DNA from: Bolinopsis microptera
Lineage: Eukaryota > Ctenophora > Tentaculata > Lobata > Bolinopsidae
NCBI RefSeq assembly: GCF_026151205.1
Contig: NC_087076.1
Coordinates: forward strand, 21,384,828-21,448,827
Direction of reading: 5' to 3'
DNA length: 64,000 bases
The position numbers were made by a program, and so were the translations under genes. Below the pieces are notes generated by a model. The model ran no database searches. It was not told the DNA's origin and saw only the letters and a program-made list of their open reading frames with translations. Shown in pieces: positions 1-64,000 of the stretch (its first letter is position 1; each line of letters begins with the position of its first letter).

Positions 1-178
1 TTTATATGTTTAGTCGTCAAGTTAATGTCTAGTGGTTAATTTTATGTCTAGTGGTCAAGTTTTATATGGCTACTGGTCAACTTTATGTCTAGTGGTCAAG
101 TTAATGTCTAGTGGTCAATTTATATGTTTAGTCGTCAAGTTAATGTCTAGTGGTTAATTTTATGTCTAGTGGTCAAGT
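1..178. repeat. Tandem TCTAGTGGTCAAGTT-type repeat
   Basis: Repeated units of the form TATGTCTAGTGGTCAAGTT, with small changes such as TTTAGTCGTCAAG, follow one another from the window edge to about 178. The same units resume at about 610-660 after an inserted block. No coding potential is seen. Confidence 0.85.
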
Positions 179-551
179 GGGGGGGGGGGGGGGGGGGCCA
201 ATGACTACTTTTGGGGACTTGGGGAATTCCGTCACGATTTTACCCCGAGTCCCCATGATTTTTAGTCCCCATTAGTCCCCAAAAGTCTCCATTAGTCCCC
301 ATTTAGATGATTTTTTAGTCCCCATTAGTCCCCAAAAGTCTCCATTAGTCCCCATTTATATTTATCCTACTCTTATCTTGGACAAAACATCTCGATCGTA
401 TCGTTATTAAACTAACTTGAAAACCATAAATATCTGTCAAAAATTCTGGGGACTTATGGGGACAAATGGTGAATTACGTCAACGAGTTGACCTCTAGTCC
501 CCATGATTTTTAGTCCCCATTAGTCCCCAAAAGTCTCCATTGGTAGTCATT

Positions 552-609
<58 letters not shown>
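179..609. mobile_element. Inserted element with GGCCAATGACTAC inverted ends and outer poly-G/poly-C
   Basis: The block interrupts the tandem repeat. It starts with a G run followed by GGCCAATGACTAC and ends with GTAGTCATTGGCC followed by a long C run, so the termini are inverted repeats. The interior repeats AGTCCCCATTAGTCCCC several times. No ORF is present. It looks like a non-autonomous foldback/MITE-like element whose ends have expanded homopolymers. Assembly of the homopolymers may be imprecise. Confidence 0.55.
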
Positions 610-612
<3 letters not shown>

Positions 613-665
613 CAAGTTTTATATGTCTACTGGTCAACTTAATGTCTAGTGGTCAAGTCTTTGGC

Positions 666-1137
666 CGACAAGGTTACGTCAGCACTCAGCAGGCGAGTGG
701 GAGCGGGTGAAGAAATGCTTGTGAAAGTGGATTCCTGGAAAGCAATTTTCTCCGCGGTTCATGCTACTCTGATCATTATTAGACTAACATTTTTTTTTTG
801 GTTTTATGGTTATGTTCAGGTAGTTAATCTTGTCTAGTAGTAGTCTAGATTTTATCATGTGGGGCCTTACTGCTATGATCGCTGCCTACGAATCTGAAAA
901 GAATGTGATACATCCTGGTTCCTTAATAGCGTTTATTATTTTATTTATTATTGCACATTGAGCTGCTGAGTGCTGTATTAACTGTTGCCGATCGGGAGAG
1001 ACTCGAGGATCCAGGGACAATAGTCTTACATGTTCTGGAATTGCCTTTCATACATTACACATTTTCGACAATTCCCAGTTCACACACTATACATTCTTAA
1101 ATGATATCAAGTGTCTAAACACACTCCATGTGGGCGG
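666..1137. other. Unannotated stretch, no gene seen
   Basis: There is a short open frame at 649-837 but no splice signals, domain or homologous copy that would support it. The rest is AT-rich sequence with no clear signal. Confidence 0.5.
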
Positions 1138-1450
1138 GGGGGCGTATCAGGTACTTAGTTCTGTAAGTGACGTCGACTAAGTGTAATTTTGGAATTTTGT
1201 CAAAAGACCCACCCACCCCCTTCGCGGCTTTTGTGGTACTAACTGTTGAGAAATCACGGTACTAACTGTGTATTGGTATATAAAATAAGATTGGGAAATG
1301 GGCAAAAAAAATGGGGGGAAATGGGGAAAGAACCTCAAACCCACTCCCAAAATTGAAATTTGAGGTAAAATGGATTTTTTGGGGTTGGAGACCCCCCTTA
1401 ATAACCATGTACTAAATGTTTTTTGGGAGAAAATATGACCTCCCCTCTGC
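1138..1450. repeat. Dispersed repeat family R1, copy 1
   Basis: The block begins with a G run and ATCAGGTACTTAGT. It contains CCCACCCACCCCCTTCGCGG, GAGAAATCACGGTACTAACT and ATGGATTTTTTGGGGTTGGA. The same order of motifs recurs at about 23,745-24,275, also beside homopolymer G/C. No coding function is seen. Confidence 0.75.
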
Positions 1451-1740
1451 AATACGAGCTCAGAAGCGTGAGCTCTGCCTTCAGAGGTACGTATTGAGGA
1501 TGACTCTGACAGAAAATCTTTTAAGTCAATATTTTTCTAAGTTTTCTAGAAACTACTTTTGTTCACGATTCATCTATTCATGCTACCCTGATCAATATTA
1601 GCCGAAAATATCTCCGCGAATTGTCGCGAGGATCTAAGAAAATTACGATTTGTCGCAGCAAACGTGAAAAATCGCGATCTTTCGCAGATAATGGGGAAAT
1701 CGCGATTCCGCACGTGCCGCGATTTCCTTTTGTCCTTGAT

Positions 1741-1855
1741 GAGAATCTAAGAAATGAGAATCTAAGAAATGAGAATCTAAATAATGAGAATCAAAGAAAT
1801 GAGAATCAAAGAAATGAGAATCTAAGCAATGAGAATCTAAGAAATGAGAATCTAA
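1741..1855 (+). repeat. 15-bp tandem repeat GAGAATCTAAGAAAT
   Basis: About eight units of GAGAATCTAAGAAAT and close variants lie directly upstream of the acceptor of the ankyrin exon. Because the unit is 15 bp, both strands show open repetitive frames (NENLR on +, LDSHF on -). I treat these frames as by-products of the repeat. Confidence 0.85.
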
Positions 1856-1869
1856 AACATGTTTTACAG

Positions 1870-2059
1870 GACGAGAAGAGCGCTTTGTAAACTGGAGATC
1901 AGAACAAGGCAGCACTGCTCTACACTACGCAGCTAAGGAATCCCGGGATCATGAGATAAAGGCTCTGCTCCAGTTAGGGGCTGATAAGACAATCACAGAT
2001 AACTTTGGAAGAGCACCCCTTGCTATGTCTAACAACCCAGACATTAGGGTACTCTTCGA
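1870..2059 (+). CDS. Ankyrin-repeat exon (partial gene)
   Basis: This is a candidate exon between the acceptor TTTTACAG and the donor GTGAGT. In the third frame it encodes an ankyrin-type motif: GSTALHYAAKE, then KALLQLGAD, then DNFGRAPLAM. These match the helix-turn-helix and GAD..D..GR.PL signature of ankyrin repeats, which are protein-interaction modules. About 1.5 repeats fit in this exon. A TGA overlaps the donor, so the frame could instead end at residue FE. No neighbouring exon could be placed, so the parent gene is unknown. The 15-bp repeat just upstream would lie in the preceding intron. Confidence 0.7.
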
Positions 2060-2063
2060 GTGA

Positions 2064-3170
2064 GTCGTTAAATTAATAGATGTTATTTATATGGTAAAAT
2101 TCGGATGTTTATGAGTCGCATGGTTGCAATGTATTCTTGTTTAAAATTGTATTGATCCCGTTTGATGCGACAAGGAAAAATGCTCTTATCAGGAAAGGAA
2201 TATTATTTATATTGTATCATTGGCACGTCATGATGGTTTAAGTTTTATTCTCAAGGAATTCAAGTTGTGTTTAAGGTAAGGTAACTGGTTACTGGTTACT
2301 GGTTGAGTGTTTAGATACAGTTCTAGAGGTATTTATGATTCAGTAATTAGTGAGGATACACAAAGTCGTCCAATCAAAGATACTCAAATTCGTTTAAGTA
2401 GATGCTAATCAAATTGGCAAAAAATCAAATTCACAAAAATCTCAAGTTTCAACCTTTTCCTAAAGAAGACAACATTTGAAAAATACTAGGACAAATAACT
2501 CAAAGATCTACTCCTAAATAAAATCTTCAGCGTATAACCTTTGGCTCCATCGAAGAACACAGGAAACAAGTTCTATTATAAATGATCAATAAATTGGATT
2601 TTTAGATTATTCACAATTTTAGTTAATAAAAATTTGTGTCGGGGAAATCTGTAACGTATAACTTCTCCATAGAGATAAATTCAATGTTTTCTGACGGTTA
2701 TCTCATCTATGAGGTAGATTCTTTTAGATTGTTCAGTCATACTTGATAGATACCCTAGATACTATTTAATCATCGTATAGTTAAGCATATATGGGTAAAA
2801 CTTGCTATATTTAAGTAACCTGATAATGGGCCGCAATTCACAGCATGACAAGTAAATCACCGTCCTTAACTCAAAGATTTACCTCCTTAATAAAATCCTC
2901 ATCGTATGATCTCTGGCTCAAGGAAACACGTTCCATTATAATTAATAAATTGAATTTTTATATTACTCAAAATTTAGCAAATACCAACACCTATACACAC
3001 CACTGAGGGTAGTCAGTAGTGTAAATATATGTTTTACTATTTGTGCTACAGATTTACTTCGCGTTGGTCAACTCTAAACTCTTGCATTGTTAAGATGCTA
3101 TTGTCACAAGTTATTTTCGCTAAGAATCAAAAATAAAAATGAAAACTAATTATAGAAAGAAGGCGAACGC
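2064..3170. other. Intergenic or intronic stretch, nothing recognised
   Basis: AT-rich sequence with scattered stops in all frames. A weakly similar pair of segments, around 2,500-2,640 and 2,870-2,960 (AAAGATCTACTCC/AAAGATTTACCTCC, then ...GGCTC...), suggests an old local duplication. Confidence 0.4.
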
Positions 3171-3171
3171 T

Positions 3172-3511
3172 GATGGGACCCCGCTCTCTCCTCAATACAA
3201 GACATTCGGGAATCATACGTATCAAGTTTTGACGAAATCGTATCTAATCTAGAATCGAAACTTTCTCATTTATTGGAGATTGCATCAAGTCTGGCAACAA
3301 TCGAATTAGAAAAATTAACAAACAGTTTTTCGATTAGCTTTACCATAGACTGCTCTTCGGTTTGAATAGGAGAGCCTGAAAGGTTTAAATTTTGACGTTT
3401 TGGAGCATCCTTGTGAGAAGGCGAACTACTGGCACTTACATCAGATAACTTCCTTTTATTATCAGATTGGTTAAGCGAAGAACCAGAAAAATACTCTAGA
3501 ATACCAGCCAT
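3172..3511 (-). pseudogene. Retroelement ORF1-like fragment with one internal TGA
   Basis: From the ATG at 3,511 the frame reads MAGILEYFSGSSLNQSDNKR. A Ser/Lys-rich low-complexity part and then an amphipathic stretch (VKLIEKLFVNFSNSIVARLD) follow. A TGA interrupts it at 3,266-3,268. Past the stop the same frame stays open and heptad-like (SRLDTISSKLDTYDSRM) to about 3,172. A short basic/Ser-rich head followed by a coiled coil is typical of ORF1 of non-LTR retrotransposons. No RT lies beside it, so I regard it as a truncated or decayed copy; identification rests on style, not on a diagnostic motif. Confidence 0.4.
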
Positions 3512-3617
3512 AATCATAAAATATGGCCATGGGAACAACTTAAGTTAAGCCGGTAAAGTCTTGTACGTGGTATTGAAGAAGTACGTGTTATAGTGTGTAT
3601 AGAAAAGATTTTAGGGA

Positions 3618-3908
3618 AGTTCTAGAAAAAACAGGTAAAACCACACAACTTTAACGGTTAAAAAATGAATTAAATAAAGAAAAATGAAGTAAAGAAAGAA
3701 AGACGTATTGTAAGGATGAGAAAAAATGGGTAAAACCACACAACTTGAACGGTTAAAAAATGAATTAAATGAAGAAAAATGAACTCAAGAAAGAAAGACC
3801 TATTGTAAGGATAAGAAAAAACGGGTAAAACCACACAACTTGAACGGTTAAAAAATGAATTGAATAAAGAAAAATGAACTCAAGAAAGAAAGACGTATTG
3901 TAAGGATA
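3618..3908. repeat. Three tandem units of about 94 bp
   Basis: The unit GGTAAAACCACACAACTT...GAACGGTTAAAAAATGAATT...AAGAAAGA..TATTGTAAGGAT occurs three times in a row with few differences. No ORF. Confidence 0.85.
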
Positions 3909-5320
3909 ACAAGATGATGTGATAACAAGATGTACAGCTTAAGGTACCTGCTCAACACTCGATAGTCCTACCTCAATAGTCAGACACGCACACTGAGCAA
4001 GGAAATTAACAAAAGAAAACAGAACAAAAACAAGGTACACATGGGATGTGGAGCGGTATTAATTATACCGGTGTTTTAGCGGCGCCCGCTAGTGCGTGTA
4101 CCATGGTATTTAATAGTAAGAGTATGTTACCATGGTAACGCGACACATTATTAAAGCAACAGCTGATGTAACCATGACTGTAACGCGATATGTTATGAAA
4201 GTGGCGGGGGGGGGACCAATTACCTAATTATTCTCTTTTTGGTGATATGGGCATACACTTGTTGACATATTAACCTTGAGTTATGAATATTGAATATGAT
4301 GGAAATAAATATCACATCAGAAATATTTAACTTTTCGATTTTGAGCAGCCATAAATTAGTAATCTTGTGATAGTTGGATACCGCCGGAAAGTGAAACAAG
4401 CTAAAAGTAAATTCAACGAATTGACCTCTAAACGAGCATCAGCATCAGCATCAGCACATGCCACTCCTCATTTAGAGGGGCATCTAGCTGCTCCTGCTCC
4501 ATTTTTAGGTTCCAACTTGATAAAGTAATAGGTCTTTAGGGTACAAATGAAACCAAAGTGAGGTGGAAACACTGAAACAGCTTGCTAACCGTGTGTAACG
4601 AGGTATATAACAAAAGGCCAATAAAACATAAGAAGAAGAACTAGTAGTCTAAAATGGCGTGTGCCCTCGTGAAAGGAGAGTAAAACATTAATTTTAAGCT
4701 GGAACTGTCTTTGTTTCTCCCGGAATTTTCTTCAGTTCTTTTCTGCAACCTCTATTTCTGTCATATCCTTAAACATTGTGTATAATTAAACTTTCAAATC
4801 TCCCGTACCCTAATATTCTTCTTAAATACTTACAGGGACATAAATTTGAATTAATCTGCATAAGTTTGATAAATTATACTATTTCCATTTCGATCCTCTA
4901 TCAATAATCATCAAAGAAAAGGGAAAGTATAAGCATGCACTATTTTTCAAAAACTTTAAAACTAGCTCATCCTTGCAATTACTTCAATAAATAAGCTTCA
5001 AACATGTCCAGATAATCAATTAGATAATAAATTAGACAATGTCCTATTAGATTCCTAATATCTTGACACAGTTTTTGATTACTTTGTATGGGTCGATTTT
5101 CTCTAGGTATCGGGAATTTCTTTTCACAGCCATTCTTTCGTATAATAGTAATATACACAAGCAGTGGTGTGTGCTGTACAATGTTATAATGTTGAAACTT
5201 ATAGAATTTGAAAGTTACTGAATTTGAAATTTCAAATATAATTTTCTATGTTTACAACAGTGGAGCATATTTTTTTGTCAGCAATATTTTATTAAGTTCC
5301 GGTTAAAATTGAACTGTAAA
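3909..5320. other. Non-coding stretch with an AGCATC microsatellite
   Basis: A short (AGCATC)n run is near 4,437-4,458 and a G run is at about 4,205-4,213. Otherwise no exon-like frame with splice borders was found. Confidence 0.4.
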
Positions 5321-5324
5321 TCAA

Positions 5325-5490
5325 TCTAATTATAACTAATATAACTTACAATGATTATAACTAATATAACTTACAATGATTATAACTAATATAACTTACA
5401 ATGATTATAGCTAATATAACTTACAATAAATAATAATTATAACTAATATAACTTACAATAATTATAACTAATATAACTCACAATAGTTAT
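5325..5490. repeat. Tandem repeat ATTATAACTAATATAACTTA
   Basis: About six copies of a 25-bp unit (ATTATAACTAATATAACTTA + CAATG) are arranged head to tail, the last ones with small changes. Confidence 0.85.
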
Positions 5491-5831
5491 ATTTATAACA
5501 ATTTCTGCCAGAAAATAATTATGAATATAACACTATTTTAGATAGTGCCATCTGGGGATGTGTCCCTTTACAATAGAGTGCAATGTAAATGGCAATCAAA
5601 TATAGAATCATTATTTCTATATTGATATGCTCTTGAAATTTACAATTCCATTCAGCACATTTTGGCTGGGTGTAAAGTAGCTCTTAGTCTTGAAGGAAGA
5701 TATAGATGGCGTCGCGTCAAGGTTAATTATTAATATAACAACATAACTATTTTCAATAAATTTTCACGTAGAAACAGAACTTTTTGGACTATACCCCGAC
5801 TATACTATAGATTCTATGTGATTCAACTTAC

Positions 5832-5910
5832 TGCTGAGGTCGTTTGAGAGTAATTTACAAAGGGTCTCTATGTTCTTTGCTGTTTCAGCTTTTGATGCAC
5901 CCTTCCGATC
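5832..5910 (-). CDS. Small candidate exon, product unknown
   Basis: Read on the minus strand, the segment ends at a strong donor (AGCA|GTAAGT) and lies after TTTTGCAG...CCCTAG. The frame beginning GAT reads DRKGASKAETAKNIETLCKL and stays open to the donor. Its phase does not match the better supported exon at 6,177-6,307 without an extra event, so linkage is uncertain. No domain recognised. Confidence 0.4.
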
Positions 5911-6176
5911 CTAGGGTACCTGCAAAACCAGTTATTTATTAATAATGATGTCACTAATTGAATCATATGGTGAATGGTGGAATAAATGAAGATGCTATGT
6001 GGGCGAATGTGTATTGTGTATCATATAAAATTCCAATGGTTCAAAGCGTCAGAAAACCAAAATGTGATTGACATTTAAATCCAACTACAAAACCTTTTTA
6101 CAGAAATGCATTAAAAATCTGATAAAGATTGCTATTCAGTATTCATTGATAAAATAAAAATGTAACTTAAACTTAC

Positions 6177-6307
6177 AACTCTGCGTCAGACATTTTATCT
6201 GCAACGTTCGTGATGAGCAGTTCATCTACACAATAAATGTATTTCCTTGTGTATCGCAGTTCTTTTTCTGTGAGATATTGGTCGACAATCGACGTGGTCT
6301 CTTCCAT
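6177..6307 (-). CDS. Candidate first coding exon, unknown protein
   Basis: On the minus strand an ATG at 6,307 opens MEETTSIVDQYLTEKELRYT, continues through RKYIYCVDELLITNVADKM, and meets a perfect donor (GAGTT|GTAAGT) at 6,176. The length is 131 bp, so two bases carry into the next exon. Composition and the exact donor make a real start exon likely. The helical, charged sequence is not one I can assign to a family. The nearest downstream candidate exon (5,832-5,910) does not continue the frame cleanly. Confidence 0.5.
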
Positions 6308-6559
6308 ATATCCATAATAAACTAATAGTTTAACGATGGTAAAATTTGTATCATGAATTAGAATTCATAAATTTAACAGCTGTCGATGTTAAAGTAACCC
6401 TAACGTAATATTGCTACTCGGTGCATAACAACATTTCTTATCATATTCCTTATATTATCTTTTAGCCCAGGTGATCGCGGTAGAGTCTCTGTCCGCGACT
6501 TCCCTGCATAGTAGCAGTACACTTCCATCTGTTTTTAAAACAATAAGCTAAATAGAAGT

Positions 6560-6900
6560 CTTATGAAGTACAAGTCCCCTCCTTCTCCTCATCAGTCCTC
6601 CTCCTCACTCCTCAGTCCTTCTCCTCCTCCTCCTCCTCCTCGTCCTTAGTCCTCTTTATCAGTCCTCATCAGTCCTCATCGGTCCTCCTCCTCCCCAGTC
6701 CTCCTCATGGGGCCTTTTCCTGGGTCCTCCTCCTCTTGGGTCCTCCTCCTCTTGAGTCCTTCTTCTCCTCCTCCTATTCATTCCTCCTCCTCAGTTCTCC
6801 TTCTCAGTCTCACTCCTCCTCAGCCCCCCTCCTCTCCCTCCTCAGTCCCCCTCCTCAGTCCCCCCTCCTCCTTTTCCTCTCTTTCATCTCTCAATAATTT
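6560..6900 (+). repeat. Pyrimidine-rich TCCTCC/CAGTCC microsatellite tract
   Basis: Long runs of TCCTCC and CAGTCCTCC fill this block. The open frame at 6,707-6,913 is only low-complexity Ser/Pro/Leu produced by the repeat and is not a gene. Confidence 0.85.
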
Positions 6901-6913
6901 GTTCAATTTATAA

Positions 6914-7279
6914 TTATTGTTGGTGTTATTGTTAACATAATTTATTGTTATATACTAAAATGTTTTTAAGCGCATTTGAGCCTGACTCAAAATGTGCTCA
7001 AGAATCTTTGTGTTTAACAAAGTTTTACTCTCCAGTAATAAAACTTTTCATCCCTTTTTATGTTATTAAAAAATGTGTAGACTATTCTTTGTGCCTAATT
7101 GAAGATTAAAAGTTTGAGAAAGGACCATGGTCATTAACCGGGCTACCCATTTCTGCAGATAGCCTGTTACAAATTGTGGAGAAAATTTAAATCAAAAGTT
7201 ACAATTTTTGTCCGTTTGGCAGCTATATTTTCAAAACGGACAAAAATTAACGGACAAAAACGGACAAAAAATAACATGA

Positions 7280-7312
<33 letters not shown>

Positions 7313-7866
7313 TATTAATCAATTACAATTTAAATATATAACACCTGGACCCCGGCATCTGGGTTTGATCTATTGATTCTTTCTAATTAATATCAATTTG
7401 GGTTTCGGAGACAATAATTGACTATGTATTTTAAAGGAACATTCAATTGTCATGAAAATGTACGCCAAATTGCCACAAAAATTCGGACTTTAAACATTTA
7501 TTTAGTCCTGTTTAGTCCTGTTACATTTATGTAGCCCTTCCACTTCCACTTTACCACTTGCACTTTCTGCAGCCGCTTGCGCTCGGTCTATCTTATGGAT
7601 GTTGTTGTTGTATGACACGTGGCTTTTAACTATTTCAACCAAATCGGTTAGGTTTATACTGGGAGCACTGGGTTGGTCAGCGGACGTCGCACTGGAACAT
7701 GTCCCACATCCTATTATTTTATTACAATTAAATTTACAATTGAATTGTAATTTCTTTACAATTAAATCTGAACCATACCATTAATGGTAACCTCGTCAGT
7801 CAGTTTGAGGCGAGCCTTTATGATGAACTCACTGTCTTTCCAATACTTCAGTGACATCTTGACACG
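6914..7866. other. Gene-poor stretch with a poly-C tract
   Basis: A C run of about 32 bases lies at 7,281-7,312, next to several ACGGACAAAAA repeats. A segment at about 7,695-7,790 (TCCCACATCCTATTATTTTA...) is repeated at about 8,527-8,610. No convincing exon. Confidence 0.45.
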
Positions 7867-8061
7867 TTAGGGCCGCTCCACTTTACATTGCACGAGAACA
7901 AACTGAAGAAGACCTGGATCCTCATAGATGTTAGGGAAGAGTTTCAGTATCTCCTGTGCCAATTTGACGTGGCCAGCTGCGATACTTGAAAGGTAGCTAA
8001 TAGCACCTATACCCGCTCTTGTGTATTGCAAGGTGTCCACAAAATCCGACACAGCAAGCAG
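7867..8061 (-). CDS. Terminal exon of an unrecognised gene
   Basis: After the acceptor TCTCTCAG the minus-strand frame reads LLAVSDFVDTLQYTRAGIGA and continues ISYLSSIAAGHVKLAQEILK to a TAA at 7,867 (65 codons including stop). It starts in phase 0, which matches the phase-0 end of the exon at 8,252-8,438, with a 190-nt intron between them. The AGHVKLAQEILK part is faintly ankyrin-like but lacks the full signature. Product unknown. Confidence 0.5.
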   Translation of the reverse strand: MLAVSDFVDTLQYTRAGIGAISYLSSIAAGHVKLAQEILKLFPNIYEDPGLLQFVLVQCKVERP

Positions 8062-8251
8062 CTGAGAGACCATTTATCTTCTTGGGTATTTAGAAGAGCA
8101 GAAGTTCTCTTAGGAGTCAAGGAGTTGCAATGTAGGAGACATAGTTTTCGCTGCTTAAGTGATCTCCAACGTCAGCAAATCGAAAAGCACGTGCAGGTTA
8201 AAATATTAAAATATGCAAAGTCTGAACCCTCTTATCCTTTAGAATACACAC

Positions 8252-8438
8252 CTCTTGTTGGGCTATGTTTCCGCTGTTCATCTTTGTTCTGGGTTCTATT
8301 TGTCCCTCATCCTTTATTCTAACTGGTGAACTAGTTCTTCTTCTTTTGTAAAAAACAAAGTTTGCGCTTCTGAATAGATCCTCAAACTCTGCCAGTCGAA
8401 AGATACTAGCAGCAGATAATCCCGTCAGGATTTCCAAG
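8252..8438 (-). CDS. Internal exon of the same unrecognised gene
   Basis: Bounded by the acceptor GATACCAG and the donor GAG|GTGTGT, this exon (1 + 186 bp) reads LEILTGLSAASIFRLAEFED, then a basic part (FYKRRRTSSPVRIKDEG), and ends IAQQE in phase 0. It splices in frame to 7,867-8,061. The basic KRRR segment could be a nuclear signal. The acceptor region and exon start are repeated at 8,470-8,525 (see the 60-bp duplication). Confidence 0.5.
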
Positions 8439-8526
8439 CTGGTATCAGCTGGTCGTCTTGTTCCCACTTGCAGCTGATAATCCTGTCAGGATTTCCAAGC
8501 TGGTATCAGCTGGTCGTCTTGTTCTC
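8410..8526. repeat. 60-bp tandem duplication across an exon start
   Basis: CAGATAATCCCGTCAGGATT...GGTATCAGCTGGTCGTCTTGT appears twice, at about 8,410 and 8,470, with two differences. It duplicates the 3' splice site region of the exon at 8,252-8,438. Confidence 0.85.
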
Positions 8527-8686
8527 TCTTTTACTTGTCCCACATCCTCTTATTTTATTACAATTAAATTTTAATTTATTTACAATTAAATCTGAACCAT
8601 ATCATTAAGGCCACAGGTAAATTTAAGGGGTCTCTGGTTTATATTTTTAAAAATTTCAAATTTAAATTTAATTTGAAAAGTATGAT

Positions 8687-9034
8687 TTACTCCGTGGCCT
8701 TAATAAAGGTCCCATCCATCAATGTAGTGCTAGTCTCAAAGTCACCTTTAGTGCTCATACTGATGAGGCTGCGTACCTCGGACTTCACTAGATTAATGTC
8801 GAGCTCTGAAGGGTGCTGAACCTTGGCAAACCTAGCCAACTCTTTTTTATTCTTTTTTAAGAGAGATCCCATGACTTGCATCAGTATCTCCTCGTAGCCC
8901 AAACTAATCCAAGGCTGCAGTTCTCTCACATTGACAAAGCCACTCAGCAGCCTTTTTAATGCGCTGAAAGCATTGCGACCATTCAGATGAGTTTTACATA
9001 CAGTTCTTAGCCAACTCTGGTGTAACCTATATCT
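8687..9034 (-). CDS. Terminal exon of an unrecognised protein
   Basis: The minus-strand frame is open from an upstream TAA at about 9,035 to the stop at 8,687. It reads RYRLHQSWLRTVCKTHLNGR, NAFSALKRLLSGFVNVRELQ and continues to MDGTFIKATE at the C-terminus. It is helical and Leu/Lys-rich. A possible acceptor (TTTAAAG) lies at the start. I do not recognise the family. It may belong to a gene upstream of the 7.87-8.44 kb gene or to the same locus. Confidence 0.45.
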   Translation of the reverse strand, partial: RYRLHQSWLRTVCKTHLNGRNAFSALKRLLSGFVNVRELQPWISLGYEEILMQVMGSLLKKNKKELARFAKVQHPSELDINLVKSEVRSLISMSTKGDFETSTTLMDGTFIKATE

Positions 9035-9639
9035 TTAAAAAACTTTGGACTCTACAACTTGTTCAAAAGGGTTCTAACAGTTGTATATAGTCTGCATACC
9101 AATGTGGTATAGTACTGCATGACTAAGTCCTGACTTAATAGGCTTCTTAACAAATGATCCAAACCCTAAAATGTTCTGCTGCAGTGGCTGACTTGGTCCT
9201 GGAAGTGACGCCGACGGGGGCCTAGGCCTCACAAGTGGCTATATCTCCTTGTTTTAAGTAAGAATCTTTGTTAGTTATGTGGATATTATTTATTAGCATT
9301 GAGCATGATCATGTAAACCATATTTGCTTGCCTTTCTTCTGTTTGTGCGTGTGTGCTTAAAAGATCATTGATCGTATTCTTCCAGCTCTTGATACTTATA
9401 GAACTAAATAGAAACCTGAATATTAAGCAAATAAACAGATTATCAGAAACTTAGGGTTCAGTTACTTGCGCATAGTATGTGTTTTAAAAAGTTATTATCA
9501 TGCTCCAGCAGCTGATTTTTAGTGGAATTATATATAATATTAAAGTAATAATTCATTTCAAGTGATTAAAATGACCTTATAGACAACCATATCAAAACCA
9601 ATTACCTGATGCAAAATGACTTCAAACAAGTAAAGTTTT

Positions 9640-10555
9640 CATTAAGGGGGGGGGGGGGGGGGGGGGGGTTCACCCTGATTTTTTTGTGAAACTTGGTTTC
9701 GAGATAGCAGTTGACCAACAAACTAGGATCAGTGACCGAACTTTTGAGGGGGTTCCGGACCCCGACCGCCAAACGGTGCCCGCGGGGCAGCCACGCCCAT
9801 ATTTGGGTCCCCCTCTCATGTGTAAAAGCGACCGTCGCTTTTGATGACGAAAAGTGGCCCTTTTGGGTCACTTTTTTTTAACAACGTCGACTTTTGGTCG
9901 CTTTTTTCACGTTGAGGCCGCTTTTTGGTCGCTTCTGGTCGCTTTTTAAATTTTGGTCGCTTCTAGTCGCTTTTTGGTCGCTTTTTGGTCGCTTTTTGGT
10001 CACTTCCGGTCGCTTTTGGGTCGCTTCTGGTCACCTTTTAGGGTTCATGTCGCTTTTACACAAGAAAGGGGGCCCTTTAGGTCGCTTCCGGTCGCTTTTG
10101 GGTCGCTTCTGGCTACCTTTTAGGGTTCATGTCGCTTTTACACAAGAAAGGGGGCCCTATTTGGTCCAAATTAGGCCCAATTTAGCCAAATAGCCTGAAC
10201 ATGCCCAAAAACCAGATTTTAGGTGCTCTACTTGTAGCTAGTGGTCCCCTGAACTCGTATATGAATTTTCATTAAGATTGGACAAAAAATGACCGAGTTA
10301 TGAGCCAAAAACCATATGACCATATTTGGGCATACGCACCAAATTTGATCGATTTTGGCCCATAGATTGGTCACATATCAATATTTTTGAATGAAACCAA
10401 CTTTATATGGAAGGTAAGCCTATACTACACATTCTAGATATGATTATCAGCTCAGTATCTACCTAACTGTGGATTCTGTGTTCAAATAATCGCAAAAAAT
10501 GAACAAAATCGTCCATATCTCAGTTCGCGATATTTGCGAAACGGATTTTCTAGTT
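9640..10555. repeat. Dispersed repeat family R2, copy 1
   Basis: The block starts at a G run followed by TTCACCCTGATTTTTTTGTG and contains GACCGAACTTTTGAGGGGGT, AGTGGTCCCCTGAACTCGTA, TCATTAAGATTGGACAA and CCATATCTCAGTTCGCGATA. The same ordered motifs recur at 25,055-25,560. This copy has an additional internal array of TTGGTCGCTT units (about 9,890-10,150). Function unknown. Confidence 0.8.
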
Positions 10556-10591
10556 ATATTATATAATATTGAAGTAATAATTCGTTTCCAG

Positions 10592-10600
10592 TGATTAAAG
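10592..10600. repeat. 9-bp target-site duplication, left
   Basis: TGATTAAAG directly precedes the left end (TAGGGCC) of the large palindromic element and is repeated exactly at 20,356-20,364 after its right end (GGCCCTA). Confidence 0.85.
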
Positions 10601-10839
10601 TAGGGCCTGTCGTGATATCATGGATCGCTTAGGTTCCACCAGGATCTGGTAGTCCTCATAATTCTGCGGCCTCTATGTGTCGTCATCTCGCACAACTCCG
10701 AAAAACCGTTGTGAGTTTGGCATGTGAAAATTTGCAGCCCTCCAGACATCGATTGGGTTAACGAGTTGTCGTACGTCACCTAAAGATCGGGTGACAGGGG
10801 GCTGAACAGGCCAGAACCCAATTGATTGGGTCTGAGGTC

Positions 10840-10875
10840 ACGTGATTATGAGCCTGAGGTCACGTGACTATGACG
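10840..10875. promoter_or_regulatory. Paired GGTCACGTGA sites in the subterminal region
   Basis: CTGAGGTCACGTGAttatgagCCTGAGGTCACGTGA places two CACGTG palindromes a short distance apart about 240 bp from the left end. The same pair is in the right arm (about 20,085-20,120) and in the 49.3-kb derivative. Conservation in all three suggests a protein-binding site for mobility, by inference. Confidence 0.4.
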
Positions 10876-11564
10876 TCACCAGAGCTCGTTCTCCGTTTCC
10901 CGCTCTTTGGACCAGGTGAGCTTGCATGCTTGTGAAAGTGGGTGTAAGTACAGCTGTACTGTAGTTACATCCAATTACCCCTAATAGAACGAAGATTTAT
11001 TTTCTGACAGAAAGCTAGAAATTTACCAAAATATCGACTTTGTTCAAAATTTATTTTGATGACCACTCCTGACCTAAAATTGCACGAGAAATCGATTAAA
11101 CTTGGTTTCGGAACTCAACAATGCTTCCTTATGCCTTAAAATCCATTTTTATCGATACAATAAACATTTTGATCCTGTGGATTAATTAGTAACAGGTAAC
11201 AAATGCACAGAAAAAACCATCGCACTTACATTACATTCTTAACGGGTCGATTTCGAGTGACCAATAATCGTCGTGATGATATTTATACGTCATGCGTTCC
11301 TGATCATCATCAGCAATCAAGAGACAGGAGCGGCGATTGCTTTAAATCAACAGTTTACGTTATTTTTGTGAATTCGACCCCTGTTTTAACGGTTATCACA
11401 CTTTGTAATTGAATGTATTGGGGATAGCTTTACAAATAAGAGGACCAGTAAATAAAATTGCCACAAGTGTTTCTCTCACTCACTTTCGATGAGACACAAT
11501 GAAAATTTTTACTTAACCATAAGATTCGGAATTTTTCAACCGTTGAAGAATATCGGAATTTTAT

Positions 11565-11975
11565 AAAATGTAAGTTCAATTTTTACAAAAAATCAACGAA
11601 TCGTATGAAATTCCATTAGCAGTTAGTTCCAGAGTAGGGATCAGAGCAAAACGAAGGAATATAATTTCTTGCGGGAATCATTGAACCTGAAATATTGTCG
11701 ACAGGTTAAAATCTACTAGCAGGAACCCGTCTAACCCCTGAGTGGCGTCAAGACTCAAGAGACTAAATAAATTATTACCTATTTAATTCGCGTTTTTGCG
11801 GAAAATCGTGTTAAAGTTGATGCCGTGGTGTCAGTAAAATGGTACGGATATATATCGGACATATAGTTGTTAAAAGCCTAAATAATAAGTTACATTCACT
11901 TAATATGGTTTATGTTTAGTCATATTTATAACCCATTAATGATGTGATCTGAAATTTAATTAAGCTACAGAAGTA
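11565..11975. other. Left-arm spacer not matched in the right arm
   Basis: This segment differs completely from the corresponding right-arm segment (18,755-19,370), while sequence on both sides is nearly identical between arms. It contains a fragment of the same Helitron family found at 13,781-14,096. No ORF. Confidence 0.7.
11716..11868 (-). mobile_element. Truncated non-autonomous Helitron fragment
   Basis: It starts at CTAGCAGGAACCCGTCTA (the reversed 3' end of the family) and runs through TTTAATTCGCGTTTTTGCGG and GATGCCGTGGTGTCAGTAAA, which match the full copy at 13,781-14,096 in reverse orientation. A middle part is absent and the TC end is not clear. Confidence 0.6.
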
Positions 11976-12444
11976 GTATGTCAGGGATTTTTCAATAGCC
12001 ATTTTGGGAAAAAGTGAGGCACGCATAATGAAAGTAAGCATATTACGTAATGTTACCGGCGGCGACCTTGTAATTAGTGTGATATCATGTTCCATGTGGA
12101 AACTATACTGGATGTAACTTGATTATTACGTCATGTTCATTGCTCACGGTACATTTGTGATCTTATCGTGTAACGATCTTACCAGATTAGAGTGGGTCAA
12201 CGTGAAATAATAATGTACCACAAGCACACTATCCTTACCCTATAGATCACTTGATTGACTCATTCAATCGTTTCTAGTGATTAATTTACACCATCTGTCA
12301 ATATAACTGATTGATAATTTTAAAAGAAGGAAAACAAAATGGTTCGTAACTGGTTGGAAAATAAATGGAAATAAATTTTACGAATAGCATTAGCTGAATA
12401 ATATTTACACGATACACATTAAAATAACTTTTGACTGAATTAAA

Positions 12445-12897
12445 TTAAGGTCTTAGTTTAAATCTATAAATATCAAATCGTACACACACAATTCTTTCCA
12501 CTGTCCATTTTGTTGATGGTCTATGTAGTCGAGCATAGTCAAAGGCGTCTTGTTGCTCAATATCCTCAACAAATTGTCTATAATCAGACGGAGTTTCTAA
12601 TAATCGAGGGAGTGTAAACAGCATCGTGTTGTTTGACGGATGAAAGAACTTTAGTTCATCTGTAGTCCTGTCCTTGAGAATAAATCCAAACGCCACATTA
12701 ACTTTGAACTTCTCGTTGTATTTTGCAACAACTTCTTCAGCTTTTCTCAAGATCGCACTATTATCAGTGGTGATTATAGGAAAATGGTAAACATCTTTCA
12801 ATCGACCCTGTCTCACACTCGTTTTAATTGTGTTCCAACTCCTTTTGTAAATATCCTGATATTCTCCAGGAATCTGTGCAAGTGTGGAGCGGTCCAT
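12445..12897 (-). CDS. Gene B (left copy), 150-aa conserved element protein
   Basis: The intact frame begins MDRSTLAQIPGEYQDIYKRS and ends VRFDIYRFKLRP. It is identical in translation to the right-arm copy at 17,827-18,279. Distinctive parts are KVNVAFGFILKDRTTDELKF, FHPSNNTMLFTLPRLLETPS and a C-terminal RPSTKWTVERIVCVRFDIYR. It is a compact, probably globular alpha/beta protein with no signal peptide, membrane segment or Cys cluster. It lies about 98 bp downstream of gene A in the same direction, so the two may be co-expressed. I do not recognise an annotated domain. Identity of the two copies indicates recent arm homogenisation or duplication. Confidence 0.7.
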   Translation of the reverse strand: MDRSTLAQIPGEYQDIYKRSWNTIKTSVRQGRLKDVYHFPIITTDNSAILRKAEEVVAKYNEKFKVNVAFGFILKDRTTDELKFFHPSNNTMLFTLPRLLETPSDYRQFVEDIEQQDAFDYARLHRPSTKWTVERIVCVRFDIYRFKLRP

Positions 12898-12995
12898 AAC
12901 TAATAATATTGATAGCAGAATATTAATTTTGAAAACCAGTTCCCCAGATGCTTTTATAGTCTTTTGTTCTGGAGGTCAAATATTTTTCATTAATT

Positions 12996-13780
12996 TCAGT
13001 CACTTTGATCCTCAAATTGTGAAATGGAATTATTTTCTAGCGTGCTTTCTGATTCTGACTGATCAATTTCACTAATATTAGAATCCGATGAGTACTGTTC
13101 TTCTTCCGTGTCTGATGCCATTTCAGATTCGGACTGATCAGTCATAGAGTTATTTCCATCAATATCTGATTTCTCTTCTTCAGAATTTATTTCTTGTTTC
13201 CCAGAATCATTACTTCCGTCATCAGATGGTTCAAACAATTCATCAAGATCAGTTTTCATTCGGTCAAACATGTTGACGAGATGACTAAAATTTTCATGTA
13301 TCATTGCTTTTGCCGTTAATTTCGAAGCATTAGATATTTCATTTAACAGCTGGATTTCCTCCTCACTCAGTTTACTTGAGTCTACCGTTTTCAGTATTAA
13401 CTTGAGGACATTACGGAGTTTAGGAATATATGCAGTCACTCCGCCTATATCATTTTCAACAAAAGAGTTCCTTATTTCAATCATATCATCGATAAGATCT
13501 TCGGCTGCCAGTTCGTCAAAATCAACATCAATCTCTTGACCAACGTTTTGGTCGACAGTATTATCCATAGTATCTTGAATATCTCTAATATCATTTTCGT
13601 TTGATTCTACTCTGAGTTTGAGTACTCTGAGTTCATTTGATGGAAGAATGCTGTCCTCATATTTAACAAAGTGAGCTTCATTAGTCACACTGTCATTACT
13701 TTTCATCTCCGCACTCATGTTCCGGACAAGTCTGTCTAATTCATCGACAGTCGATTGCAGAATATTTAGGTCTGCTTTCA
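12996..13780 (-). pseudogene. Gene A (left copy), C-terminal part cut off by a Helitron
   Basis: From MKADLNILQSTVDELDRLVR to the acidic end FEDQSD this matches residues of the intact right-arm gene A. The first ~90 residues are separated from it by the 316-bp Helitron (13,781-14,096), and there is also a 2-bp frameshift at the junction. The fragment keeps an in-frame ATG at its 5' edge, so a truncated 261-residue protein without the zinc finger is conceivable. Confidence 0.75.
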
Positions 13781-14096
13781 TCTTACTATATATAAAGCGA
13801 GACGATATATATATATTTATTTATCCGTGCCATTTTACTGACACCACGGCATCAACTTTAACGCGAATTTCCGCAAAAACCGTAAAAGATATACAACTGA
13901 AACTTTTTTGACTGGGTCAAATGCTTTAATGGCCTTCAAATCAGCATGAAAAAATTAAAAATTGGCCAAGGAATAAGGATTTTAGTGCCCAAAATTTGGA
14001 CTCCCAAGTGGTGTCAAAAACGCGAATTAAATAGGTAATAATTATTTTATTCTCTCGAGCCTAGACACCACTTTAGGGTAGACGGGTTCCTGCTAG
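13781..14096 (+). mobile_element. Non-autonomous Helitron, 316 bp
   Basis: The insert begins TCTTACTATATATAAAG and ends GGGTTCCTGCTAG. Compared with the uninterrupted right arm (TTCA^TTAGTAC), it sits exactly between A and T with no target duplication. A 5'-TC end, CTRR-3' end and AT target are the Helitron hallmarks. It contains no ORF for a Rep-helicase, so it must have been mobilised in trans. The comparison with the other arm gives the boundaries to the base. Confidence 0.85.
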
Positions 14097-14369
14097 TTAG
14101 TACAATGTCCACGTAACTTTATCCTGTAAATAATCGTATCCAGGACTATCTGTTGTGAATACGTTGGCTGCTGGAAGCTTATTCTTAGTAGCGTAATCAG
14201 TACCATACTCGTAGTCGAGACTCACGGAGTCATTGGGTGAACTGTGGACCTTATTTATATTTCTGCTATCTTTCTGTGCCCGGTGATACGAGTAGCGGTG
14301 GGTGCGAAGACTTTTAGAATTTTTGTACTGCCTTCCACAACTATCACATGAATATGATTTACTGCTCAT
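14097..14369 (-). pseudogene. Gene A (left copy), N-terminal zinc-finger part
   Basis: It encodes MSSKSYSCDSCGRQYKNSKS and continues to LQDKVT, as in the right arm. It then reads WTLY because of a 2-bp insertion (GTGG versus GG) and runs into the Helitron. The C2H2 finger itself is intact. This copy cannot make the full protein. Confidence 0.75.
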
Positions 14370-14419
14370 TTGCAAGCTAGATGAAGAACTATTGAATTCA
14401 TATCAGCTGTTTAAAGTCC

Positions 14420-14427
14420 CTTATATA
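14420..14427 (-). promoter_or_regulatory. TATA-box candidate for left gene A
   Basis: TATATAAG on the minus strand lies about 50 bp upstream of the ATG of left gene A, mirrored exactly in the right arm at 16,615-16,622. Confidence 0.5.
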
Positions 14428-14512
14428 CCTCTCAGATGAGAGTGACATTAGTTGAAAGAATTAGTCGCATCGTTATTATAATACTAACTACAATAATACA
14501 ACGAAAGTTGTA

Positions 14513-15252
14513 TTATCAATAATGACGGGTATTAATGACGGGTACTGCTAATAATGACAGGTATTATCAATAATGACTGGTTTAGTGAGAGGTATTATTA
14601 TTAATGACCGGTATTATTATTAGTGACGGGTACCATAATTAATAATGACGGGTATTATTATTAGTGACGGGTATTGTTATAAATGACGGATATCATTATT
14701 AATGACGGATATCATTATTAATGACGGGTATTATTATTATTAATAATGACGGGTATTATTATTAATGGCGGGTATTATTATTAATAATGATGGGTATTAT
14801 TATTAATGACAGAATAATGACGGATATTATTATTAATGACGGGTATTATTATTAATGACAGGTATTATCAATGATAACGGGTATTATTATTATTAGTGAC
14901 GGGTATTATTATTAATGACGGGTATTATTATCATTAATGAAACTAATGACGGGTATTATTATTAATGACGGGTATTATTATTATTAATGACGGGTATTAT
15001 CATTATTAATGACGGGTATTATCATTATTAATGACGGGTATTATTAATGACGGGTATTATTATCATTAATGAAATTAATGACGGATATTATTATTAATGA
15101 CGGGTATTATTATTAATGACGAGTATTATTATTAATGACGGGTATTATTATTAATGACGGGTATTATTATTAATGACGGGTATTATTATTATTAGTGACG
15201 GGTATTATTATTATTAGTGACGGGTATTATTATTATTAATGACGGTTATTAT
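14513..15252. repeat. Central satellite, left block
   Basis: Dozens of units of TTATTATTAATGACGGGTA with variable numbers of TTA steps fill the inner end of the left arm. Units continue at 15,696-15,908 after the inserted block, then appear in reverse orientation in the right arm. Confidence 0.9.
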
Positions 15253-15695
15253 AAAGGGTCTCAATAAGAGGTCTCGACTGCCTAGGCGTCAAACCTTGGC
15301 AGTCGGTAGTTTTCCTCTGGCCCGGGATCAGCTGACCCTAGGGACCAGAGGGTAAAGGTGTAGAGACTATGTGTATCTACAAATCTTTCGAGGTTGTTTT
15401 TACAAGAGACAGGGCTTGCTACGCAAGGGAAGAAAACCGGGAGAAACAATCACAAATTATACAAATAAATATTATAAAACCTAGCAAAAAGAAATTCAAA
15501 CAATCCTACACTACTACAAATGTTTATTACATACTACAGTGTAATACACGATAAATAAATGCTGTATAATCAAGAAACAGGGCTTGCAGGGCAAGGGACG
15601 GAACACAGGAACTGGTTACAGAGTGTATAAAACAGTGATTCAGCAAGTACCCATTGGGTATTGCTGAATCTGACCCACAAAATACCACAATAACA
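15253..15695. mobile_element. 443-bp insertion in the central satellite, unidentified
   Basis: Unrelated sequence is flanked on both sides by ACGGTTATTAT (15,242-15,252 and 15,696-15,706). It is GC-richer at its left end, with short inverted repeats (GACTGCC...GGCAGTC and TCTGG...CCAGA), and contains two related segments, GACAGGGCTTGCTACGCAAG and AAACAGGGCTTGCAGGGCAA. No clear A/B box, poly-A or ORF. A retroposed short element is possible. The flanking duplication could partly reflect the satellite itself. Confidence 0.5.
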
Positions 15696-15908
15696 ACGGT
15701 TATTATTATTATTAATGACGGGTAATATTATTATTAATGACGGGTATTATTATTATTAATGACGGGTATTATTATTAATGACGGGTATTATTATTAATAA
15801 CGGGTATTATTATTAATGACGGGTATTATTATTATTAATGACGGGTATTATTATTAATGACGGGTATTATTATTAATGCGGGACGGGTATTATTATTATT
15901 AATGACGG

Positions 15909-16535
15909 AATGATAAAACCGTCATTATTAATAATGACACCCGTCATTAATAATGACACCCGTCATTAATAATAATACCCATCATTAATAATGATATCCG
16001 TCATTAATTTCATTAATGATAATAATACCAGTCATTAATAATACCCGTCATTAATAATGATAATACCCGTCATTAATAATAATACCCGTCATTAATAATA
16101 ATAATACCCGTCATTAATAATAATACCCGTCATTAGTTTCATTTCACTAATAATAATAATACCGTCATCATTGATAATACCTGTCATTAATAATAATACT
16201 CGTCATTAATAATAATATCCGTCATTATTCTGTCATTAATAATAATACCCATCATTATTAATAATAATACCCGCCATTAATAATAATACCCGTCATTATT
16301 AATAATAATAATACCAGTCATTAATAATGATATCCGTCATTAATAATGATATCCGTCATTTATAACAATACCCGTCACTAATAATAATACCCGTCATTAT
16401 TAATTATGGTACCCGTCACTAATAATAATACCGGTCATTAATAATAATACCTCTCACTAAACCAGTCATTATTGATAATACCTGTCATTATTAGCAGTAC
16501 CCGTCATTAATACCCGTCATTATTGATAATACAAC
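15909..16535. repeat. Central satellite, right block (reversed orientation)
   Basis: Units now read TACCCGTCATTAATAATAA, the reverse complement of the left block. The switch of orientation near 15,905-15,915 marks the axis of the palindrome. Confidence 0.9.
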
Positions 16536-16614
16536 TTTCGTTGTATTATTGTAGTTAGTATTATAATAACGATGCGACTAATTCTTTCAACTAATGTCAC
16601 TCTCATCTGAGAGG

Positions 16615-16622
16615 TATATAAG
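16615..16622 (+). promoter_or_regulatory. TATA-box candidate for right gene A
   Basis: GAGGTATATAAGGGACTTTA gives a TATATAAG about 50 bp upstream of the gene A ATG at 16,673, a normal distance for a TATA promoter with a short leader. Confidence 0.55.
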
Positions 16623-16672
16623 GGACTTTAAACAGCTGATATGAATTCAATAGGTCTTCATCTAGCTTGCAA

Positions 16673-17728
16673 ATGAGCAGTAAATCATATTCATGTGATA
16701 GTTGTGGAAGGCAGTACAAAAATTCTAAAAGTCTTCGCACCCACCGCTACTCGTATCACCGGGCACAGAAAGATAGCAGAAATATAAATAAGGTCCACAG
16801 TTCACCCAATGACTCCGTGAGTCTCGACTACGAGTATGGTACTGATTACGCTACTAAGAATAAGCTTCCAGCAGCCAACGTATTCACAACAGATAGTCCT
16901 GGATACGATTATTTACAGGATAAAGTTACGGACATTGTACTAATGAAAGCAGACCTAAATATTCTGCAATCGACTGTCGATGAATTAGACAGACTTGTCC
17001 GGAACATGAGTGCGGAGATGAAAAGTAATGACAGTGTGACTAATGAAGCTCACTTTGTTAAATATGAGGACAGCATTCTTCCATCAAATGAACTCAGAGT
17101 ACTCAAACTCAGAGTAGAATCAAACGAAAATGATATTAGAGATATTCAAGATACTATGGATAATACTGTCGACCAAAACGTTGGTCAAGAGATTGATGTT
17201 GATTTTGACGAACTGGCAGCCGAAGATCTTATCGATGATATGATTGAAATAAGGAACTCTTTTGTTGAAAATGATATAGGCGGAGTGACTGCATATATTC
17301 CTAAACTCCGTAATGTCCTCAAGTTAATACTGAAAACGGTGGACTCAAGTAAACTGAGTGAGGAGGAAATCCAGCTGTTAAATGAAATATCTAATGCTTC
17401 GAAATTAACGGCAAAAGCAATGATACATGAAAATTTTAGTCATCTCGTCAACATGTTTGACCGAATGAAAACTGATCTTGATGAATTGTTTGAACCATCT
17501 GATGACGGAAGTAATGATTCTGGGAAACAAGAAATAAATTCTGAAGAAGAGAAATCAGATATTGATGGAAATAACTCTATGACTGATCAGTCCGAATCTG
17601 AAATGGCATCAGACACGGAAGAAGAACAGTACTCATCGGATTCTAATATTAGTGAAATTGATCAGTCAGAATCAGAAAGCACGCTAGAAAATAATTCCAT
17701 TTCACAATTTGAGGATCAAAGTGACTGA
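16673..17728 (+). CDS. Gene A (right copy), acidic C2H2 zinc-finger protein, ~351 aa
   Basis: I chose the ATG giving MSSKSYSCDSCGRQYKNSKS; a TTG two codons upstream is not needed. Residues ~8-29 form one classical C2H2 finger (C-x2-C-x12-H-x4-H), suggesting DNA binding. Residues ~95-125 (ILQSTVDELDRLVRNM) and later segments are coiled-coil-like. A helical middle region includes IGGVTAYIPKLRNVLKLILK. The last ~80 residues are highly acidic and Ser-rich (SESEMASDTEEEQYSSDSN). The gene is intronless, with a TATA box upstream and gene B 98 bp downstream. The role is unknown. A structural or DNA-binding accessory factor of the element is the simplest inference; no catalytic motif is visible. Confidence 0.75.
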   Translation: MSSKSYSCDSCGRQYKNSKSLRTHRYSYHRAQKDSRNINKVHSSPNDSVSLDYEYGTDYATKNKLPAANVFTTDSPGYDYLQDKVTDIVLMKADLNILQSTVDELDRLVRNMSAEMKSNDSVTNEAHFVKYEDSILPSNELRVLKLRVESNENDIRDIQDTMDNTVDQNVGQEIDVDFDELAAEDLIDDMIEIRNSFVENDIGGVTAYIPKLRNVLKLILKTVDSSKLSEEEIQLLNEISNASKLTAKAMIHENFSHLVNMFDRMKTDLDELFEPSDDGSNDSGKQEINSEEEKSDIDGNNSMTDQSESEMASDTEEEQYSSDSNISEIDQSESESTLENNSISQFEDQSD

Positions 17729-17826
17729 AATTAATGAAAAATATTTGACCTCCAGAACAAAAGACTATAAAAGCATCTGGGGAACTGGTTTTCAAAATTA
17801 ATATTCTGCTATCAATATTATTAGTT

Positions 17827-18279
17827 ATGGACCGTTCCACACTTGCACAGATTCCTGGAGAATATCAGGATATTTACAAAAGGAGTTGGAACACAATTAA
17901 AACGAGTGTGAGACAGGGTCGATTGAAAGATGTTTACCATTTTCCTATAATCACCACTGATAATAGTGCGATCTTGAGAAAAGCTGAAGAAGTTGTTGCA
18001 AAATACAACGAGAAGTTCAAAGTTAATGTGGCGTTTGGATTTATTCTCAAGGACAGGACTACAGATGAACTAAAGTTCTTTCATCCGTCAAACAACACGA
18101 TGCTGTTTACACTCCCTCGATTATTAGAAACTCCGTCTGATTATAGACAATTTGTTGAGGATATTGAGCAACAAGACGCCTTTGACTATGCTCGACTACA
18201 TAGACCATCAACAAAATGGACAGTGGAAAGAATTGTGTGTGTACGATTTGATATTTATAGATTTAAACTAAGACCTTAA
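17827..18279 (+). CDS. Gene B (right copy), 150-aa conserved element protein
   Basis: This intact, intronless frame follows gene A by 98 bp in the same direction and encodes the same protein as the left copy (12,445-12,897), starting MDRSTLAQIPGEYQDIYKRS. Both copies are free of stops. The ordered motifs (VAFGFILKDRTTDELKFFHP, LPRLLETPSDYRQFVEDIEQ, RPSTKWTVERIVCVRFDIYR) make it a good probe for relatives. No nuclease or recombinase triad is evident. Function unknown. Confidence 0.75.
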   Translation: MDRSTLAQIPGEYQDIYKRSWNTIKTSVRQGRLKDVYHFPIITTDNSAILRKAEEVVAKYNEKFKVNVAFGFILKDRTTDELKFFHPSNNTMLFTLPRLLETPSDYRQFVEDIEQQDAFDYARLHRPSTKWTVERIVCVRFDIYRFKLRP

Positions 18280-18754
18280 TTTAATTCAGTCAAAAGTTAT
18301 TTTAATGTGTATCGTGTAAATATTATTCAGCTAATGCTATTCGTAAAATTTATTTCCATTTATTTTCCAACCAGTTACGAACCATTTTGTTTTCCTTCTT
18401 TTAAAATTATCAATCAGTTATATTGACAGATGGTGTAAATTAATCACTAGAAACGATTGAATGAGTCAATCAAGTGATCTATAGGGTAAGGATAGTGTGC
18501 TTGTGGTACATTATTATTTCACGTTGACCCACTCTAATCTGGTAAGATCGTTACACGATAAGATCACAAATGTACCGTGAGCAATGAACATGACGTAATA
18601 ATCAAGTTACATCCAGTTTAGTTTCCACATGGAACATGATATCACACTAATTACAAGGTCGCCGCCGGTAACATTACGTAATATGCTTACTTTCATTATG
18701 CGTGCCTCACTTTTTCTCAAAATGGCTATTGAAAAATCCCTGACATACTACTTA

Positions 18755-19370
18755 CAGACGTTTTTTGTGACGTAAACTAGAACATACACTCAAACTAGAA
18801 CATTCTAAAAGATCGATTATTACGCTAAAACCCTGCTGTAAACAGCTTACCAAATTGGCCACTGTGTATGTGCTTGTAGTCATATTATATATATGTGTGA
18901 AAAGATGCCGATTATACTTCCAGATTATTTCTCGAATAAATTCATAAGTTACTTTATAAAATAAATCATTATATTATTTTTAAAAGTAGTTGTCTTTTCC
19001 ATTTATATTGTACCAATCGCCGACTCACTTTTTCCAATTAGCCTCACCAGTGCAACGTGAATTTTATTAGAAATCGTTGGATTTGCAAAGTGCTAGTAAC
19101 AATCGGGGATCGGATGGCCACATTTTTAAATTCAAAAAATTCCTAGGTAGTAGGTTTACGAAAATTGAAAAAACAGACACTTAAAAAAGCTGCCCAACTG
19201 AAATTGCACAAATTGCAATACAATACAAAGATATCATTGGAAATAACCGTCCCGTCATTCTAACAACTCATTCCTCATTTAACTGCCACCTAACACAAGG
19301 TTTTTATACATATAACTGATAAGACAATTGCAGCGGTATCATTCACAATTTTTCGATTAACCGTTCAAAG
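18755..19370. other. Right-arm spacer not matched in the left arm
   Basis: About 610 bp here replace the 410-bp spacer of the left arm between otherwise matching flanks. It is AT-rich with no ORF or recognised repeat. Either one arm carries an old insertion and deletion, or the arms came from two variants of the element. Confidence 0.65.
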
Positions 19371-20355
19371 GTTGATAAGTGTGATTAGATTTTATAAAAT
19401 TCCGATTTTCTTTAGCGTTTAAAAAAATTCCGAATCTTATGGAAGTAAGAATTTCCATTGTGTCTTTTCGAAAGTGAGTGAGAGAAACACTTGTGGCAAT
19501 TTTATTTACTGGTCCTCTTATTTGTAAAGCTATCCCCAATACATTCAATTACAAACTGTGATAACCGTTAAAACAGGGGTCGAATTCACAAAAATAACGT
19601 AAACCGTTGATTTAAAGCAATCGCTGCTCCTGTCTCTTGATTGCTGATGATGATCAGGAACGCATGACGTATAAATATCATCACGACGATTATTGGTCAC
19701 TCGAAATTGACCCGTTAAGAATGTAATGTAAGTGCGATGGTTTTTTCTGTGCATTTGTTACCTGTTACTAATTAATCCACAGGATCAAAATGTTATTGTA
19801 TCGATAAAAATGGATTTTAAGGCATAAGGAAGCATTGTTGAGTTCCGAAACCAAGTTTAATCGATTTCTCGTGCAATTTTAGGTCAGGAGTGGTCATCAA
19901 AATAAATTTTGAACAAAGTCGATATTTTGGTAAATTTCTAGCTTTCTGTCAGAAAATAAATCTTCGTTCTATTAGGGGTAATTGGATGTAACTACAGTAC
20001 AGCTGTACTTACACCCACTTTCACAAGCATGCAAGCTCACCTGGTCCAAAGAGCGGGAAACGGAGAACGAGCTCTGGTGACGTCATAGTCATGTGACCTC
20101 AGGCTCATAATCACGTGACCTCAGACCCAATCAATTGGGGTCTGGCCTGTTCAGCCCCCTGTCACCCGATCTTGAGGTGACGTACGACAACTCGTTAACC
20201 CAATCGATGTCTGGAGGGCTGCAAATTTTCACATACCAAACTCACAACGGTTTTTCGGAGTTGTGCGAGATGACGACACATAGAGGCCGCAGAATTATGA
20301 GGACTACCAGATCCTGGTGGAACCTAAGCGATCCATGATATCACGACAGGCCCTA

Positions 20356-20364
20356 TGATTAAAG
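20356..20364. repeat. 9-bp target-site duplication, right
   Basis: TGATTAAAG immediately after GGCCCTA, identical to 10,592-10,600. Confidence 0.85.
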
Positions 20365-20409
20365 TCACTTCATAAACAAGCACATCAATTTCGTATATCA
20401 ATGGTCAAC

Positions 20410-21040
20410 TGCGTTGAATCCTGTGAAAGATGGTCTTCTATCTGATTGAAAAGATTATTTATGTGAATGATAATTTCTCCGATAAATTATTTTGATATTT
20501 TCTCATCTCTTTGAAAGGGAAAATATAATCTAATAATCACCAGTAACAATCAATACCATAGCCAATTAAATGTTGGTCAATCGAAATTAAAGTAATTTCT
20601 TGACACATTGTCTCCTATGTATAAATTGAAGAATTGTTTATTGTAAAACTGAAATTAATATTGATCAAAAAGAATAAACGAAATCACTCCTTTTTGTAGG
20701 GCTTCTCTTCCTCTACCTCGTCCAGCTCGGTCGTTTCTGTTAGGGAATTTTTAATCTTGTACGTTTTGACGATTTCCTTCATGTAGGTTTGAGCCATCCT
20801 TTTAAGCCATCCAACTGGTTTTTTGGTGAGCATTTTGTTGGGTAATACATTCCAGATAGCAGGTAGAAGCAGTCTTGGAATAAGCAGTATAATTATTTAC
20901 TTGGTAAAAAATAATAAAATATTACTCACTGTAGGCAACTTTTATTATTTTGCCCAGGTGTTTACCCCCTCCCCACTTTACTTCAACTATTTTTGATAGC
21001 TCAATGTCCTTATCCTACACCTGAAATATGAAGATACTTT
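20410..21040. repeat. Locally duplicated segment D1, copy 1
   Basis: From AACTGCGTTGAATCCTGTGA through ACCTGAAATATGAAG this block matches 25,845-26,505 closely, and its last part also matches about 27,125-27,370. It carries terminal exons of a minus-strand gene (next entry). Confidence 0.85.
20684..21014 (-). pseudogene. Exons of the triplicated minus-strand gene, copy 1
   Basis: An 85-bp exon (20,930-21,014) after GGTGTAG reads DKDIELSKIVEVKWGGGKHL and ends GKIIKVAY at a perfect donor (TACA|GTGAGT). The next candidate (20,779-20,873, acceptor TTCCAAG) continues in phase as NCFYLLSGMYYP. A further open stretch at 20,684-20,797 encodes MAQTYMKEIVKTYKIKNSLT and ends EEEKPYKKE. Frames of the second exon differ among the three copies (20.8, 26.3, 27.15 kb), so at least some copies are damaged. 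No family recognised. Copy 1 lacks the upstream exon found in copies 2 and 3; the ATM tail lies in its place. Confidence 0.45.
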
Positions 21041-21290
21041 TAACTGGTGTATCAACGACACCACCATCGACACCAAGAAAGAACATGACTCACCCAAATC
21101 TGACGAAGAAAGCCAGGATAATAGTAACAACCAAGCACAGCTTGTCCTAGGATCTCTGAAGAGAAGGCTGGAGGGTATTGAAGAGGGAGTGGTCCTGGGG
21201 GTGGAGGGACAAATGAACCATCTCATCAGAAAGGCGCAAGATCCCGCTAATCTTCCTCGTATATTTGTTGGCTGGCAAGCCTGGATATGA
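21034..21290 (+). CDS. ATM-like: ATM-type FATC C-terminal exon (partial)
   Basis: The frame reads DTFNWCIND, an acidic linker, then LGSLKRRLEGIEEGVVLGVE, GQMNHLIRKAQDPANLPRIF and ends VGWQAWI before TGA at 21,288. FATC domains close all PI3K-like kinases. The pattern EEG.VL.V.GQ...LI..A.DP.NL.R.F.GW.AW is that of ATM rather than ATR or mTOR. FATC supports kinase activity and partner binding at the protein's extreme C-terminus. A possible acceptor (ATATGAAG) is at 21,033 and lies inside duplicated segment D1. Only this last exon was found; the kinase domain is not seen in the window. It may be a genuine last exon with distant upstream exons, or a stranded fragment. Confidence 0.8.
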
Positions 21291-21574
21291 ACAATTAAGT
21301 AAAAAGTTTCAATAACTTTCCTCCTGAAATGGATATATACTTAAAGTTATTTGTTACTCGAACGTTATGAAATATTGAAGTATAAAACTATAAATAGAAC
21401 AGAATTCTAGTAAATAGTTGTTAGGAATAAGTTTCCTTAACCCATATAATACCAACAACTCTAAACGTTCGAATTTTTTGATGAAATTTTATTTCCTAAG
21501 CACTGAGGTACCAACTCCGACGGTGCAATAATTATTTTGAAAAAATTTATATTTTTTTTAGCTTTTTCGACCCG

Positions 21575-21730
21575 TACTTTTAAAAGTTCATTGTTGGAGC
21601 TTTCTTTTTTGGAACATTGCATCGTACTTTTAAAAGTACATCATATCTGAATGATGTACTTTTAAAAGTACGGGTTTAATAAATAATGTACTTTTAAAAG
21701 TACGGGTTTAATGAATAGTGTACTTCTGGA
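21575..21730. repeat. GTACTTTTAAAAGTAC palindromes, cluster 1
   Basis: Copies start at 21,575 (last base changed), 21,625, 21,657 and 21,689, the last three exactly 32 bp apart. The pair at 21,625/21,657 makes a hairpin with 21-bp arms around ATCTGA. Downstream a decayed copy follows (GTGTACTTCTGG). Confidence 0.85.
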
Positions 21731-22049
21731 GGTATGTTACTTAATTAAACAGAAACTCTGGGTCAGATAATAAAACTAAAAGCCCTTGTCAGAATGGCTG
21801 AATAAAATGTAAACAATACCAAACAAAATTTAAGTGGTACACTAAACAAATCATGATGGTGGGAACAGCTATACTTATAAACAATAAACTACTATGATAA
21901 TTCCATTTACCAATTTACTAGAATTTTACGAAAATTGTCTGGTTTTGTGCTTTTTACTCTAACTGATGATAAGGCTTAAAACAAAGCACACAAAGTGCAA
22001 CGTCACACACTTCGCACTTAGCCAGACGCTTTTCACAACTTAAAGAATA

Positions 22050-23733
22050 CCGAAAATGGTGAGAATGAGAAGAGAGTAGCAGAGGCTGAGACAATTCTAG
22101 AGGAACAGAAGAAAGTAGCAGAAGCTGAAAGAGTTCTAGAGGAACAGAAGAAAGTAGCAGAAGCTGAGAGAGTTTTAGAGGAGCAGAAGAGAGTAGCAGA
22201 AGCTGAGCGTGTTCTAGAGGAGCAGAAGAGAGTAGCAGAAGCTGAGCGTGTTCTAGAGGAACAGAAGAGAGTAGCAGAAGCTGAGGGAGCTCTAGAGGAG
22301 CAGAAGAGAGTAGCAGAAGCTGAGAGAGTTCTAGAGGAGCATAAGAGAGTTCTAGAGGAGCAGAAGAGAGTAGCAGAAGCTGAGCGTGTTCTAGAGGAAC
22401 AGAAGAGAGTAGCAGAAGCTGAGAGAGCTCTAGAGGAACAGAAGAGAGTAGCAGAAGCTGAGAGAGTTCTAGAGGAGCAGAAGAGAGTAGCAGAAGCTGA
22501 GCGTGTTCTAGAGGAACAGAAGAGAGTAGCAGAAGCTGAGAGAGCTCTAGAGGAACAGAAGAGAGTAGCAGAAGCTGAGAGAGTTCTAGAGGAACAGAAG
22601 AGAGTAGCAGAAGCTGAGAGAGTTTTAGAGGAGCACTGAGCAGAAGAGAGTAGCAGAAGCTGAGCGTATTCTAGAGGAGCATAAGAGAGTAGCAGAAGCT
22701 GAGAGAGTTCTAGAGGAGCATAAGAGAGTAGCAGAAGCTGAGCGTATTCTAGCTTTCTAGAGGAGCAGAAGAGAGTAGCAGAAGCTGAGAGAGTTCTAGA
22801 GGAGCATAAGAGAGTAGCAGAAGCTGAGAGAGTTCTAGAGGAGCAGAAGAAGGTAGCAGAAGCTAAGCGTATTCTAGAAGAGCAGAAGAGAGTAGCAGAA
22901 GCTGAGAGAGTTCTAGAGGAGCATAAGAGACTAGCAGAAGCTGAGAGAGTTCTAGAGGTGCAGAAGAGAGTAGCAGATGCTGAGAGAGTTCTAGAGGAAC
23001 AGAAGAGAGTAGCAGAAGCTGAGAGAGTTCTAGAGGAGCAGAAGAGAGTAGCAGAAGCTGAGAGAGTTCTAGAGGAACAGAAGAAAGTAGCAGAAGCTGA
23101 GAGAGTTCTAGAGGAACAGAAGAAAGTAGCAGAAGCTGAGAGAGTTTTAGAGGAGCAGAAGAGAGTAGCAGAAGCTGAGCGTGTTCTAGAGGAACAGAAG
23201 AGAGTAGCAGAAGCTGAGAGAGTTTTAGAGGAGCAGAAGAGAGTAGCAGAAGCTGAGCGTATTCTAGAGGAGCAGAAGAGAGTAGCAGAAGCTGAAAGAG
23301 TTCTAGAGGAGCATAAGAGAGTAGCAGAAGCTGAGCGTATTCTAGAAGAGCAGAAGAGAGTAGCAGAAGCTGAGAGAGTTCTATAGGAGCAGAAGAGAGT
23401 AGCAGAAGCTGAGAGAGTTCTAGAGGAGCAGAAGAGACTAGCAGAAGCTGAGAGAGTTCTAGAGGAACAGAAGAGACTAGCAGAAGCTGAGAGAGTTCTA
23501 GAAGAACAGAAGAGAGTAGCAGAAGCTGAGCATATTCTAGAGGAACAGAAGAGAGTAGCAGAAGCTGAGAGAGTTCTAGAGGAGAAGAAGAGAGTAGCAG
23601 AAGCTGAGCGTATTCTAGAGGAACAGAAGAGAGTAGCAGAAGCTGAGAGAGTTCTAGAGGAGCATAAGAGAGAAGCAGAAGCTGAGAGAGTTCTAGAGGA
23701 ACAGAAGAGAGTAGCAGAAGATCTAGGATTGTA
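22050..23733 (+). pseudogene. 39-bp (13-residue) coiled-coil repeat gene, interrupted
   Basis: About 42 units encode AERVLEEQKRVAE on the plus strand. The frame opens after a possible acceptor (CGCACTTAG) with an NTENGENEKRVAE lead-in and closes with VAEDLGL and TAA. It would be a long charged alpha-helical rod. Three faults break it: a 7-bp insertion with TGA near 22,636, an 8-bp insertion near 22,752 (the two sum to 15, restoring frame), and a TAG near 23,384 (CTAGAG to CTATAG). The opposite strand is open over 365 codons, but only because of the repeat. It could be a decayed gene or a repeat array with assembly errors. Confidence 0.6.
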
Positions 23734-23741
23734 AACATTAA

Positions 23742-24300
23742 GCGGGGGGGGGGGGGGGGGGGGGGATCAGGTACCAAGTGCCGTACGTAACGTCGAATAA
23801 GTGCAACTTTGGAATTTACAAAAAAAAACCCACCCACCCCCTTCGCGGTACTAACTGTATTTTTTCGGATAATATTTAGGACACCCACCCCTTTTGCGGT
23901 ACTAACTTTTGAGAAATCACGGTACTGACTGTGTTTTGGTATATAAAATAAGATACCCACCCATAAATTGCTTTAAACAGCTCATTAAACATTGGGAAAT
24001 GGACAAATTATACCCACTATTTAGTAGGGGGTTTCTTTTCAATGCAGTCGAATTAAATAAAAAGTTGCAAAAAAAGGAAACAAAATAAAAAAACCCAAAA
24101 AAAGGAAAAAAACCTCAAAACCCAAAACAAAACCCATTCCCAAAATTGAAATTTGAGGTAAAATGGATTTTTTGGGGTTGGACACCCCCTTAGTACCTTG
24201 TACTAAAAATTAGCAGCAGACCCACCACTTAGTACAAAAGTACTAACTGTGTTTTGGAAGAAAATATGACCCACCCCCCCCCCCCCCACGTCACGTACGA
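23742..24300. repeat. Dispersed repeat family R1, copy 2, with G/C tracts
   Basis: It starts at a G run (about 23,742-23,765) with ATCAGGTACCAAGTGC. It repeats the CCCACCCACCCCCTTCGCGG and GAGAAATCACGGTACTGACT motifs of copy 1 and ends in C runs at about 24,273-24,289 and 24,318-24,332. An internal segment (about 23,970-24,120) is absent from copy 1. Confidence 0.75.
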
Positions 24301-24547
24301 TTCTGACCTTATGACCCCCCCCCCCCCCCCCCGCATTAAGAAAGAGTATATTGAAGGCCGCTCTGGAAGACGTGGAATAACCGGGTGAAAACGTGGATCC
24401 TTCAAGATCGACTAAATCCCAGAAGTCACAACAGAAAGTTTCTGTTGTGACTTCCATTCTGATTCAGAACAATTTACCTGCCATTACAGTCTTACTGACA
24501 TTAATCATGCCAGCACACATTGTGTAGTCTATATAAATTATAAACCT

Positions 24548-25019
24548 GTACTTTTAAAAGTACATCTTTCGTGAAACCTGTCCTTTTAAAAGTACATCAT
24601 TCGAAGATAATGCACTTTTAAAAGTACGTACTTTTAAAAGTACATCATTGTCTAGAATGATGTACTTTTAAAAGTACACCCAATTTACATCTCAATTAGA
24701 GGCAATTTATGATTTTTATGTCGCCCCACATTATTGCCTATTTATTGCACGATCGTTTAGGCAATATTAAAAAACCAAATTTGGGATCCATCAAAGTTGG
24801 AGAATTGGCTGGTGGTACCGAGAATTTACCATTTTTCAAAGTACCATTTTTGACCACCTTTGCAAACATCCTATAAATTTCTTGCTTTTCTTAACCATCT
24901 GGTCAGGGTGTTAAAATCATCAGCAGACCTTTTCTAACCTAATGCAAAAAACTGTATCAAAAAATATTTGTCACGAGACAAGTTAGGTCACTGTTTATGA
25001 ACCGTACTTTTAAAAGTAC
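24548..25019. repeat. GTACTTTTAAAAGTAC palindromes, cluster 2
   Basis: Copies at 24,548, 24,579 (one change), 24,612 (one change), 24,628, 24,662 and 25,004. The pair at 24,628/24,662 forms a hairpin with arms ending ACATCATT/AATGATGT, the same design as in cluster 1. Confidence 0.85.
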
Positions 25020-25054
25020 CGTGGAAGAATATGGGTTAAGGCTCACCCGCCTTC

Positions 25055-25620
25055 CTTTGGGCTCACCCTGATTTTTTTGTGAAACTTTGAATTTCGAGGT
25101 AGCGGTTGATCAACGGACTAGGACCGGTGACCGAACTCTTGAGGGGGTCCCGGACCCCAACCGCCCATATTTGGTCCAAATCGGACCAAATTTAGCCAAA
25201 TATCCTGAACATGCCCAAAACCCAGGTGCTCTACTTGTAGCTAGTGGTCCTCTGAACTCGTATATATGAATTTCATTAAGATTGGACAACAAAATGACTG
25301 AGTTATGAGCTAAAACTATATGCCCATATTTGGGCAACGTACCAAATTTGATCGATTTTGGCTATACTAATAAATTGGTCAAATATCAATATTTTTGAAT
25401 GAAACCAAATTAATATAAAAGGTAAGCCTAAACTACATATACACATTCTCTACGATTATCAGCTCAATATCTGCCTAACTGTGGATTCTGTCGTAAAAAA
25501 TGAACAAAATCGCCCATATCTCAGTTCGCGATATGGGCACCCTTTGGCGGTCACCGGTCCTGGTTTGTTGGTGCTATCTCGAAACCAAGGCCCATCGCAC
25601 GATATGCGTCATATTTCAGA
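25055..25620. repeat. Dispersed repeat family R2, copy 2
   Basis: GGCTCACCCTGATTTTTTTG through ATCTCAGTTCGCGATATGGG reproduces copy 1 (9,640-10,555) without the TTGGTCGCTT array. Short open frames here are repeat shadows. Confidence 0.8.
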
Positions 25621-25844
25621 ACGACTAACAATTATAGCCAGTGTGGTCTTAATTTGGTACCTGCATAATATTTTTATATTGATAGAATTATATTAAAATT
25701 GAAACTTTTCATTTATAAAAAAATAAATTTAAAAAAAAAAAACACAATAATAATAGATAAAAAGTTTTGCGCGGCAGATGTATATTCGGCATTAAGGTCG
25801 TCAATGACTGACCTATTTCCCGGCAACATGACTGTGTTGAACTG

Positions 25845-26505
25845 CGTTGAATCCTGTGAAAGATGGTCTTCTATCTGATTGAAAAGATTATTTATGTAAA
25901 TGATAATTTCTCCGATAAATTATTTTGATATTTTCTCATCTCTTTGAAAGGGAAAATATAATCTAATAATCACCATTAACAATCAATACCATAGCCAATT
26001 AAATGTTGGTCAATCGAAATTAAAGTAATTTCTTGACAAATTGTTTCCTATGGATAAATTGAAGAATTGTTAATTGTAAAACTGAAATTAATATTGATCA
26101 AAAAGAATAAACGAAATCACTCCTTTTTGTAGGGCTTCTCTTCCTCTATCTCGTCCAGCTCGGTCGTTTCTGTGAAGGAATTTTTAATCTTGTACGTTTT
26201 GACGATTTCCTTCATGTAGGTTTGAGCCATCCTTTTATATAAGGATACGCTATTTAAATGTTTTACAGGAAAATAAACTGGTTTTTTGGTGAGCATTTTG
26301 TTGGGTAAAATACATTCCAGATAGCAGGTAGAAGCAGTCTTGGAATAGGCAGTATAATTATTTACGTGGTAAAAAATAATAAAATATTACTCACTGTAGG
26401 CAACTTTTATTATTTTGCCAAGGTGTTTACCCCCTCCCCACTTTCCTTCAACTATTTTTGATAGCTCAATGTCCTTATCCTACACCTGAAATGGGAAGCT
26501 ACTTT
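25845..26505. repeat. Locally duplicated segment D1, copy 2
   Basis: It matches 20,410-21,040 with few differences. One is a block in place of GGATGGCTT near 26,240-26,275 that contains TTTAAATGTTTTACAGGAAA, which is also found at about 27,115-27,135. Confidence 0.85.
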
Positions 26506-26819
26506 TATAATTTTTGCAGCCACCCCAAATCACCGAAAATTAATACTTCTTTTCCGTTTTCTTGTGCTTTAGACAACATTTCGTTGGTCTCTGGGTAGTT
26601 TCCGTTTATGTTATACCAAGCACAGAGTAGCATACCATAGTGGTTCCAGGCGTTCAAGCATTTCTGGTATGCCTTTTTAACGTTAGAGATCGCTGCCTTG
26701 GGATTTCCCAAGCCGTAGCAGCTCCATGTAGATGACGACTTCTCCAGTTTTGATTCCTCGGTGTGGACCATCCCGCCTGATATGTTATAAGGTGAAAGAA
26801 ATCTTAGGTAACTGCACAT
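26117..26819 (-). CDS. Triplicated minus-strand gene, copy 2 (exons)
   Basis: The 5'-most exon, after the acceptor CATATCAG at about 26,785, reads KLEKSSSTWSCYGLGNPKAA and ISNVKKAYQKCLNAWNHYGM, and reaches KAQENGKEVLIF near a GTGATT donor. An 85-bp exon (26,395-26,479) reads DKDIELSKIVEGKWGGGKHL to the donor GTGAGT. Then CFYLLSGMYFTQQNAHQKTS follows, and a separate tail MAQTYMKEIVKTYKIKNSFT at 26,117-26,230. Not every junction phase could be reconciled. A soluble helical protein is likely; the family is unrecognised. This is the most complete of the three copies. Confidence 0.45.
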
Positions 26820-27119
26820 ATTATCTTACCATGTGGGGCCTACCATGGCCATCATTAATAATCGACATTCAAGTGTAAAGTTGCTGTAATATTCTTGCAA
26901 CTAGTGTACTGGGTCGTTTGTGCCAGCGATCTGCAATACGGTGCTAGAAATAGTGTTTTAGCGAATTTTTGTTAAACTTCGATTTTGTTCTCCAAAAAAA
27001 GCCAAGTCATCTGGTAGCTGGTGATTGAGGAGCTTTTTCTGGAACTCGCGAATCAGTATTGCTGTCTAGGAGGTTGCTGTCTACTCCCTCAGTCTCTACC
27101 TACTACTAAACTCTTTAAA

Positions 27120-27665
27120 TGTTTTGCAGGAAATTAAACTGTTTTTTTGGTGAGCATTTTGTTGTATTGGGTAATACATTCCAGAAAGCAGGTAGAAGCT
27201 GTCTTGGATGGAAATAGTCTTGGAATAAGCACTATAATTATTTACTTAGTAAAAAATAATAAAATATTACTCACTGTAGGCAATTTCATTATTTTGCCCA
27301 GATGTTTACCCCCTCCCCCACTTTACTTCAACTATTTTCAATGGTTGAATGTCCTTATTTATAAGTTACTTTTATCATTTTTGCAGTGAGGTAACAGCCA
27401 CCCCACCCCAAATCACTGAAAAAGAATGCTTCTTTTCCATGTTCTTGTGCTTTAGACAACATATCTTTGACTTCGCTGGGTGGTTTCCGTTTACTTTATA
27501 CTTAGCACAGAGTAGCATCGCTTTCCAATAGTGGTTCAAGGCGTTCAAGCATTTCTGGTATGCCTTTTTTACGTTTGAGATCGCTGCCTTGGGATTTCCC
27601 AAGCCGTAGCAGCTCCATGTAGATGACGACTTCTCCAGTTTTGGATTCTCGGTGTGTAACTGCAC
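27120..27665 (-). pseudogene. Triplicated minus-strand gene, copy 3 (damaged)
   Basis: It shares KLEKSSSTWSCYGLGNPKAA and ISNVKKAYQKCLNALNHYWK with copy 2. A 2-bp difference after the NGNHPA region shifts the frame. The KWGGGK exon equivalent has also lost its frame (poly-G change near 27,315). The downstream FYLLSGMYYPIQQNAHQKNS part is open. Confidence 0.5.
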
Positions 27666-27931
27666 ATATTATCTTACCATGGGGGGCCTACCATGGCCAT
27701 CATTAATAATTGACATCCAAGTGAAAACTTGTCATATTCTTGCAACTAGTGTAGTGGGTCGTTTGTGCCAGCAATCTGCAATACGGTGCTAGCAATAGTG
27801 TTTTACCAAATATTTGTTAAACTTCGATTTTGTTCTCCAAAAAAACCAAGTCATCTGGATTCTGGTAGCTGGTGATTGAGGAGCTTTTTCTGGAACTCTC
27901 GAATCAGTATCGTGCACACGTGTCGGGACAG

Positions 27932-28150
27932 TTAGGGTCGCTGAGAACTGTTGTTGAAGGATGTTAGCGAGTTACTGTCGTTCAGGAGAGTAGAGATGTT
28001 GTGTTTCACTTTGGAGAATGATTTGGCATAGGAGAAGAAATATTTGGGGTTACTTTTGATCCGTTCCACCGCTCTCCTTTCACCTTGTTCGAGGTGGTTG
28101 ACTATGGCCTCCTTTATCTCATAGCACACCAGCCCGATCGCGTCTTCTAG
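27932..28150 (-). CDS. Retroelement-style linker exon (NPKYFFSYAKSFSK)
   Basis: The frame EDAIGLVCYEIKEAIVNHLE, then ERIKSNPKYFFSYAKSFSKV and KHNISTLLND resembles the stretch between endonuclease and reverse transcriptase in CR1/jockey-type non-LTR retrotransposons, from memory of that family. An acceptor (GAAACTAG) gives a phase that matches the 57-bp exon at 28,210-28,266. The frame stops soon after and no RT follows downstream, so it is cut short. It may be a gene that has absorbed retroelement sequence. Confidence 0.45.
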   Translation of the reverse strand, partial: LEDAIGLVCYEIKEAIVNHLEQGERRAVERIKSNPKYFFSYAKSFSKVKHNISTLLNDSNSLTSFNNSSQRP

Positions 28151-28209
28151 TTTCTTAATCATATTATCGATTTTTTAATTTGTCAATTGTATTGCACAAT
28201 AATTCATAC

Positions 28210-28266
28210 CTTGTTCATCTTGGTTTGATTTCGAGTTTTCGGGGGTCTGAGATGGTGTTTCAGAAC
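28210..28266 (-). CDS. 57-bp internal exon of the duplicated gene, copy 1
   Basis: Acceptor ATATTTCCAG and donor CAAG|GTATGA bound SETPSQTPENSKSNQDEQG, a hydrophilic linker. Phases (2 + 54 + 1) match the exons on both sides. An identical exon lies at about 30,130-30,186. Confidence 0.55.
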
Positions 28267-28400
28267 CTGGAAATATGACAAATTACATAACATTTGGTAA
28301 ATTATGGTTAAATTTCCACTCTCGTACGCGATATAAAAGATTCAATTGTTAAAGCCTATATTTAAGAACCGAAAAAATATTATATTTTTGATTGTCTGAC

Positions 28401-28545
28401 TCAGTAGTTCGTCACACTGCACCAGCATAGGAAGGTTCATGCTTGCGGCACTTGTAATTGACACCGAGATCACCCGTTCCACCCGTGTTTGGGACCACTT
28501 GTTCTGTTCCTGTTGTGTTTCCAACTGGACGAAGTTCTTATGGTA
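28401..28545 (-). CDS. Internal exon of the duplicated gene, copy 1
   Basis: After the acceptor ACAACCAG the frame reads YHKNFVQLETQQEQNKWSQT and RVERVISVSITSAASMNLPM to LVQCDELL, where a GTCAGA donor gives a phase that joins the 57-bp exon. It is repeated at about 30,321-30,465. No family recognised. Confidence 0.45.
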
Positions 28546-29220
28546 CTGGTTGTGTCCCAATGTTCATAATGAAATGAAAAATAAATAACTTTTTAACGAT
28601 TCTTTGATGTAACTTTTAATATATTAACACTTAACTACTTTCAAATGAGAGAATTCTTGCGTTTTTACTTAATCCCAAGGAGCAAGGAGTGTGGCCAATT
28701 GAAATATAGCTCACACAACTATCAGGATCAAATAAACGAACTAAATTCTTAATGAGTAGACTAGGATCATCAACACGTCAGCTAATTTCTCAAAATGTAT
28801 ATGTTTATTGTCAGTAAACTCATAAACGACACTTATTTTCTTGGATTCAAATATGTCATCATGTTGCTCACAGATTTTCGGTGTGATTCGTAATATGATT
28901 TTTGGTCAGAATAAAGATAAAATATATAAATTAAGAAAAATAAGTAAAGTAAGTAAATTAATAAAAATAGTTATAGTCCGTCAGTCCCAGTTAGACTCCT
29001 TAAAAAGGGTGTGCCTGGTAAACTGTAATGCTTACATACGTTTCTGTCAATTATCTAATTGAATAACAAGGGGATCAGAAGAAACTACATCCAACCCACT
29101 ACTGTCATGAAGATCATCAACCTTGGAGCTTTGGGTGAAACTTTCAGACTGTAATTTTAATTTGTATGATGCTAGATTACTAATATGCCTACGAATTTTA
29201 ATGATGTACTTTTTTCGTGT

Positions 29221-29727
29221 TTAAAAATAGCCCTCGTTTTCTTGTAGCGAGTCATCCCTGCCCCTATACTTAATCTGGTAACTTTCCATTGAACCAATAC
29301 ACTTGTCTAATATGACCAGATCCGTATCAGTCTCTCCATAAATTTTACTGAGACATCTAACCATGTTGCTATTTTTCATCAAGTTGTAATCTTTTACTTC
29401 GTCGCCTGCAAATTTATCTAAAATTCGCTGGTATGACTGAAGAAGCGTCGATTTAGCATGATTGTAAGTTGTTATATTAGCAGCAGATATTATAGAGCTG
29501 GATATGGGATCGCTAGTGGCACTGGGGAACGAATCCTGATTACCAACGTCTTCACTTATCAGTAAAGCCAAATTATTGAAGTTGAATCTTCCATTTACAA
29601 ATACTTTGTCTTTTACTCTTTCGTCAAATACATTTTTCTTGGTTGTTAGAATTTTTGAAATGCTCGAAATATGATTGTTGTTGATACCGAATCTAGGAAA
29701 TTCTTTAGCTTGGCAAGCAGGGCAAGT
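29221..29727 (-). CDS. 169-codon exon with N-terminal CPAC motif, copy 1
   Basis: After the acceptor AATACTAG the frame opens TCPACQAKEFPRFGI and stays open for 507 bp. It passes FVNGRFNFNNLALLI and KSTLLQSYQRILDKFAGDEV and ends LQENEGYF. The second copy (32,750-33,256) has exactly the same length with a handful of substitutions, so both appear to be under constraint or are recent. The single CxxC could be half of a zinc site. It is upstream (minus sense) of the exons at 28.4-28.5 kb, but an internal donor joining them was not resolved. Product unknown. Confidence 0.5.
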   Translation of the reverse strand, partial: TCPACQAKEFPRFGINNNHISSISKILTTKKNVFDERVKDKVFVNGRFNFNNLALLISEDVGNQDSFPSATSDPISSSIISAANITTYNHAKSTLLQSYQRILDKFAGDEVKDYNLMKNSNMVRCLSKIYGETDTDLVILDKCIGSMESYQIKYRGRDDSLQENEGYF

Positions 29728-30000
29728 CTAGTATTAAATAAATTTAATACTTAACCACTTAACTTAACCAGAGTTAACCATGTGATCTCAGCCAATCTGG
29801 GTTAAGCGTTTGAGAAATCAGTTTTAACAATTATCATAATTTTAATGACCTGTGAGCTTATTTATCTGTATTTCGAGTTTAGTCCATGATAGAGTAGTCC
29901 GTACACCCTGGAAGTAGCCCGTACCTAATAAAGTATATAACTATAACAGGTTATTGATCAATCACAGTTCAAATATAAGTATATAACAGTTACAGTCTTT

Positions 30001-30593
30001 CACCTTGTTCGAGGTGGTTGACTATTGCCTCCTTTATCTCATAGCACACCAGCCCGATCGCGTCTTCTAGTTTCTTAATCATATTATCGATTTCTTAATT
30101 TTTCAATTGTATTGCACAATAATTCATACCTTGTTCATCTTGGTTTGATTTCGAGTTTTCGGGGGTCTGAGATGGTGTTTCAGAACCTGGAAATATGACA
30201 AATTACATAACATTTGGTAAATTATGGTTAAATTTCCACTCTCGTACGCGATATAAAAGATTCAATTGTTAAAGCCTATATTTAAGAACCGAAAAAATAT
30301 TATATTTTTGATTGTCTGACTCAGTAGTTTGTCACACTGAGCCAGCATAGGAAGGTTCATGCTTGCGGCACTTGTAATTGACACCGAGATCACCCGTTCC
30401 ACCCGTGTTTGGGACCACTTGTTCTGTTCCTGTTGTGTTTCCAACTGGACGAAGTTCTTATGGTACTGGTTGTGTCCCAATGTTCATAATGAAATGAAAA
30501 ATAAATAACTTTTTAACGATTCTTTGATGTAACTTTTAATATATTAACACTTAACTACTTTCAAATGAGAGAATTCTTGCGTTTTTACTTAAT
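30001..30593 (-). CDS. Duplicated gene, copy 2 downstream exons (truncated)
   Basis: It is nearly identical to 28,075-28,670 and includes the 57-bp exon and the YHKNFVQLETQQEQ exon. The linker exon is cut at about 30,001, where an unrelated junction (CAGTTACAGTCTTT) begins. Copy 2 therefore lacks the NPKYFF region. Confidence 0.5.
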
Positions 30594-31812
30594 TTTTATT
30601 TCAAAATTCAAATAAACTTTACATCAATGTATTACAGTTATATTCAATAAAAAGACCACAATATCTCCTGTGAAGCAAAAACATGGAAAAAGAGAGCTAG
30701 AAAAATATTCATGATACTCAACACTACCAGACTCAGCTGGAGTGAGAAACAAATTGTAAAAACATCAACGTAAAATTTATTTCGGCTGAACCAAAACACG
30801 GTGGTAAGACCATAATAACATTGGTGCCGACCCTACATAAAATCATTAATAAATAATCAAGAGAACAAATTTAAATGTATACGATACCTTCTTGCTACTA
30901 CTCCACAAACTTACACGACATAACAACAAAATAACATAATTAAATAATATTATAATAAAACAATCTACAATCTAGCCACTCACGTACTGCGTGACGCGCT
31001 TGTTTCGGGTTGTTTCATAAAAGAAAAAACGGCGCGTTCTACTGCAGGTGCGAGGGGCAAATTATAGAGAGTATGACATTCATAAAGTAAAATATATATA
31101 TAATAATATTCCATGATGGGCCATCTAATCAGGCCAGCATACGTCAGAAGACCAGAGAAATTCAGTTAGCTTTGTTTTGAAAATAGAAATTTTCTCAGTC
31201 TGTCTAACATAGGCTGGCAGTGCATTCCACAGAAGCATTGTTCTATAAAAGAAGCTGTTTCTGAAACTATCGCAGTTTGGTACAATAGAGCAGGTATATG
31301 TGCTGGTGTCAAGTCCTTCAATGACTGATGCCGTGCTCCTTGTGTACCTCATTGTTCCAGCTTCAACAACAGTAATATATTCAGGTAGAGATATACTTAC
31401 CAAATCATTTACTATTTTATAGAAGAGCGTAATTGAATTATGGATGAACTTAGATCTAATGGGTAGAATTTTAAGCTCCTTCTGCTTCTCATAGAATTCA
31501 ATATCACTATAATGATCAAACTGTTGTCCATTGATCCATTTGATCGCTCTTTTCTGGATTGCCTCAAACTTCGACATGTGTGTCGATCGCTGAGGACACC
31601 ATATAACTGAGCAATGTTCAAAGATTGATCTTACAATGGTAAGGTAGAAAGCCCTCTTTTGGCGTTTATCCATGGTAAAATGACAGGTTCTCTTTAAGAG
31701 CCCAAGCTTTGAGCTTGCTTTAGATATCAATTGATCACAATGTGCACCCCACAGAAATCTGTTGTTCATTATTACACCAAGATCTGTATGGGATGCCACA
31801 TAATCAATTATG
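30594..31812 (-). mobile_element. 5'-truncated non-LTR retrotransposon, 3' part
   Basis: The insertion point is fixed by comparison with the empty copy at about 28,667-28,690 (GTTTTTACTTAA...GGAGTGTGGCC). The 3' end, on the minus strand, is at about 30,594 in an A/T-rich run; the 5' end is at about 31,812. Short ACTTA sequence flanks both ends. It contains the C-terminal RT region (next entry) and a ~530-bp 3' untranslated part. Confidence 0.75.
31125..31799 (-). pseudogene. C-terminal region of non-LTR reverse transcriptase
   Basis: It reads DLGVIMNNRFLWGAHCDQLI, SKASSKLGLLKRTCHF, then YLTIVRSIFEHCSVIWCPQ and KFEAIQKRAIKWINGQ. These are the thumb/C-terminal signatures that follow the YADD core in jockey/CR1-like pol proteins. 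The catalytic core itself is absent because of 5' truncation. The 224-residue frame is otherwise open to WSSDVCWPD, so insertion is fairly recent. Confidence 0.8.
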
Positions 31813-32749
31813 ACTTAGGAGTGTGGCCAATTGAAATATAGCTCATACAACTATCAGGATCAAATAAACGAACTAAATTCTCAATGAGTAGACTAGGATC
31901 ATCAACACGTCAGCTAATTTCTCAAAATGTATATGTTTATTGTCAGTAAACTCATAAACGACACTTACTTTCTTGGATTCAATATGTCATCATGTTGCTC
32001 ACAGATTTTCGGTGTGATTCGTAATATGATTTTTGGTCAGAATAAAGATAATATATAAATTAAGGAAGGTTGTTGTATAGGAGGTTGCTGTCCAGGAGGT
32101 TGCACTCCTTCCCTGCAATCTGTATTATCCCCTTATCAGTTTTACCGGAGCATCTTCATTGATCCTAGCAGAATGCAGGTTGATTCTTTATTATTTAAGC
32201 TGACTTTGGTCTACTTGGGACCACTTGTTCTGTTCCTACTGTGTTTCCAAAGCATGAGCTTGTTCTAGAACTAAACGAAGTCCTTATGGTACTGGTTGTG
32301 TCCGATCCCAATCTTTCATATTGTCAGTAAACTCATAAACGACACTTACTTTTTTGGATTCAAATATGTCATCATGTTGCTAACAGATTTTTGGTGTGAT
32401 TCGTAATATGAATTAGGTCAGTCTTGGTCAGAATAAAAATAATATATAAATTAAGTAAATTAAGAAAAATAAGTAAAGTAAGTAAATTAAGATAAATAGT
32501 TATAGTCCGTCTGTCCCAGTTAGACTCCTTAAAAAGGGTGTGCCTGGTAAACTGTAATGCTAACATACGTTTCTGTAAATTACCTAACTGAATAACAAGG
32601 GGATCAGAAGAAACTACATCCAACCCACTACTGTCATGAAGATCATCAACCTTGGAGCTTTGGGTGAAACTTTCAGACTGTAATTTTAATTTGTATGATG
32701 CTAGATTACTAATATGCCTACGAATTTTAATGATGTACTTTTTTCGTGT
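31813..32749. repeat. Duplicated flank with an internal partial duplication
   Basis: It matches 28,680-29,220. A segment (GTCAGTAAACTCATAAACGA...) is present twice (about 31,935 and 32,322), and between the copies lies a fragment of the YHKNFVQLET exon (about 32,215-32,320). Confidence 0.7.
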
Positions 32750-33256
32750 TTAAAAATAGCCCTCGTTTTCTTGTAGCGAGTCATCCCTGCCCCTATACTT
32801 AATCTGGTAACTTTCCATTGAACCAATACACTTGTCTAATATGAGCAGATCCGTATCAGTCTCTCCATAAATTTTACTGAGACATCTAACCATGTTGCTA
32901 TTTTTCATCAAGTTGTAATCTTTTACTTCGTCGCCTGCTAATTTATCTAAAATTCGCTGGTATGACTGAAGAAGCGTCGATTTAGCATGATTGTAAGTTG
33001 CTATATTAGCAGCAGATATTATAGAGCTGGATATGGGATCGCTAGTGGCACTGGGGAACGAATCCTGATTACCAACGTCTTCACGTATCAGTAAAGCCAA
33101 ATTATTGAAGTTGAATCTTCCATTTACAAATACTTTGTCTTTTACTCTTTCGTCAAATACATTTTTCTTGGTTGTTAGAATTTTTGAAATGCTCGAAATA
33201 TGATTCAAGTTGATACCGAATCTAGGAAATTCTTTAGCTTGGCAAGCAGGGCAAGT
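32750..33256 (-). CDS. 169-codon exon with CPAC motif, copy 2
   Basis: It has the same length and frame as 29,221-29,727: TCPACQAKEFPRFGINLNHI, SKILTTKKNVFDERVKDKVF, and end SLQENEGYF. Differences are few and mostly single substitutions (for example INL versus INN, LIRED versus LISED). No disabling change is seen. Family unrecognised. Confidence 0.5.
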   Translation of the reverse strand, partial: TCPACQAKEFPRFGINLNHISSISKILTTKKNVFDERVKDKVFVNGRFNFNNLALLIREDVGNQDSFPSATSDPISSSIISAANIATYNHAKSTLLQSYQRILDKLAGDEVKDYNLMKNSNMVRCLSKIYGETDTDLLILDKCIGSMESYQIKYRGRDDSLQENEGYF

Positions 33257-33561
33257 CTAGTATTATATAAATTTAATACTTAACCACTTAACTTAACCAG
33301 AGTTAACCATGTGATCTCAGCCAATCTGGGGTTAAGCGTTTGGGAAATCAGTTTTAACAATTATCATAATTTTTAATTACCTGTGAGCTTATTTATCTGT
33401 ATTTCAAGTTTAGTCCATGATAGAGTAGTCCGTACACCCTGGAAGTAGCCCGTACCTAATAAAGTATATAACTATAACAGGTTATTGATCAATCACAATT
33501 CAAATATAAGTATATAACAGTTACAGTCTTTTAAATTGATCTCAATATTTAGCACAAATAT

Positions 33562-33604
33562 CCTCAGCAACCCTTGGGGGGAGAACCCCCAAGGGTTGCT
33601 GAGG
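33562..33604. other. Perfect hairpin, 19-bp stem, GAGAA loop
   Basis: CCTCAGCAACCCTTGGGGG, then GAGAA, then the exact reverse complement. The right arm flows into the pseudo-exon below, whose homologue at 59.65 kb has CTGGGGTGTTCTACAGGCC, so the hairpin probably formed by inverted duplication of its edge. Confidence 0.9.
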
Positions 33605-33609
33605 AAGCA

Positions 33610-33790
33610 ACCATCGGGGGTTCTCCAGGCCAGCAAGAAAAATAGGCAAGCTACAATGGTTTGTTTTGTGAGTGCTGTCCGTAAAAACCACTGTTCAAAG
33701 GTTTTTAATATCTCCCTCTGCGTAGAGTTCTGATATACTAAAAATACTAAGACCTTCTTTTATTTCCGAATACATTTCCAAAATACATTA
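33610..33790 (-). pseudogene. Decayed copy of the exon at 59,661-59,812
   Basis: It aligns with the 59.65-kb exon (GGGGTTCTCCAGGCCAGCAA versus GGGGTGTTCTACAGGCCAGC; AGTTCTGATATACTA shared). The minus frame EMYSEIKEGLSIFSISELYA hits TGA at KNL. It has lost the FWYRLVYGQ part. Confidence 0.55.
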
Positions 33791-34189
33791 TATAACTGAT
33801 GACTTTTTTGTGGCTATTATTTTCAATAGTTGCAGCCATTGTGTTTTAATTACAATAAGAATTATCAGTTTCTATTGCTTACCCTACACTCGTCTGTTGT
33901 AGATTTGGGCATGGTGGCAAACTGCCCAAATATACCTAGGAAGGTCACTCGATCCCATATAGTCAGACCCTTGTCGGCCCCATCACCGCTTCTTCCCTAG
34001 TTTTAAAACAGGTAGTGATTTTAAACCTCATATAGGAAGAACACGAGCGCAAGCGGTAGCAAAAATAGGATTATTTGACTAGATTATGTATCTTTAGGGG
34101 GAATTTTTTTAACTATCAGACCTGAGTATGGTGTAAATATTAGAAATCGTATCTATTAAAAAATATGATATAATGTTTATTTCAGGTAC

Positions 34190-34348
34190 CTTCTCCAATG
34201 ACTGCATTACAGTTACTATTTTCCAAATAGATATTACTGTGTTTTTCAACTCCTCCTTTGAATAGTAGCTTTTCTTTTTTCTCTTTTTTGTTCGATAATG
34301 CTCGAGACAATCAACATTTTTTTCGCAATTTCGTAGGAAATCCGGAAT
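34190..34348 (-). CDS. Candidate 53-codon exon, unknown protein
   Basis: Between a GATGAGAG acceptor and a GAAG|GTACCT donor, the phase-0 frame reads IPDFLRNCEKNVDCLEHYRT, a basic KKRKKKSYYSKEELKN, and TVISIWKIVTVMQSLEK. The Lys-rich cluster could be a nuclear signal. No family recognised. Confidence 0.4.
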
Positions 34349-35276
34349 CTCTCATCCCCAAACTATTGCCTTACTGAGTTGATCAGATGGCGAACCTGTT
34401 TCGCGGAGTTTTTACTTCCAGCTACTGGTGAGGAAGCAACTACCATTCCTAATAAGGGACTACCAGTATCACAGTTGCTGTGATCCACCTTCGTACCTGA
34501 TGTTAATATTAAATAGTATAAACATGAAGATGTAACCAGGTGAGACTGACGTCAACTATTGTTTAGTAACAGCACTTTTACCTCCTTAATGTGAGCTGAC
34601 TCCTGTGGTTTCGTTTGCAGACCCTGCTCACAAACTCCTTACTTCCTCTAATGTTCTTCTTTCAGAAATTCTTTTAGAAAATTAGAAATTCTAAATTCAT
34701 CATGTCACTGCAAGATACCAGTGTCATCAATATTTCAGACAAAAAGATCACATACATCTTTTTTAATAAATGAAAATAATATGTATCAAATTAAAACACA
34801 ATTTGCATTTTTACGAATAAAAGTCAATTACAATCTCTGTCTGATCCTCCTCACAGAAGCTACTGTCTATCCAGTTAATCTTTTAAGATAATGTAAAGAA
34901 CTAAAGGCAGACAAGCTTGGATAATTTCTAAGAGGTTGCCCAATTTAGGGACCTTTCCCGAAGTTTTTGAACGGCATTAATATATTAAGAAACCGTTGCC
35001 TCGCTCTGTGTCTATTAAAATTGACCTCACTTCAACATAGTGACTTCTCATGTAATCAAACATATAGCAGTTTCGATGTTAAAAGCCTTCGTCCTGTAAT
35101 ATTGCCCCGTGCCTAATTTCTCCCTCTCTATAACGATGTGAGAGCAAAATTGCAAGTTGAGAGATGCAGCACATTCCGAGTTGGAATCCAGACACCGTAC
35201 TTTCTTAAGAATAACCCTAGCTCAGTCCACGATCAAGTGCTGTGATCTTGATTGAAATAGAAAGCGACTGCTTCAT

Positions 35277-35369
35277 CTATTGGTACTTCAGCAATGTACC
35301 CTTTTTGCTTTTGTTCTCTTCCAGAAGTTCGATCACCTCCGTTATTTCTGTTAGAGCTAATATTTTTAT
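35277..35369 (-). CDS. Candidate terminal exon, unknown protein
   Basis: The acceptor TTTTAATTCAG opens, in phase 0, IKILALTEITEVIELLEENK and SKKGTLLKYQ then TAG. Phase agrees with the 63-bp exon at 35,588-35,650. A shifted frame in the same place is also open, but only the phase-0 one joins the upstream exon. Confidence 0.45.
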   Translation of the reverse strand: MKILALTEITEVIELLEENKSKKGTLLKYQ

Positions 35370-35587
35370 CTGAATTAAAAACGTGATACAACTCACATGA
35401 TACAATACAATTTTTAAAAGACACTTGATACAACTTAAATAATAACAATCCTTATAAGCTAAAGAAGTCTACGTGAACGCTGCAAGTGCAAAAGCTATTT
35501 CTATCGGTATTATCTATCTATTTGTTTTCAGTAATATAATATGTAATATTATCTAAAATCATGTCTCACAGTCAATGAAAGGTTTAC

Positions 35588-35650
35588 CTGGCGATGCTCT
35601 TCTTCTAAAACTAAAGCCATCCCAGCTATATGCAATGGTAACTCGTTATC
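35588..35650 (-). CDS. 63-bp internal exon, unknown protein
   Basis: The acceptor TGCGTTTCAG and donor CAG|GTAAAC bound DNELPLHIAGMALVLEEEHR plus Q, exactly 21 codons in phase 0. It splices in frame to 35,277-35,369. Confidence 0.5.
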
Positions 35651-35941
35651 CTGAAACGCAAGAAGTTACGTAATATAATGGAGAATCAGAAAATCAGAAG
35701 GTCGCCTTTCTTGTGATCTTTTCTACATTGTCATTGACTAAATTTGAATAGTTAGAAGTTAAATATTTTAGCCAATAATTACCGTGATTTGTTATAGTAA
35801 TATATTAATATGTAATATTATCTTAAATTATGTCTCACAGTGAATGAAAGGAACAGCAAAATTCTTTGGTAAAACTTGGTATCCTTATCTAGGCTCGTAT
35901 CACCAAGAACACCTTCCATTCACTGTCTGGAGATCCAAATG

Positions 35942-36046
35942 TCATTGTCGTAATAATAAAAAGTCATCAAACTCCTCAAATCCTGGAAAGTCAGTATCAC
36001 ATTCCTCGTTCACAATAGTGTCTGGAAGAGTGTCTTTCACATAATA
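35942..36046 (-). CDS. Candidate terminal exon, 34 codons plus stop
   Basis: The acceptor AACATCTCAG opens YYVKDTLPDTIVNEECDTDF and PGFEEFDDFLLLRQ, then TGA. It is acidic. Phase does not join the exon at 36,404-36,587 directly, so either an exon is missing or it belongs to another transcript. Confidence 0.4.
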   Translation of the reverse strand, partial: YYVKDTLPDTIVNEECDTDFPGFEEFDDFLLLRQ

Positions 36047-36403
36047 CTGAGATGTTTGGGAAATGAAGAAAGATATTAAAAATACTTTTGGCCTAGATTA
36101 GATACACTGTTTATTTAACCGTCATAGGAAATTATATTTGTAACGTTAAAAATGTTTGTTATGGTCCAAACAGTTCAAGAATTTAACTGTATTACTAAAC
36201 TGGCTGTATTCCTAATAACCGAAACCACAATTTGTGATCGTCAAGCTTGTAATTGGAAGTAACTTTCTAGGTCATGGAAGTTACTTGCAATACATAAACA
36301 GGATTTTATATGAACTTCGAATTTGAGTTAGTATATTTGAGTGTAGTGTATCTTGCCTGGAGAGTGGAGTCGATTCAGAGGAGTTCTTTGTGCAGCCTGT
36401 TAC

Positions 36404-36587
36404 CTTTTTCTCCTGCATCTTATCTCTGCATGGCTGCTTTCTAGTCCGTCACCGAAATGTTTCAACAGCAGGTAACCTTGCATTGAGACATCATAAGCCA
36501 GAAAAAACTCTCTACTATTCACTCTTGAAGATAAGAAAATGTCGGTCTTAGGACTTATCCCCATCTCGTCTTTCAGATATAGAGATC
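36404..36587 (-). CDS. Exon of an unrecognised protein (SLYLKDEMGISPKTD...)
   Basis: After AATCCTGAG the frame reads SLYLKDEMGISPKTDIFLSS, RVNSREFFLAYDVSMQGYLL and LKHFGDGLESSHAEIRCRRK to the donor AAAG|GTAACA. The 2-base start matches the 1-base end of the exon at 36,697-36,759. It looks like a globular, possibly extracellular domain; no confident family. Confidence 0.55.
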
Positions 36588-36696
36588 CTCAGGATTTTGT
36601 CTCAGGATTTTCGACGTCTCAGGTTACCCTAATTATGGTCTCCGCAATTTTCGCGGTCTTTAATTGTTGTAACCTAAATCAGAATAGGGTACTCAC

Positions 36697-36759
36697 TACT
36701 CTTTAATAAAGGTATTCTCTGCTCTTCTCCTAATAAACATACCGCATTTCTTGTGCTCC
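36697..36759 (-). CDS. 63-bp exon joined in phase to 36,404-36,587
   Basis: The acceptor CTTTCTTTCAG and an ideal donor (AGTA|GTGAGT) bound STRNAVCLLGEEQRIPLLKS. Its last base plus the next exon restores an Arg codon. The 109-nt intron is typical for this locus. Confidence 0.55.
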
Positions 36760-37499
36760 CTGAAAGAAAGAAAAATTCCTTGCTCTGTAGAATTTAGAGA
36801 GGTTATCTACAGGTGTAGACTGTGAGGTAGCGCTTGATTTATTCTCCGCAAAATTTTGGCATTTTGAGTGTATTAAATGTTTAGATGTAAAACCTAAGGC
36901 AACTAAAAATTACTGTAATGTTAAATATAGTGTTTTAGACAGCAAATTTAAAACAGGCTAAAGCAAGCGGAGGATGGAGTAAGTAATTATTTTTCGTGTT
37001 AATTACAAGTAGTTCAATTTGTCCTAGGTAGGTTCGAATATCACATGTAGAGTTTGAAAAAGTAATTTAACAAGAAGATAGTGAAAATCATAATGTAATA
37101 AATCTGTGTAATAAATAATATATAACTTAAATAATATATTTGTGAGATATTCGCAACAGTAAGCTCTCCGATCATCATCCTTTACTTAAAGCCAAATTGT
37201 AAACTAAAAGTTATTCTTTGCCATCCTGTGTATCGAGGAGGATCTGGTAGATCACAGGGAGAGGTTCCTTCCTTTATGATCTATTTGGCTTCTTCCATCG
37301 CTTTTTCGAATAGTTCTTTCTAACTACTCTCTGGTTCCTTTAGCTTCTTGTGAATCCTTGAATTTGTTCAACGGTGGACAATGCTGTAAGAGATGAAGTT
37401 TCGACTCAGGGCCGGAGCTGTCGCCGGGACCAGGCGGTCACCGGGGCCGGGCTGTTAACAGGGCTAGTTCAGCCTCCTTTACTAAGGGACCTCAAGCAC

Positions 37500-37700
37500 C
37501 TCTTCATTTTCCTCATTTCCTCTTAGAGATCAGCCAGATCGTTCTGATCTGCCTCTCTACGCTTTGCAGTCTCTTTCTTAAGCGCTTCTAGCTTTCCTCT
37601 AAGCTGCATGATTTCATAGTACATCCGATGGTACTAATCGTTGTTAAACTTGAACAAACTGTGTTAATTTAAACAAACTCTGTTAAATTCTTATTTTGTC
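37500..37700 (-). pseudogene. Decayed duplicate of the 37.9-38.0 kb exon
   Basis: It shares YHRMYYE, then MQLRGKLEALKKETAKR, with the neighbouring copy. A TAG precedes it and a TAA follows EADQNDLADL. The two copies diverge beyond this core. Confidence 0.45.
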
Positions 37701-37859
37701 GATATATTCTTGCGTGAAAAAAATTCTTAGACTTGATAACCTGCCAATTTGCTTGTATCGGGATTGAGTCGTATAATAATGTGCCGATTAATTAATTCTG
37801 CCCTAAACGTTGCTTTTTGATATGTGTTGCGAACCTTAAGAAATACTAATCATTACCTA

Positions 37860-38208
37860 AATGTTCTGTGGCGTGATTCTCGATAACAGTACTAGGCGGC
37901 AGTGATTCATTACTGCAAGGTATTTGTCCAAAATGACGTTTTGCAGTCTCTTTCTGAAGCGCTTCTAGCTTTCCTCTTAGCTACATATTTTCGTAGTACA
38001 TCCGATGGCACTAATCGTTGTTAAACCTGAAGAATCTGTCTTTCTGTGTAACGTAAGGCTTTTTGTTGTCACGCGAAACATAGCAAAAAAGGCTAGGTTG
38101 CAAGCTGCAAACCTCGGAATAGGCTTTCTTGTAGAGATTGGGATTGAAGTCCAAGTCCAACCCAATGGGGTTCTGGTATGAGTTATATACTCCATCGTTG
38201 ATGGGCTT
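37860..38208 (-). pseudogene. Exon-like region of an unknown gene with in-frame stops
   Basis: The minus frame reads KPINDGVYNSYQNPIGLDLD, FNPNLYKKAYSEVCSLQPSL and FCYVSRDNKKPYVTQKDRFF. A donor-like CAG|GTTTAA follows, but the frame also runs on through two TAG codons into LRGKLEALQKETAKRHFGQI and up to a GTAATG donor at about 37,855. It is either a real exon ending at 38,027 or a broken longer one. Family unknown. Confidence 0.4.
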
Positions 38209-38523
38209 TTAATGAGTTCGTTGTTATCTTTTGACGCGTGTTCCCAGCCTAATCTAAATTACTTTGTAACACCTCCGCTCCGTCCCGGTGAATCAAAGCA
38301 AATCAATCATCTTTGAATTTCCCTGTCAATATTCAAGTGTGAGAGGAGTGTACGTAATCACAGCCTTGCAACTTCGACTGGAACAGAAGAAAAATAGGTG
38401 GGCCGTGTATCTTACAGGAAATGGTCCATTGCTACCAATATTTATGAACTTCAATCTAGGTAAACTATAGGTAAAAATATAATATTAATCATAAGCTAAA
38501 ATGTACTAATCTTTGTATTCTAA

Positions 38524-38790
38524 ATGGGGAAAAAGAAGAAACATTGTCAGTCAGTCGAGAAAATTGTCAGTCAGGCTATATGGCAGCTTTGTAGATGTTG
38601 TGACTATGCTAGTAGTGGTCCCAGGCTTGCGACTGGAATTGCGGTGTTAAATCGATTTAATGGTATACCAACGATCCACCTCCCACTTGTTGTTTGGTAC
38701 TTAGCATTAATAGTGTTAGCTGTAGCCATTTATAGCAAGAATCTTAAAACTAAAGGGGATGACAAGGAAAAGAGGAAGGAAAAAGAATAA
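38524..38790 (+). CDS. Small ORF with one predicted membrane segment (doubtful)
   Basis: An ATG opens MGKKKKHCQSVEKIVSQAIW. A hydrophobic stretch LPLVVWYLALIVLAVAIY (about residues 53-70) is followed by a charged Lys/Glu tail. There is no homologue in the window and no clear promoter, so it may be chance. Confidence 0.25.
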   Translation: MGKKKKHCQSVEKIVSQAIWQLCRCCDYASSGPRLATGIAVLNRFNGIPTIHLPLVVWYLALIVLAVAIYSKNLKTKGDDKEKRKEKE

Positions 38791-39022
38791 CGGAACAAAC
38801 AATTAATTAAAGTATTTATAGGAGCATTAGATAATGTAATTACAAGCTTCAATAATAAATCACTGACTAAAACCTCTAAATAAAATGACACTTGGTACGC
38901 TCGCCCATTTTCACTGGTCAGTCTGAACTTCGGTTTAGCACGTTGTACACTTATTCACCTAAGTTTCAGAATTTGTTCAGTTTAGCAGAGTTAGTACCCG
39001 TGTTTCAATAAATCAAAAGATA

Positions 39023-41800
39023 TCAGGGGAGTTCTTTAATAATGTTATGGTCATCTAGAATACCGAACTTCCTGAAAACGTTATCATATTTCCTCAGACA
39101 ACGTTTAATGCCTTTAATCAGTCTATCACGGCTATATCCTCTATCAATTAGAATTTTGAATATTTTGTGAAGATGGGAGGTAAAGATATCCAATCTAGTG
39201 CAAACATTACCATATCTAAGAACTTGACTTGAAAAAACGTTGTAGCCAACCTCGGTTGGGATGTTACTGTGAGGAAATGTAAGGGATACAACATGAAAAT
39301 TAAAATCATCAGTTTTGTTATACACTGATATTTCTAGTCCTTCTGTGGAAATATTAATATTTAAATCAAGGTAGTTAATGATTTTATTATTGGAACCAGC
39401 TCGCTCCATCTCCAATGAATTAGGATAAATATCTTTAATCAATTTATGAAAGTAAAGGTAGTTAATAATAGATAAATCGTCAACATATCGTTTATTATTG
39501 GATAATATCTTTGCTAATCCCATTTTCTTTTCCTGAAGTAAACGTTTCATATAATTAAATTCCTTTTTGCCAACAGTGAGATCAGCTATAGGGGAACTTG
39601 AATTTCCACCCATAGGAATACCCTTGGTTTGTATGAATACAATCCCACCGAAGACGACATAAGTGTTATAAATAATAAATTTAACAGCCTCTTTTAGGTC
39701 ATCTTGACTAAAGCAGGCATGAGAATCATAGGTTTTATTGGAAAAGAAACATGTATTACTGTCTCTTTTAGAAATACAAATATATCTGTTACGGTCTGAA
39801 AATATTAAATCAACAACTTCATTAATCATATTCTCTACTTCAATCAAGTCTAATCTGGTATAAAGAGTAGTAAAATCATATACTTGTATATTATAAACAT
39901 CGCTATTTTTGATAGCTTCAAGGAATTCACTTGAGGAATCTATGCTCCAAAACATGTTCATACCGCTGTTGTTGTAGATTGCCTCGCAGTATTTCTTGAA
40001 GTATTTCCTCAAAAGTTTCAGACAGCAGTTAACTTGGACGTTAAGTTGTTTCGTAACGCAAAAACGGGCACCTGCAATGAACCTCGCCTTGTAAGGGTTC
40101 TTATGAAGCTTAGGGTTCCAGAAGATGCGTGCTAGTCGCAAGTTTTTATCTTCAACTTGTACATTAAATCTCTCCTTTAGACTCTCAGATATTTTATTGA
40201 CATAATGAGTCTCGTCTTCGCTACAGGGTTTATATGTATCATTACCTATACATTCTAGAGTATTAGGATCAAAACCCATTTCATTGACAAGAGTTTTTAC
40301 ATAAAACTTTTTACAAATAAATGAAAAATTACCAGAAGCTTTGTCGATACTACAAATAATGTATTTACTTTTCAGCAATTTAAGACTTCTTTTAACATCA
40401 TCTTTTTCCAGTGTGTTTTCTTTTATTTCAAATGTTTTAGGAAAGTTTTTCTTGTAATATTCAATACGATTGGAAACTATTGATAACACTTTTTCCTTCC
40501 AATCGCTGAACTTTACTTCTTTTTGACAGTACTTTCTACTTTTTGATTTTATAAATTTATCGACAGCTTCGGTAACTGACATATATATCTCATCTGGAGA
40601 TTTAAATGTGGGAATTCTGTATTTACAACCGTAGGAAAGTACTTCCCTAAGTTCAACATTATCAACAATATCTAAATTACCAGTAACTACATGTCCATGA
40701 GGAGGATAATTGAAAGGGGAGGAGTGACAATCGCATGGACTACCTAAAATAGATTTAATATCAGAAATAGAAAGTTTCTTTAAGAATGAAGCATAGTTAC
40801 AAATAGAAAGACTTATAGGATCATTATACTCATAATAAATCTGTAATGGTGTAAAAGACTGAATCAAAATGGGAAGCAAATCAATGACTGAAGTGTCAGA
40901 GAAAATAGATTTTAGGTTAAGATTATCAATGAATTTGCAATTAAATGGAACAATTATAAATTCTCTATTACTGGATTCAGATTTGTTCTGATGGTATTTG
41001 GGGGAAAATGTTGAACAGAAAGAGGAACATACGTTGTAAATCAATCCTGAATTATTTTGACTCAAAGAGTAGAGAGTGTCTAAATCTGATAAGCTATAAC
41101 ATTTTAATGTTTTGTATATGGAATGTTCTGAAGAGATGTTATCTTTCAGCCTGTTAATATCAGACTCTATGGTATCCAGAGACTTTTTAGGCTGAACTTT
41201 CTTCTTTCCATTCCCTCTGCCACGTTTGTATCGAGCAATCTGTCCACTAAAATAATTCATAACCCGATCTTGGGAGATGTTGCCCGTTCCTTTCTTCTTG
41301 TCATTAAGACCAAGAGGGAATGCTGTCCCAAGCTTCTCTATCCAGTAATCCTCCAGGAGAAGTAAATCATTTTTGACATCGGTGGACATGTCAGAATCAA
41401 CATAATCTACAATCTGTATGGAAGCATCTGAGAAGACGTGACCAGGAATATTAAAATGTTCATATAAAAATGTGGATGATTTGGCTTTGACACAATTTCT
41501 GTGGCCATTGACTCTTTTATGAAGTGGTTGAGTTGTTTCTCCAACATATTGTTTTTTACAGGTAGAACAGGTAATAACATAAATAACATTATTAGTTTTA
41601 CAATTAAATATAAAATTTGTATGTCCAAAGATAAAATCATTATTAAAAGTACTGCTCCTAAATGTATTAACAGGATTAAAACTGTTGCAAGTGAGACAAC
41701 CTCTACCATTGCAACATCTAAAAGTGCTAGAAAAGACATTACTAGGGGTTACCCATTTATTCAAGGATTTTGAGAAAAATTTACCATTACGTTTAAGTCA
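39023..41800 (-). mobile_element. Penelope-like element with N-terminal GIY-YIG endonuclease
   Basis: One open frame of about 913 codons. Residues ~17-26 carry a Cys cluster (CCNGRGCLTC). Residues ~60-112 form a GIY-YIG module (IYVITCSTCKKQYVGETTQP, then R...H). A long linker follows, then reverse transcriptase: PKLHK-type fingers (IFWNPKLHKNPYKARFIAGA), catalytic Asp in VYDFTTLYTRL, GIPMGGNSSSP (~715) and YVDD (~760). The protein ends FGILDDHNIIKELP with no C-terminal endonuclease. Canonical Penelope has the endonuclease at the C-terminus; this permuted order is that of the Naiad-type clade. No ATG lies at the start (frame open from a TGA at about 41,790), so the true start may be upstream or lost. 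No frameshift or internal stop is visible. Confidence 0.88.
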
Positions 41801-42842
41801 AGAAGGTAACATCATCCCTTTCGGCGTTTCCGCCTAGACCCAACGACTCGAGATAGGCCAAGGACAACGGGTCGGACATCAACCTATTGTCATGGGGCTG
41901 CCATGATTGGGCGGGCGTTAGATGTCATGAACCTAAATAGTTCTCCCACCGACGCAGTGTAGCCTGGCGAGATTCTTCGCGACCATAAAAATCTCTTAGA
42001 ACCGGATCTTGCACTGCCGCTGTTTCTCGTACCGTAGCATGGCGGATTGAATATATATACGCAATGATTGAATATATATACGCATCATTTTCAATATTGT
42101 CATTGCCTCCCGAGGTGTTCTAAGGTGCCAGTAGTTCTGTCTTAGTCAAAGTGCTGTTTCCTGCATGTAGTATTGAGCTAGGAGCTCCTTGTAAATGGAT
42201 CTGCTTAAACTATCATTCCACCACTAAATTCCTTATGATCAGCCTGCAATTATTACTTATCTTGAATCTTGTACAAAACTATTTATATTATATGTTAAAT
42301 TCTAATATTCTCAAGATATTCTTGCGAAAAGAAGATAATGTGATGTTTAGCTTTGATAACCAGGACACTAATTTCGAACTTAAAATGATAAACTGTTAAA
42401 CTGCACACAATATCAACATTTCATTGTTACTTTCCTCCTTTCGTTCTGTGGCAGGTTTTTATCATCGAGTAACACGTAACAAAACGGGCACGGTCTTGTG
42501 CATGACGCTCCACCTTGTCCCATTAATGCGGCTACAAATCTCCGCACCATTTTACAATGTTGCCCTTTGAAATGAATGATGTTTCTAGGGTAGTTTGTAC
42601 TCCAATGTTCGACAGAATAGTTGACATGATATACTCTTAAACAACCGGCCGTTACGTCTTTTTTTTGGTGGTCTAGGCCCCACTAAATACACTTACTTCC
42701 CTTTTACGACAAAATCAATCTCCATCACTTTGTCCTTATAGGAGTCTTCGCTTTCTATTCTCCTTATTTATTGTTCAACAATAAACTTTGTTGAGTACAA
42801 TAGCCTGGTGCACTTCTCCCTGTTCCTTCTGGGCCCACATAG
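41801..42842. other. Upstream flank of the Penelope-like element
   Basis: The first 270 bp upstream of the ORF (to about 42,070) are GC-richer than the surroundings, with a duplicated TTGAATATATATACGCA motif at their edge, and may be the element's 5' region. The remainder to 42,842 shows no supported exon. Confidence 0.4.
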
Positions 42843-42960
42843 GAGGAGAAATACGTATCGTACCGGGGGTTAAATGCGTACGATGCAAGCAGTCGGATAA
42901 GTTCGGGCGATACAAGTCGTATTTTATTCTTTAAAAATACCAAATTTTCAGGATTACATC
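42843..42960. repeat. Repeat R3 (GAGAAATACGTATCG...), copy 1
   Basis: GGAGAAATACGTATCGTACC, GGGGGTTAAAT, GATGCAAGCAGTCGGATAAG and ACCAAATTTTCAGGAT are shared with 60,111-60,225. Here no matching second terminus was found. Confidence 0.7.
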
Positions 42961-43007
42961 AAATTAGAACTACCAAGTATATCTACAGTAAATGTAGATC
43001 ACTTCGA

Positions 43008-43198
43008 TCACTTCAGCTTATTATTTGCATAAACAAACATCTGGTACTTCAGTTCCCCCTTTTTCTTTTCCACCGTTATGTTTACAAGTGGAAACTTGTG
43101 ATTTCTTAGGCGGTATTTTAGAATGTTGTAGGCGAAGCGGATATAGAACATCACATCTGAGTCTCCACAGAAAACCCCAGCGAACACCATCCCTACCT
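43008..43198 (-). CDS. Terminal exon of an unrecognised gene
   Basis: The acceptor ACTGAACAG opens VGMVFAGVFCGDSDVMFYIR, FAYNILKYRLRNHKFPLVNI, TVEKKKGELKYQMFVYANNK and LK then TGA (2 + 189 bp). Alternating hydrophobic residues suggest beta strands. A short related tail (FVYANNKLK) occurs at about 60,425-60,452. A second frame is also open here, but this one has the more protein-like composition. Family not recognised. Confidence 0.5.
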
Positions 43199-43546
43199 CT
43201 GTTCAGTTGTCTTTGTTTGTTTTGAAACCCCACGGTGGAGGTTGGCGTGTGCCGCAATTTATTAATCAATGGTTATTACATAAATGAAATTATAGAAGTC
43301 ACACTAAAATATAATAATGTAAAATAAAATATATTAAAATAAATGCCCTACTAAAAGTACTATATAACTAACGGTCTGCAAAACTGGTTGAAGTCGCAAT
43401 TTGTAAACATGCTAATTACTATTTAATAATAATAGATAAAAAGTTTTGCGCGGCAGATGTAAATTCGGCATTGCATAATGGCAGTGAAATTAAAATGATA
43501 TGTTGTTGATAAAAGATCATGGTCATTTGTCGCGAGTGATCTTTCT

Positions 43547-44762
43547 TTACGCGTTGTCGCTTACTAACTCGGTGTTGTAGTCTATCTGCGAGCGCCCTTC
43601 TCTTTGAGACTTTCTTAGCCCAGGTATACTATAAAGTAAGAAATTTGGCCAATTTTCATCGTCTCCTGAGCTTTGCAGCTTGAGGAGTTCGCGCTTAGCT
43701 GAATTTTTAAAGATTTCAATTGAAAAGGTAGAACTTGGAGTAGTTATATCCTTACTTTGTTTTGTAATAGAGAGCATGGGTCCTTTGAAGAAAAGAGTAT
43801 TTCTAAATGTTGGGCCGTTGTAAGTTGTGAACCAAGAAAGGTTATGTTCGTATGTGGAATTATAGGTGGGAATATCGTGAGGGAAAAGTTCTTTGATGGA
43901 TTTAGGGAGAAGGCTTGGCATGTTCCTTACTTTGTGTAGTAGAATAAGAGCGTTTTTTACAATGACGCTATGGACTGTTAGGATATTATGCAATCTAAAC
44001 GCACTTTTTGTGTGCTCCGGGGGATTGCCGTCTTTATATCTATAATTTACATATCCTGACATAACAGCTCTAATTCCCTGCTTTTGCTTGGTGAACAGAG
44101 ATTCAATGTGACATTTTGAGGCAAATCCCCACACTAAAGAACAGAAATTTAGATGGGATTGGATAAGGCTTTGGAAAATGTTTAGGCGGGCTTTGATAGG
44201 TAGAAGGTGCTTTAGCTTATACATAACTCCGAGGTAACGACCCATCTTTATTCTAACTGCCGTAATGTGTTTTTGCCAAGTGAGCTTTTCGTCTAGGATC
44301 ACTCCTAAAAATCTTGCTTCAGTCTTACGTTCGATTACAGTGTTGTCAATGGACAAATTAAAGCCGCTGAAGTCGATTCTATTTCTAGTGAAAATCATGT
44401 AACACGTCTTTTTTACATTTAAAGATAGCCCATTAGCACCTACCCAATCTACAAGACGTGAAATTAGCTGATTAGCTTTTAATTGTATTTCTTCTAGGGT
44501 GGTTCCACTAATTAATATGTTTGCGTCGTCGGCATAAAGGATGAACTTTGCAAAATCACTAATTCCAGGTAGGTCGTTTATATAAATTACAAATAAGAGA
44601 GGTCCTAAAATGCTACCCTGAGGTACGCCGTAAACTATGGGCATGCTAGAAGAGCAAGTTCCGTTTAAAGTTACGTATTGAGATCGATTACAAAGGTAAG
44701 ATCTAAACCATTCGTGCGCGACTCCCCTGATCCCACAATGGTCAAGCTTCTTAAGTAAGGTC
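43547..44762 (-). pseudogene. Reverse transcriptase, C-terminal half (catalytic YADD intact)
   Basis: The frame reads HETLLKKLDHCGIRGVAHEW, then GVPQGSILGPLLFVIYINDL, LYADDANIL (catalytic box), and continues through FLGVILDEKLTWQKHI and the C-terminal region to SDNA. It is joined to the upstream half across a 2-bp insertion (GATCACATGAG in place of GATCATGAG) near 44,768, the only disabling change seen. This is the polymerase of a jockey/CR1-like family by motif order. Confidence 0.85.
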
Positions 44763-45690
44763 TCATGTGATCAAGCACGTCAAAGGCTTTACTGTAATCG
44801 AGCAGGAGCAGTAGGGAAATTTGTTTCTTATTCAGAGAGTGTAGTATAGAATTTTGGGCATTGAGCAGTGCATGTTCGCACGATCTTCCTGGCCGAAATC
44901 CGTATTGATTTTCGAAAAGAGAATCGTTCTTATCTAAAAATTCTAAAACACGAGCATGCATAAGTTTCTCATAAATTTTCGAGAATGATCCCAAAAGAGA
45001 GATCGGCCTATAATTAGCTACTTCCAATTTTGAACCACCTTTGTGGATAGGAACGACTTTCGCAGTTTTTAGAGCATTTGGGAAGGTACCACTGGAGAAC
45101 GAACAGTTAATGACATTAGCTAGTGCCCTGGTAAAGTTTTCGCAGCTGTTTGCAATTTTCAATGGCTCAATTTTACAATCGAGTGTGGACTTGTTCTTAA
45201 GCCCTGATATTATCTTTTGGACTTCACCGTGTGATGTAGGCTTAAGAAACATCGAGTTACTACACGAAGCCTTAAGAAAATGCTTGAAACCACCTGGGTC
45301 AAAGGTTCGACGGGCAGCGATTTGCCTCTTGATACTGGCTGCAATACTGGAGAAGTAGCCGTTAAATTTCTCAGCGACTGCCAGATCGGAGCTTATAATC
45401 GTGCCATCGTCGTCCTTCAGACGGGTGTGTCCGAACTTTTTTCTGTTACGGTTCCGGAGGCCATTGATAATTTTCCATTGATTTTTAGAGCAGTTTTGGT
45501 ATTTGTCAAACATTTTCTTATAGTACTTTTCTTTGGCTAGATTCACATGTTTGTGACAAAACTTTTTCATTTTATCATACGCGTCGCAGTTTTTTTGTGA
45601 TGGATTTATAGTTTTTTCAAAAAAAAGTAACTTCTTGCGGTTGCATGCCGCCTCAAGCCAGGGTAAGATCCAAGGCTTTGGGTCGCTCCT
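44763..45690 (-). pseudogene. Reverse transcriptase, N-terminal half
   Basis: It contains LKTAKVVPIHKGGSKLEVAN, YRPISLLGSFSKIYEKL, NQYGFRPGRSCEHALL and LLLLDYSKAFDVLDH, i.e. RT blocks 1 to 3 including the first catalytic Asp. The preceding YYKKMFDKYQNCSKNQWKII and related residues are the usual linker after the (missing) endonuclease. After DVLDH the frame is lost through the 2-bp insertion. Confidence 0.85.
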
Positions 45691-45698
45691 CTTTTTTT

Positions 45699-46865
45699 AA
45701 ATATTTGTTTTATTTATTTAATAAGCGTAATTTGCCACAAATATAACATTATATTAACTTATACATGTATCTTTATATATAGTTTTTATAACCTTTTTGT
45801 CCATTCTACTCATGAAGTAGTAGGAATCCTCACCGCAAAGTAGTTGTCCAAAATGTTGTCCAATCATAAAAGATGCTGTAAATTTGTATCATTTACTGCT
45901 GGAATTTCTCTTTTTCCTCTGTTTTAATTTGAGTTGTAGAAATTAGCTAGAATCGACTCTCTCCAAAATTCAGGCATATTCTATTGTCTGCAAAGTCTAT
46001 ACTACGTAGTAAATAAAATAAAATATAAGCATAAAACTGCATGTAAATAATTAAGAACTCAGCAGTTCATGATTATTGTGCTCGGGGGCAAAACAAATCC
46101 CATAAATAGATTCGTAATCGCGATCCCAAACGTCCTTCTCAGCCACCCTCTTCCTATCCGGGAACTCCTGACTTCTTTTCCCCATCAATTCAAACTGATA
46201 CACCTACTCAGGATTTAAAAGCGCTGTATTAATAATAAGATTAAAATCATATGTTTAGTGTATACTGGGACCAATTAAATTAATTAAACCCAGTTCAACT
46301 GGAGACAAACATCGCATCATGTTACACCCAGGGTCTGATTGATTCCCGATATGACCCTTATTCTTCACTTCGAGTATAACTAGTTTTAGGTTTTTTTATA
46401 ATTATACAGATTATCTTAATTATAAGATAAAAATCAAATGTGTAGTGTGTACTGTGACTCATTAAACTGCAAACCAAAAGTCGCTTATTAAGCGGGTTAT
46501 TTTTCAAACCAAGCCCCTTCCTGCATAAAATGTTGGGAACCTTTTTTATCCTCCCTTGCATCTTGCCAATAACAAGTTGCCAATCTAACTTTATTGGGTT
46601 ATCTAATATCAAGTATTATAATATTACATATAATGTCGGATATCACAACACGAATAAATCAAGACAAGAGTGTCGCTAGGACTTACGTTCTTGACCTATA
46701 CTAGGTGTTCTAAGCTCCTCGATATCACAGTGTTGAGGAATATGAGTACTGTTTCCTGCATATCTGGTTACAAGGCAAGAGTTCAACCAGCACTTTCTAT
46801 TGGGGAGAGAGGCGCACACAGTTTAAAATATCTTGTATCTCTAAGGAAGTGTCTTTCGTCCACTC
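45699..46865. other. Stretch without a recognised gene
   Basis: AT-rich. A frame at 46,358-46,612 on the minus strand lacks splice or domain support. Two similar pieces (AATCATATGTTTAGTGTATACTG, about 46,247, and AATCAAATGTGTAGTGTGTACTG, about 46,433) suggest an old duplication. Confidence 0.4.
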
Positions 46866-46873
46866 CTTCGTAA

Positions 46874-47000
46874 TCATCAGTTATTGGTCACTAAACCGGA
46901 ACATGGGTCCACAATGATCATCAATAGGAATAAAATCATAATATCCTGTAAGTAAAGGTATTATTTTACGATATAAAATGATGCGGCTCTGTAAAATTTA
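46874..47000. repeat. Short dispersed repeat R4, copy 1
   Basis: CAGTTATTGGTCACTAAACC, GGAACATGGGTCCACAA, ATAAAATCATAATATCCTGT and TTTTACGATATAAAATGATG recur in the same order at about 47,180-47,250 and 50,018-50,118. About 110 bp, no ORF. Confidence 0.75.
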
Positions 47001-47177
47001 GAAACAAATAAAAGATCTTTATATGTAAAGTCTGTAAGAAGAATAGGTCTGCTTCAATTCTCTTAAAACGATTTAACATGTGGATAGCTGGTGGCTGGAA
47101 TGGTGGCTGGAATGGTGGCTCATGGCTGGCTGGGCTGGAGGGGAGTTTCCTTCGTCCATACTCAGGTAACGCACGTA

Positions 47178-47252
47178 GTGCAGTTATTGGTCACTAAACC
47201 GGAACATAAGGTCCACAATAAGAAGTAGAAATATAATCATATCCTATAAGGT
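47178..47252. repeat. Short dispersed repeat R4, copy 2 (partial)
   Basis: CAGTTATTGGTCACTAAACC, GGAACATAAGGTCCACAA and AAATATAATCATATCCTATA match copies 1 and 3; the distal part is absent. Confidence 0.7.
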
Positions 47253-47299
47253 GGGTGGGATGACACGTCTCCAATGTCTCCCGCACCTTATCTTTCCGA

Positions 47300-47430
47300 A
47301 AAAGACAAAGACATTGGAGACATTAGTGACATTGGAGACACAGCTTTTGGAGACATTGGGGACATTGGAGACACAGCTTTTGGAGACATTGGGGACATTA
47401 GGGACATTGGAGACACAGCTTTTGGAGACG
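47300..47430. repeat. Minisatellite GACATTGGAGACACAGCTTT
   Basis: Units of GACATTGGAGACACAGCTTTTGGA, mixed with 9-bp GGGACATTA/GGAGACATT steps, are repeated about three times. Frames on both strands are repetitive by-products. Confidence 0.85.
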
Positions 47431-47439
47431 TAGATGTAT

Positions 47440-49286
47440 GATTGTGCCACACCCCCACCTAAATGATGAAAGGACTTATTACATCCATCATTACATTCCC
47501 TGTACAGCAATTCCTGAATTAGTGCAAAGGCCAGTGTATAATACACAAAAACATGAAACTTAGATCTGACAGTTTACTATGACTTATGAGACACCTCACT
47601 GGAGAAATAAAGATCAATAATCACAACATTTTTTGCATTTAAACAAATTTATTTTAAATGAAATTAAAAGAACTGTTAAAATTTAAAAGATGAGACGTCA
47701 AAATACATTCCGTCAGGTTTCTAGCCAGAGTCCTCAACGTCGACAAGGGGATGACTAGTGGACCTTGTCATGAACTCTCGTCTAAACGGGCAGGCGCGGG
47801 TTTTACGAGGGGTTCGTGTACTTTTGCCACATAAAGATTGTGTGCCACTTTCGTAGGGTACCATTTGTGATAAGTGTCACAAGGGAACTTTTTGTCACAA
47901 GGGAACTCTATGTTTTCGTGATGACAATGTTTACAGTGCTGAAATATAAAGTGCAATTATTATTCCAGTTTATCACTTTTATTTGTGGTCATGAAGTTCA
48001 TGATTATAGTCGTAATTCACATACAATTTTAAAACGAACACAAATTGGATGGATAAACTGATAAAGGTAAATTCCAATTTTAAGGGAAAACAAACAAACC
48101 TCCAGTGCTGTGAACTAATGTGCTGTGAACTAATGCTGCTATCCACGTATCTCCTCTCATTTCGCCTATTGGAAAAACCTTTCCCAGAGGAAGCAGTACC
48201 TGTTTTCTTCGTTTTTCCCGACTTCGAGTCCTTAAAAAAATCATTCTTTCGTTATATTAATAAAATCCTGCAACCTTTGAGTACCCGTTTTAAGATATTG
48301 CAATTAATTTTATAACATATCATCGATATTCATTTTCTTATACATTATTATTATCCTACTTTGTTGATGCGTAGATCGCACCACTTATTGAAAATTCGAA
48401 ATACATTTTTAATTTTATCTTTGATTAAGTTACCACAACAGCTATTGGAGACTCGCCCTTATTAGCGACTTTCCATTCCACAACGGTGAAGTTTTGAATC
48501 GTGGACTTTAGCGTTATGGGCATTCTCTTTAAGATAAGATAAGTTATGAGTCTTTGTTTTACTAACTAAAATCTTAATATGCTTATGAAAGTTTAAAGAC
48601 AACTTTTTTCTTTTTTTAGCAGTTTCGCTGTTTGAATTAACAGAACGAGATTATGTTATCGTAAAGGTGACAATTTTTCTAAAATACGGACGTTGATTGA
48701 TAAATATATGACTTCAAAAATTACGATCAAAGTAAAAGGTTAGGGTTTTGAGTAGTTGCTCGGAGTTTTCCAGGAAAGTATGTGTTGTATCATATTAATT
48801 ACCGGAGCTTCAAGCTCTACTAGACACACGTCACACAGGGTTGTCCTCCTGTGCGGTTAGGGTGGACGAGAGTTTATGTATATACCTGCTCATTTTTAAA
48901 CTCGAGAAGAGTGTGTAATTTCTCTGCGACATTACAGTTCTTTATCCTGATGTGGCAGGATAACTCACTGAAACATCGTGTTTGAATAAAGTCAGTAGAT
49001 TTCTATTACATTTAAAAGTTAGGAATGGTTAATGCAACAGATAACTATATTATAAAATTTGTGTGAAACCCCAAAGAAAAAAGAAATTAAAAGTTTAGAT
49101 TCGTTACTCACGTTCCGATCTTTATTTTCGGCGTTGTCCGGAAATAGAACCTCGGCCCTTTCAACCCGTTTAAATGTATTATTTGCACTGTGTGCAGTGA
49201 CATAGCTTTCTAAACATTATAGTTGTGAGTGTACTTATAATGATCACTGTAAAAACTTTAATTGAATGTATATTAGGTAGGTTCAC
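47440..49286. other. Stretch without a recognised gene
   Basis: Several short frames have no splice or domain support. A 12-bp unit TGCTGTGAACTA is doubled near 48,108. The segment 48,795-48,870 contains a GAGCTTCAAGCTC inverted repeat. Confidence 0.4.
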
Positions 49287-49740
49287 TAGGGCCTGTCGTG
49301 ATATCATGGATCGCTTAGGTTCCACCAGGATCTGGTAGTTCTCATAATTCTGCGGCCTCTATGTATCGTCATCTCGTACAACTCTTTAAGAATCTTAGGG
49401 ATTTGGCATGTGAAAATTTGCAGCCTTCCAGACATTGATTGGGTTAACGAGGTGTCGTACGTCACCTCAAGATCGGGTGACAGGGGGCTGACCAGGCCAG
49501 AACCCAATTGATTGGGTCTGAGGTCACGTGATTATGAGCCTGAGGTCACGTGACTGAGATGACGTACGACACCTCGTTAACCCAATCAATGTCTGGAAGG
49601 CTGCAAATTTCCACATGCCAAATCCCTTTAAAGATTCTTAAAGAGTTGTACGAGATGACGATACATAGAGGCCGCAGAATTATGAGGACTACCAGATCCT
49701 GGTGGAACCTAAGCGATCCATGATATCACGACAGGTCCTC
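49287..49740. mobile_element. 454-bp foldback derivative of the palindromic element
   Basis: It begins TAGGGCCTGTCGTGATATCA and ends GATATCACGACAGGTCCT, the same termini as the 10.6-20.4 kb element. The arms of about 180 bp are inverted and the centre keeps the doubled GGTCACGTGA motif. It has no gene. It is a deletion product that can serve as a MITE. A TSD was not found and the right tip has two changes. Confidence 0.85.
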
Positions 49741-50017
49741 CAGAGGAATCTACTCTGTCTGCGGCGGTTGTCCCCTCTTAAATGGTACTATAATTACAGA
49801 GCACATTTTATTTTTATGGATGGACTGAACACTTTATTGGGTAATTGAATATTAAGTATTATAAATAGAAATATGATCATAGCATATATGCTGTAAGTAA
49901 TTATTTTATAAGATGAAATGACATGTATTCGAAATAATCATTACTTACTCTCGAACTGGTTTTTGAACACCTTGAACATTGCGGGGTCAATGCCCCGGTT
50001 AGTGACAGTAACGCTGT

Positions 50018-50118
50018 TATCCGTCACTAAACCGGAACTTCTTGAAATTAGTAGAAGAAATATAATCATATCCTGTATGGTATTACTTTATGAGATAAAA
50101 TGATTTTATGGCTCTGGA
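50018..50118. repeat. Short dispersed repeat R4, copy 3
   Basis: GTCACTAAACCGGAACTTCT, AAATATAATCATATCCTGTA and ATGAGATAAAATGATTTTAT follow the order seen at 46.9 and 47.2 kb. Confidence 0.7.
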
Positions 50119-50419
50119 AAATTGAGACCCGAAAAATAATAAATATTTCCCCCTCGCTTAACATATAGTAATATATATATTATATACCTGGTTTGGGCGT
50201 TGTCTGTATTATGGGGCCGATTGTTTCTCCCGTGATATATGCATCAAGGAGGAGTCACCATGTTTGCCATCCAATACACAACAAGGCATAATAGGATCAT
50301 AATTGCTTCTTTTCCTGCGATAAAATCAATACTTTAAGTCTGTTTTATATTATCGATTTTTTTCAAGATATTCAACAGAAACCACATTTTAACAAGAATA
50401 TTTACATATCACTACTTAC

Positions 50420-50509
50420 AGAATCTCCGTTCCTGGAGCACTCGTTGGTTTCGGTTCCTTGTTTATCGGACAAGTTGTTTGTCGATGTTAGTTGTATCCA
50501 TTCCTTTTT
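50420..50509 (-). CDS. 90-bp exon, unknown protein
   Basis: The acceptor GTTTGCAG and ideal donor TTCT|GTAAGT bound KKEWIQLTSTNNLSDKQGTE and TNECSRNGDS, exactly 30 codons in phase 0. It follows in phase the 40-bp exon at 50,616-50,655. Confidence 0.5.
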
Positions 50510-50615
50510 CTGCAAACAAATCGATACTTCAAGTCTGTTCTATGTTATGGATTTTTAAGATATTCAAGAGAAAACTCATTTGAACAAGAATATTTGTAAT
50601 TGTAGTATTACTTAC

Positions 50616-50655
50616 AGTTTTTCGGTTCCTGATGTTCCTGCTACATTGTAACACC
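50616..50655 (-). CDS. 40-bp exon, unknown protein
   Basis: The acceptor AATTTTCAG and donor AACT|GTAAGT bound VLQCSRNIRNRKT (1 + 39 bp). A related but broken exon (VLQCSCSAISE, then TGA) is at about 53,045-53,092, again after a TTTTTCAG acceptor. Confidence 0.45.
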
Positions 50656-50984
50656 CTGAAAATTATTGTATGGTTAATGAAATGATATTCATAAACTGTT
50701 GATATATAATATAGATGCTGGTGAGGGGTGATTATATTTTTGACATGTGGGTAGCTTATAAATAACTTAATAACTAATATAATTATAGATTCAATACAAA
50801 AGTGTACAAAATATTAATTTTTCTCGACATCTGAGCCCGAGGCTTGATCAACAAAATTAACGTACCCCAAGGCTGCATATTCTGCCTTTTTTAATGAGAG
50901 CAAATTCGAAAGGTAAGTATTAATCATTGTAAATTCTTCATCGCGTTCGTTTTTGGTTATGGTTCTTTTGCTGATGATTGGTTT

Positions 50985-51185
50985 CTCTTAAGATGCTTTT
51001 CCTCAGCATTTTCATGGATCCCTAAAAACATTACAATTGGTCTAATTTTAGCTTTTTTCTGACGCATACTGAAAACTATCCTGCATAGTTTTTATGGTAT
51101 GATCAAACGCTTATTATTGAATCGGAAAGCAAATATTTCCACTTAATGCGTACTTTAGTTTAAAGCTTTTTACACATACGGTCTG
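50985..51185. repeat. Duplicated segment shared with 56,715-56,885
   Basis: GTCTAATTTTAGCTTTTTTC, GCATACTGAAAACTATCCTG, CATAGTTTTTAT and GGCAAATATTTCC-type sequence occur in both places. It is part of the local gene-cluster duplication between 50 and 57 kb. Confidence 0.75.
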
Positions 51186-51929
51186 TGACAACTTTCGAAA
51201 GATGAGTAGGCCAAGTCTATCCTAGACTACTTTCGGCCGACACCTCCTCAACGTACGGACCCTTTCTCTTAATTATAAATTATAATATACAGTTATATTT
51301 AAACTGCAGGGCCGAGATCCTGAATTTTATTTACACTTTTGTCATGCTGACAACTTGTCATACGTATGACAAATGACAAGAAAGGCACCATGCAAAATTA
51401 CAATGTACACTTAATAATTTACAGTTACTGATGCTTCGACCAGTTTCGTAACTTGAATACAAATGTAAAGACTAAATATAGTTTTAAAACTATAAAGATA
51501 TCAAATAATTACAAATCCTCCTGCTCCGTTATAGGCAGAACTTGTCTTGGTTTCTGAATATTAATATATATTGTGTAAAAGTATGCCATACATACTACAT
51601 AGTATAGTGCGACCACGGCTGACTCCTCTTTCCGCATAATAATATGACATATTAATAGCTGAGACATACTACTACTAGCTCAGACATACTAAATGAAATT
51701 ATACCAATGGAACAGTGTTTAAAATATGTATCTTATCAAACAATAGAGATTAAGTTAAAATTGTTTTGATATATTATGTTTAACTCATGTTGTTTTCTTC
51801 ATCACAATCCATTCGCATTCTAGGGTTAATGCTCATATTGTGAAGGGGTAGAAGTGGCGAATCAGAATGCCAGAAATTGTCTAGCTCGCGTACAGCAGGC
51901 AGAGCTTGGTGCTCAGTGGTAATAACAAT

Positions 51930-52180
51930 TTACATATCCTCGAAAAAGTCAGCTACTTCCTCGATCACCATCTGGGCAGTGTACATGTCTCCGATGATTT
52001 TCCTTACATCGTCGATACAAAAAAGGTGTTCTGCATTTGCAGTAAAAAGGTTTATTGTACCATTTGTTAAGTTGCATGGAGCAATGAATACACTGCTGAA
52101 GATTTGTTGCGAAATTCTCTCTTTCAATGACGAAGATAACGATTTTCTATCTTCTGGGCTGACCTTTCTCTTGATATGTT
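51930..52180 (-). CDS. Terminal exon of an unrecognised protein
   Basis: The acceptor ACTCTTCAG opens (2 + 249 bp) HIKRKVSPEDRKSLSSSLKE, RISQQIFSSVFIAPCNLTNG, TINLFTANAEHLFCIDDVRK and IIGDMYTAQMVIEEVADFFE, ending DM and TAA. The composition is that of a folded domain with an acidic C-terminal helix. Not recognised. Confidence 0.5.
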
Positions 52181-53134
52181 CTGAAGAGTGTTTTCATAAA
52201 CTCAATTTGTACAAAATTTTTGCATGTTTAGTGTTTACTGCTTATACATTTCAATTTTTTTTAAATAGAGTTTTATTGATTTTAAACTGGTCCATCTGAA
52301 GATTTGTTTACTGCACTTATCCGGAGACACTTATTTTTGAGTGGTGTGTTGGCTTAGTACCCTATCAATTAAATAAGTACGATATATTATCTTATCTTTT
52401 CACAGCAATAAAAATATCTAATCAATACCCACCAGTGGGAAATATAAATTCCTTTGCTTTCCCCTGACCTTCCTCTTACAACAATATATTCTTATATTGA
52501 CCAGTAAATCTTTAGACATTGTATTGCACATGTTGCAACATATATCACCCCCCGTATAAGTCAATGTTATATCTGTGGCCACTCCTGGCATGATGGACCA
52601 AAGGACGAACAGGTCAGCTTATTGTCCACTGACTGGTAAGGGCATGCCGTGTGAGCGGAAGTGTCACGTGGGTGATCTCTACAACAACTGCTGCACTAGA
52701 ATAACATTATATAAAATTTTAGGGTCACTGATTATCATTGGGACTGAAATTGATTGCTTCCACATTTAATACATATTCCCATAACACGAATGGTGGCAAA
52801 CAATGCCTTAAAAATAAGAGGGCTCAAAAGCTCATAAAGGAAAAAATCCATCATATGGAAGAGGGAGATAGGGAAGAGAGGGAGGGAGTCCAGCATAATT
52901 GCTTCTTTTCCTGCAATAAAATCAATACTGCAAATCTGTTTTATATTATCGATTTTATAGATTGTATAGATATTTTAAAACTTTAAAAGATATTCAAGAG
53001 AAACCACATTTTAAATAGAATATTTGTAGTTTCACTTTCAGTATCTCATTCACTGATTGCGCTGCAGGAACACTGTAACACCCTGAAAAATGTTGTTATT
53101 GAAATTATATTCATATATATATACTATTGATATA

Positions 53135-53212
53135 TAAATGTAACAAATATTTGCTAACAGTGTTAATATATATATATATATTAACACTGTTAGCAAATAT
53201 TTGTTACATTTA
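53135..53212. other. Perfect 78-bp palindrome
   Basis: TAAATGTAACAAATATTTGC ... AT core ... GCAAATATTTGTTACATTTA, fully self-complementary around 53,173/53,174. The right half continues into sequence duplicated at 55,118 onward, where the palindrome is absent, so it arose locally. Confidence 0.9.
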
Positions 53213-53900
53213 TTGAGGGGTTAATTCCACTACTTCCAGGGTTCTGGCACTGTCTTTTTTACTCACTATGAGTTTATTAATAATAACAATGATATTTATT
53301 TAATAAGTTAATAATGAAAACTTTAACTTAATAAATACATTTAAAGGTAATTGAATATTAAGTATTGGAACAGGCATGTTCTTCTCTTATACGCGACTCT
53401 TCCTTATTCCCTGAGCACAAGTTTCTTTTGCACGTTCGTTCGTACTGCAATAAATTCCTAAGTTCATAGAGAAGCTTAGGAAGGGGATGTCTTGTTCTGA
53501 ACTTGTTGGATTATCCAAGATTAACTCTTTATACCGTTTCGAGTTGATTGCATCACTCATATAATTTGTATATTGAGCAGTTTTGATATTTTCTTGGAAA
53601 CTTAAAACTGCTTAACCGTTTTCGAACAGTCCTAACAAAGAAGTAAGTTGTTGGGAAACAGATGTGTACAGGAAAAAATTCCCTGTCTTACAGAGATTGT
53701 CACGATTCAGTTTTGAATTACATTTCCTGCAATGTTTTGGAAGAGCGTTTTTTTTGTCCTTATAATACGCATCATAATTCCCAGTGCAAACGAAGAATCT
53801 TTTAGCCTGTGATGCTTGTTGTTTTATCCAGTTTCTGAAGGTCTTGACCCACTGGCACTCTGAGGGCTGACTTTAAATTCACCCCCTTGAATACTGCCTT
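53213..53900 (-). pseudogene. Decayed duplicate of the 55.1-56.45 kb gene segment
   Basis: It repeats TTATTGAGGGGTTAATTCCA..., the CCTTATTCCCTGAG exon region and the zinc-ribbon exon. The frame is lost and the first Cys pair is altered (TGNYDAYY versus TGNCDAYY). Confidence 0.6.
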
Positions 53901-55115
53901 CCCATCTGCATATATGTCTTTGTGACTCGATTCTGCCATTGGGATACAATTTCTTCTTCCTGTTATACATTTAAGAATAGAATAAAATTAAATATTTAAA
54001 ATTTAGCAAATATTAAATCGATTTGTTTAAATTTAAAACGCAATTTACTCTCCTTCTTCCACGAAACTCATTCACAGAAAATTTTTATGGGAATGAGGGT
54101 ATATCACTCATTGCTTCTTTCATTGTCTCGTCGTTGGAGAGGTTCTCCCTTTTGTAAGATCCTTCTTTCTTCCCCAGAAAGTCTTGCAGAAGAAGCTGAG
54201 AGAGTAAAGTATTCGAAAGAACTTAAGTTACCCAAAAGAGCTTTATAAGATCCCCAAGGAGATCTCTACTTCAAAAGTTCGCTAGTTGATACACACCGAA
54301 TACACACGTACCACTCTGCCAGTCACCAATAGTGGTGACTGGTGTTAAAAACAGTTGGTTGCTTTTTTAAAGCTTAAAGTAACTGAACATGACTGCTCTT
54401 ACGAGCAGTGAATGAAAAGGACCGGTTTTTCCCTTTATTTTACTATAACAGCTTGAATCAGACAAGTATTAAAGGTAATTTATACAGTATACCTTACGAG
54501 ACATATTTATATTTGGAAAAAACCCCCATATTTTCGTACTACCAATATTGTGGCCGCCATTTCAAAATCCCACACATTAATTTTTATGTAATTGGCTTAA
54601 ATAGGGCTAATTTGAGGTGAATTTGTCAAATAAGTTCTTTTACGTGTTTTGTGAGACAAGGATACACATTTCTCAGGTAAATTGAAAAATTACTGAATAG
54701 AAAATACTGGTTTTTCAGTGTTACGTGAAAAACGTGCGTCAGATTCAAAATTATCTCACATATAATTTTATATAGACTTCTATAACAACCACTAGTTTCA
54801 CACTAGAAAAACATTAAGTACAAAATAGAATAAGGAAGACATGCAATTTTCACCCTTATGGAATAACTTGCACAGCTAAACATTGTTGTTAAACAAATGG
54901 ATCCTGCTCCGAAAATTCTTACATTTCAATTGCCTCAGTTATAGCTGATTTCCTAAATCCGGTTTTAATGATAGTTTTACCACGATCTGTTTCCTCTGTT
55001 TGAAACTGCTTCACCCGTGCATCATTAAGATGTGTCCTCATAAGGAACACCATCTTGTTCCATGGTTAGGGTGAAAGATGGACTGCTTCCACCCATAAGT
55101 CCTGGACGCTGGTAG
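53901..55115. other. Stretch without a recognised gene
   Basis: The frame at 54,408-54,620 has no support. AAACTTT/CCTTTGC-type low-complexity sequence only; no splice-bounded exon found. Confidence 0.35.
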
Positions 55116-55249
55116 CAAATATTTGTTACATTTATTGAGGGGTTAATTCCACTTCTTCCAGGGTTCTGGCACTGTCTTTTTTACTCACTATGAGTTTATA
55201 AATAGTAATAATGTTTATTTAATAATAAATACTTTAACTTAATAAATAT

Positions 55250-55410
55250 ATTTAAAGGTAATTGAATATTGAGTATTGGAACTGGGCGGGCATGTTCTTC
55301 TCTTTTACCCGACTCTTCCTTATTCCCTGAGGACAAGTTCTTTTGCACGTTCGTACTGCAATAAATTTCTTCGTACCATCTTATCCTGGTAAAACGTTCC
55401 TGCAGTTGGC
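55250..55410 (-). CDS. Candidate exon in the duplicated cluster
   Basis: After AACTGCAG the frame reads ERFTRIRWYEEIYCSTNVQK and NLSSGNKEESGKREEHARPV. Alternatively the acceptor TTTATTGCAG opens YERAKELVLRE then TAA. The homologous block at 53.4 kb carries a 4-bp insertion. Both readings are weak. Confidence 0.3.
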
Positions 55411-55906
55411 CATTGTCGGCCACGCTACTCTTTTCAAGTATATGCTTGTAGATTATTTTGATACAGTCATATTTTACCTTTTAAACTGACCTGTATATAG
55501 TATGATCAATGTTGTTGATGTTCTGTTATTGACTCAAGGGACACAAACTGGCCCCAAAATCTCTATAGAGGGTCAGGCACGGTCTGAAATTTTATAAATA
55601 ATAAATACATTTATTAAATATAATCGCCCGTGATGAATAGTCCCAAACATCTTGCATCGTCTTTCTCTTTGCCAATCCCACATCATAGCCGTGTGCATCT
55701 CAGCTATAGACGTGTGCCTGTAGGTCACAAAGGATTATATTTTTAGTTCGTCTTCTTGAACCAATATGGCAAGGAGCTCCTCGGAAGAAATTTTTGTTTC
55801 CCTCTTATTTATTTTTATTTCGGCTACTCAGATCCTGTTTAGTGAGTCCACTTTTTAAACTATAAACATTATAAATGTATAGACATCTTTAGACGTATCA
55901 TATCTT

Positions 55907-56182
55907 TTACACTAGTACAAAAAGTACACTAAGTGCTTGGTACACAATTAGACACAATTGATCGTGTGCAGATACAGATCTGGTTGTTCTTGGAGAGTCG
56001 ACTTGAGTTGCAGATAACAAGTCACTGATTTCGAAGTTTTGGTTCTTAAAATAAACGGTATGATGATGTTTCTTTGTCTCAGATTCGGGGGAAGTTCGTT
56101 CAGCACAAGCATTTACGGATATAAGGAGTTCTGAGAAGACTTTGATGCTTGAATCCCATTCTGAACTTGTTGGATTAGCCAT
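55907..56182 (-). CDS. Candidate first exon, 91 residues, unknown
   Basis: An ATG opens MANPTSSEWDSSIKVFSELL, ISVNACAERTSPESETKKHH and HTVYFKNQNFEISDLLSATQ to LSVLFVLV. It is partly duplicated (start region only) near 53,490-53,520, where the ATG is changed to TTG. No family recognised. Confidence 0.4.
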   Translation of the reverse strand: MANPTSSEWDSSIKVFSELLISVNACAERTSPESETKKHHHTVYFKNQNFEISDLLSATQVDSPRTTRSVSAHDQLCLIVYQALSVLFVLV

Positions 56183-56216
56183 GATTAACTCTTTATACCG
56201 TTTCGAGTTGATTGTA

Positions 56217-56454
56217 TCACTTATTTAATTTGTATATTGAGCAGTTGTTGGGCAACGGATGTGTACAGGAAAAAATTCCCTGTCTTAAGAGATTGTCATG
56301 ATTCAGTTTTGAATTGCATTTCCTGCAATGTTCTGGAATACCGTCTTTTTTGTCCTCATAATACGCATCACAATTCCCAGTGCAAACGAAGAATCTTTTA
56401 GCCTGTTGTTTTATCCAGTTTCTGAAGGTCTTGACTGGCACTCTGGATATTTTC
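56217..56454 (-). CDS. Exon with a four-Cys zinc-ribbon-like motif
   Basis: The acceptor ATCTTTCAG opens KISRVPVKTFRNWIKQQAKR, then FFVCTGNCDAYYEDKKDGIP and EHCRKCNSKLNHDNLLRQGI. The C-x3-C ... C-x2-C spacing (about 16 residues between pairs) is that of a small zinc ribbon. A decayed copy lies at 53.6-53.85 kb. The parent protein is unknown. Confidence 0.5.
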
Positions 56455-56478
56455 CTGAAAGATGTTACTCTGCCTTAC

Positions 56479-56736
56479 AATAAAACTGAACATATGGCCA
56501 AACATGATGATGCCCAAAATGGGCTTCAAAAGTTGAAAATTGTGGTTACAATTCTGAGTCTCTATCTGTCCTTTGAAGCATGTCGGTACCACGTAAACCC
56601 ACAAATTATGTTTTAAAGATCCGAGGGCCACCCTTTTGATAAAATAATCACCCTTTGCTGATAATGCTGCCAGTTTTTCATTCACTTCTTCGTCTGAAGC
56701 TCCTTGTCTTGAAATGCTTTTTTTGAGCATTTTCAT
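56479..56736 (-). CDS. Candidate exon, MKMLKKSISRQG...
   Basis: The frame reads MKMLKKSISRQGASDEEVNE, KLAALSAKGDYFIKRVALGS, LKHNLWVYVVPTCFKGQIET and up to MFSFI before GTAAGG. The hydrophobic C-terminal part could be membrane-associated. The gap to the next acceptor is only about 24 bp, so this and 56,217-56,454 are probably not directly spliced together. Confidence 0.35.
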
Positions 56737-57839
56737 TGTCTAATTTTAGCTTTTTTCTGGTGCATACTGAAAACTATCCTGCATAGTTTTTATAGTATGA
56801 TAAAAACGTTTCGTATTGAATCGGAAGGCAAATATTTCCATTTAATACGTTCTTTAGTTAAGGTACTGCACAATTCCGTGCAATTGCCTAATGGGCGACC
56901 ATTAAGGCGAATAGATAGGTGGTAGTTGTGTGCGAGTCTTTCTTTCTTATTTTCTTTACCTTCCTTCATGTTAAATCAAAACATGAACAGTGATAACAAT
57001 ATACAAATAACAATACAATAATAAACCATTACAAAACGTCTCAACGCGAGAAAAAATAATGAATAATGCAGCCGGACATCATCATTGGTTTGGCCAGGAT
57101 TTAAAAACCTTTCGGTATGATAATCCTCCATCATTGACCCGTAGGTCTCACATATGGCTCAGAGCATGCCACACTGAAACGCAGTTGTTATTTTGCTAAA
57201 TAAGTTTTTTGGTAAATAAGTGGTAGCAGGTAGTTGTATGGTTGTCTTTATTTTTATTTTCTTTTCCTAACTTCAATGGTCACAATATACAAATTACATT
57301 CAACAATACAAAAATAAAGAAGTATTTACAAAACGTCCCAATGTAATGTGAGAAAAAATAATATAATAATGGCTCAATAGCTCAAAATCAAAGAAGCCTG
57401 ATTTTCTTTTCCTGGAGCAGCTATTGGAATGATACATTTGCTGGTGCGAGATAGTGGGCCCAACATTAAACCGTGATAACGCGGTACTGCACAATTCCGT
57501 GCTGACTGGAATGTAACTGGTCTAGAACTAGAGTTTTAAGGAGACGAAAGTCTGACTTGAAAGCTTTCTGGTGACTTTGATGAGTGAGAAGCATCACCGC
57601 CCGTTGTCTGGAATATTAAGATGAACATACTGTACATCAACCGCTGGTCTTGTCTCAGGCATAATTTTTACTTCATGTTATTATTATTAAGCAACGCAAC
57701 GTATCCAATATATTTTAGACGTTGGTGATATTACTATGCGATAATTATAATGAGACGAATCTATGTTGCGATTAAATGAATTTATCGTACTTGCTTTAAA
57801 TATGGTTATATTTCTCTCTATCAAACTCTTCGGCTATTT

Positions 57840-57905
57840 GAGCCAGTCTTCCCGAGTCTTGGGCGGCAGTCGGCTTCCACGCTCAAGAGCTTACATATAT
57901 CTTTA
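57840..57905 (-). pseudogene. Duplicate of the small exon at 58,935-59,007
   Basis: It shares CTTGAGCGTGGAAGCCGACT and GCCGCCCAAG with that exon and reads ERGSRLPPKTREDWLK then TAG. The acceptor dinucleotide context is lost. Confidence 0.5.
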
Positions 57906-58163
57906 TAATAAATTACAATAATTAATGATAATAAACTAGAAAAGTTGCGCACTGCGTCTGACTGGAGGACTTGTCTGAAAAGTTCGATTTCTGATAAATC
58001 CTGTTTAATTCTGAGGTAGGAGCTCCTGTAATGTCTTATGATATTAGCATCCTGTTACCCACTCCTGTGATAAACCTATTTACAACATGAGACTCCAGGG
58101 CACCATACGTGCTTTTCAGGAACGTATAAACATTATCTGAACATTGTCTAACACAAGTCTGAC

Positions 58164-58622
58164 TTAGAAATCTTCAGAAAAAGCCTTTGGGTGACCTATG
58201 TGATCACTATGGTGATTTAACATCGTAGGATCGCTACCAATCTTTTCACCAAAAATTTCCGGATAGTAGTTTTCATACTCCGATAAAAGACGGAGTACCT
58301 CAGGGCAAGCCATGTTCCACCGGTCTCCGATATCTGTACCCAAAGCTCCATGCAGGATTTTTATGTCCTTGTTTAGTTGTTTATAAGCCTGGTCAAAATC
58401 CACAGCGGAAAAAGGCCGCCCAGTCCTCGATACAGTAAAATTGCCGTGCTCAGAAAATTCTACGTAGATGTCAGGGTGAGAAATTTGAGCTTTTTTCAAT
58501 TTTTCAGATCCTCTAAATGAACAGAAAGCCATTGCTGTAATGCGTATTGTTTCTAACATTGGATCGCTATCAAGCCCTTTCCCAAACAAACTCCTCGTAC
58601 CTCTTCGTACCGTCACCAACAA
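58164..58622 (-). CDS. Exon of an invertebrate multi-copy gene family (FTV..TG..FSAV..DQA)
   Basis: It reads SHPDIYVEFSEHGNFTVSRT, GRPFSAVDFDQAYKQLNKDI and ACPEVLRLLSEYENYY, ending GHPKAFSEDF. This order (HP..Y.EF..G.FTV..T...FSA...DQA..Q.N ... PE..RL..E.E) recalls an uncharacterised family common in cnidarian and other invertebrate genomes, often thought transposon-derived; that is from memory. Here the usual QAHEQNN core is QAYKQLN, so this is a divergent member. Its role is unknown. Confidence 0.45.
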   Translation of the reverse strand: MLVTVRRGTRSLFGKGLDSDPMLETIRITAMAFCSFRGSEKLKKAQISHPDIYVEFSEHGNFTVSRTGRPFSAVDFDQAYKQLNKDIKILHGALGTDIGDRWNMACPEVLRLLSEYENYYPEIFGEKIGSDPTMLNHHSDHIGHPKAFSEDF

Positions 58623-58934
58623 GGTTCTTCATGAAAAGAGAGACCATTTTGCTTGACGGCATCTGTTGCCGATTGTTAAGGCAGACCAGAAAGGGGTGGG
58701 AACCAAACGGATTGCATCTCTCCGGAATCGCACTCATACGGAGACGAAAGTCTTCTTTTGGCCGTTATGCGCTTTCCTGGGTTAAGCTGTGTAATCAGGT
58801 AAGATACGATGAAGTACTTGCCATGAGAAAAAATAAAGAACAAAAAGTGCCAATTTAATACTAACCCTGAAGTACCGAGAAGAAGTTATTTATCCTCAGA
58901 AGTGTCCAAGACGTCCGCCTGTGGTTTCCAACTC

Positions 58935-59007
58935 TTAGGCTATTTTCAGCCAGTCTTTCCTAACCTTGGGCGGCAGTCGGCTTCCACGCTCAAGAGCTCC
59001 CATATTC
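58935..59007 (-). CDS. Terminal exon, 24 codons
   Basis: The acceptor ACTTACACAG opens NMGALERGSRLPPKVRKDWL and KIA, then TAA (1 + 72 bp). Phase and acceptor are good. A damaged copy is at 57.85 kb. Parent gene unknown. Confidence 0.45.
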
Positions 59008-59660
59008 CTGTGTAAGTAAAATGTTTTATCTCAACAGGTGATGGAACCTCGCACTACATGTGGTCACCTTTTTATTCCCTGAAGGTTGCTTCATTAGCCT
59101 TTGTATTGTAAGTGGTCTCCAACTCTATCAAATAACTCCCGGTGTTGGACAATCTTGTCCTAGTAATTAATAATCCCAATAATATTAGATTATGTTCAAT
59201 AGTATTTCAGGTTTCAAACTATAACGTTATTGTAGTCATGCAATACAAACTGTCATCAATGTTTAGCATAGTTACGTAGTAAAATGTTGGTCAATGTCGT
59301 TAACGGTACCTTCCTTCTCAGTCATACAGTCACTGATACACTCTTTCGGTACCTTTCTTTACAGCTTTTCAGTTTTTGTCAGTGATTGATGATCCTTTGT
59401 AGTGCTTCACTTCACATTAATTGTCTGAAAGAGCTTGTCAGATAGAAGGTTCACAGCTTTATCTAGTAATTATTTTGGGCAAAACTAATTAAACTTTCCA
59501 AATATTACGTTTAAATTGATAATTTAACTTGTATCATTGATCATTCTAACCGAAACATAAAATACATGATGTACTGTGAATCGGTGACTCTTGCTTATAA
59601 AAAACAACAAACAAAGTTACAATTTACAATTATAACCTGGCCTGGTATCCCTGGGGTGTT

Positions 59661-59812
59661 CTACAGGCCAGCAAGAATAGTGGCATGTTGTAGTGTTCGT
59701 CTGGTGACTTGTGTGTGCTGTCCATAAACAAGACGGTACCAAAATTCTTTAATATATCCCTTTGCGTCGGATTCTGATATACTTAAAGCATCTTCGAGTT
59801 CCGAGGATATTC
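59661..59812 (-). CDS. Terminal exon ISSELEDALSISESD...
   Basis: After CTTTAAG the frame (2 + 150 bp) reads ISSELEDALSISESDAKGYI, KEFWYRLVYGQHTQVTRRTL and QHATILAGL then TAG. A decayed homologue lies 26 kb away at 33.61-33.79 kb. Function unknown. Confidence 0.5.
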
Positions 59813-60110
59813 CTTAAAGAATGTTTACATCCTCTTTCTCTACAATCGAGATTCCTCCAGTTAGTAATAATTCCAGTCGCAACATCAAACTTACTCATGC
59901 TTCTGTTTATGACCGTTTGATGTAAGTTCATTTCCATTCCTCAGGTATTTCATTCTGCTGTGTCTTATTCCTGGTCATAGCAATCTTCGCTGTAGTGCAA
60001 ATGTTAAGTATTTTAGTCTTAATTAAATTTTGCAGCCAAACAAATTAAGAATAATACCGATGCTCTGATGCTAGTTGTTGCCCATCAAGTATAACTACAT
60101 AGCCAAGTGG

Positions 60111-60760
60111 AGAAATACGTATCGCACCGGGGGTTAAATATGTACGATACAAGCAGTCGGATAAGTACGTACGATACAAGCCGTACTTTATTCCTTAAAA
60201 AATACCAAATTTTCAGGATGTCATTCTCCCCCGATATATTTATTTTTCGGTAAACGTAAATGAGTGATTAAATTAACGCTCAGATACTTTACTATTTACG
60301 CTCAAAACACGATTAAAATACAATTTTATTAAAAAGTAATAAATTACATCAAATTTGAATTACAAAGTATATCTACAATAAACGTTTAACGTAGATTCCC
60401 TACCACCCCAACCTTCGATCGCTTCAGCTTATTATTTGCATAAACAAATATCCATTTGTTAGCCAAAATACCTCCAATAAATCATCGGGTTAATTAGTTT
60501 CATGTTGACTATTTGTCCATCATATGGTTTAACACCGTCTACATCAAACGTACTCTTATAACTCTCACTAGCTCTACCTCTGCGATAGGATTGTTCAATA
60601 ATTTTGCCAGTGTTTTGAAATCATCTATTATTTCTACTATTTTCTGATTGTCCTCGAAAATTGAAAACGATAGAAACGTTGGAAATTATGGAGTACTTGT
60701 AGAAAACATAAAAAATGAAAAGTACGTATCGTACAGGCGGTTTTATAAGTACGTACGTAT
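60111..60760. mobile_element. Repeat R3, copy 2, with inverted termini
   Basis: The left end GAGAAATACGTATCGCACCG and right end ...GTACGTACGTATTTCTC are inverted, with further CCGCCTGTACGATACGTAC resembling the reversed subterminal part. The interior carries the FVYANNKLK-like tail and no ORF. It is probably a non-autonomous DNA element of about 650 bp that shares sequence with 42.84-43.05 kb. Confidence 0.5.
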
Positions 60761-61277
60761 TTCTCATCTTAGCGCCTAGCGGTTTCAGCCGAACTTAATG
60801 AAACCTGGAGCCGTACAGGAAGGCTGTCGTGAGTCTCAATAAAACAATCTTTTGAGTTTACACATTATATTACTTGACATGACGCGATCAGAATTATTAT
60901 CATTTGAATTTGTTATCAATTATAACAATTTCTTTCATTTCTAATCTGATTACAGTTTTTTTCTTCTTTTTCAGTCTCATTTCTTGCGTTAAATGCAGAA
61001 GCTATTCTTTCCAAAACCTGTTACTCTTGTTAAAGAATAAGCGAGACTTTCCTCAAACGTTATCTCTGCTAATGTGTTGAGCCAGTATCACCGCATCTTT
61101 GGTCCGATAAAATTTAACATAATTCTCTTTTCAGCGTTCAAAGTATATTTTATGAATGAATAATTTATGGGAACGTTGTGCGGTTATATTTATGAAACAA
61201 GGCTTAAATCTAAAACAAAACTTGTAAACCCATGTACCATAAAATTAAAACCTGAGAACATGCTTTATTCCCGTACT

Positions 61278-61460
61278 AGAAACTTTCATCAAGCCCTATG
61301 TAACTACAAATAAAACTAAATGTATAGCAATTAGGTTAGATACTTTGATCAAGCCCTATGTAACTACAAATAAAACTAAATGTATAGCAATTAGATTAGA
61401 TACTTTGATCAAGCCCTCTCTAACTACAAATAAAACTAAATTTATAGCAATTAGATTTTA
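61278..61460. repeat. Three tandem units of about 61 bp
   Basis: The unit ATCAAGCCCTATGTAACTAC, AAATAAAACTAAATGTATAG, CAATTAGATTAGATACTTTG is present three times in direct order with few changes. Confidence 0.85.
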
Positions 61461-62282
61461 TGTGGACGATTTTGTGTATCCCTGTATTTTTAGGTACCCA
61501 TTTTAATGTCTTATGATAGTATCCTCAATTTGATTGTATGATACATATCATAAATTTGGTATGACAAAGTGTTTAACTTTACAAATGTTTGATGCTTGAT
61601 AATTATTCTGTATATTTCGATCTGTGTTGTAAAATATTGTTGGTTAAATATTTAAAGTGATCTGCCAATTAAAAAAAGGAGACTTTAAAAGTTATTTTGT
61701 TTCATTAGTGAAAACTGGTGTTATTGTCACTGCTTTAATTTGAACGGTTCTTATGACGAAGACACATTATTATGTCATAACAATTCAAATTTTATTTTAT
61801 CGTCTTAATCTATGATAAGTGTGTTTTATTTGTTCCACTGGCTTCGTATCAATGCTATTGCATGACGCTGGCCATTGCACTGATATGATTCGATTGAACT
61901 ATTAGTATTGTTATGTTACTTGTCTATGTTACTGAAGGAAGTTGGGACAAACTCTAAAGAGGAACTGCGAGCCCTGATGAGGAACAGGGATATATGGAGG
62001 GGGTTATCTGGCGTAGATAGGACTTAGTTCCGACATAGTAGTAGTAGAAACACTAGGGTCTTATAACATTCTTATAACAGGGATGGTTAACGAGTATTAT
62101 ATTATATAATGCTTTAATAGTAGTAGTAGTAGTAGTATTGTTATGTTACATGGCTTGTAACGTGAGATCTGAAAATAAGACTAGTATAATTGTCGGCATG
62201 TCAAAAATACATTTTGCTACTTAACGCTATTATCATCTTCAGAATATTCGTATTCCAGCTCTCTCTTTGATAATCCACTCCT
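61461..62282. other. 3' flank of the Ig gene, no gene seen
   Basis: AT-rich sequence with a (TAG)n microsatellite near 62,115-62,137. No supported exon. Confidence 0.4.
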
Positions 62283-63910
62283 CTACATATACGAGATATT
62301 ATTTCCTTTGGGCTTTGTCTGAACTCCAAGAAAAGCCTCAGCAGTAGCAGGAAACTCTAGCAGTGAGCATCTGTAGTTACCCCCGTCGTAGAAACCCAGG
62401 GGACCAACCTTAAGCTCACTTTTAACTTTCCATCCTTTATCAGAAGGAGTCGTATCCTGAGTGGCTAGCTCGGTGATATCTTTGTAACCATCTGAGTTCA
62501 GGACAAATCTTTGCCAGTAGATATTGGTAGGTTTTGGTACTGTCGTGATACAGGTAAATGTGGCTGTCTCGGATTCTTCCTTCTTTAACTCTAGCGGGTT
62601 GATTGTCAGAGCTGAAATAGTTTTATAATTGGAAAACTGGTAAAAGAGCTCAAATAAATCTGATTAGAAGAAGAGTTCATTCCGTTTTATCTTCTCAAGA
62701 GCCCGGAAAATTTTCGATCATTAATCGTCCAATATTTTGTGACTGTCACGAGTTAGAGAGATATCGTTTCTGCAAAATTCATGAAAATGGAATACTTCGG
62801 GCCGAGATTGGCTCCAAAAAATGTATTATTTCTCAAATCTTAACCTGCATTGCTTTTAACTGCAAGAAAAGTCTCAGCAGTAGCAGGAAACTCTTGCAGT
62901 GAGCATCTGTAGTTACCCCCGTCATAGAAACCCAGGGGACCAACCTTCAGCTCACTTTTAACTTTCCATCCTTTCTCAGAAGGATTAATATCCTGAGTGG
63001 CTAGCTCGGTGATATCTTTGTAACCATCTGAGTTTAGGACAAATCTTTGCCAGTAGATTTTCGTAGGTTTTGGCACTGTCGTGATACATGTAAATGTGGC
63101 TATCTCGGATTCTTCTTTCTTTATATTAAGAGGTTCCATCGTCAGTGTGATGGCTGAAATTCAATCGGTTATGAATTAACTTTATAATAATAACATGTGG
63201 TATCCACTTTGGCTTGGCAGCCCTGGTTCGAGTACCCTACAAATTTTATACACTGGCTATCTTTCAGTTCTCCCTGCGAGATTTGGCCAGTCCACCAAGT
63301 TGTGACTGACTTAGTTATAGTTAGGCAGTTCAACAAAGCGAATTTAAAAACTGGCAAGGCAGACAAACCTGAGCTGGGACATGTATATTCACAACTTTTC
63401 AACTGGGTCTCTACTTTTCGGCACTTCCGATCTATTCTTTTGGATAGGCTCCCGTTTTGCGGTGTGCATCCGGTTAAAGTCGACTTAAAACCTAGAATAA
63501 ACACAATTAGTTGATTCAACATTTATTAACAGAACTGTCCCCAAGATGTAACTAGGTCGAACGGATAAATTAGCCAATTAGGTCTCACGCGCAGGAGTTA
63601 GGTCTCTTTTAAGTGTATTTATATATATAATTATATATATCACGCGCCTGCGTGAGACCTAATTCCTGCGTGAGACCTAATTGGCTAATTTCTCCGTTCG
63701 AACTAGTTACATCTTGGTGACAGTTACAGATTTTGACTTGTTTATGAAAAACAAACATTTGTTGTACAGACCTTTTTTGAGGCATTGTTGATGCTTCGAA
63801 ATAGTTTTCCTCTCCTTTTTACCCCGAAGCTTGCATCTGGTATCTGTGCTGCTTGTGGTAAACAGCAAAAAGGTTGTGATTACTAAAACTAACAAGTAAA
63901 CTCTTCCCAT
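62283..63910 (-). CDS. Secreted two-Ig protein, four exons, 357 aa
   Basis: Exons on the minus strand: 63,910-63,772 (139 bp), 63,491-63,195 (297), 63,153-62,845 (309), 62,611-62,283 (329). All introns are phase 1, and the sum, 1,074 bp, is exactly 358 codons with stop. Exon 1 gives a signal peptide (MGRVYLLVLVITTFLLFTTS) and a basic Cys stretch. Exon 2 is a Cys-rich module (GCTPQNGSLSK, KCRKVETQLKSCEYTC, GCQAKV). Exons 3 and 4 are near-identical Ig domains (ATFTCITTVPKPTKIYWQRF ... GFYDGGNYRCSLQEFPATAE) with Cys, Trp and DGGNYRC in place. The short tail has no transmembrane helix, so secretion is likely. Intron 2 would be only 41 nt. A ligand, adhesion or immune-type recognition role is inference. 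Confidence 0.75.
63537..63722. mobile_element. Foldback MITE inside intron 1 of the Ig gene
   Basis: TGTCCCCAAGATGTAACTAG ... and its reverse complement ...CTAGTTACATCTTGGTGACA bound a 186-bp element; arms of about 60 bp include AATTAGCCAATTAGGTCTCA. AT-rich centre, no ORF. Confidence 0.8.
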
Positions 63911-64000
63911 GACTAACTAGTAAACGTTCTACAGTTGAGTAATTTAACAAAGTGAGGTTAACTCTCCTCCCTTATTATCTTAAATGTATGGTCTCAACGT

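Follow-up and report, generated by a model that had tools for sequence, protein, structure and literature searches.

A palindromic Polinton derivative carrying a free terminal-protein homologue is nested within a long-TIR transposon of Bolinopsis microptera

Results

The 9.76-kb unit found in the window (the whole stretch of DNA analysed, 64,000 nucleotides of Bolinopsis microptera contig NC_087076.1) is made up of two nested elements. The inner one is a 6.8-kb palindrome and a non-autonomous derivative of a Polinton, having its terminal repeat in common with longer PolB-bearing elements, and both of its arms encode a protein, B, homologous to the domain that PMC11071308 describes as the terminal protein (TP) of Polinton polymerases. 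We consider it likely that this palindrome is a fold-back deletion genome of a Polinton which was inserted into a transposon with long terminal inverted repeats (TIRs), the outer element. The features involved are listed in Table 1.

Table 1 Features of the outer and inner elements, in window coordinates
Feature	Position	Strand	Remarks
Outer element	10601-20355		2,968 bp minus insert; TAGGGCCTGTCG ends, long TIRs, 9-bp TSD
Outer 9-bp TSD, left copy	10592..10600	.	TGATTAAAG
Outer 9-bp TSD, right copy	20356..20364	.	TGATTAAAG
Outer element, left part	10601..11971	+	Inverted arm 10601-11514; left inner TSD at its end
Outer element, right part	18753..20355	-	Inverted arm 19443-20355; right inner TSD at its start
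Inner element, palindrome	11972..18752	.	6,781 bp; AGTAGT/ACTACT ends
Inner 6-bp TSD, left copy	11966..11971	.	TACAGA; empty site in L002 and L003
Inner 6-bp TSD, right copy	18753..18758	.	TACAGA
Gene B, left copy	12445..12897	-	Intact, 150 aa; free terminal-protein-domain homologue
Gene B, right copy	17827..18279	+	Intact, 150 aa; free terminal-protein-domain homologue
Gene A, right copy	16673..17728	+	Intact, 351 aa; C2H2-like finger, helical middle, acidic tail
Gene A, left copy, residues 90-351	12999..13784	-	Interrupted
Gene A, left copy, residues 1-93	14091..14369	-	Interrupted
Foreign insert, ~0.3 kb	13782..14111	.	Breaks left A; limits approximate
Satellite, forward	14522..15910	+	Split by ~0.44 kb of unrelated sequence (~15253-15695)
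Satellite, reverse	15911..16530	-	Palindrome turn near 15911

The palindrome is a separate insertion into the outer element

The initial annotation had described one mobile unit, bounded by exact 9-bp target site duplications (TSDs) at TAGGGCCTGTCG termini and built of inverted arms of about 4.6 kb. Its termini were confirmed: TGATTAAAG immediately adjoins both TAGGGCCTGTCG ends, and when the whole genome was searched with the first 26 bases of the outer element, allowing up to 3 mismatches, 438 matching termini (228 + 210) were obtained against 0 for the reversed control query, indicating that these ends are not a product of chance. The 9-bp TSD was exact in 2 of the 3 copies of the outer element with both flanks at hand. 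Long arms do exist as well, but they form two nested sets and not a continuous repeat. The outer set comprises the pairs 10601-11163/19793-20355 (99% identical) and 11163-11514/19443-19794 (98%), the inner set comprises 11971-13781/16943-18753 (100%, rounded) and 14112-14880/16162-16930 (99%), and between them lies outer sequence devoid of complementarity (about 11515-11970 and 18754-19442).

The claim of a single unit had to be abandoned. Since the palindrome is flanked by TACAGA on either side, and two other copies of the outer element (L002 and L003) run uninterrupted across the corresponding empty site, it must be a separate insertion. Moreover, ends of the inner type with their own 6-bp TSDs were found at seven other palindromes and at three PolB elements. 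That the 9-bp TSD and the long inverted arms bound the whole unit would suit a single 9.76-kb palindromic transposable element with A and B as its own cargo or machinery, but the empty sites refute this reading, which we regard as scarcely credible. Nor can A and B serve to mobilise the TAGGGCCTGTCG element, one of the possibilities that had been raised, having come in on a different mobile element. An assembly artefact was also rejected, because the outer flanks of each palindrome differ from one another and yet carry one and the same 6-bp TSD, a combination not to be expected of a false fold-back.

As for the class of the outer element, we take the MULE-like or foldback transposons to be the candidates, which it resembles in its ~0.9-kb TIRs, its 9-bp TSD and its hundreds of termini. 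It differs from them in that no transposase was found within 33 end pairs, derived from the best 100 of the 438 termini; the MULE transposase model PF10551 gave 88 matches genome-wide, none of them within these pairs. The longest copies of the outer element lie at C2 (7.94, 12.02 and 5.14 Mb) and C3 (4.59 Mb). As far as seen, the outer element looks like a non-autonomous foldback type.

The inner element has Polinton ends and two A/B cassettes

The inner termini, AGTAGTATG ... CATACTACT, carry the motif (AGT)2 ... (ACT)2, which together with the 6-bp TSD agrees with the hallmarks given for Polinton/Maverick elements (adintovirus-like) in PMC8097293, namely AGTAGT...ACTACT ends and a 6-bp TSD. 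The termini are common to the PolB elements C11 and C9 at both ends, and one end of the PolB element C13:9.18 matches the inner terminus over 292 bp, its opposite end over 75 bp. A, B and some short frames make up the open frames in the inner element; it has no polB, rve integrase, packaging ATPase or capsid gene of its own, and neither A nor B gave a Pfam match to models of these four kinds. This is the reason why we call it a non-autonomous derivative rather than a Polinton. Full-size relatives in the same genome encode an integrase and an adenovirus-type protease in addition to a free B. The NCBIfam matches of IS481, IS3 and IS30 type correspond to the integrase of L044.

The same A/B pair had been assigned to each arm, facing outward from a satellite core. 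Two cassettes do point outward from a satellite-rich core and both B copies are intact, but A is whole in the right copy only, the left one being broken by a foreign insert, and the left half of the core holds about 0.44 kb of non-satellite, unrelated DNA. Protein A had no match in NCBIfam and its predicted structure was poor (pLDDT 49); perhaps it has a role in DNA binding. The genome also has inverted A pairs of a third group, in which B was undetectable. Inverted A pairs lie at C5:18.06, C11:6.78, C12:15.10, C7:1.34 and C89.

Gene B encodes a homologue of the polymerase terminal-protein domain

HMM-HMM comparison, a check proposed in the initial annotation, aligned B by hhalign with the N-terminal TP domain of the Polinton-type PolB of this genome (probability 99.4, E 3.1e-21, 140 columns). 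We take the matched domain as D1 on the basis of PMC11071308 and of its location ahead of the CFFR (vOTU-like) region. The suggestion that A and B belong to a replication system thus gains substance through B, but its novelty is lost, because B proved to match a domain of an element already known, the very outcome that had been named as speaking against it. The predicted fold of B may resemble the little finger (LF/PAD) of Y polymerases, and such a resemblance is the signature published for PRD1-like TPs (PMC11071308); a second structural search covered the chains ranked highest by Foldseek, so that a fold missing from it carries no weight. An RPST motif at 126-129, between a helix (115-125) and a strand (131-144), places a hydroxyl residue beside a proline in the loop that leads from helix 2 to the last strand, the position where, according to the same paper, the priming residue of the PRD1 and adenovirus TPs lies. 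All 10 aligned rows, among them several near-identical sequences, show this loop unchanged. B had no match in NCBIfam, scanning IMG/VR with the B alignment gave 58 pattern matches and 0 relatives, and the polymerase alignment drew 16 matches from the PDB sequences, for the most part zinc fingers.

Judging from its sequence, B may prime Polinton replication. Being a free TP homologue, it may provide the minigenome with a primer gene of its own, the polymerase and the integrase being borrowed. It is conceivable, and we give this a substantial though lesser weight, that B does not prime at present and is a DNA-binding or regulatory relic, for instance a competitor of the fused TP. The polymerases of the same genome retain their own TP-like domain, so that a free TP may be redundant, and both B copies at C6 carry a stop; against this, B evolves under constraint, with dN/dS at 0.04-0.35 for 12 of the 13 pairs in which it was defined, and keeps its RPST loop at the site of the PRD1 and adenovirus priming residue. 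The alternative concerns the function of B alone and is compatible with the fold-back explanation.

Related palindromes and the origin of the inner element

The genome contains 10 inverted B pairs, which fall into two families whose B proteins are 58% alike and whose A genes have opposite orientations; palindromes occur in both. The 6-bp TSD was exact at 7 of the 8 readable palindromes and had a single mismatch among its six bases at the remaining one. In each of the five cores read, the satellite between the arms turns around once: the centre of C13:16.16 is an 87-bp perfect stem with a 4-base loop, and the turn is blurred in the other four. A self-complementary satellite was rejected as the general cause, since it holds for family 2 (41 short hairpins versus at most 4 in 100 shuffles) but fails for family 1, whose satellites had 7 (shuffle mean 2.6, maximum 15) and 1 (mean 1.2).

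According to the fold-back explanation, which we favour, a parental Polinton replicating outside the chromosome would be copied by strand displacement, and the growing 3' end would quit its template within the satellite between polB and gene A, fold back and copy its own strand outward to the A/B end. The product would be a linear molecule that lacks polB and has the same terminus, with A and B, on either side; an integrase provided in trans could then insert it. In the present case, the 6.8-kb palindrome, with its 6-bp TSD, would have landed in the outer long-TIR DNA transposon, with its 9-bp TSD. Arms derived from one strand should be near-identical and have private changes in common. Arm identity was 99.7-100% in 7 of 8 pairs, the two arms at C6 have a stop codon in common, and the arms of one palindrome were nearly always mutual closest relatives, C13:16.16 and C13:13.63 being partial exceptions in the tree.

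An alternative that differs only in the frequency of fold-back, taken as old and rare, is that the palindromes propagate as such, replicating and transposing in a single lineage or a small number of them, with each round of replication or gene conversion homogenising the arms. The close copies C7:10.10 and C13:16.16 (99.0% alike, one clade) are palindromic at different places, and palindromes outnumber the PolB-bearing copies seen, as this would predict. However, the existence of palindromes in two families with opposite A implies either two or more origins or one of great age, the trees place PolB-bearing copies among the palindromes (with weak support in family 1), and the junctions read differ in sequence and satellite length; we deem it rather improbable. 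Two molecules of the same Polinton might instead have been joined head to head in the satellite by recombination or end joining, with no fold-back copying. A tandem satellite is a good recombination site, and unequal satellite lengths in the two arms would be naturally expected, but the perfect stem of C13:16.16 speaks against joining, and the arm identities and the common stop at C6 would require sister molecules, which makes this origin quite unlikely. Least probable among these origins, and very unlikely in our view, are parents with very long TIRs holding A, B and satellite, from which internal deletion removed the polB core. As would be expected of such parents, the DNA beyond the PolB element at C2 contains another satellite, inverted and accompanied by part of A; nevertheless, a truncated terminal stretch directly ahead of that satellite suggests a fusion of two elements, the PolB elements C9 and C11 have A/B at one end only, with ~0.3 kb common to their two ends, and no intact PolB element between two A/B arms was seen among the loci read.

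Discussion

The case for protein-primed replication of Polintons has been built on their genes and ends. In the integrated mirror-image deletion genomes, strand-displacement copying with fold-back seems to have left physical traces, so that the protein-priming model becomes testable in an animal. A free TP gene next to a fused one also bears on the origin of the separate terminal protein of adenoviruses, which PMC11071308 proposes to have split from a fused, Polinton-like ancestor. On a bolder reading, which we consider rather improbable, the palindromes would be more than accidents of replication. They would be a satellite life form that recurs among Polintons, as a minimal and symmetric linear replicon bearing genes for a free TP and for a zinc-finger protein on either side, parasitising the PolB and integrase of fuller Polintons, and an animal-genome counterpart of snapback defective viruses. 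If so, the free TP gene next to a fused one would also be an intermediate of the kind expected en route to the adenovirus arrangement. Genome surveys should bear in mind that an apparent palindromic transposon may be two nested elements.

In the titles, abstract openings and passages covered by a search of open-access papers, neither a palindromic Polinton nor a free TP gene in Polintons was mentioned, subscription papers and Repbase lying outside the scope of the search. The inner element resembles Polinton/Maverick elements in the terminal repeat common to PolB-bearing elements and in the homology of B to the polymerase TP domain, but lacks polB, integrase and capsid genes and has the same A/B end on both sides. 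B resembles the PRD1-like TPs (PRD1, adenovirus TP, Polinton pPolB D1), as presented in PMC11071308, in helix and strand order, in the putative likeness of its model to the Y-polymerase little finger and in a Ser/Thr adjoining a Pro in the loop ahead of the last strand; it differs in being a free gene beside polymerases with their own TP-like domain, known here from sequence and model. As for the palindromic form, there is a likeness to the snapback defective genomes of AAV, described in PMC8235507 as double-stranded, mirror-image deletion genomes that retain one parental end, as the inner palindrome does. AAV is a parvovirus with hairpin-primed replication, whereas the inner palindrome is of the protein-primed type and integrated in a host genome. 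Vierula and Bertrand reportedly described, in 1992, a deletion derivative of the Kalilo plasmid forming hairpins. Kalilo is a fungal mitochondrial plasmid, unlike the palindrome of an animal genome, but the likeness would lie in both being hairpin derivatives of a protein-primed linear replicon.

Structure of the window palindrome

The initial annotation had described a single 9.76-kb palindromic transposable element with ~4.6-kb inverted arms and exact 9-bp target site duplications (TSDs). Its ends and TSD were confirmed (TGATTAAAG / TAGGGCCTGTCG ... CGACAGGCCCTA / TGATTAAAG) and now delimit an outer element, while the single arm gave way, in inverted-repeat analysis, to separate blocks in two sets, the sequence lying between these sets being non-complementary. 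An inner element (11972-18752) is bounded as TACAGA / AGTAGTATGTCAGGG ... CCCTGACATACTACT / TACAGA. Removal of 11972-18752 and one TACAGA left 2,968 bp of the outer element, and the resulting empty junction was matched by loci on contigs C9 (L002, 98.7% of 77 columns) and C6 (L003, 97.4% of 78 columns). The inner TSD and these empty junctions show that a 6,781-bp element transposed into a 3-kb element. The small repeats listed in the table have, by eye, CTAGCAGGAACCCG-type and ATGCCGTGGTGTCAG-type sequence in common.

Coordinates of the features (plain numbers, window positions; C, contig, followed by Mb or nucleotide position)
Feature	Position	Remark
Outer inverted block	10601-11514 with 19443-20355	Inverted-repeat analysis
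Inner inverted blocks	11971-13781 with 16943-18753; 14112-14880 with 16162-16930	Inverted-repeat analysis
Stretch within satellite	15253-15695	~0.44 kb, unrelated sequence, GGTTATTAT bounding each side; probably a later insertion
Small repeats	11700-11850; 13782-14111	Resemble copies of one repeat; first in outer element, second breaks left A
Tandem array	22068-23720	39-bp and 117-bp units, matching at 83-90%; resembles repeats that encode a coiled coil
Second outer-family (TAGGGCCTGTCG) copy	49287-49740	454 bp; both ends present, right end with substitutions
Longer element	C11:20.70-20.71	TSD AATACC
Longer element	C9:2.453-2.466	TSD CAGCCT, if left end is short of one AGT
Longer element	C13:9.18	TSD ACTGTA; one end with only 75 bp of terminal repeat
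Family 1 B pairs (n=7)	C5:21.40, C13:10.78, C7:10.10, C13:16.16, C13:13.63, C15:0.07-0.08, C8:3.42	
Family 2 B pairs (n=3)	C5:19.15, C7:18.81, C6:6.60	B 58% identical to the window's
Third-group A pairs	C5:18060863/18068045; C11:6784488/6789819; C12:15099124/15104050; C7:1340527/1342000; C89:5532/7219	

The first 26 bases of the outer element gave 228 + 210 matches with at most 3 mismatches in the 264.7-Mb genome, and the reversed control gave 0. The first 100 matches listed formed 33 +/- pairs, and 25 of these did not exceed 4.3 kb. When 9-bp TSDs were sought in the three copies with both flanks, they were perfect at the window and C13:5.87 but not at C3:8.06. We take the 9-bp TSD and long terminal inverted repeats to be compatible with MULE-like or foldback elements. 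The genome contained 88 MULE transposase matches; none of them fell within the 33 pairs formed from the listed termini, and the closest to these lay 68 kb from a pair start. As far as seen the outer element looks non-autonomous.

Polinton relatives of the inner element

The inner element derives from a Polinton. Longer elements on three contigs, all with a PolB-type frame of 718-745 aa, also have its terminal 0.3 kb at their ends. Those on C9 and C11 carry, at the end opposite to PolB and with satellite between, the two genes of the inner-element arms, A (C2H2-like finger/acidic-tail protein) and B (150-aa homologue of the Polinton polymerase TP domain); neither was seen in the 10-kb locus at C13:9.18. 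The polymerase frames comprise N-terminal zinc-finger-like motifs, a B-like domain, [FY]DIE and a CFFR ... HFSF region, which we read as the vOTU described in the excerpt of PMC11071308, the motifs N-S-V/F-Y-G and DSLY being located in further exons. No Pfam PolB model matched these frames, so they are called PolB from their architecture and motifs. Among the tested frames of the C9 and C11 elements there was no match to an integrase or capsid model, and the C9 element carries an inserted reverse-transcriptase element. Two full-size Polintons of the same genome (L040 and L044) gave rve matches (E 2e-8 and 3e-11), a weak P-loop ATPase match and a free B of their own, together with an adenovirus-type protease in L044 (E 1e-4). 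The commonest vertebrate Maverick pattern, according to the excerpt of PMC8097293, is AGTAGT//ACTACT ends with a 6-bp TSD.

The left end of the C9 PolB element (L047 position 5317, C9:2.453 Mb) apparently lacks one of the two AGT triplets and retains the TSD, a loss that a slip in jumping-back initiation might produce. On C2, a PolB element precedes another satellite, which is inverted and accompanied by part of A; directly ahead of this satellite lies a terminal stretch that is truncated and suggests a fusion.

Recurrence of the palindromes

B matched the genome 59 times, and 20 of these matches made ten (-)/(+) pairs within 12 kb, falling into two families. A further pair on opposite strands, its members within 16 kb of each other at C10:15.69/15.70, was not counted as two B arms, being a broken B opposite a polymerase-type match. 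None of the 17 polymerase-type matches (open frames of at least 240 aa) paired with another within 16 kb; the two at C9:11.08/11.10, on opposite strands, are separated by 26 kb. In the eight palindromes with both ends readable, which leaves out C13:13.63 (one end lost) and C8 (far end not read), the 6-bp TSD was exact in seven and agreed at 5 of 6 bases at C6. The orientation of A relative to B is opposite between loci L026-L032 and L009-L023, of the two families (coordinates in L057), and despite this A adjoins the satellite in both. The palindromes at C13:13.63 and C13:16.16 Mb have flanking sequence in common, in inverse orientation, as if in a duplicated segment.

More distant A relatives, at 27-30% identity, make up a third group that forms opposite-strand pairs, 1.5-7 kb apart, in five places, possibly a further palindromic family. 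Two different B queries detected no B near them; palindromes may form there without B, or B may be too divergent. We found no earlier description of a palindromic Polinton in the portion of the open-access literature consulted.

Origin of the arms

Within-copy arm identity was 99.7-100% for seven pairs and dropped to 99.1% for the C15 pair, and between-copy identity was 89.6-99.0% (family 1) and 94.9-99.4% (family 2), in a matrix without L017 (broken end; arms 99.3% over 1,204 aligned bases) and L024 (poorly aligned). In the trees, bootstrap support for the two arms as sisters was 99-100% for four pairs of family 1 and for two of family 2, and 84% for the third family 2 pair; as an exception, one C13:16.16 arm joined an arm of C13:13.63 (82%), within a 100% clade of the three. 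Together with a stop in B common to both C6 arms, these identities and trees indicate that one arm was, as a rule, copied from its partner or homogenised with that partner once the changes private to the lineage had arisen.

The satellite motif has a single orientation in the PolB elements (35/35 at C11, 20/20 at C9) and, counted from runs of at least 2 motif hits, reverses once in all five cores read (window, C7:10.10, C13:16.16, C7:18.81 and C8:3.42). The turn at C13:16.16 is a perfect 87-bp stem with a 4-base loop, and is blurred in the other four. Extra satellite units often occur in one arm; unequal arms would be expected if the 3' end folded and then annealed a number of units back, and a change of array length would give the same.

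dN/dS of B was 0.04-0.35 in 12 of 13 defined pairs and 0.79 (8 changes) in the remaining one, with two more saturated; that of A was 0.32-0.63 in 8 pairs, with one more saturated. By these values A and B both evolved under constraint, in the parents at least.

Strand-displacement copying in which the growing strand quits its template and folds back to copy itself would yield a palindromic molecule. Only the A/B end was found doubled, the PolB end never, and size, selection for the A/B end or satellite position may be the reason; for selection, compare the adenovirus packaging domain, which lies near the left end (excerpt of PMC5033970). Fold-back molecules have precedents in other replicons, namely the snapback genomes of AAV (PMC8235507, in the part consulted) and a hairpin derivative of the kalilo plasmid, as cited in the excerpt of PMC11071308.
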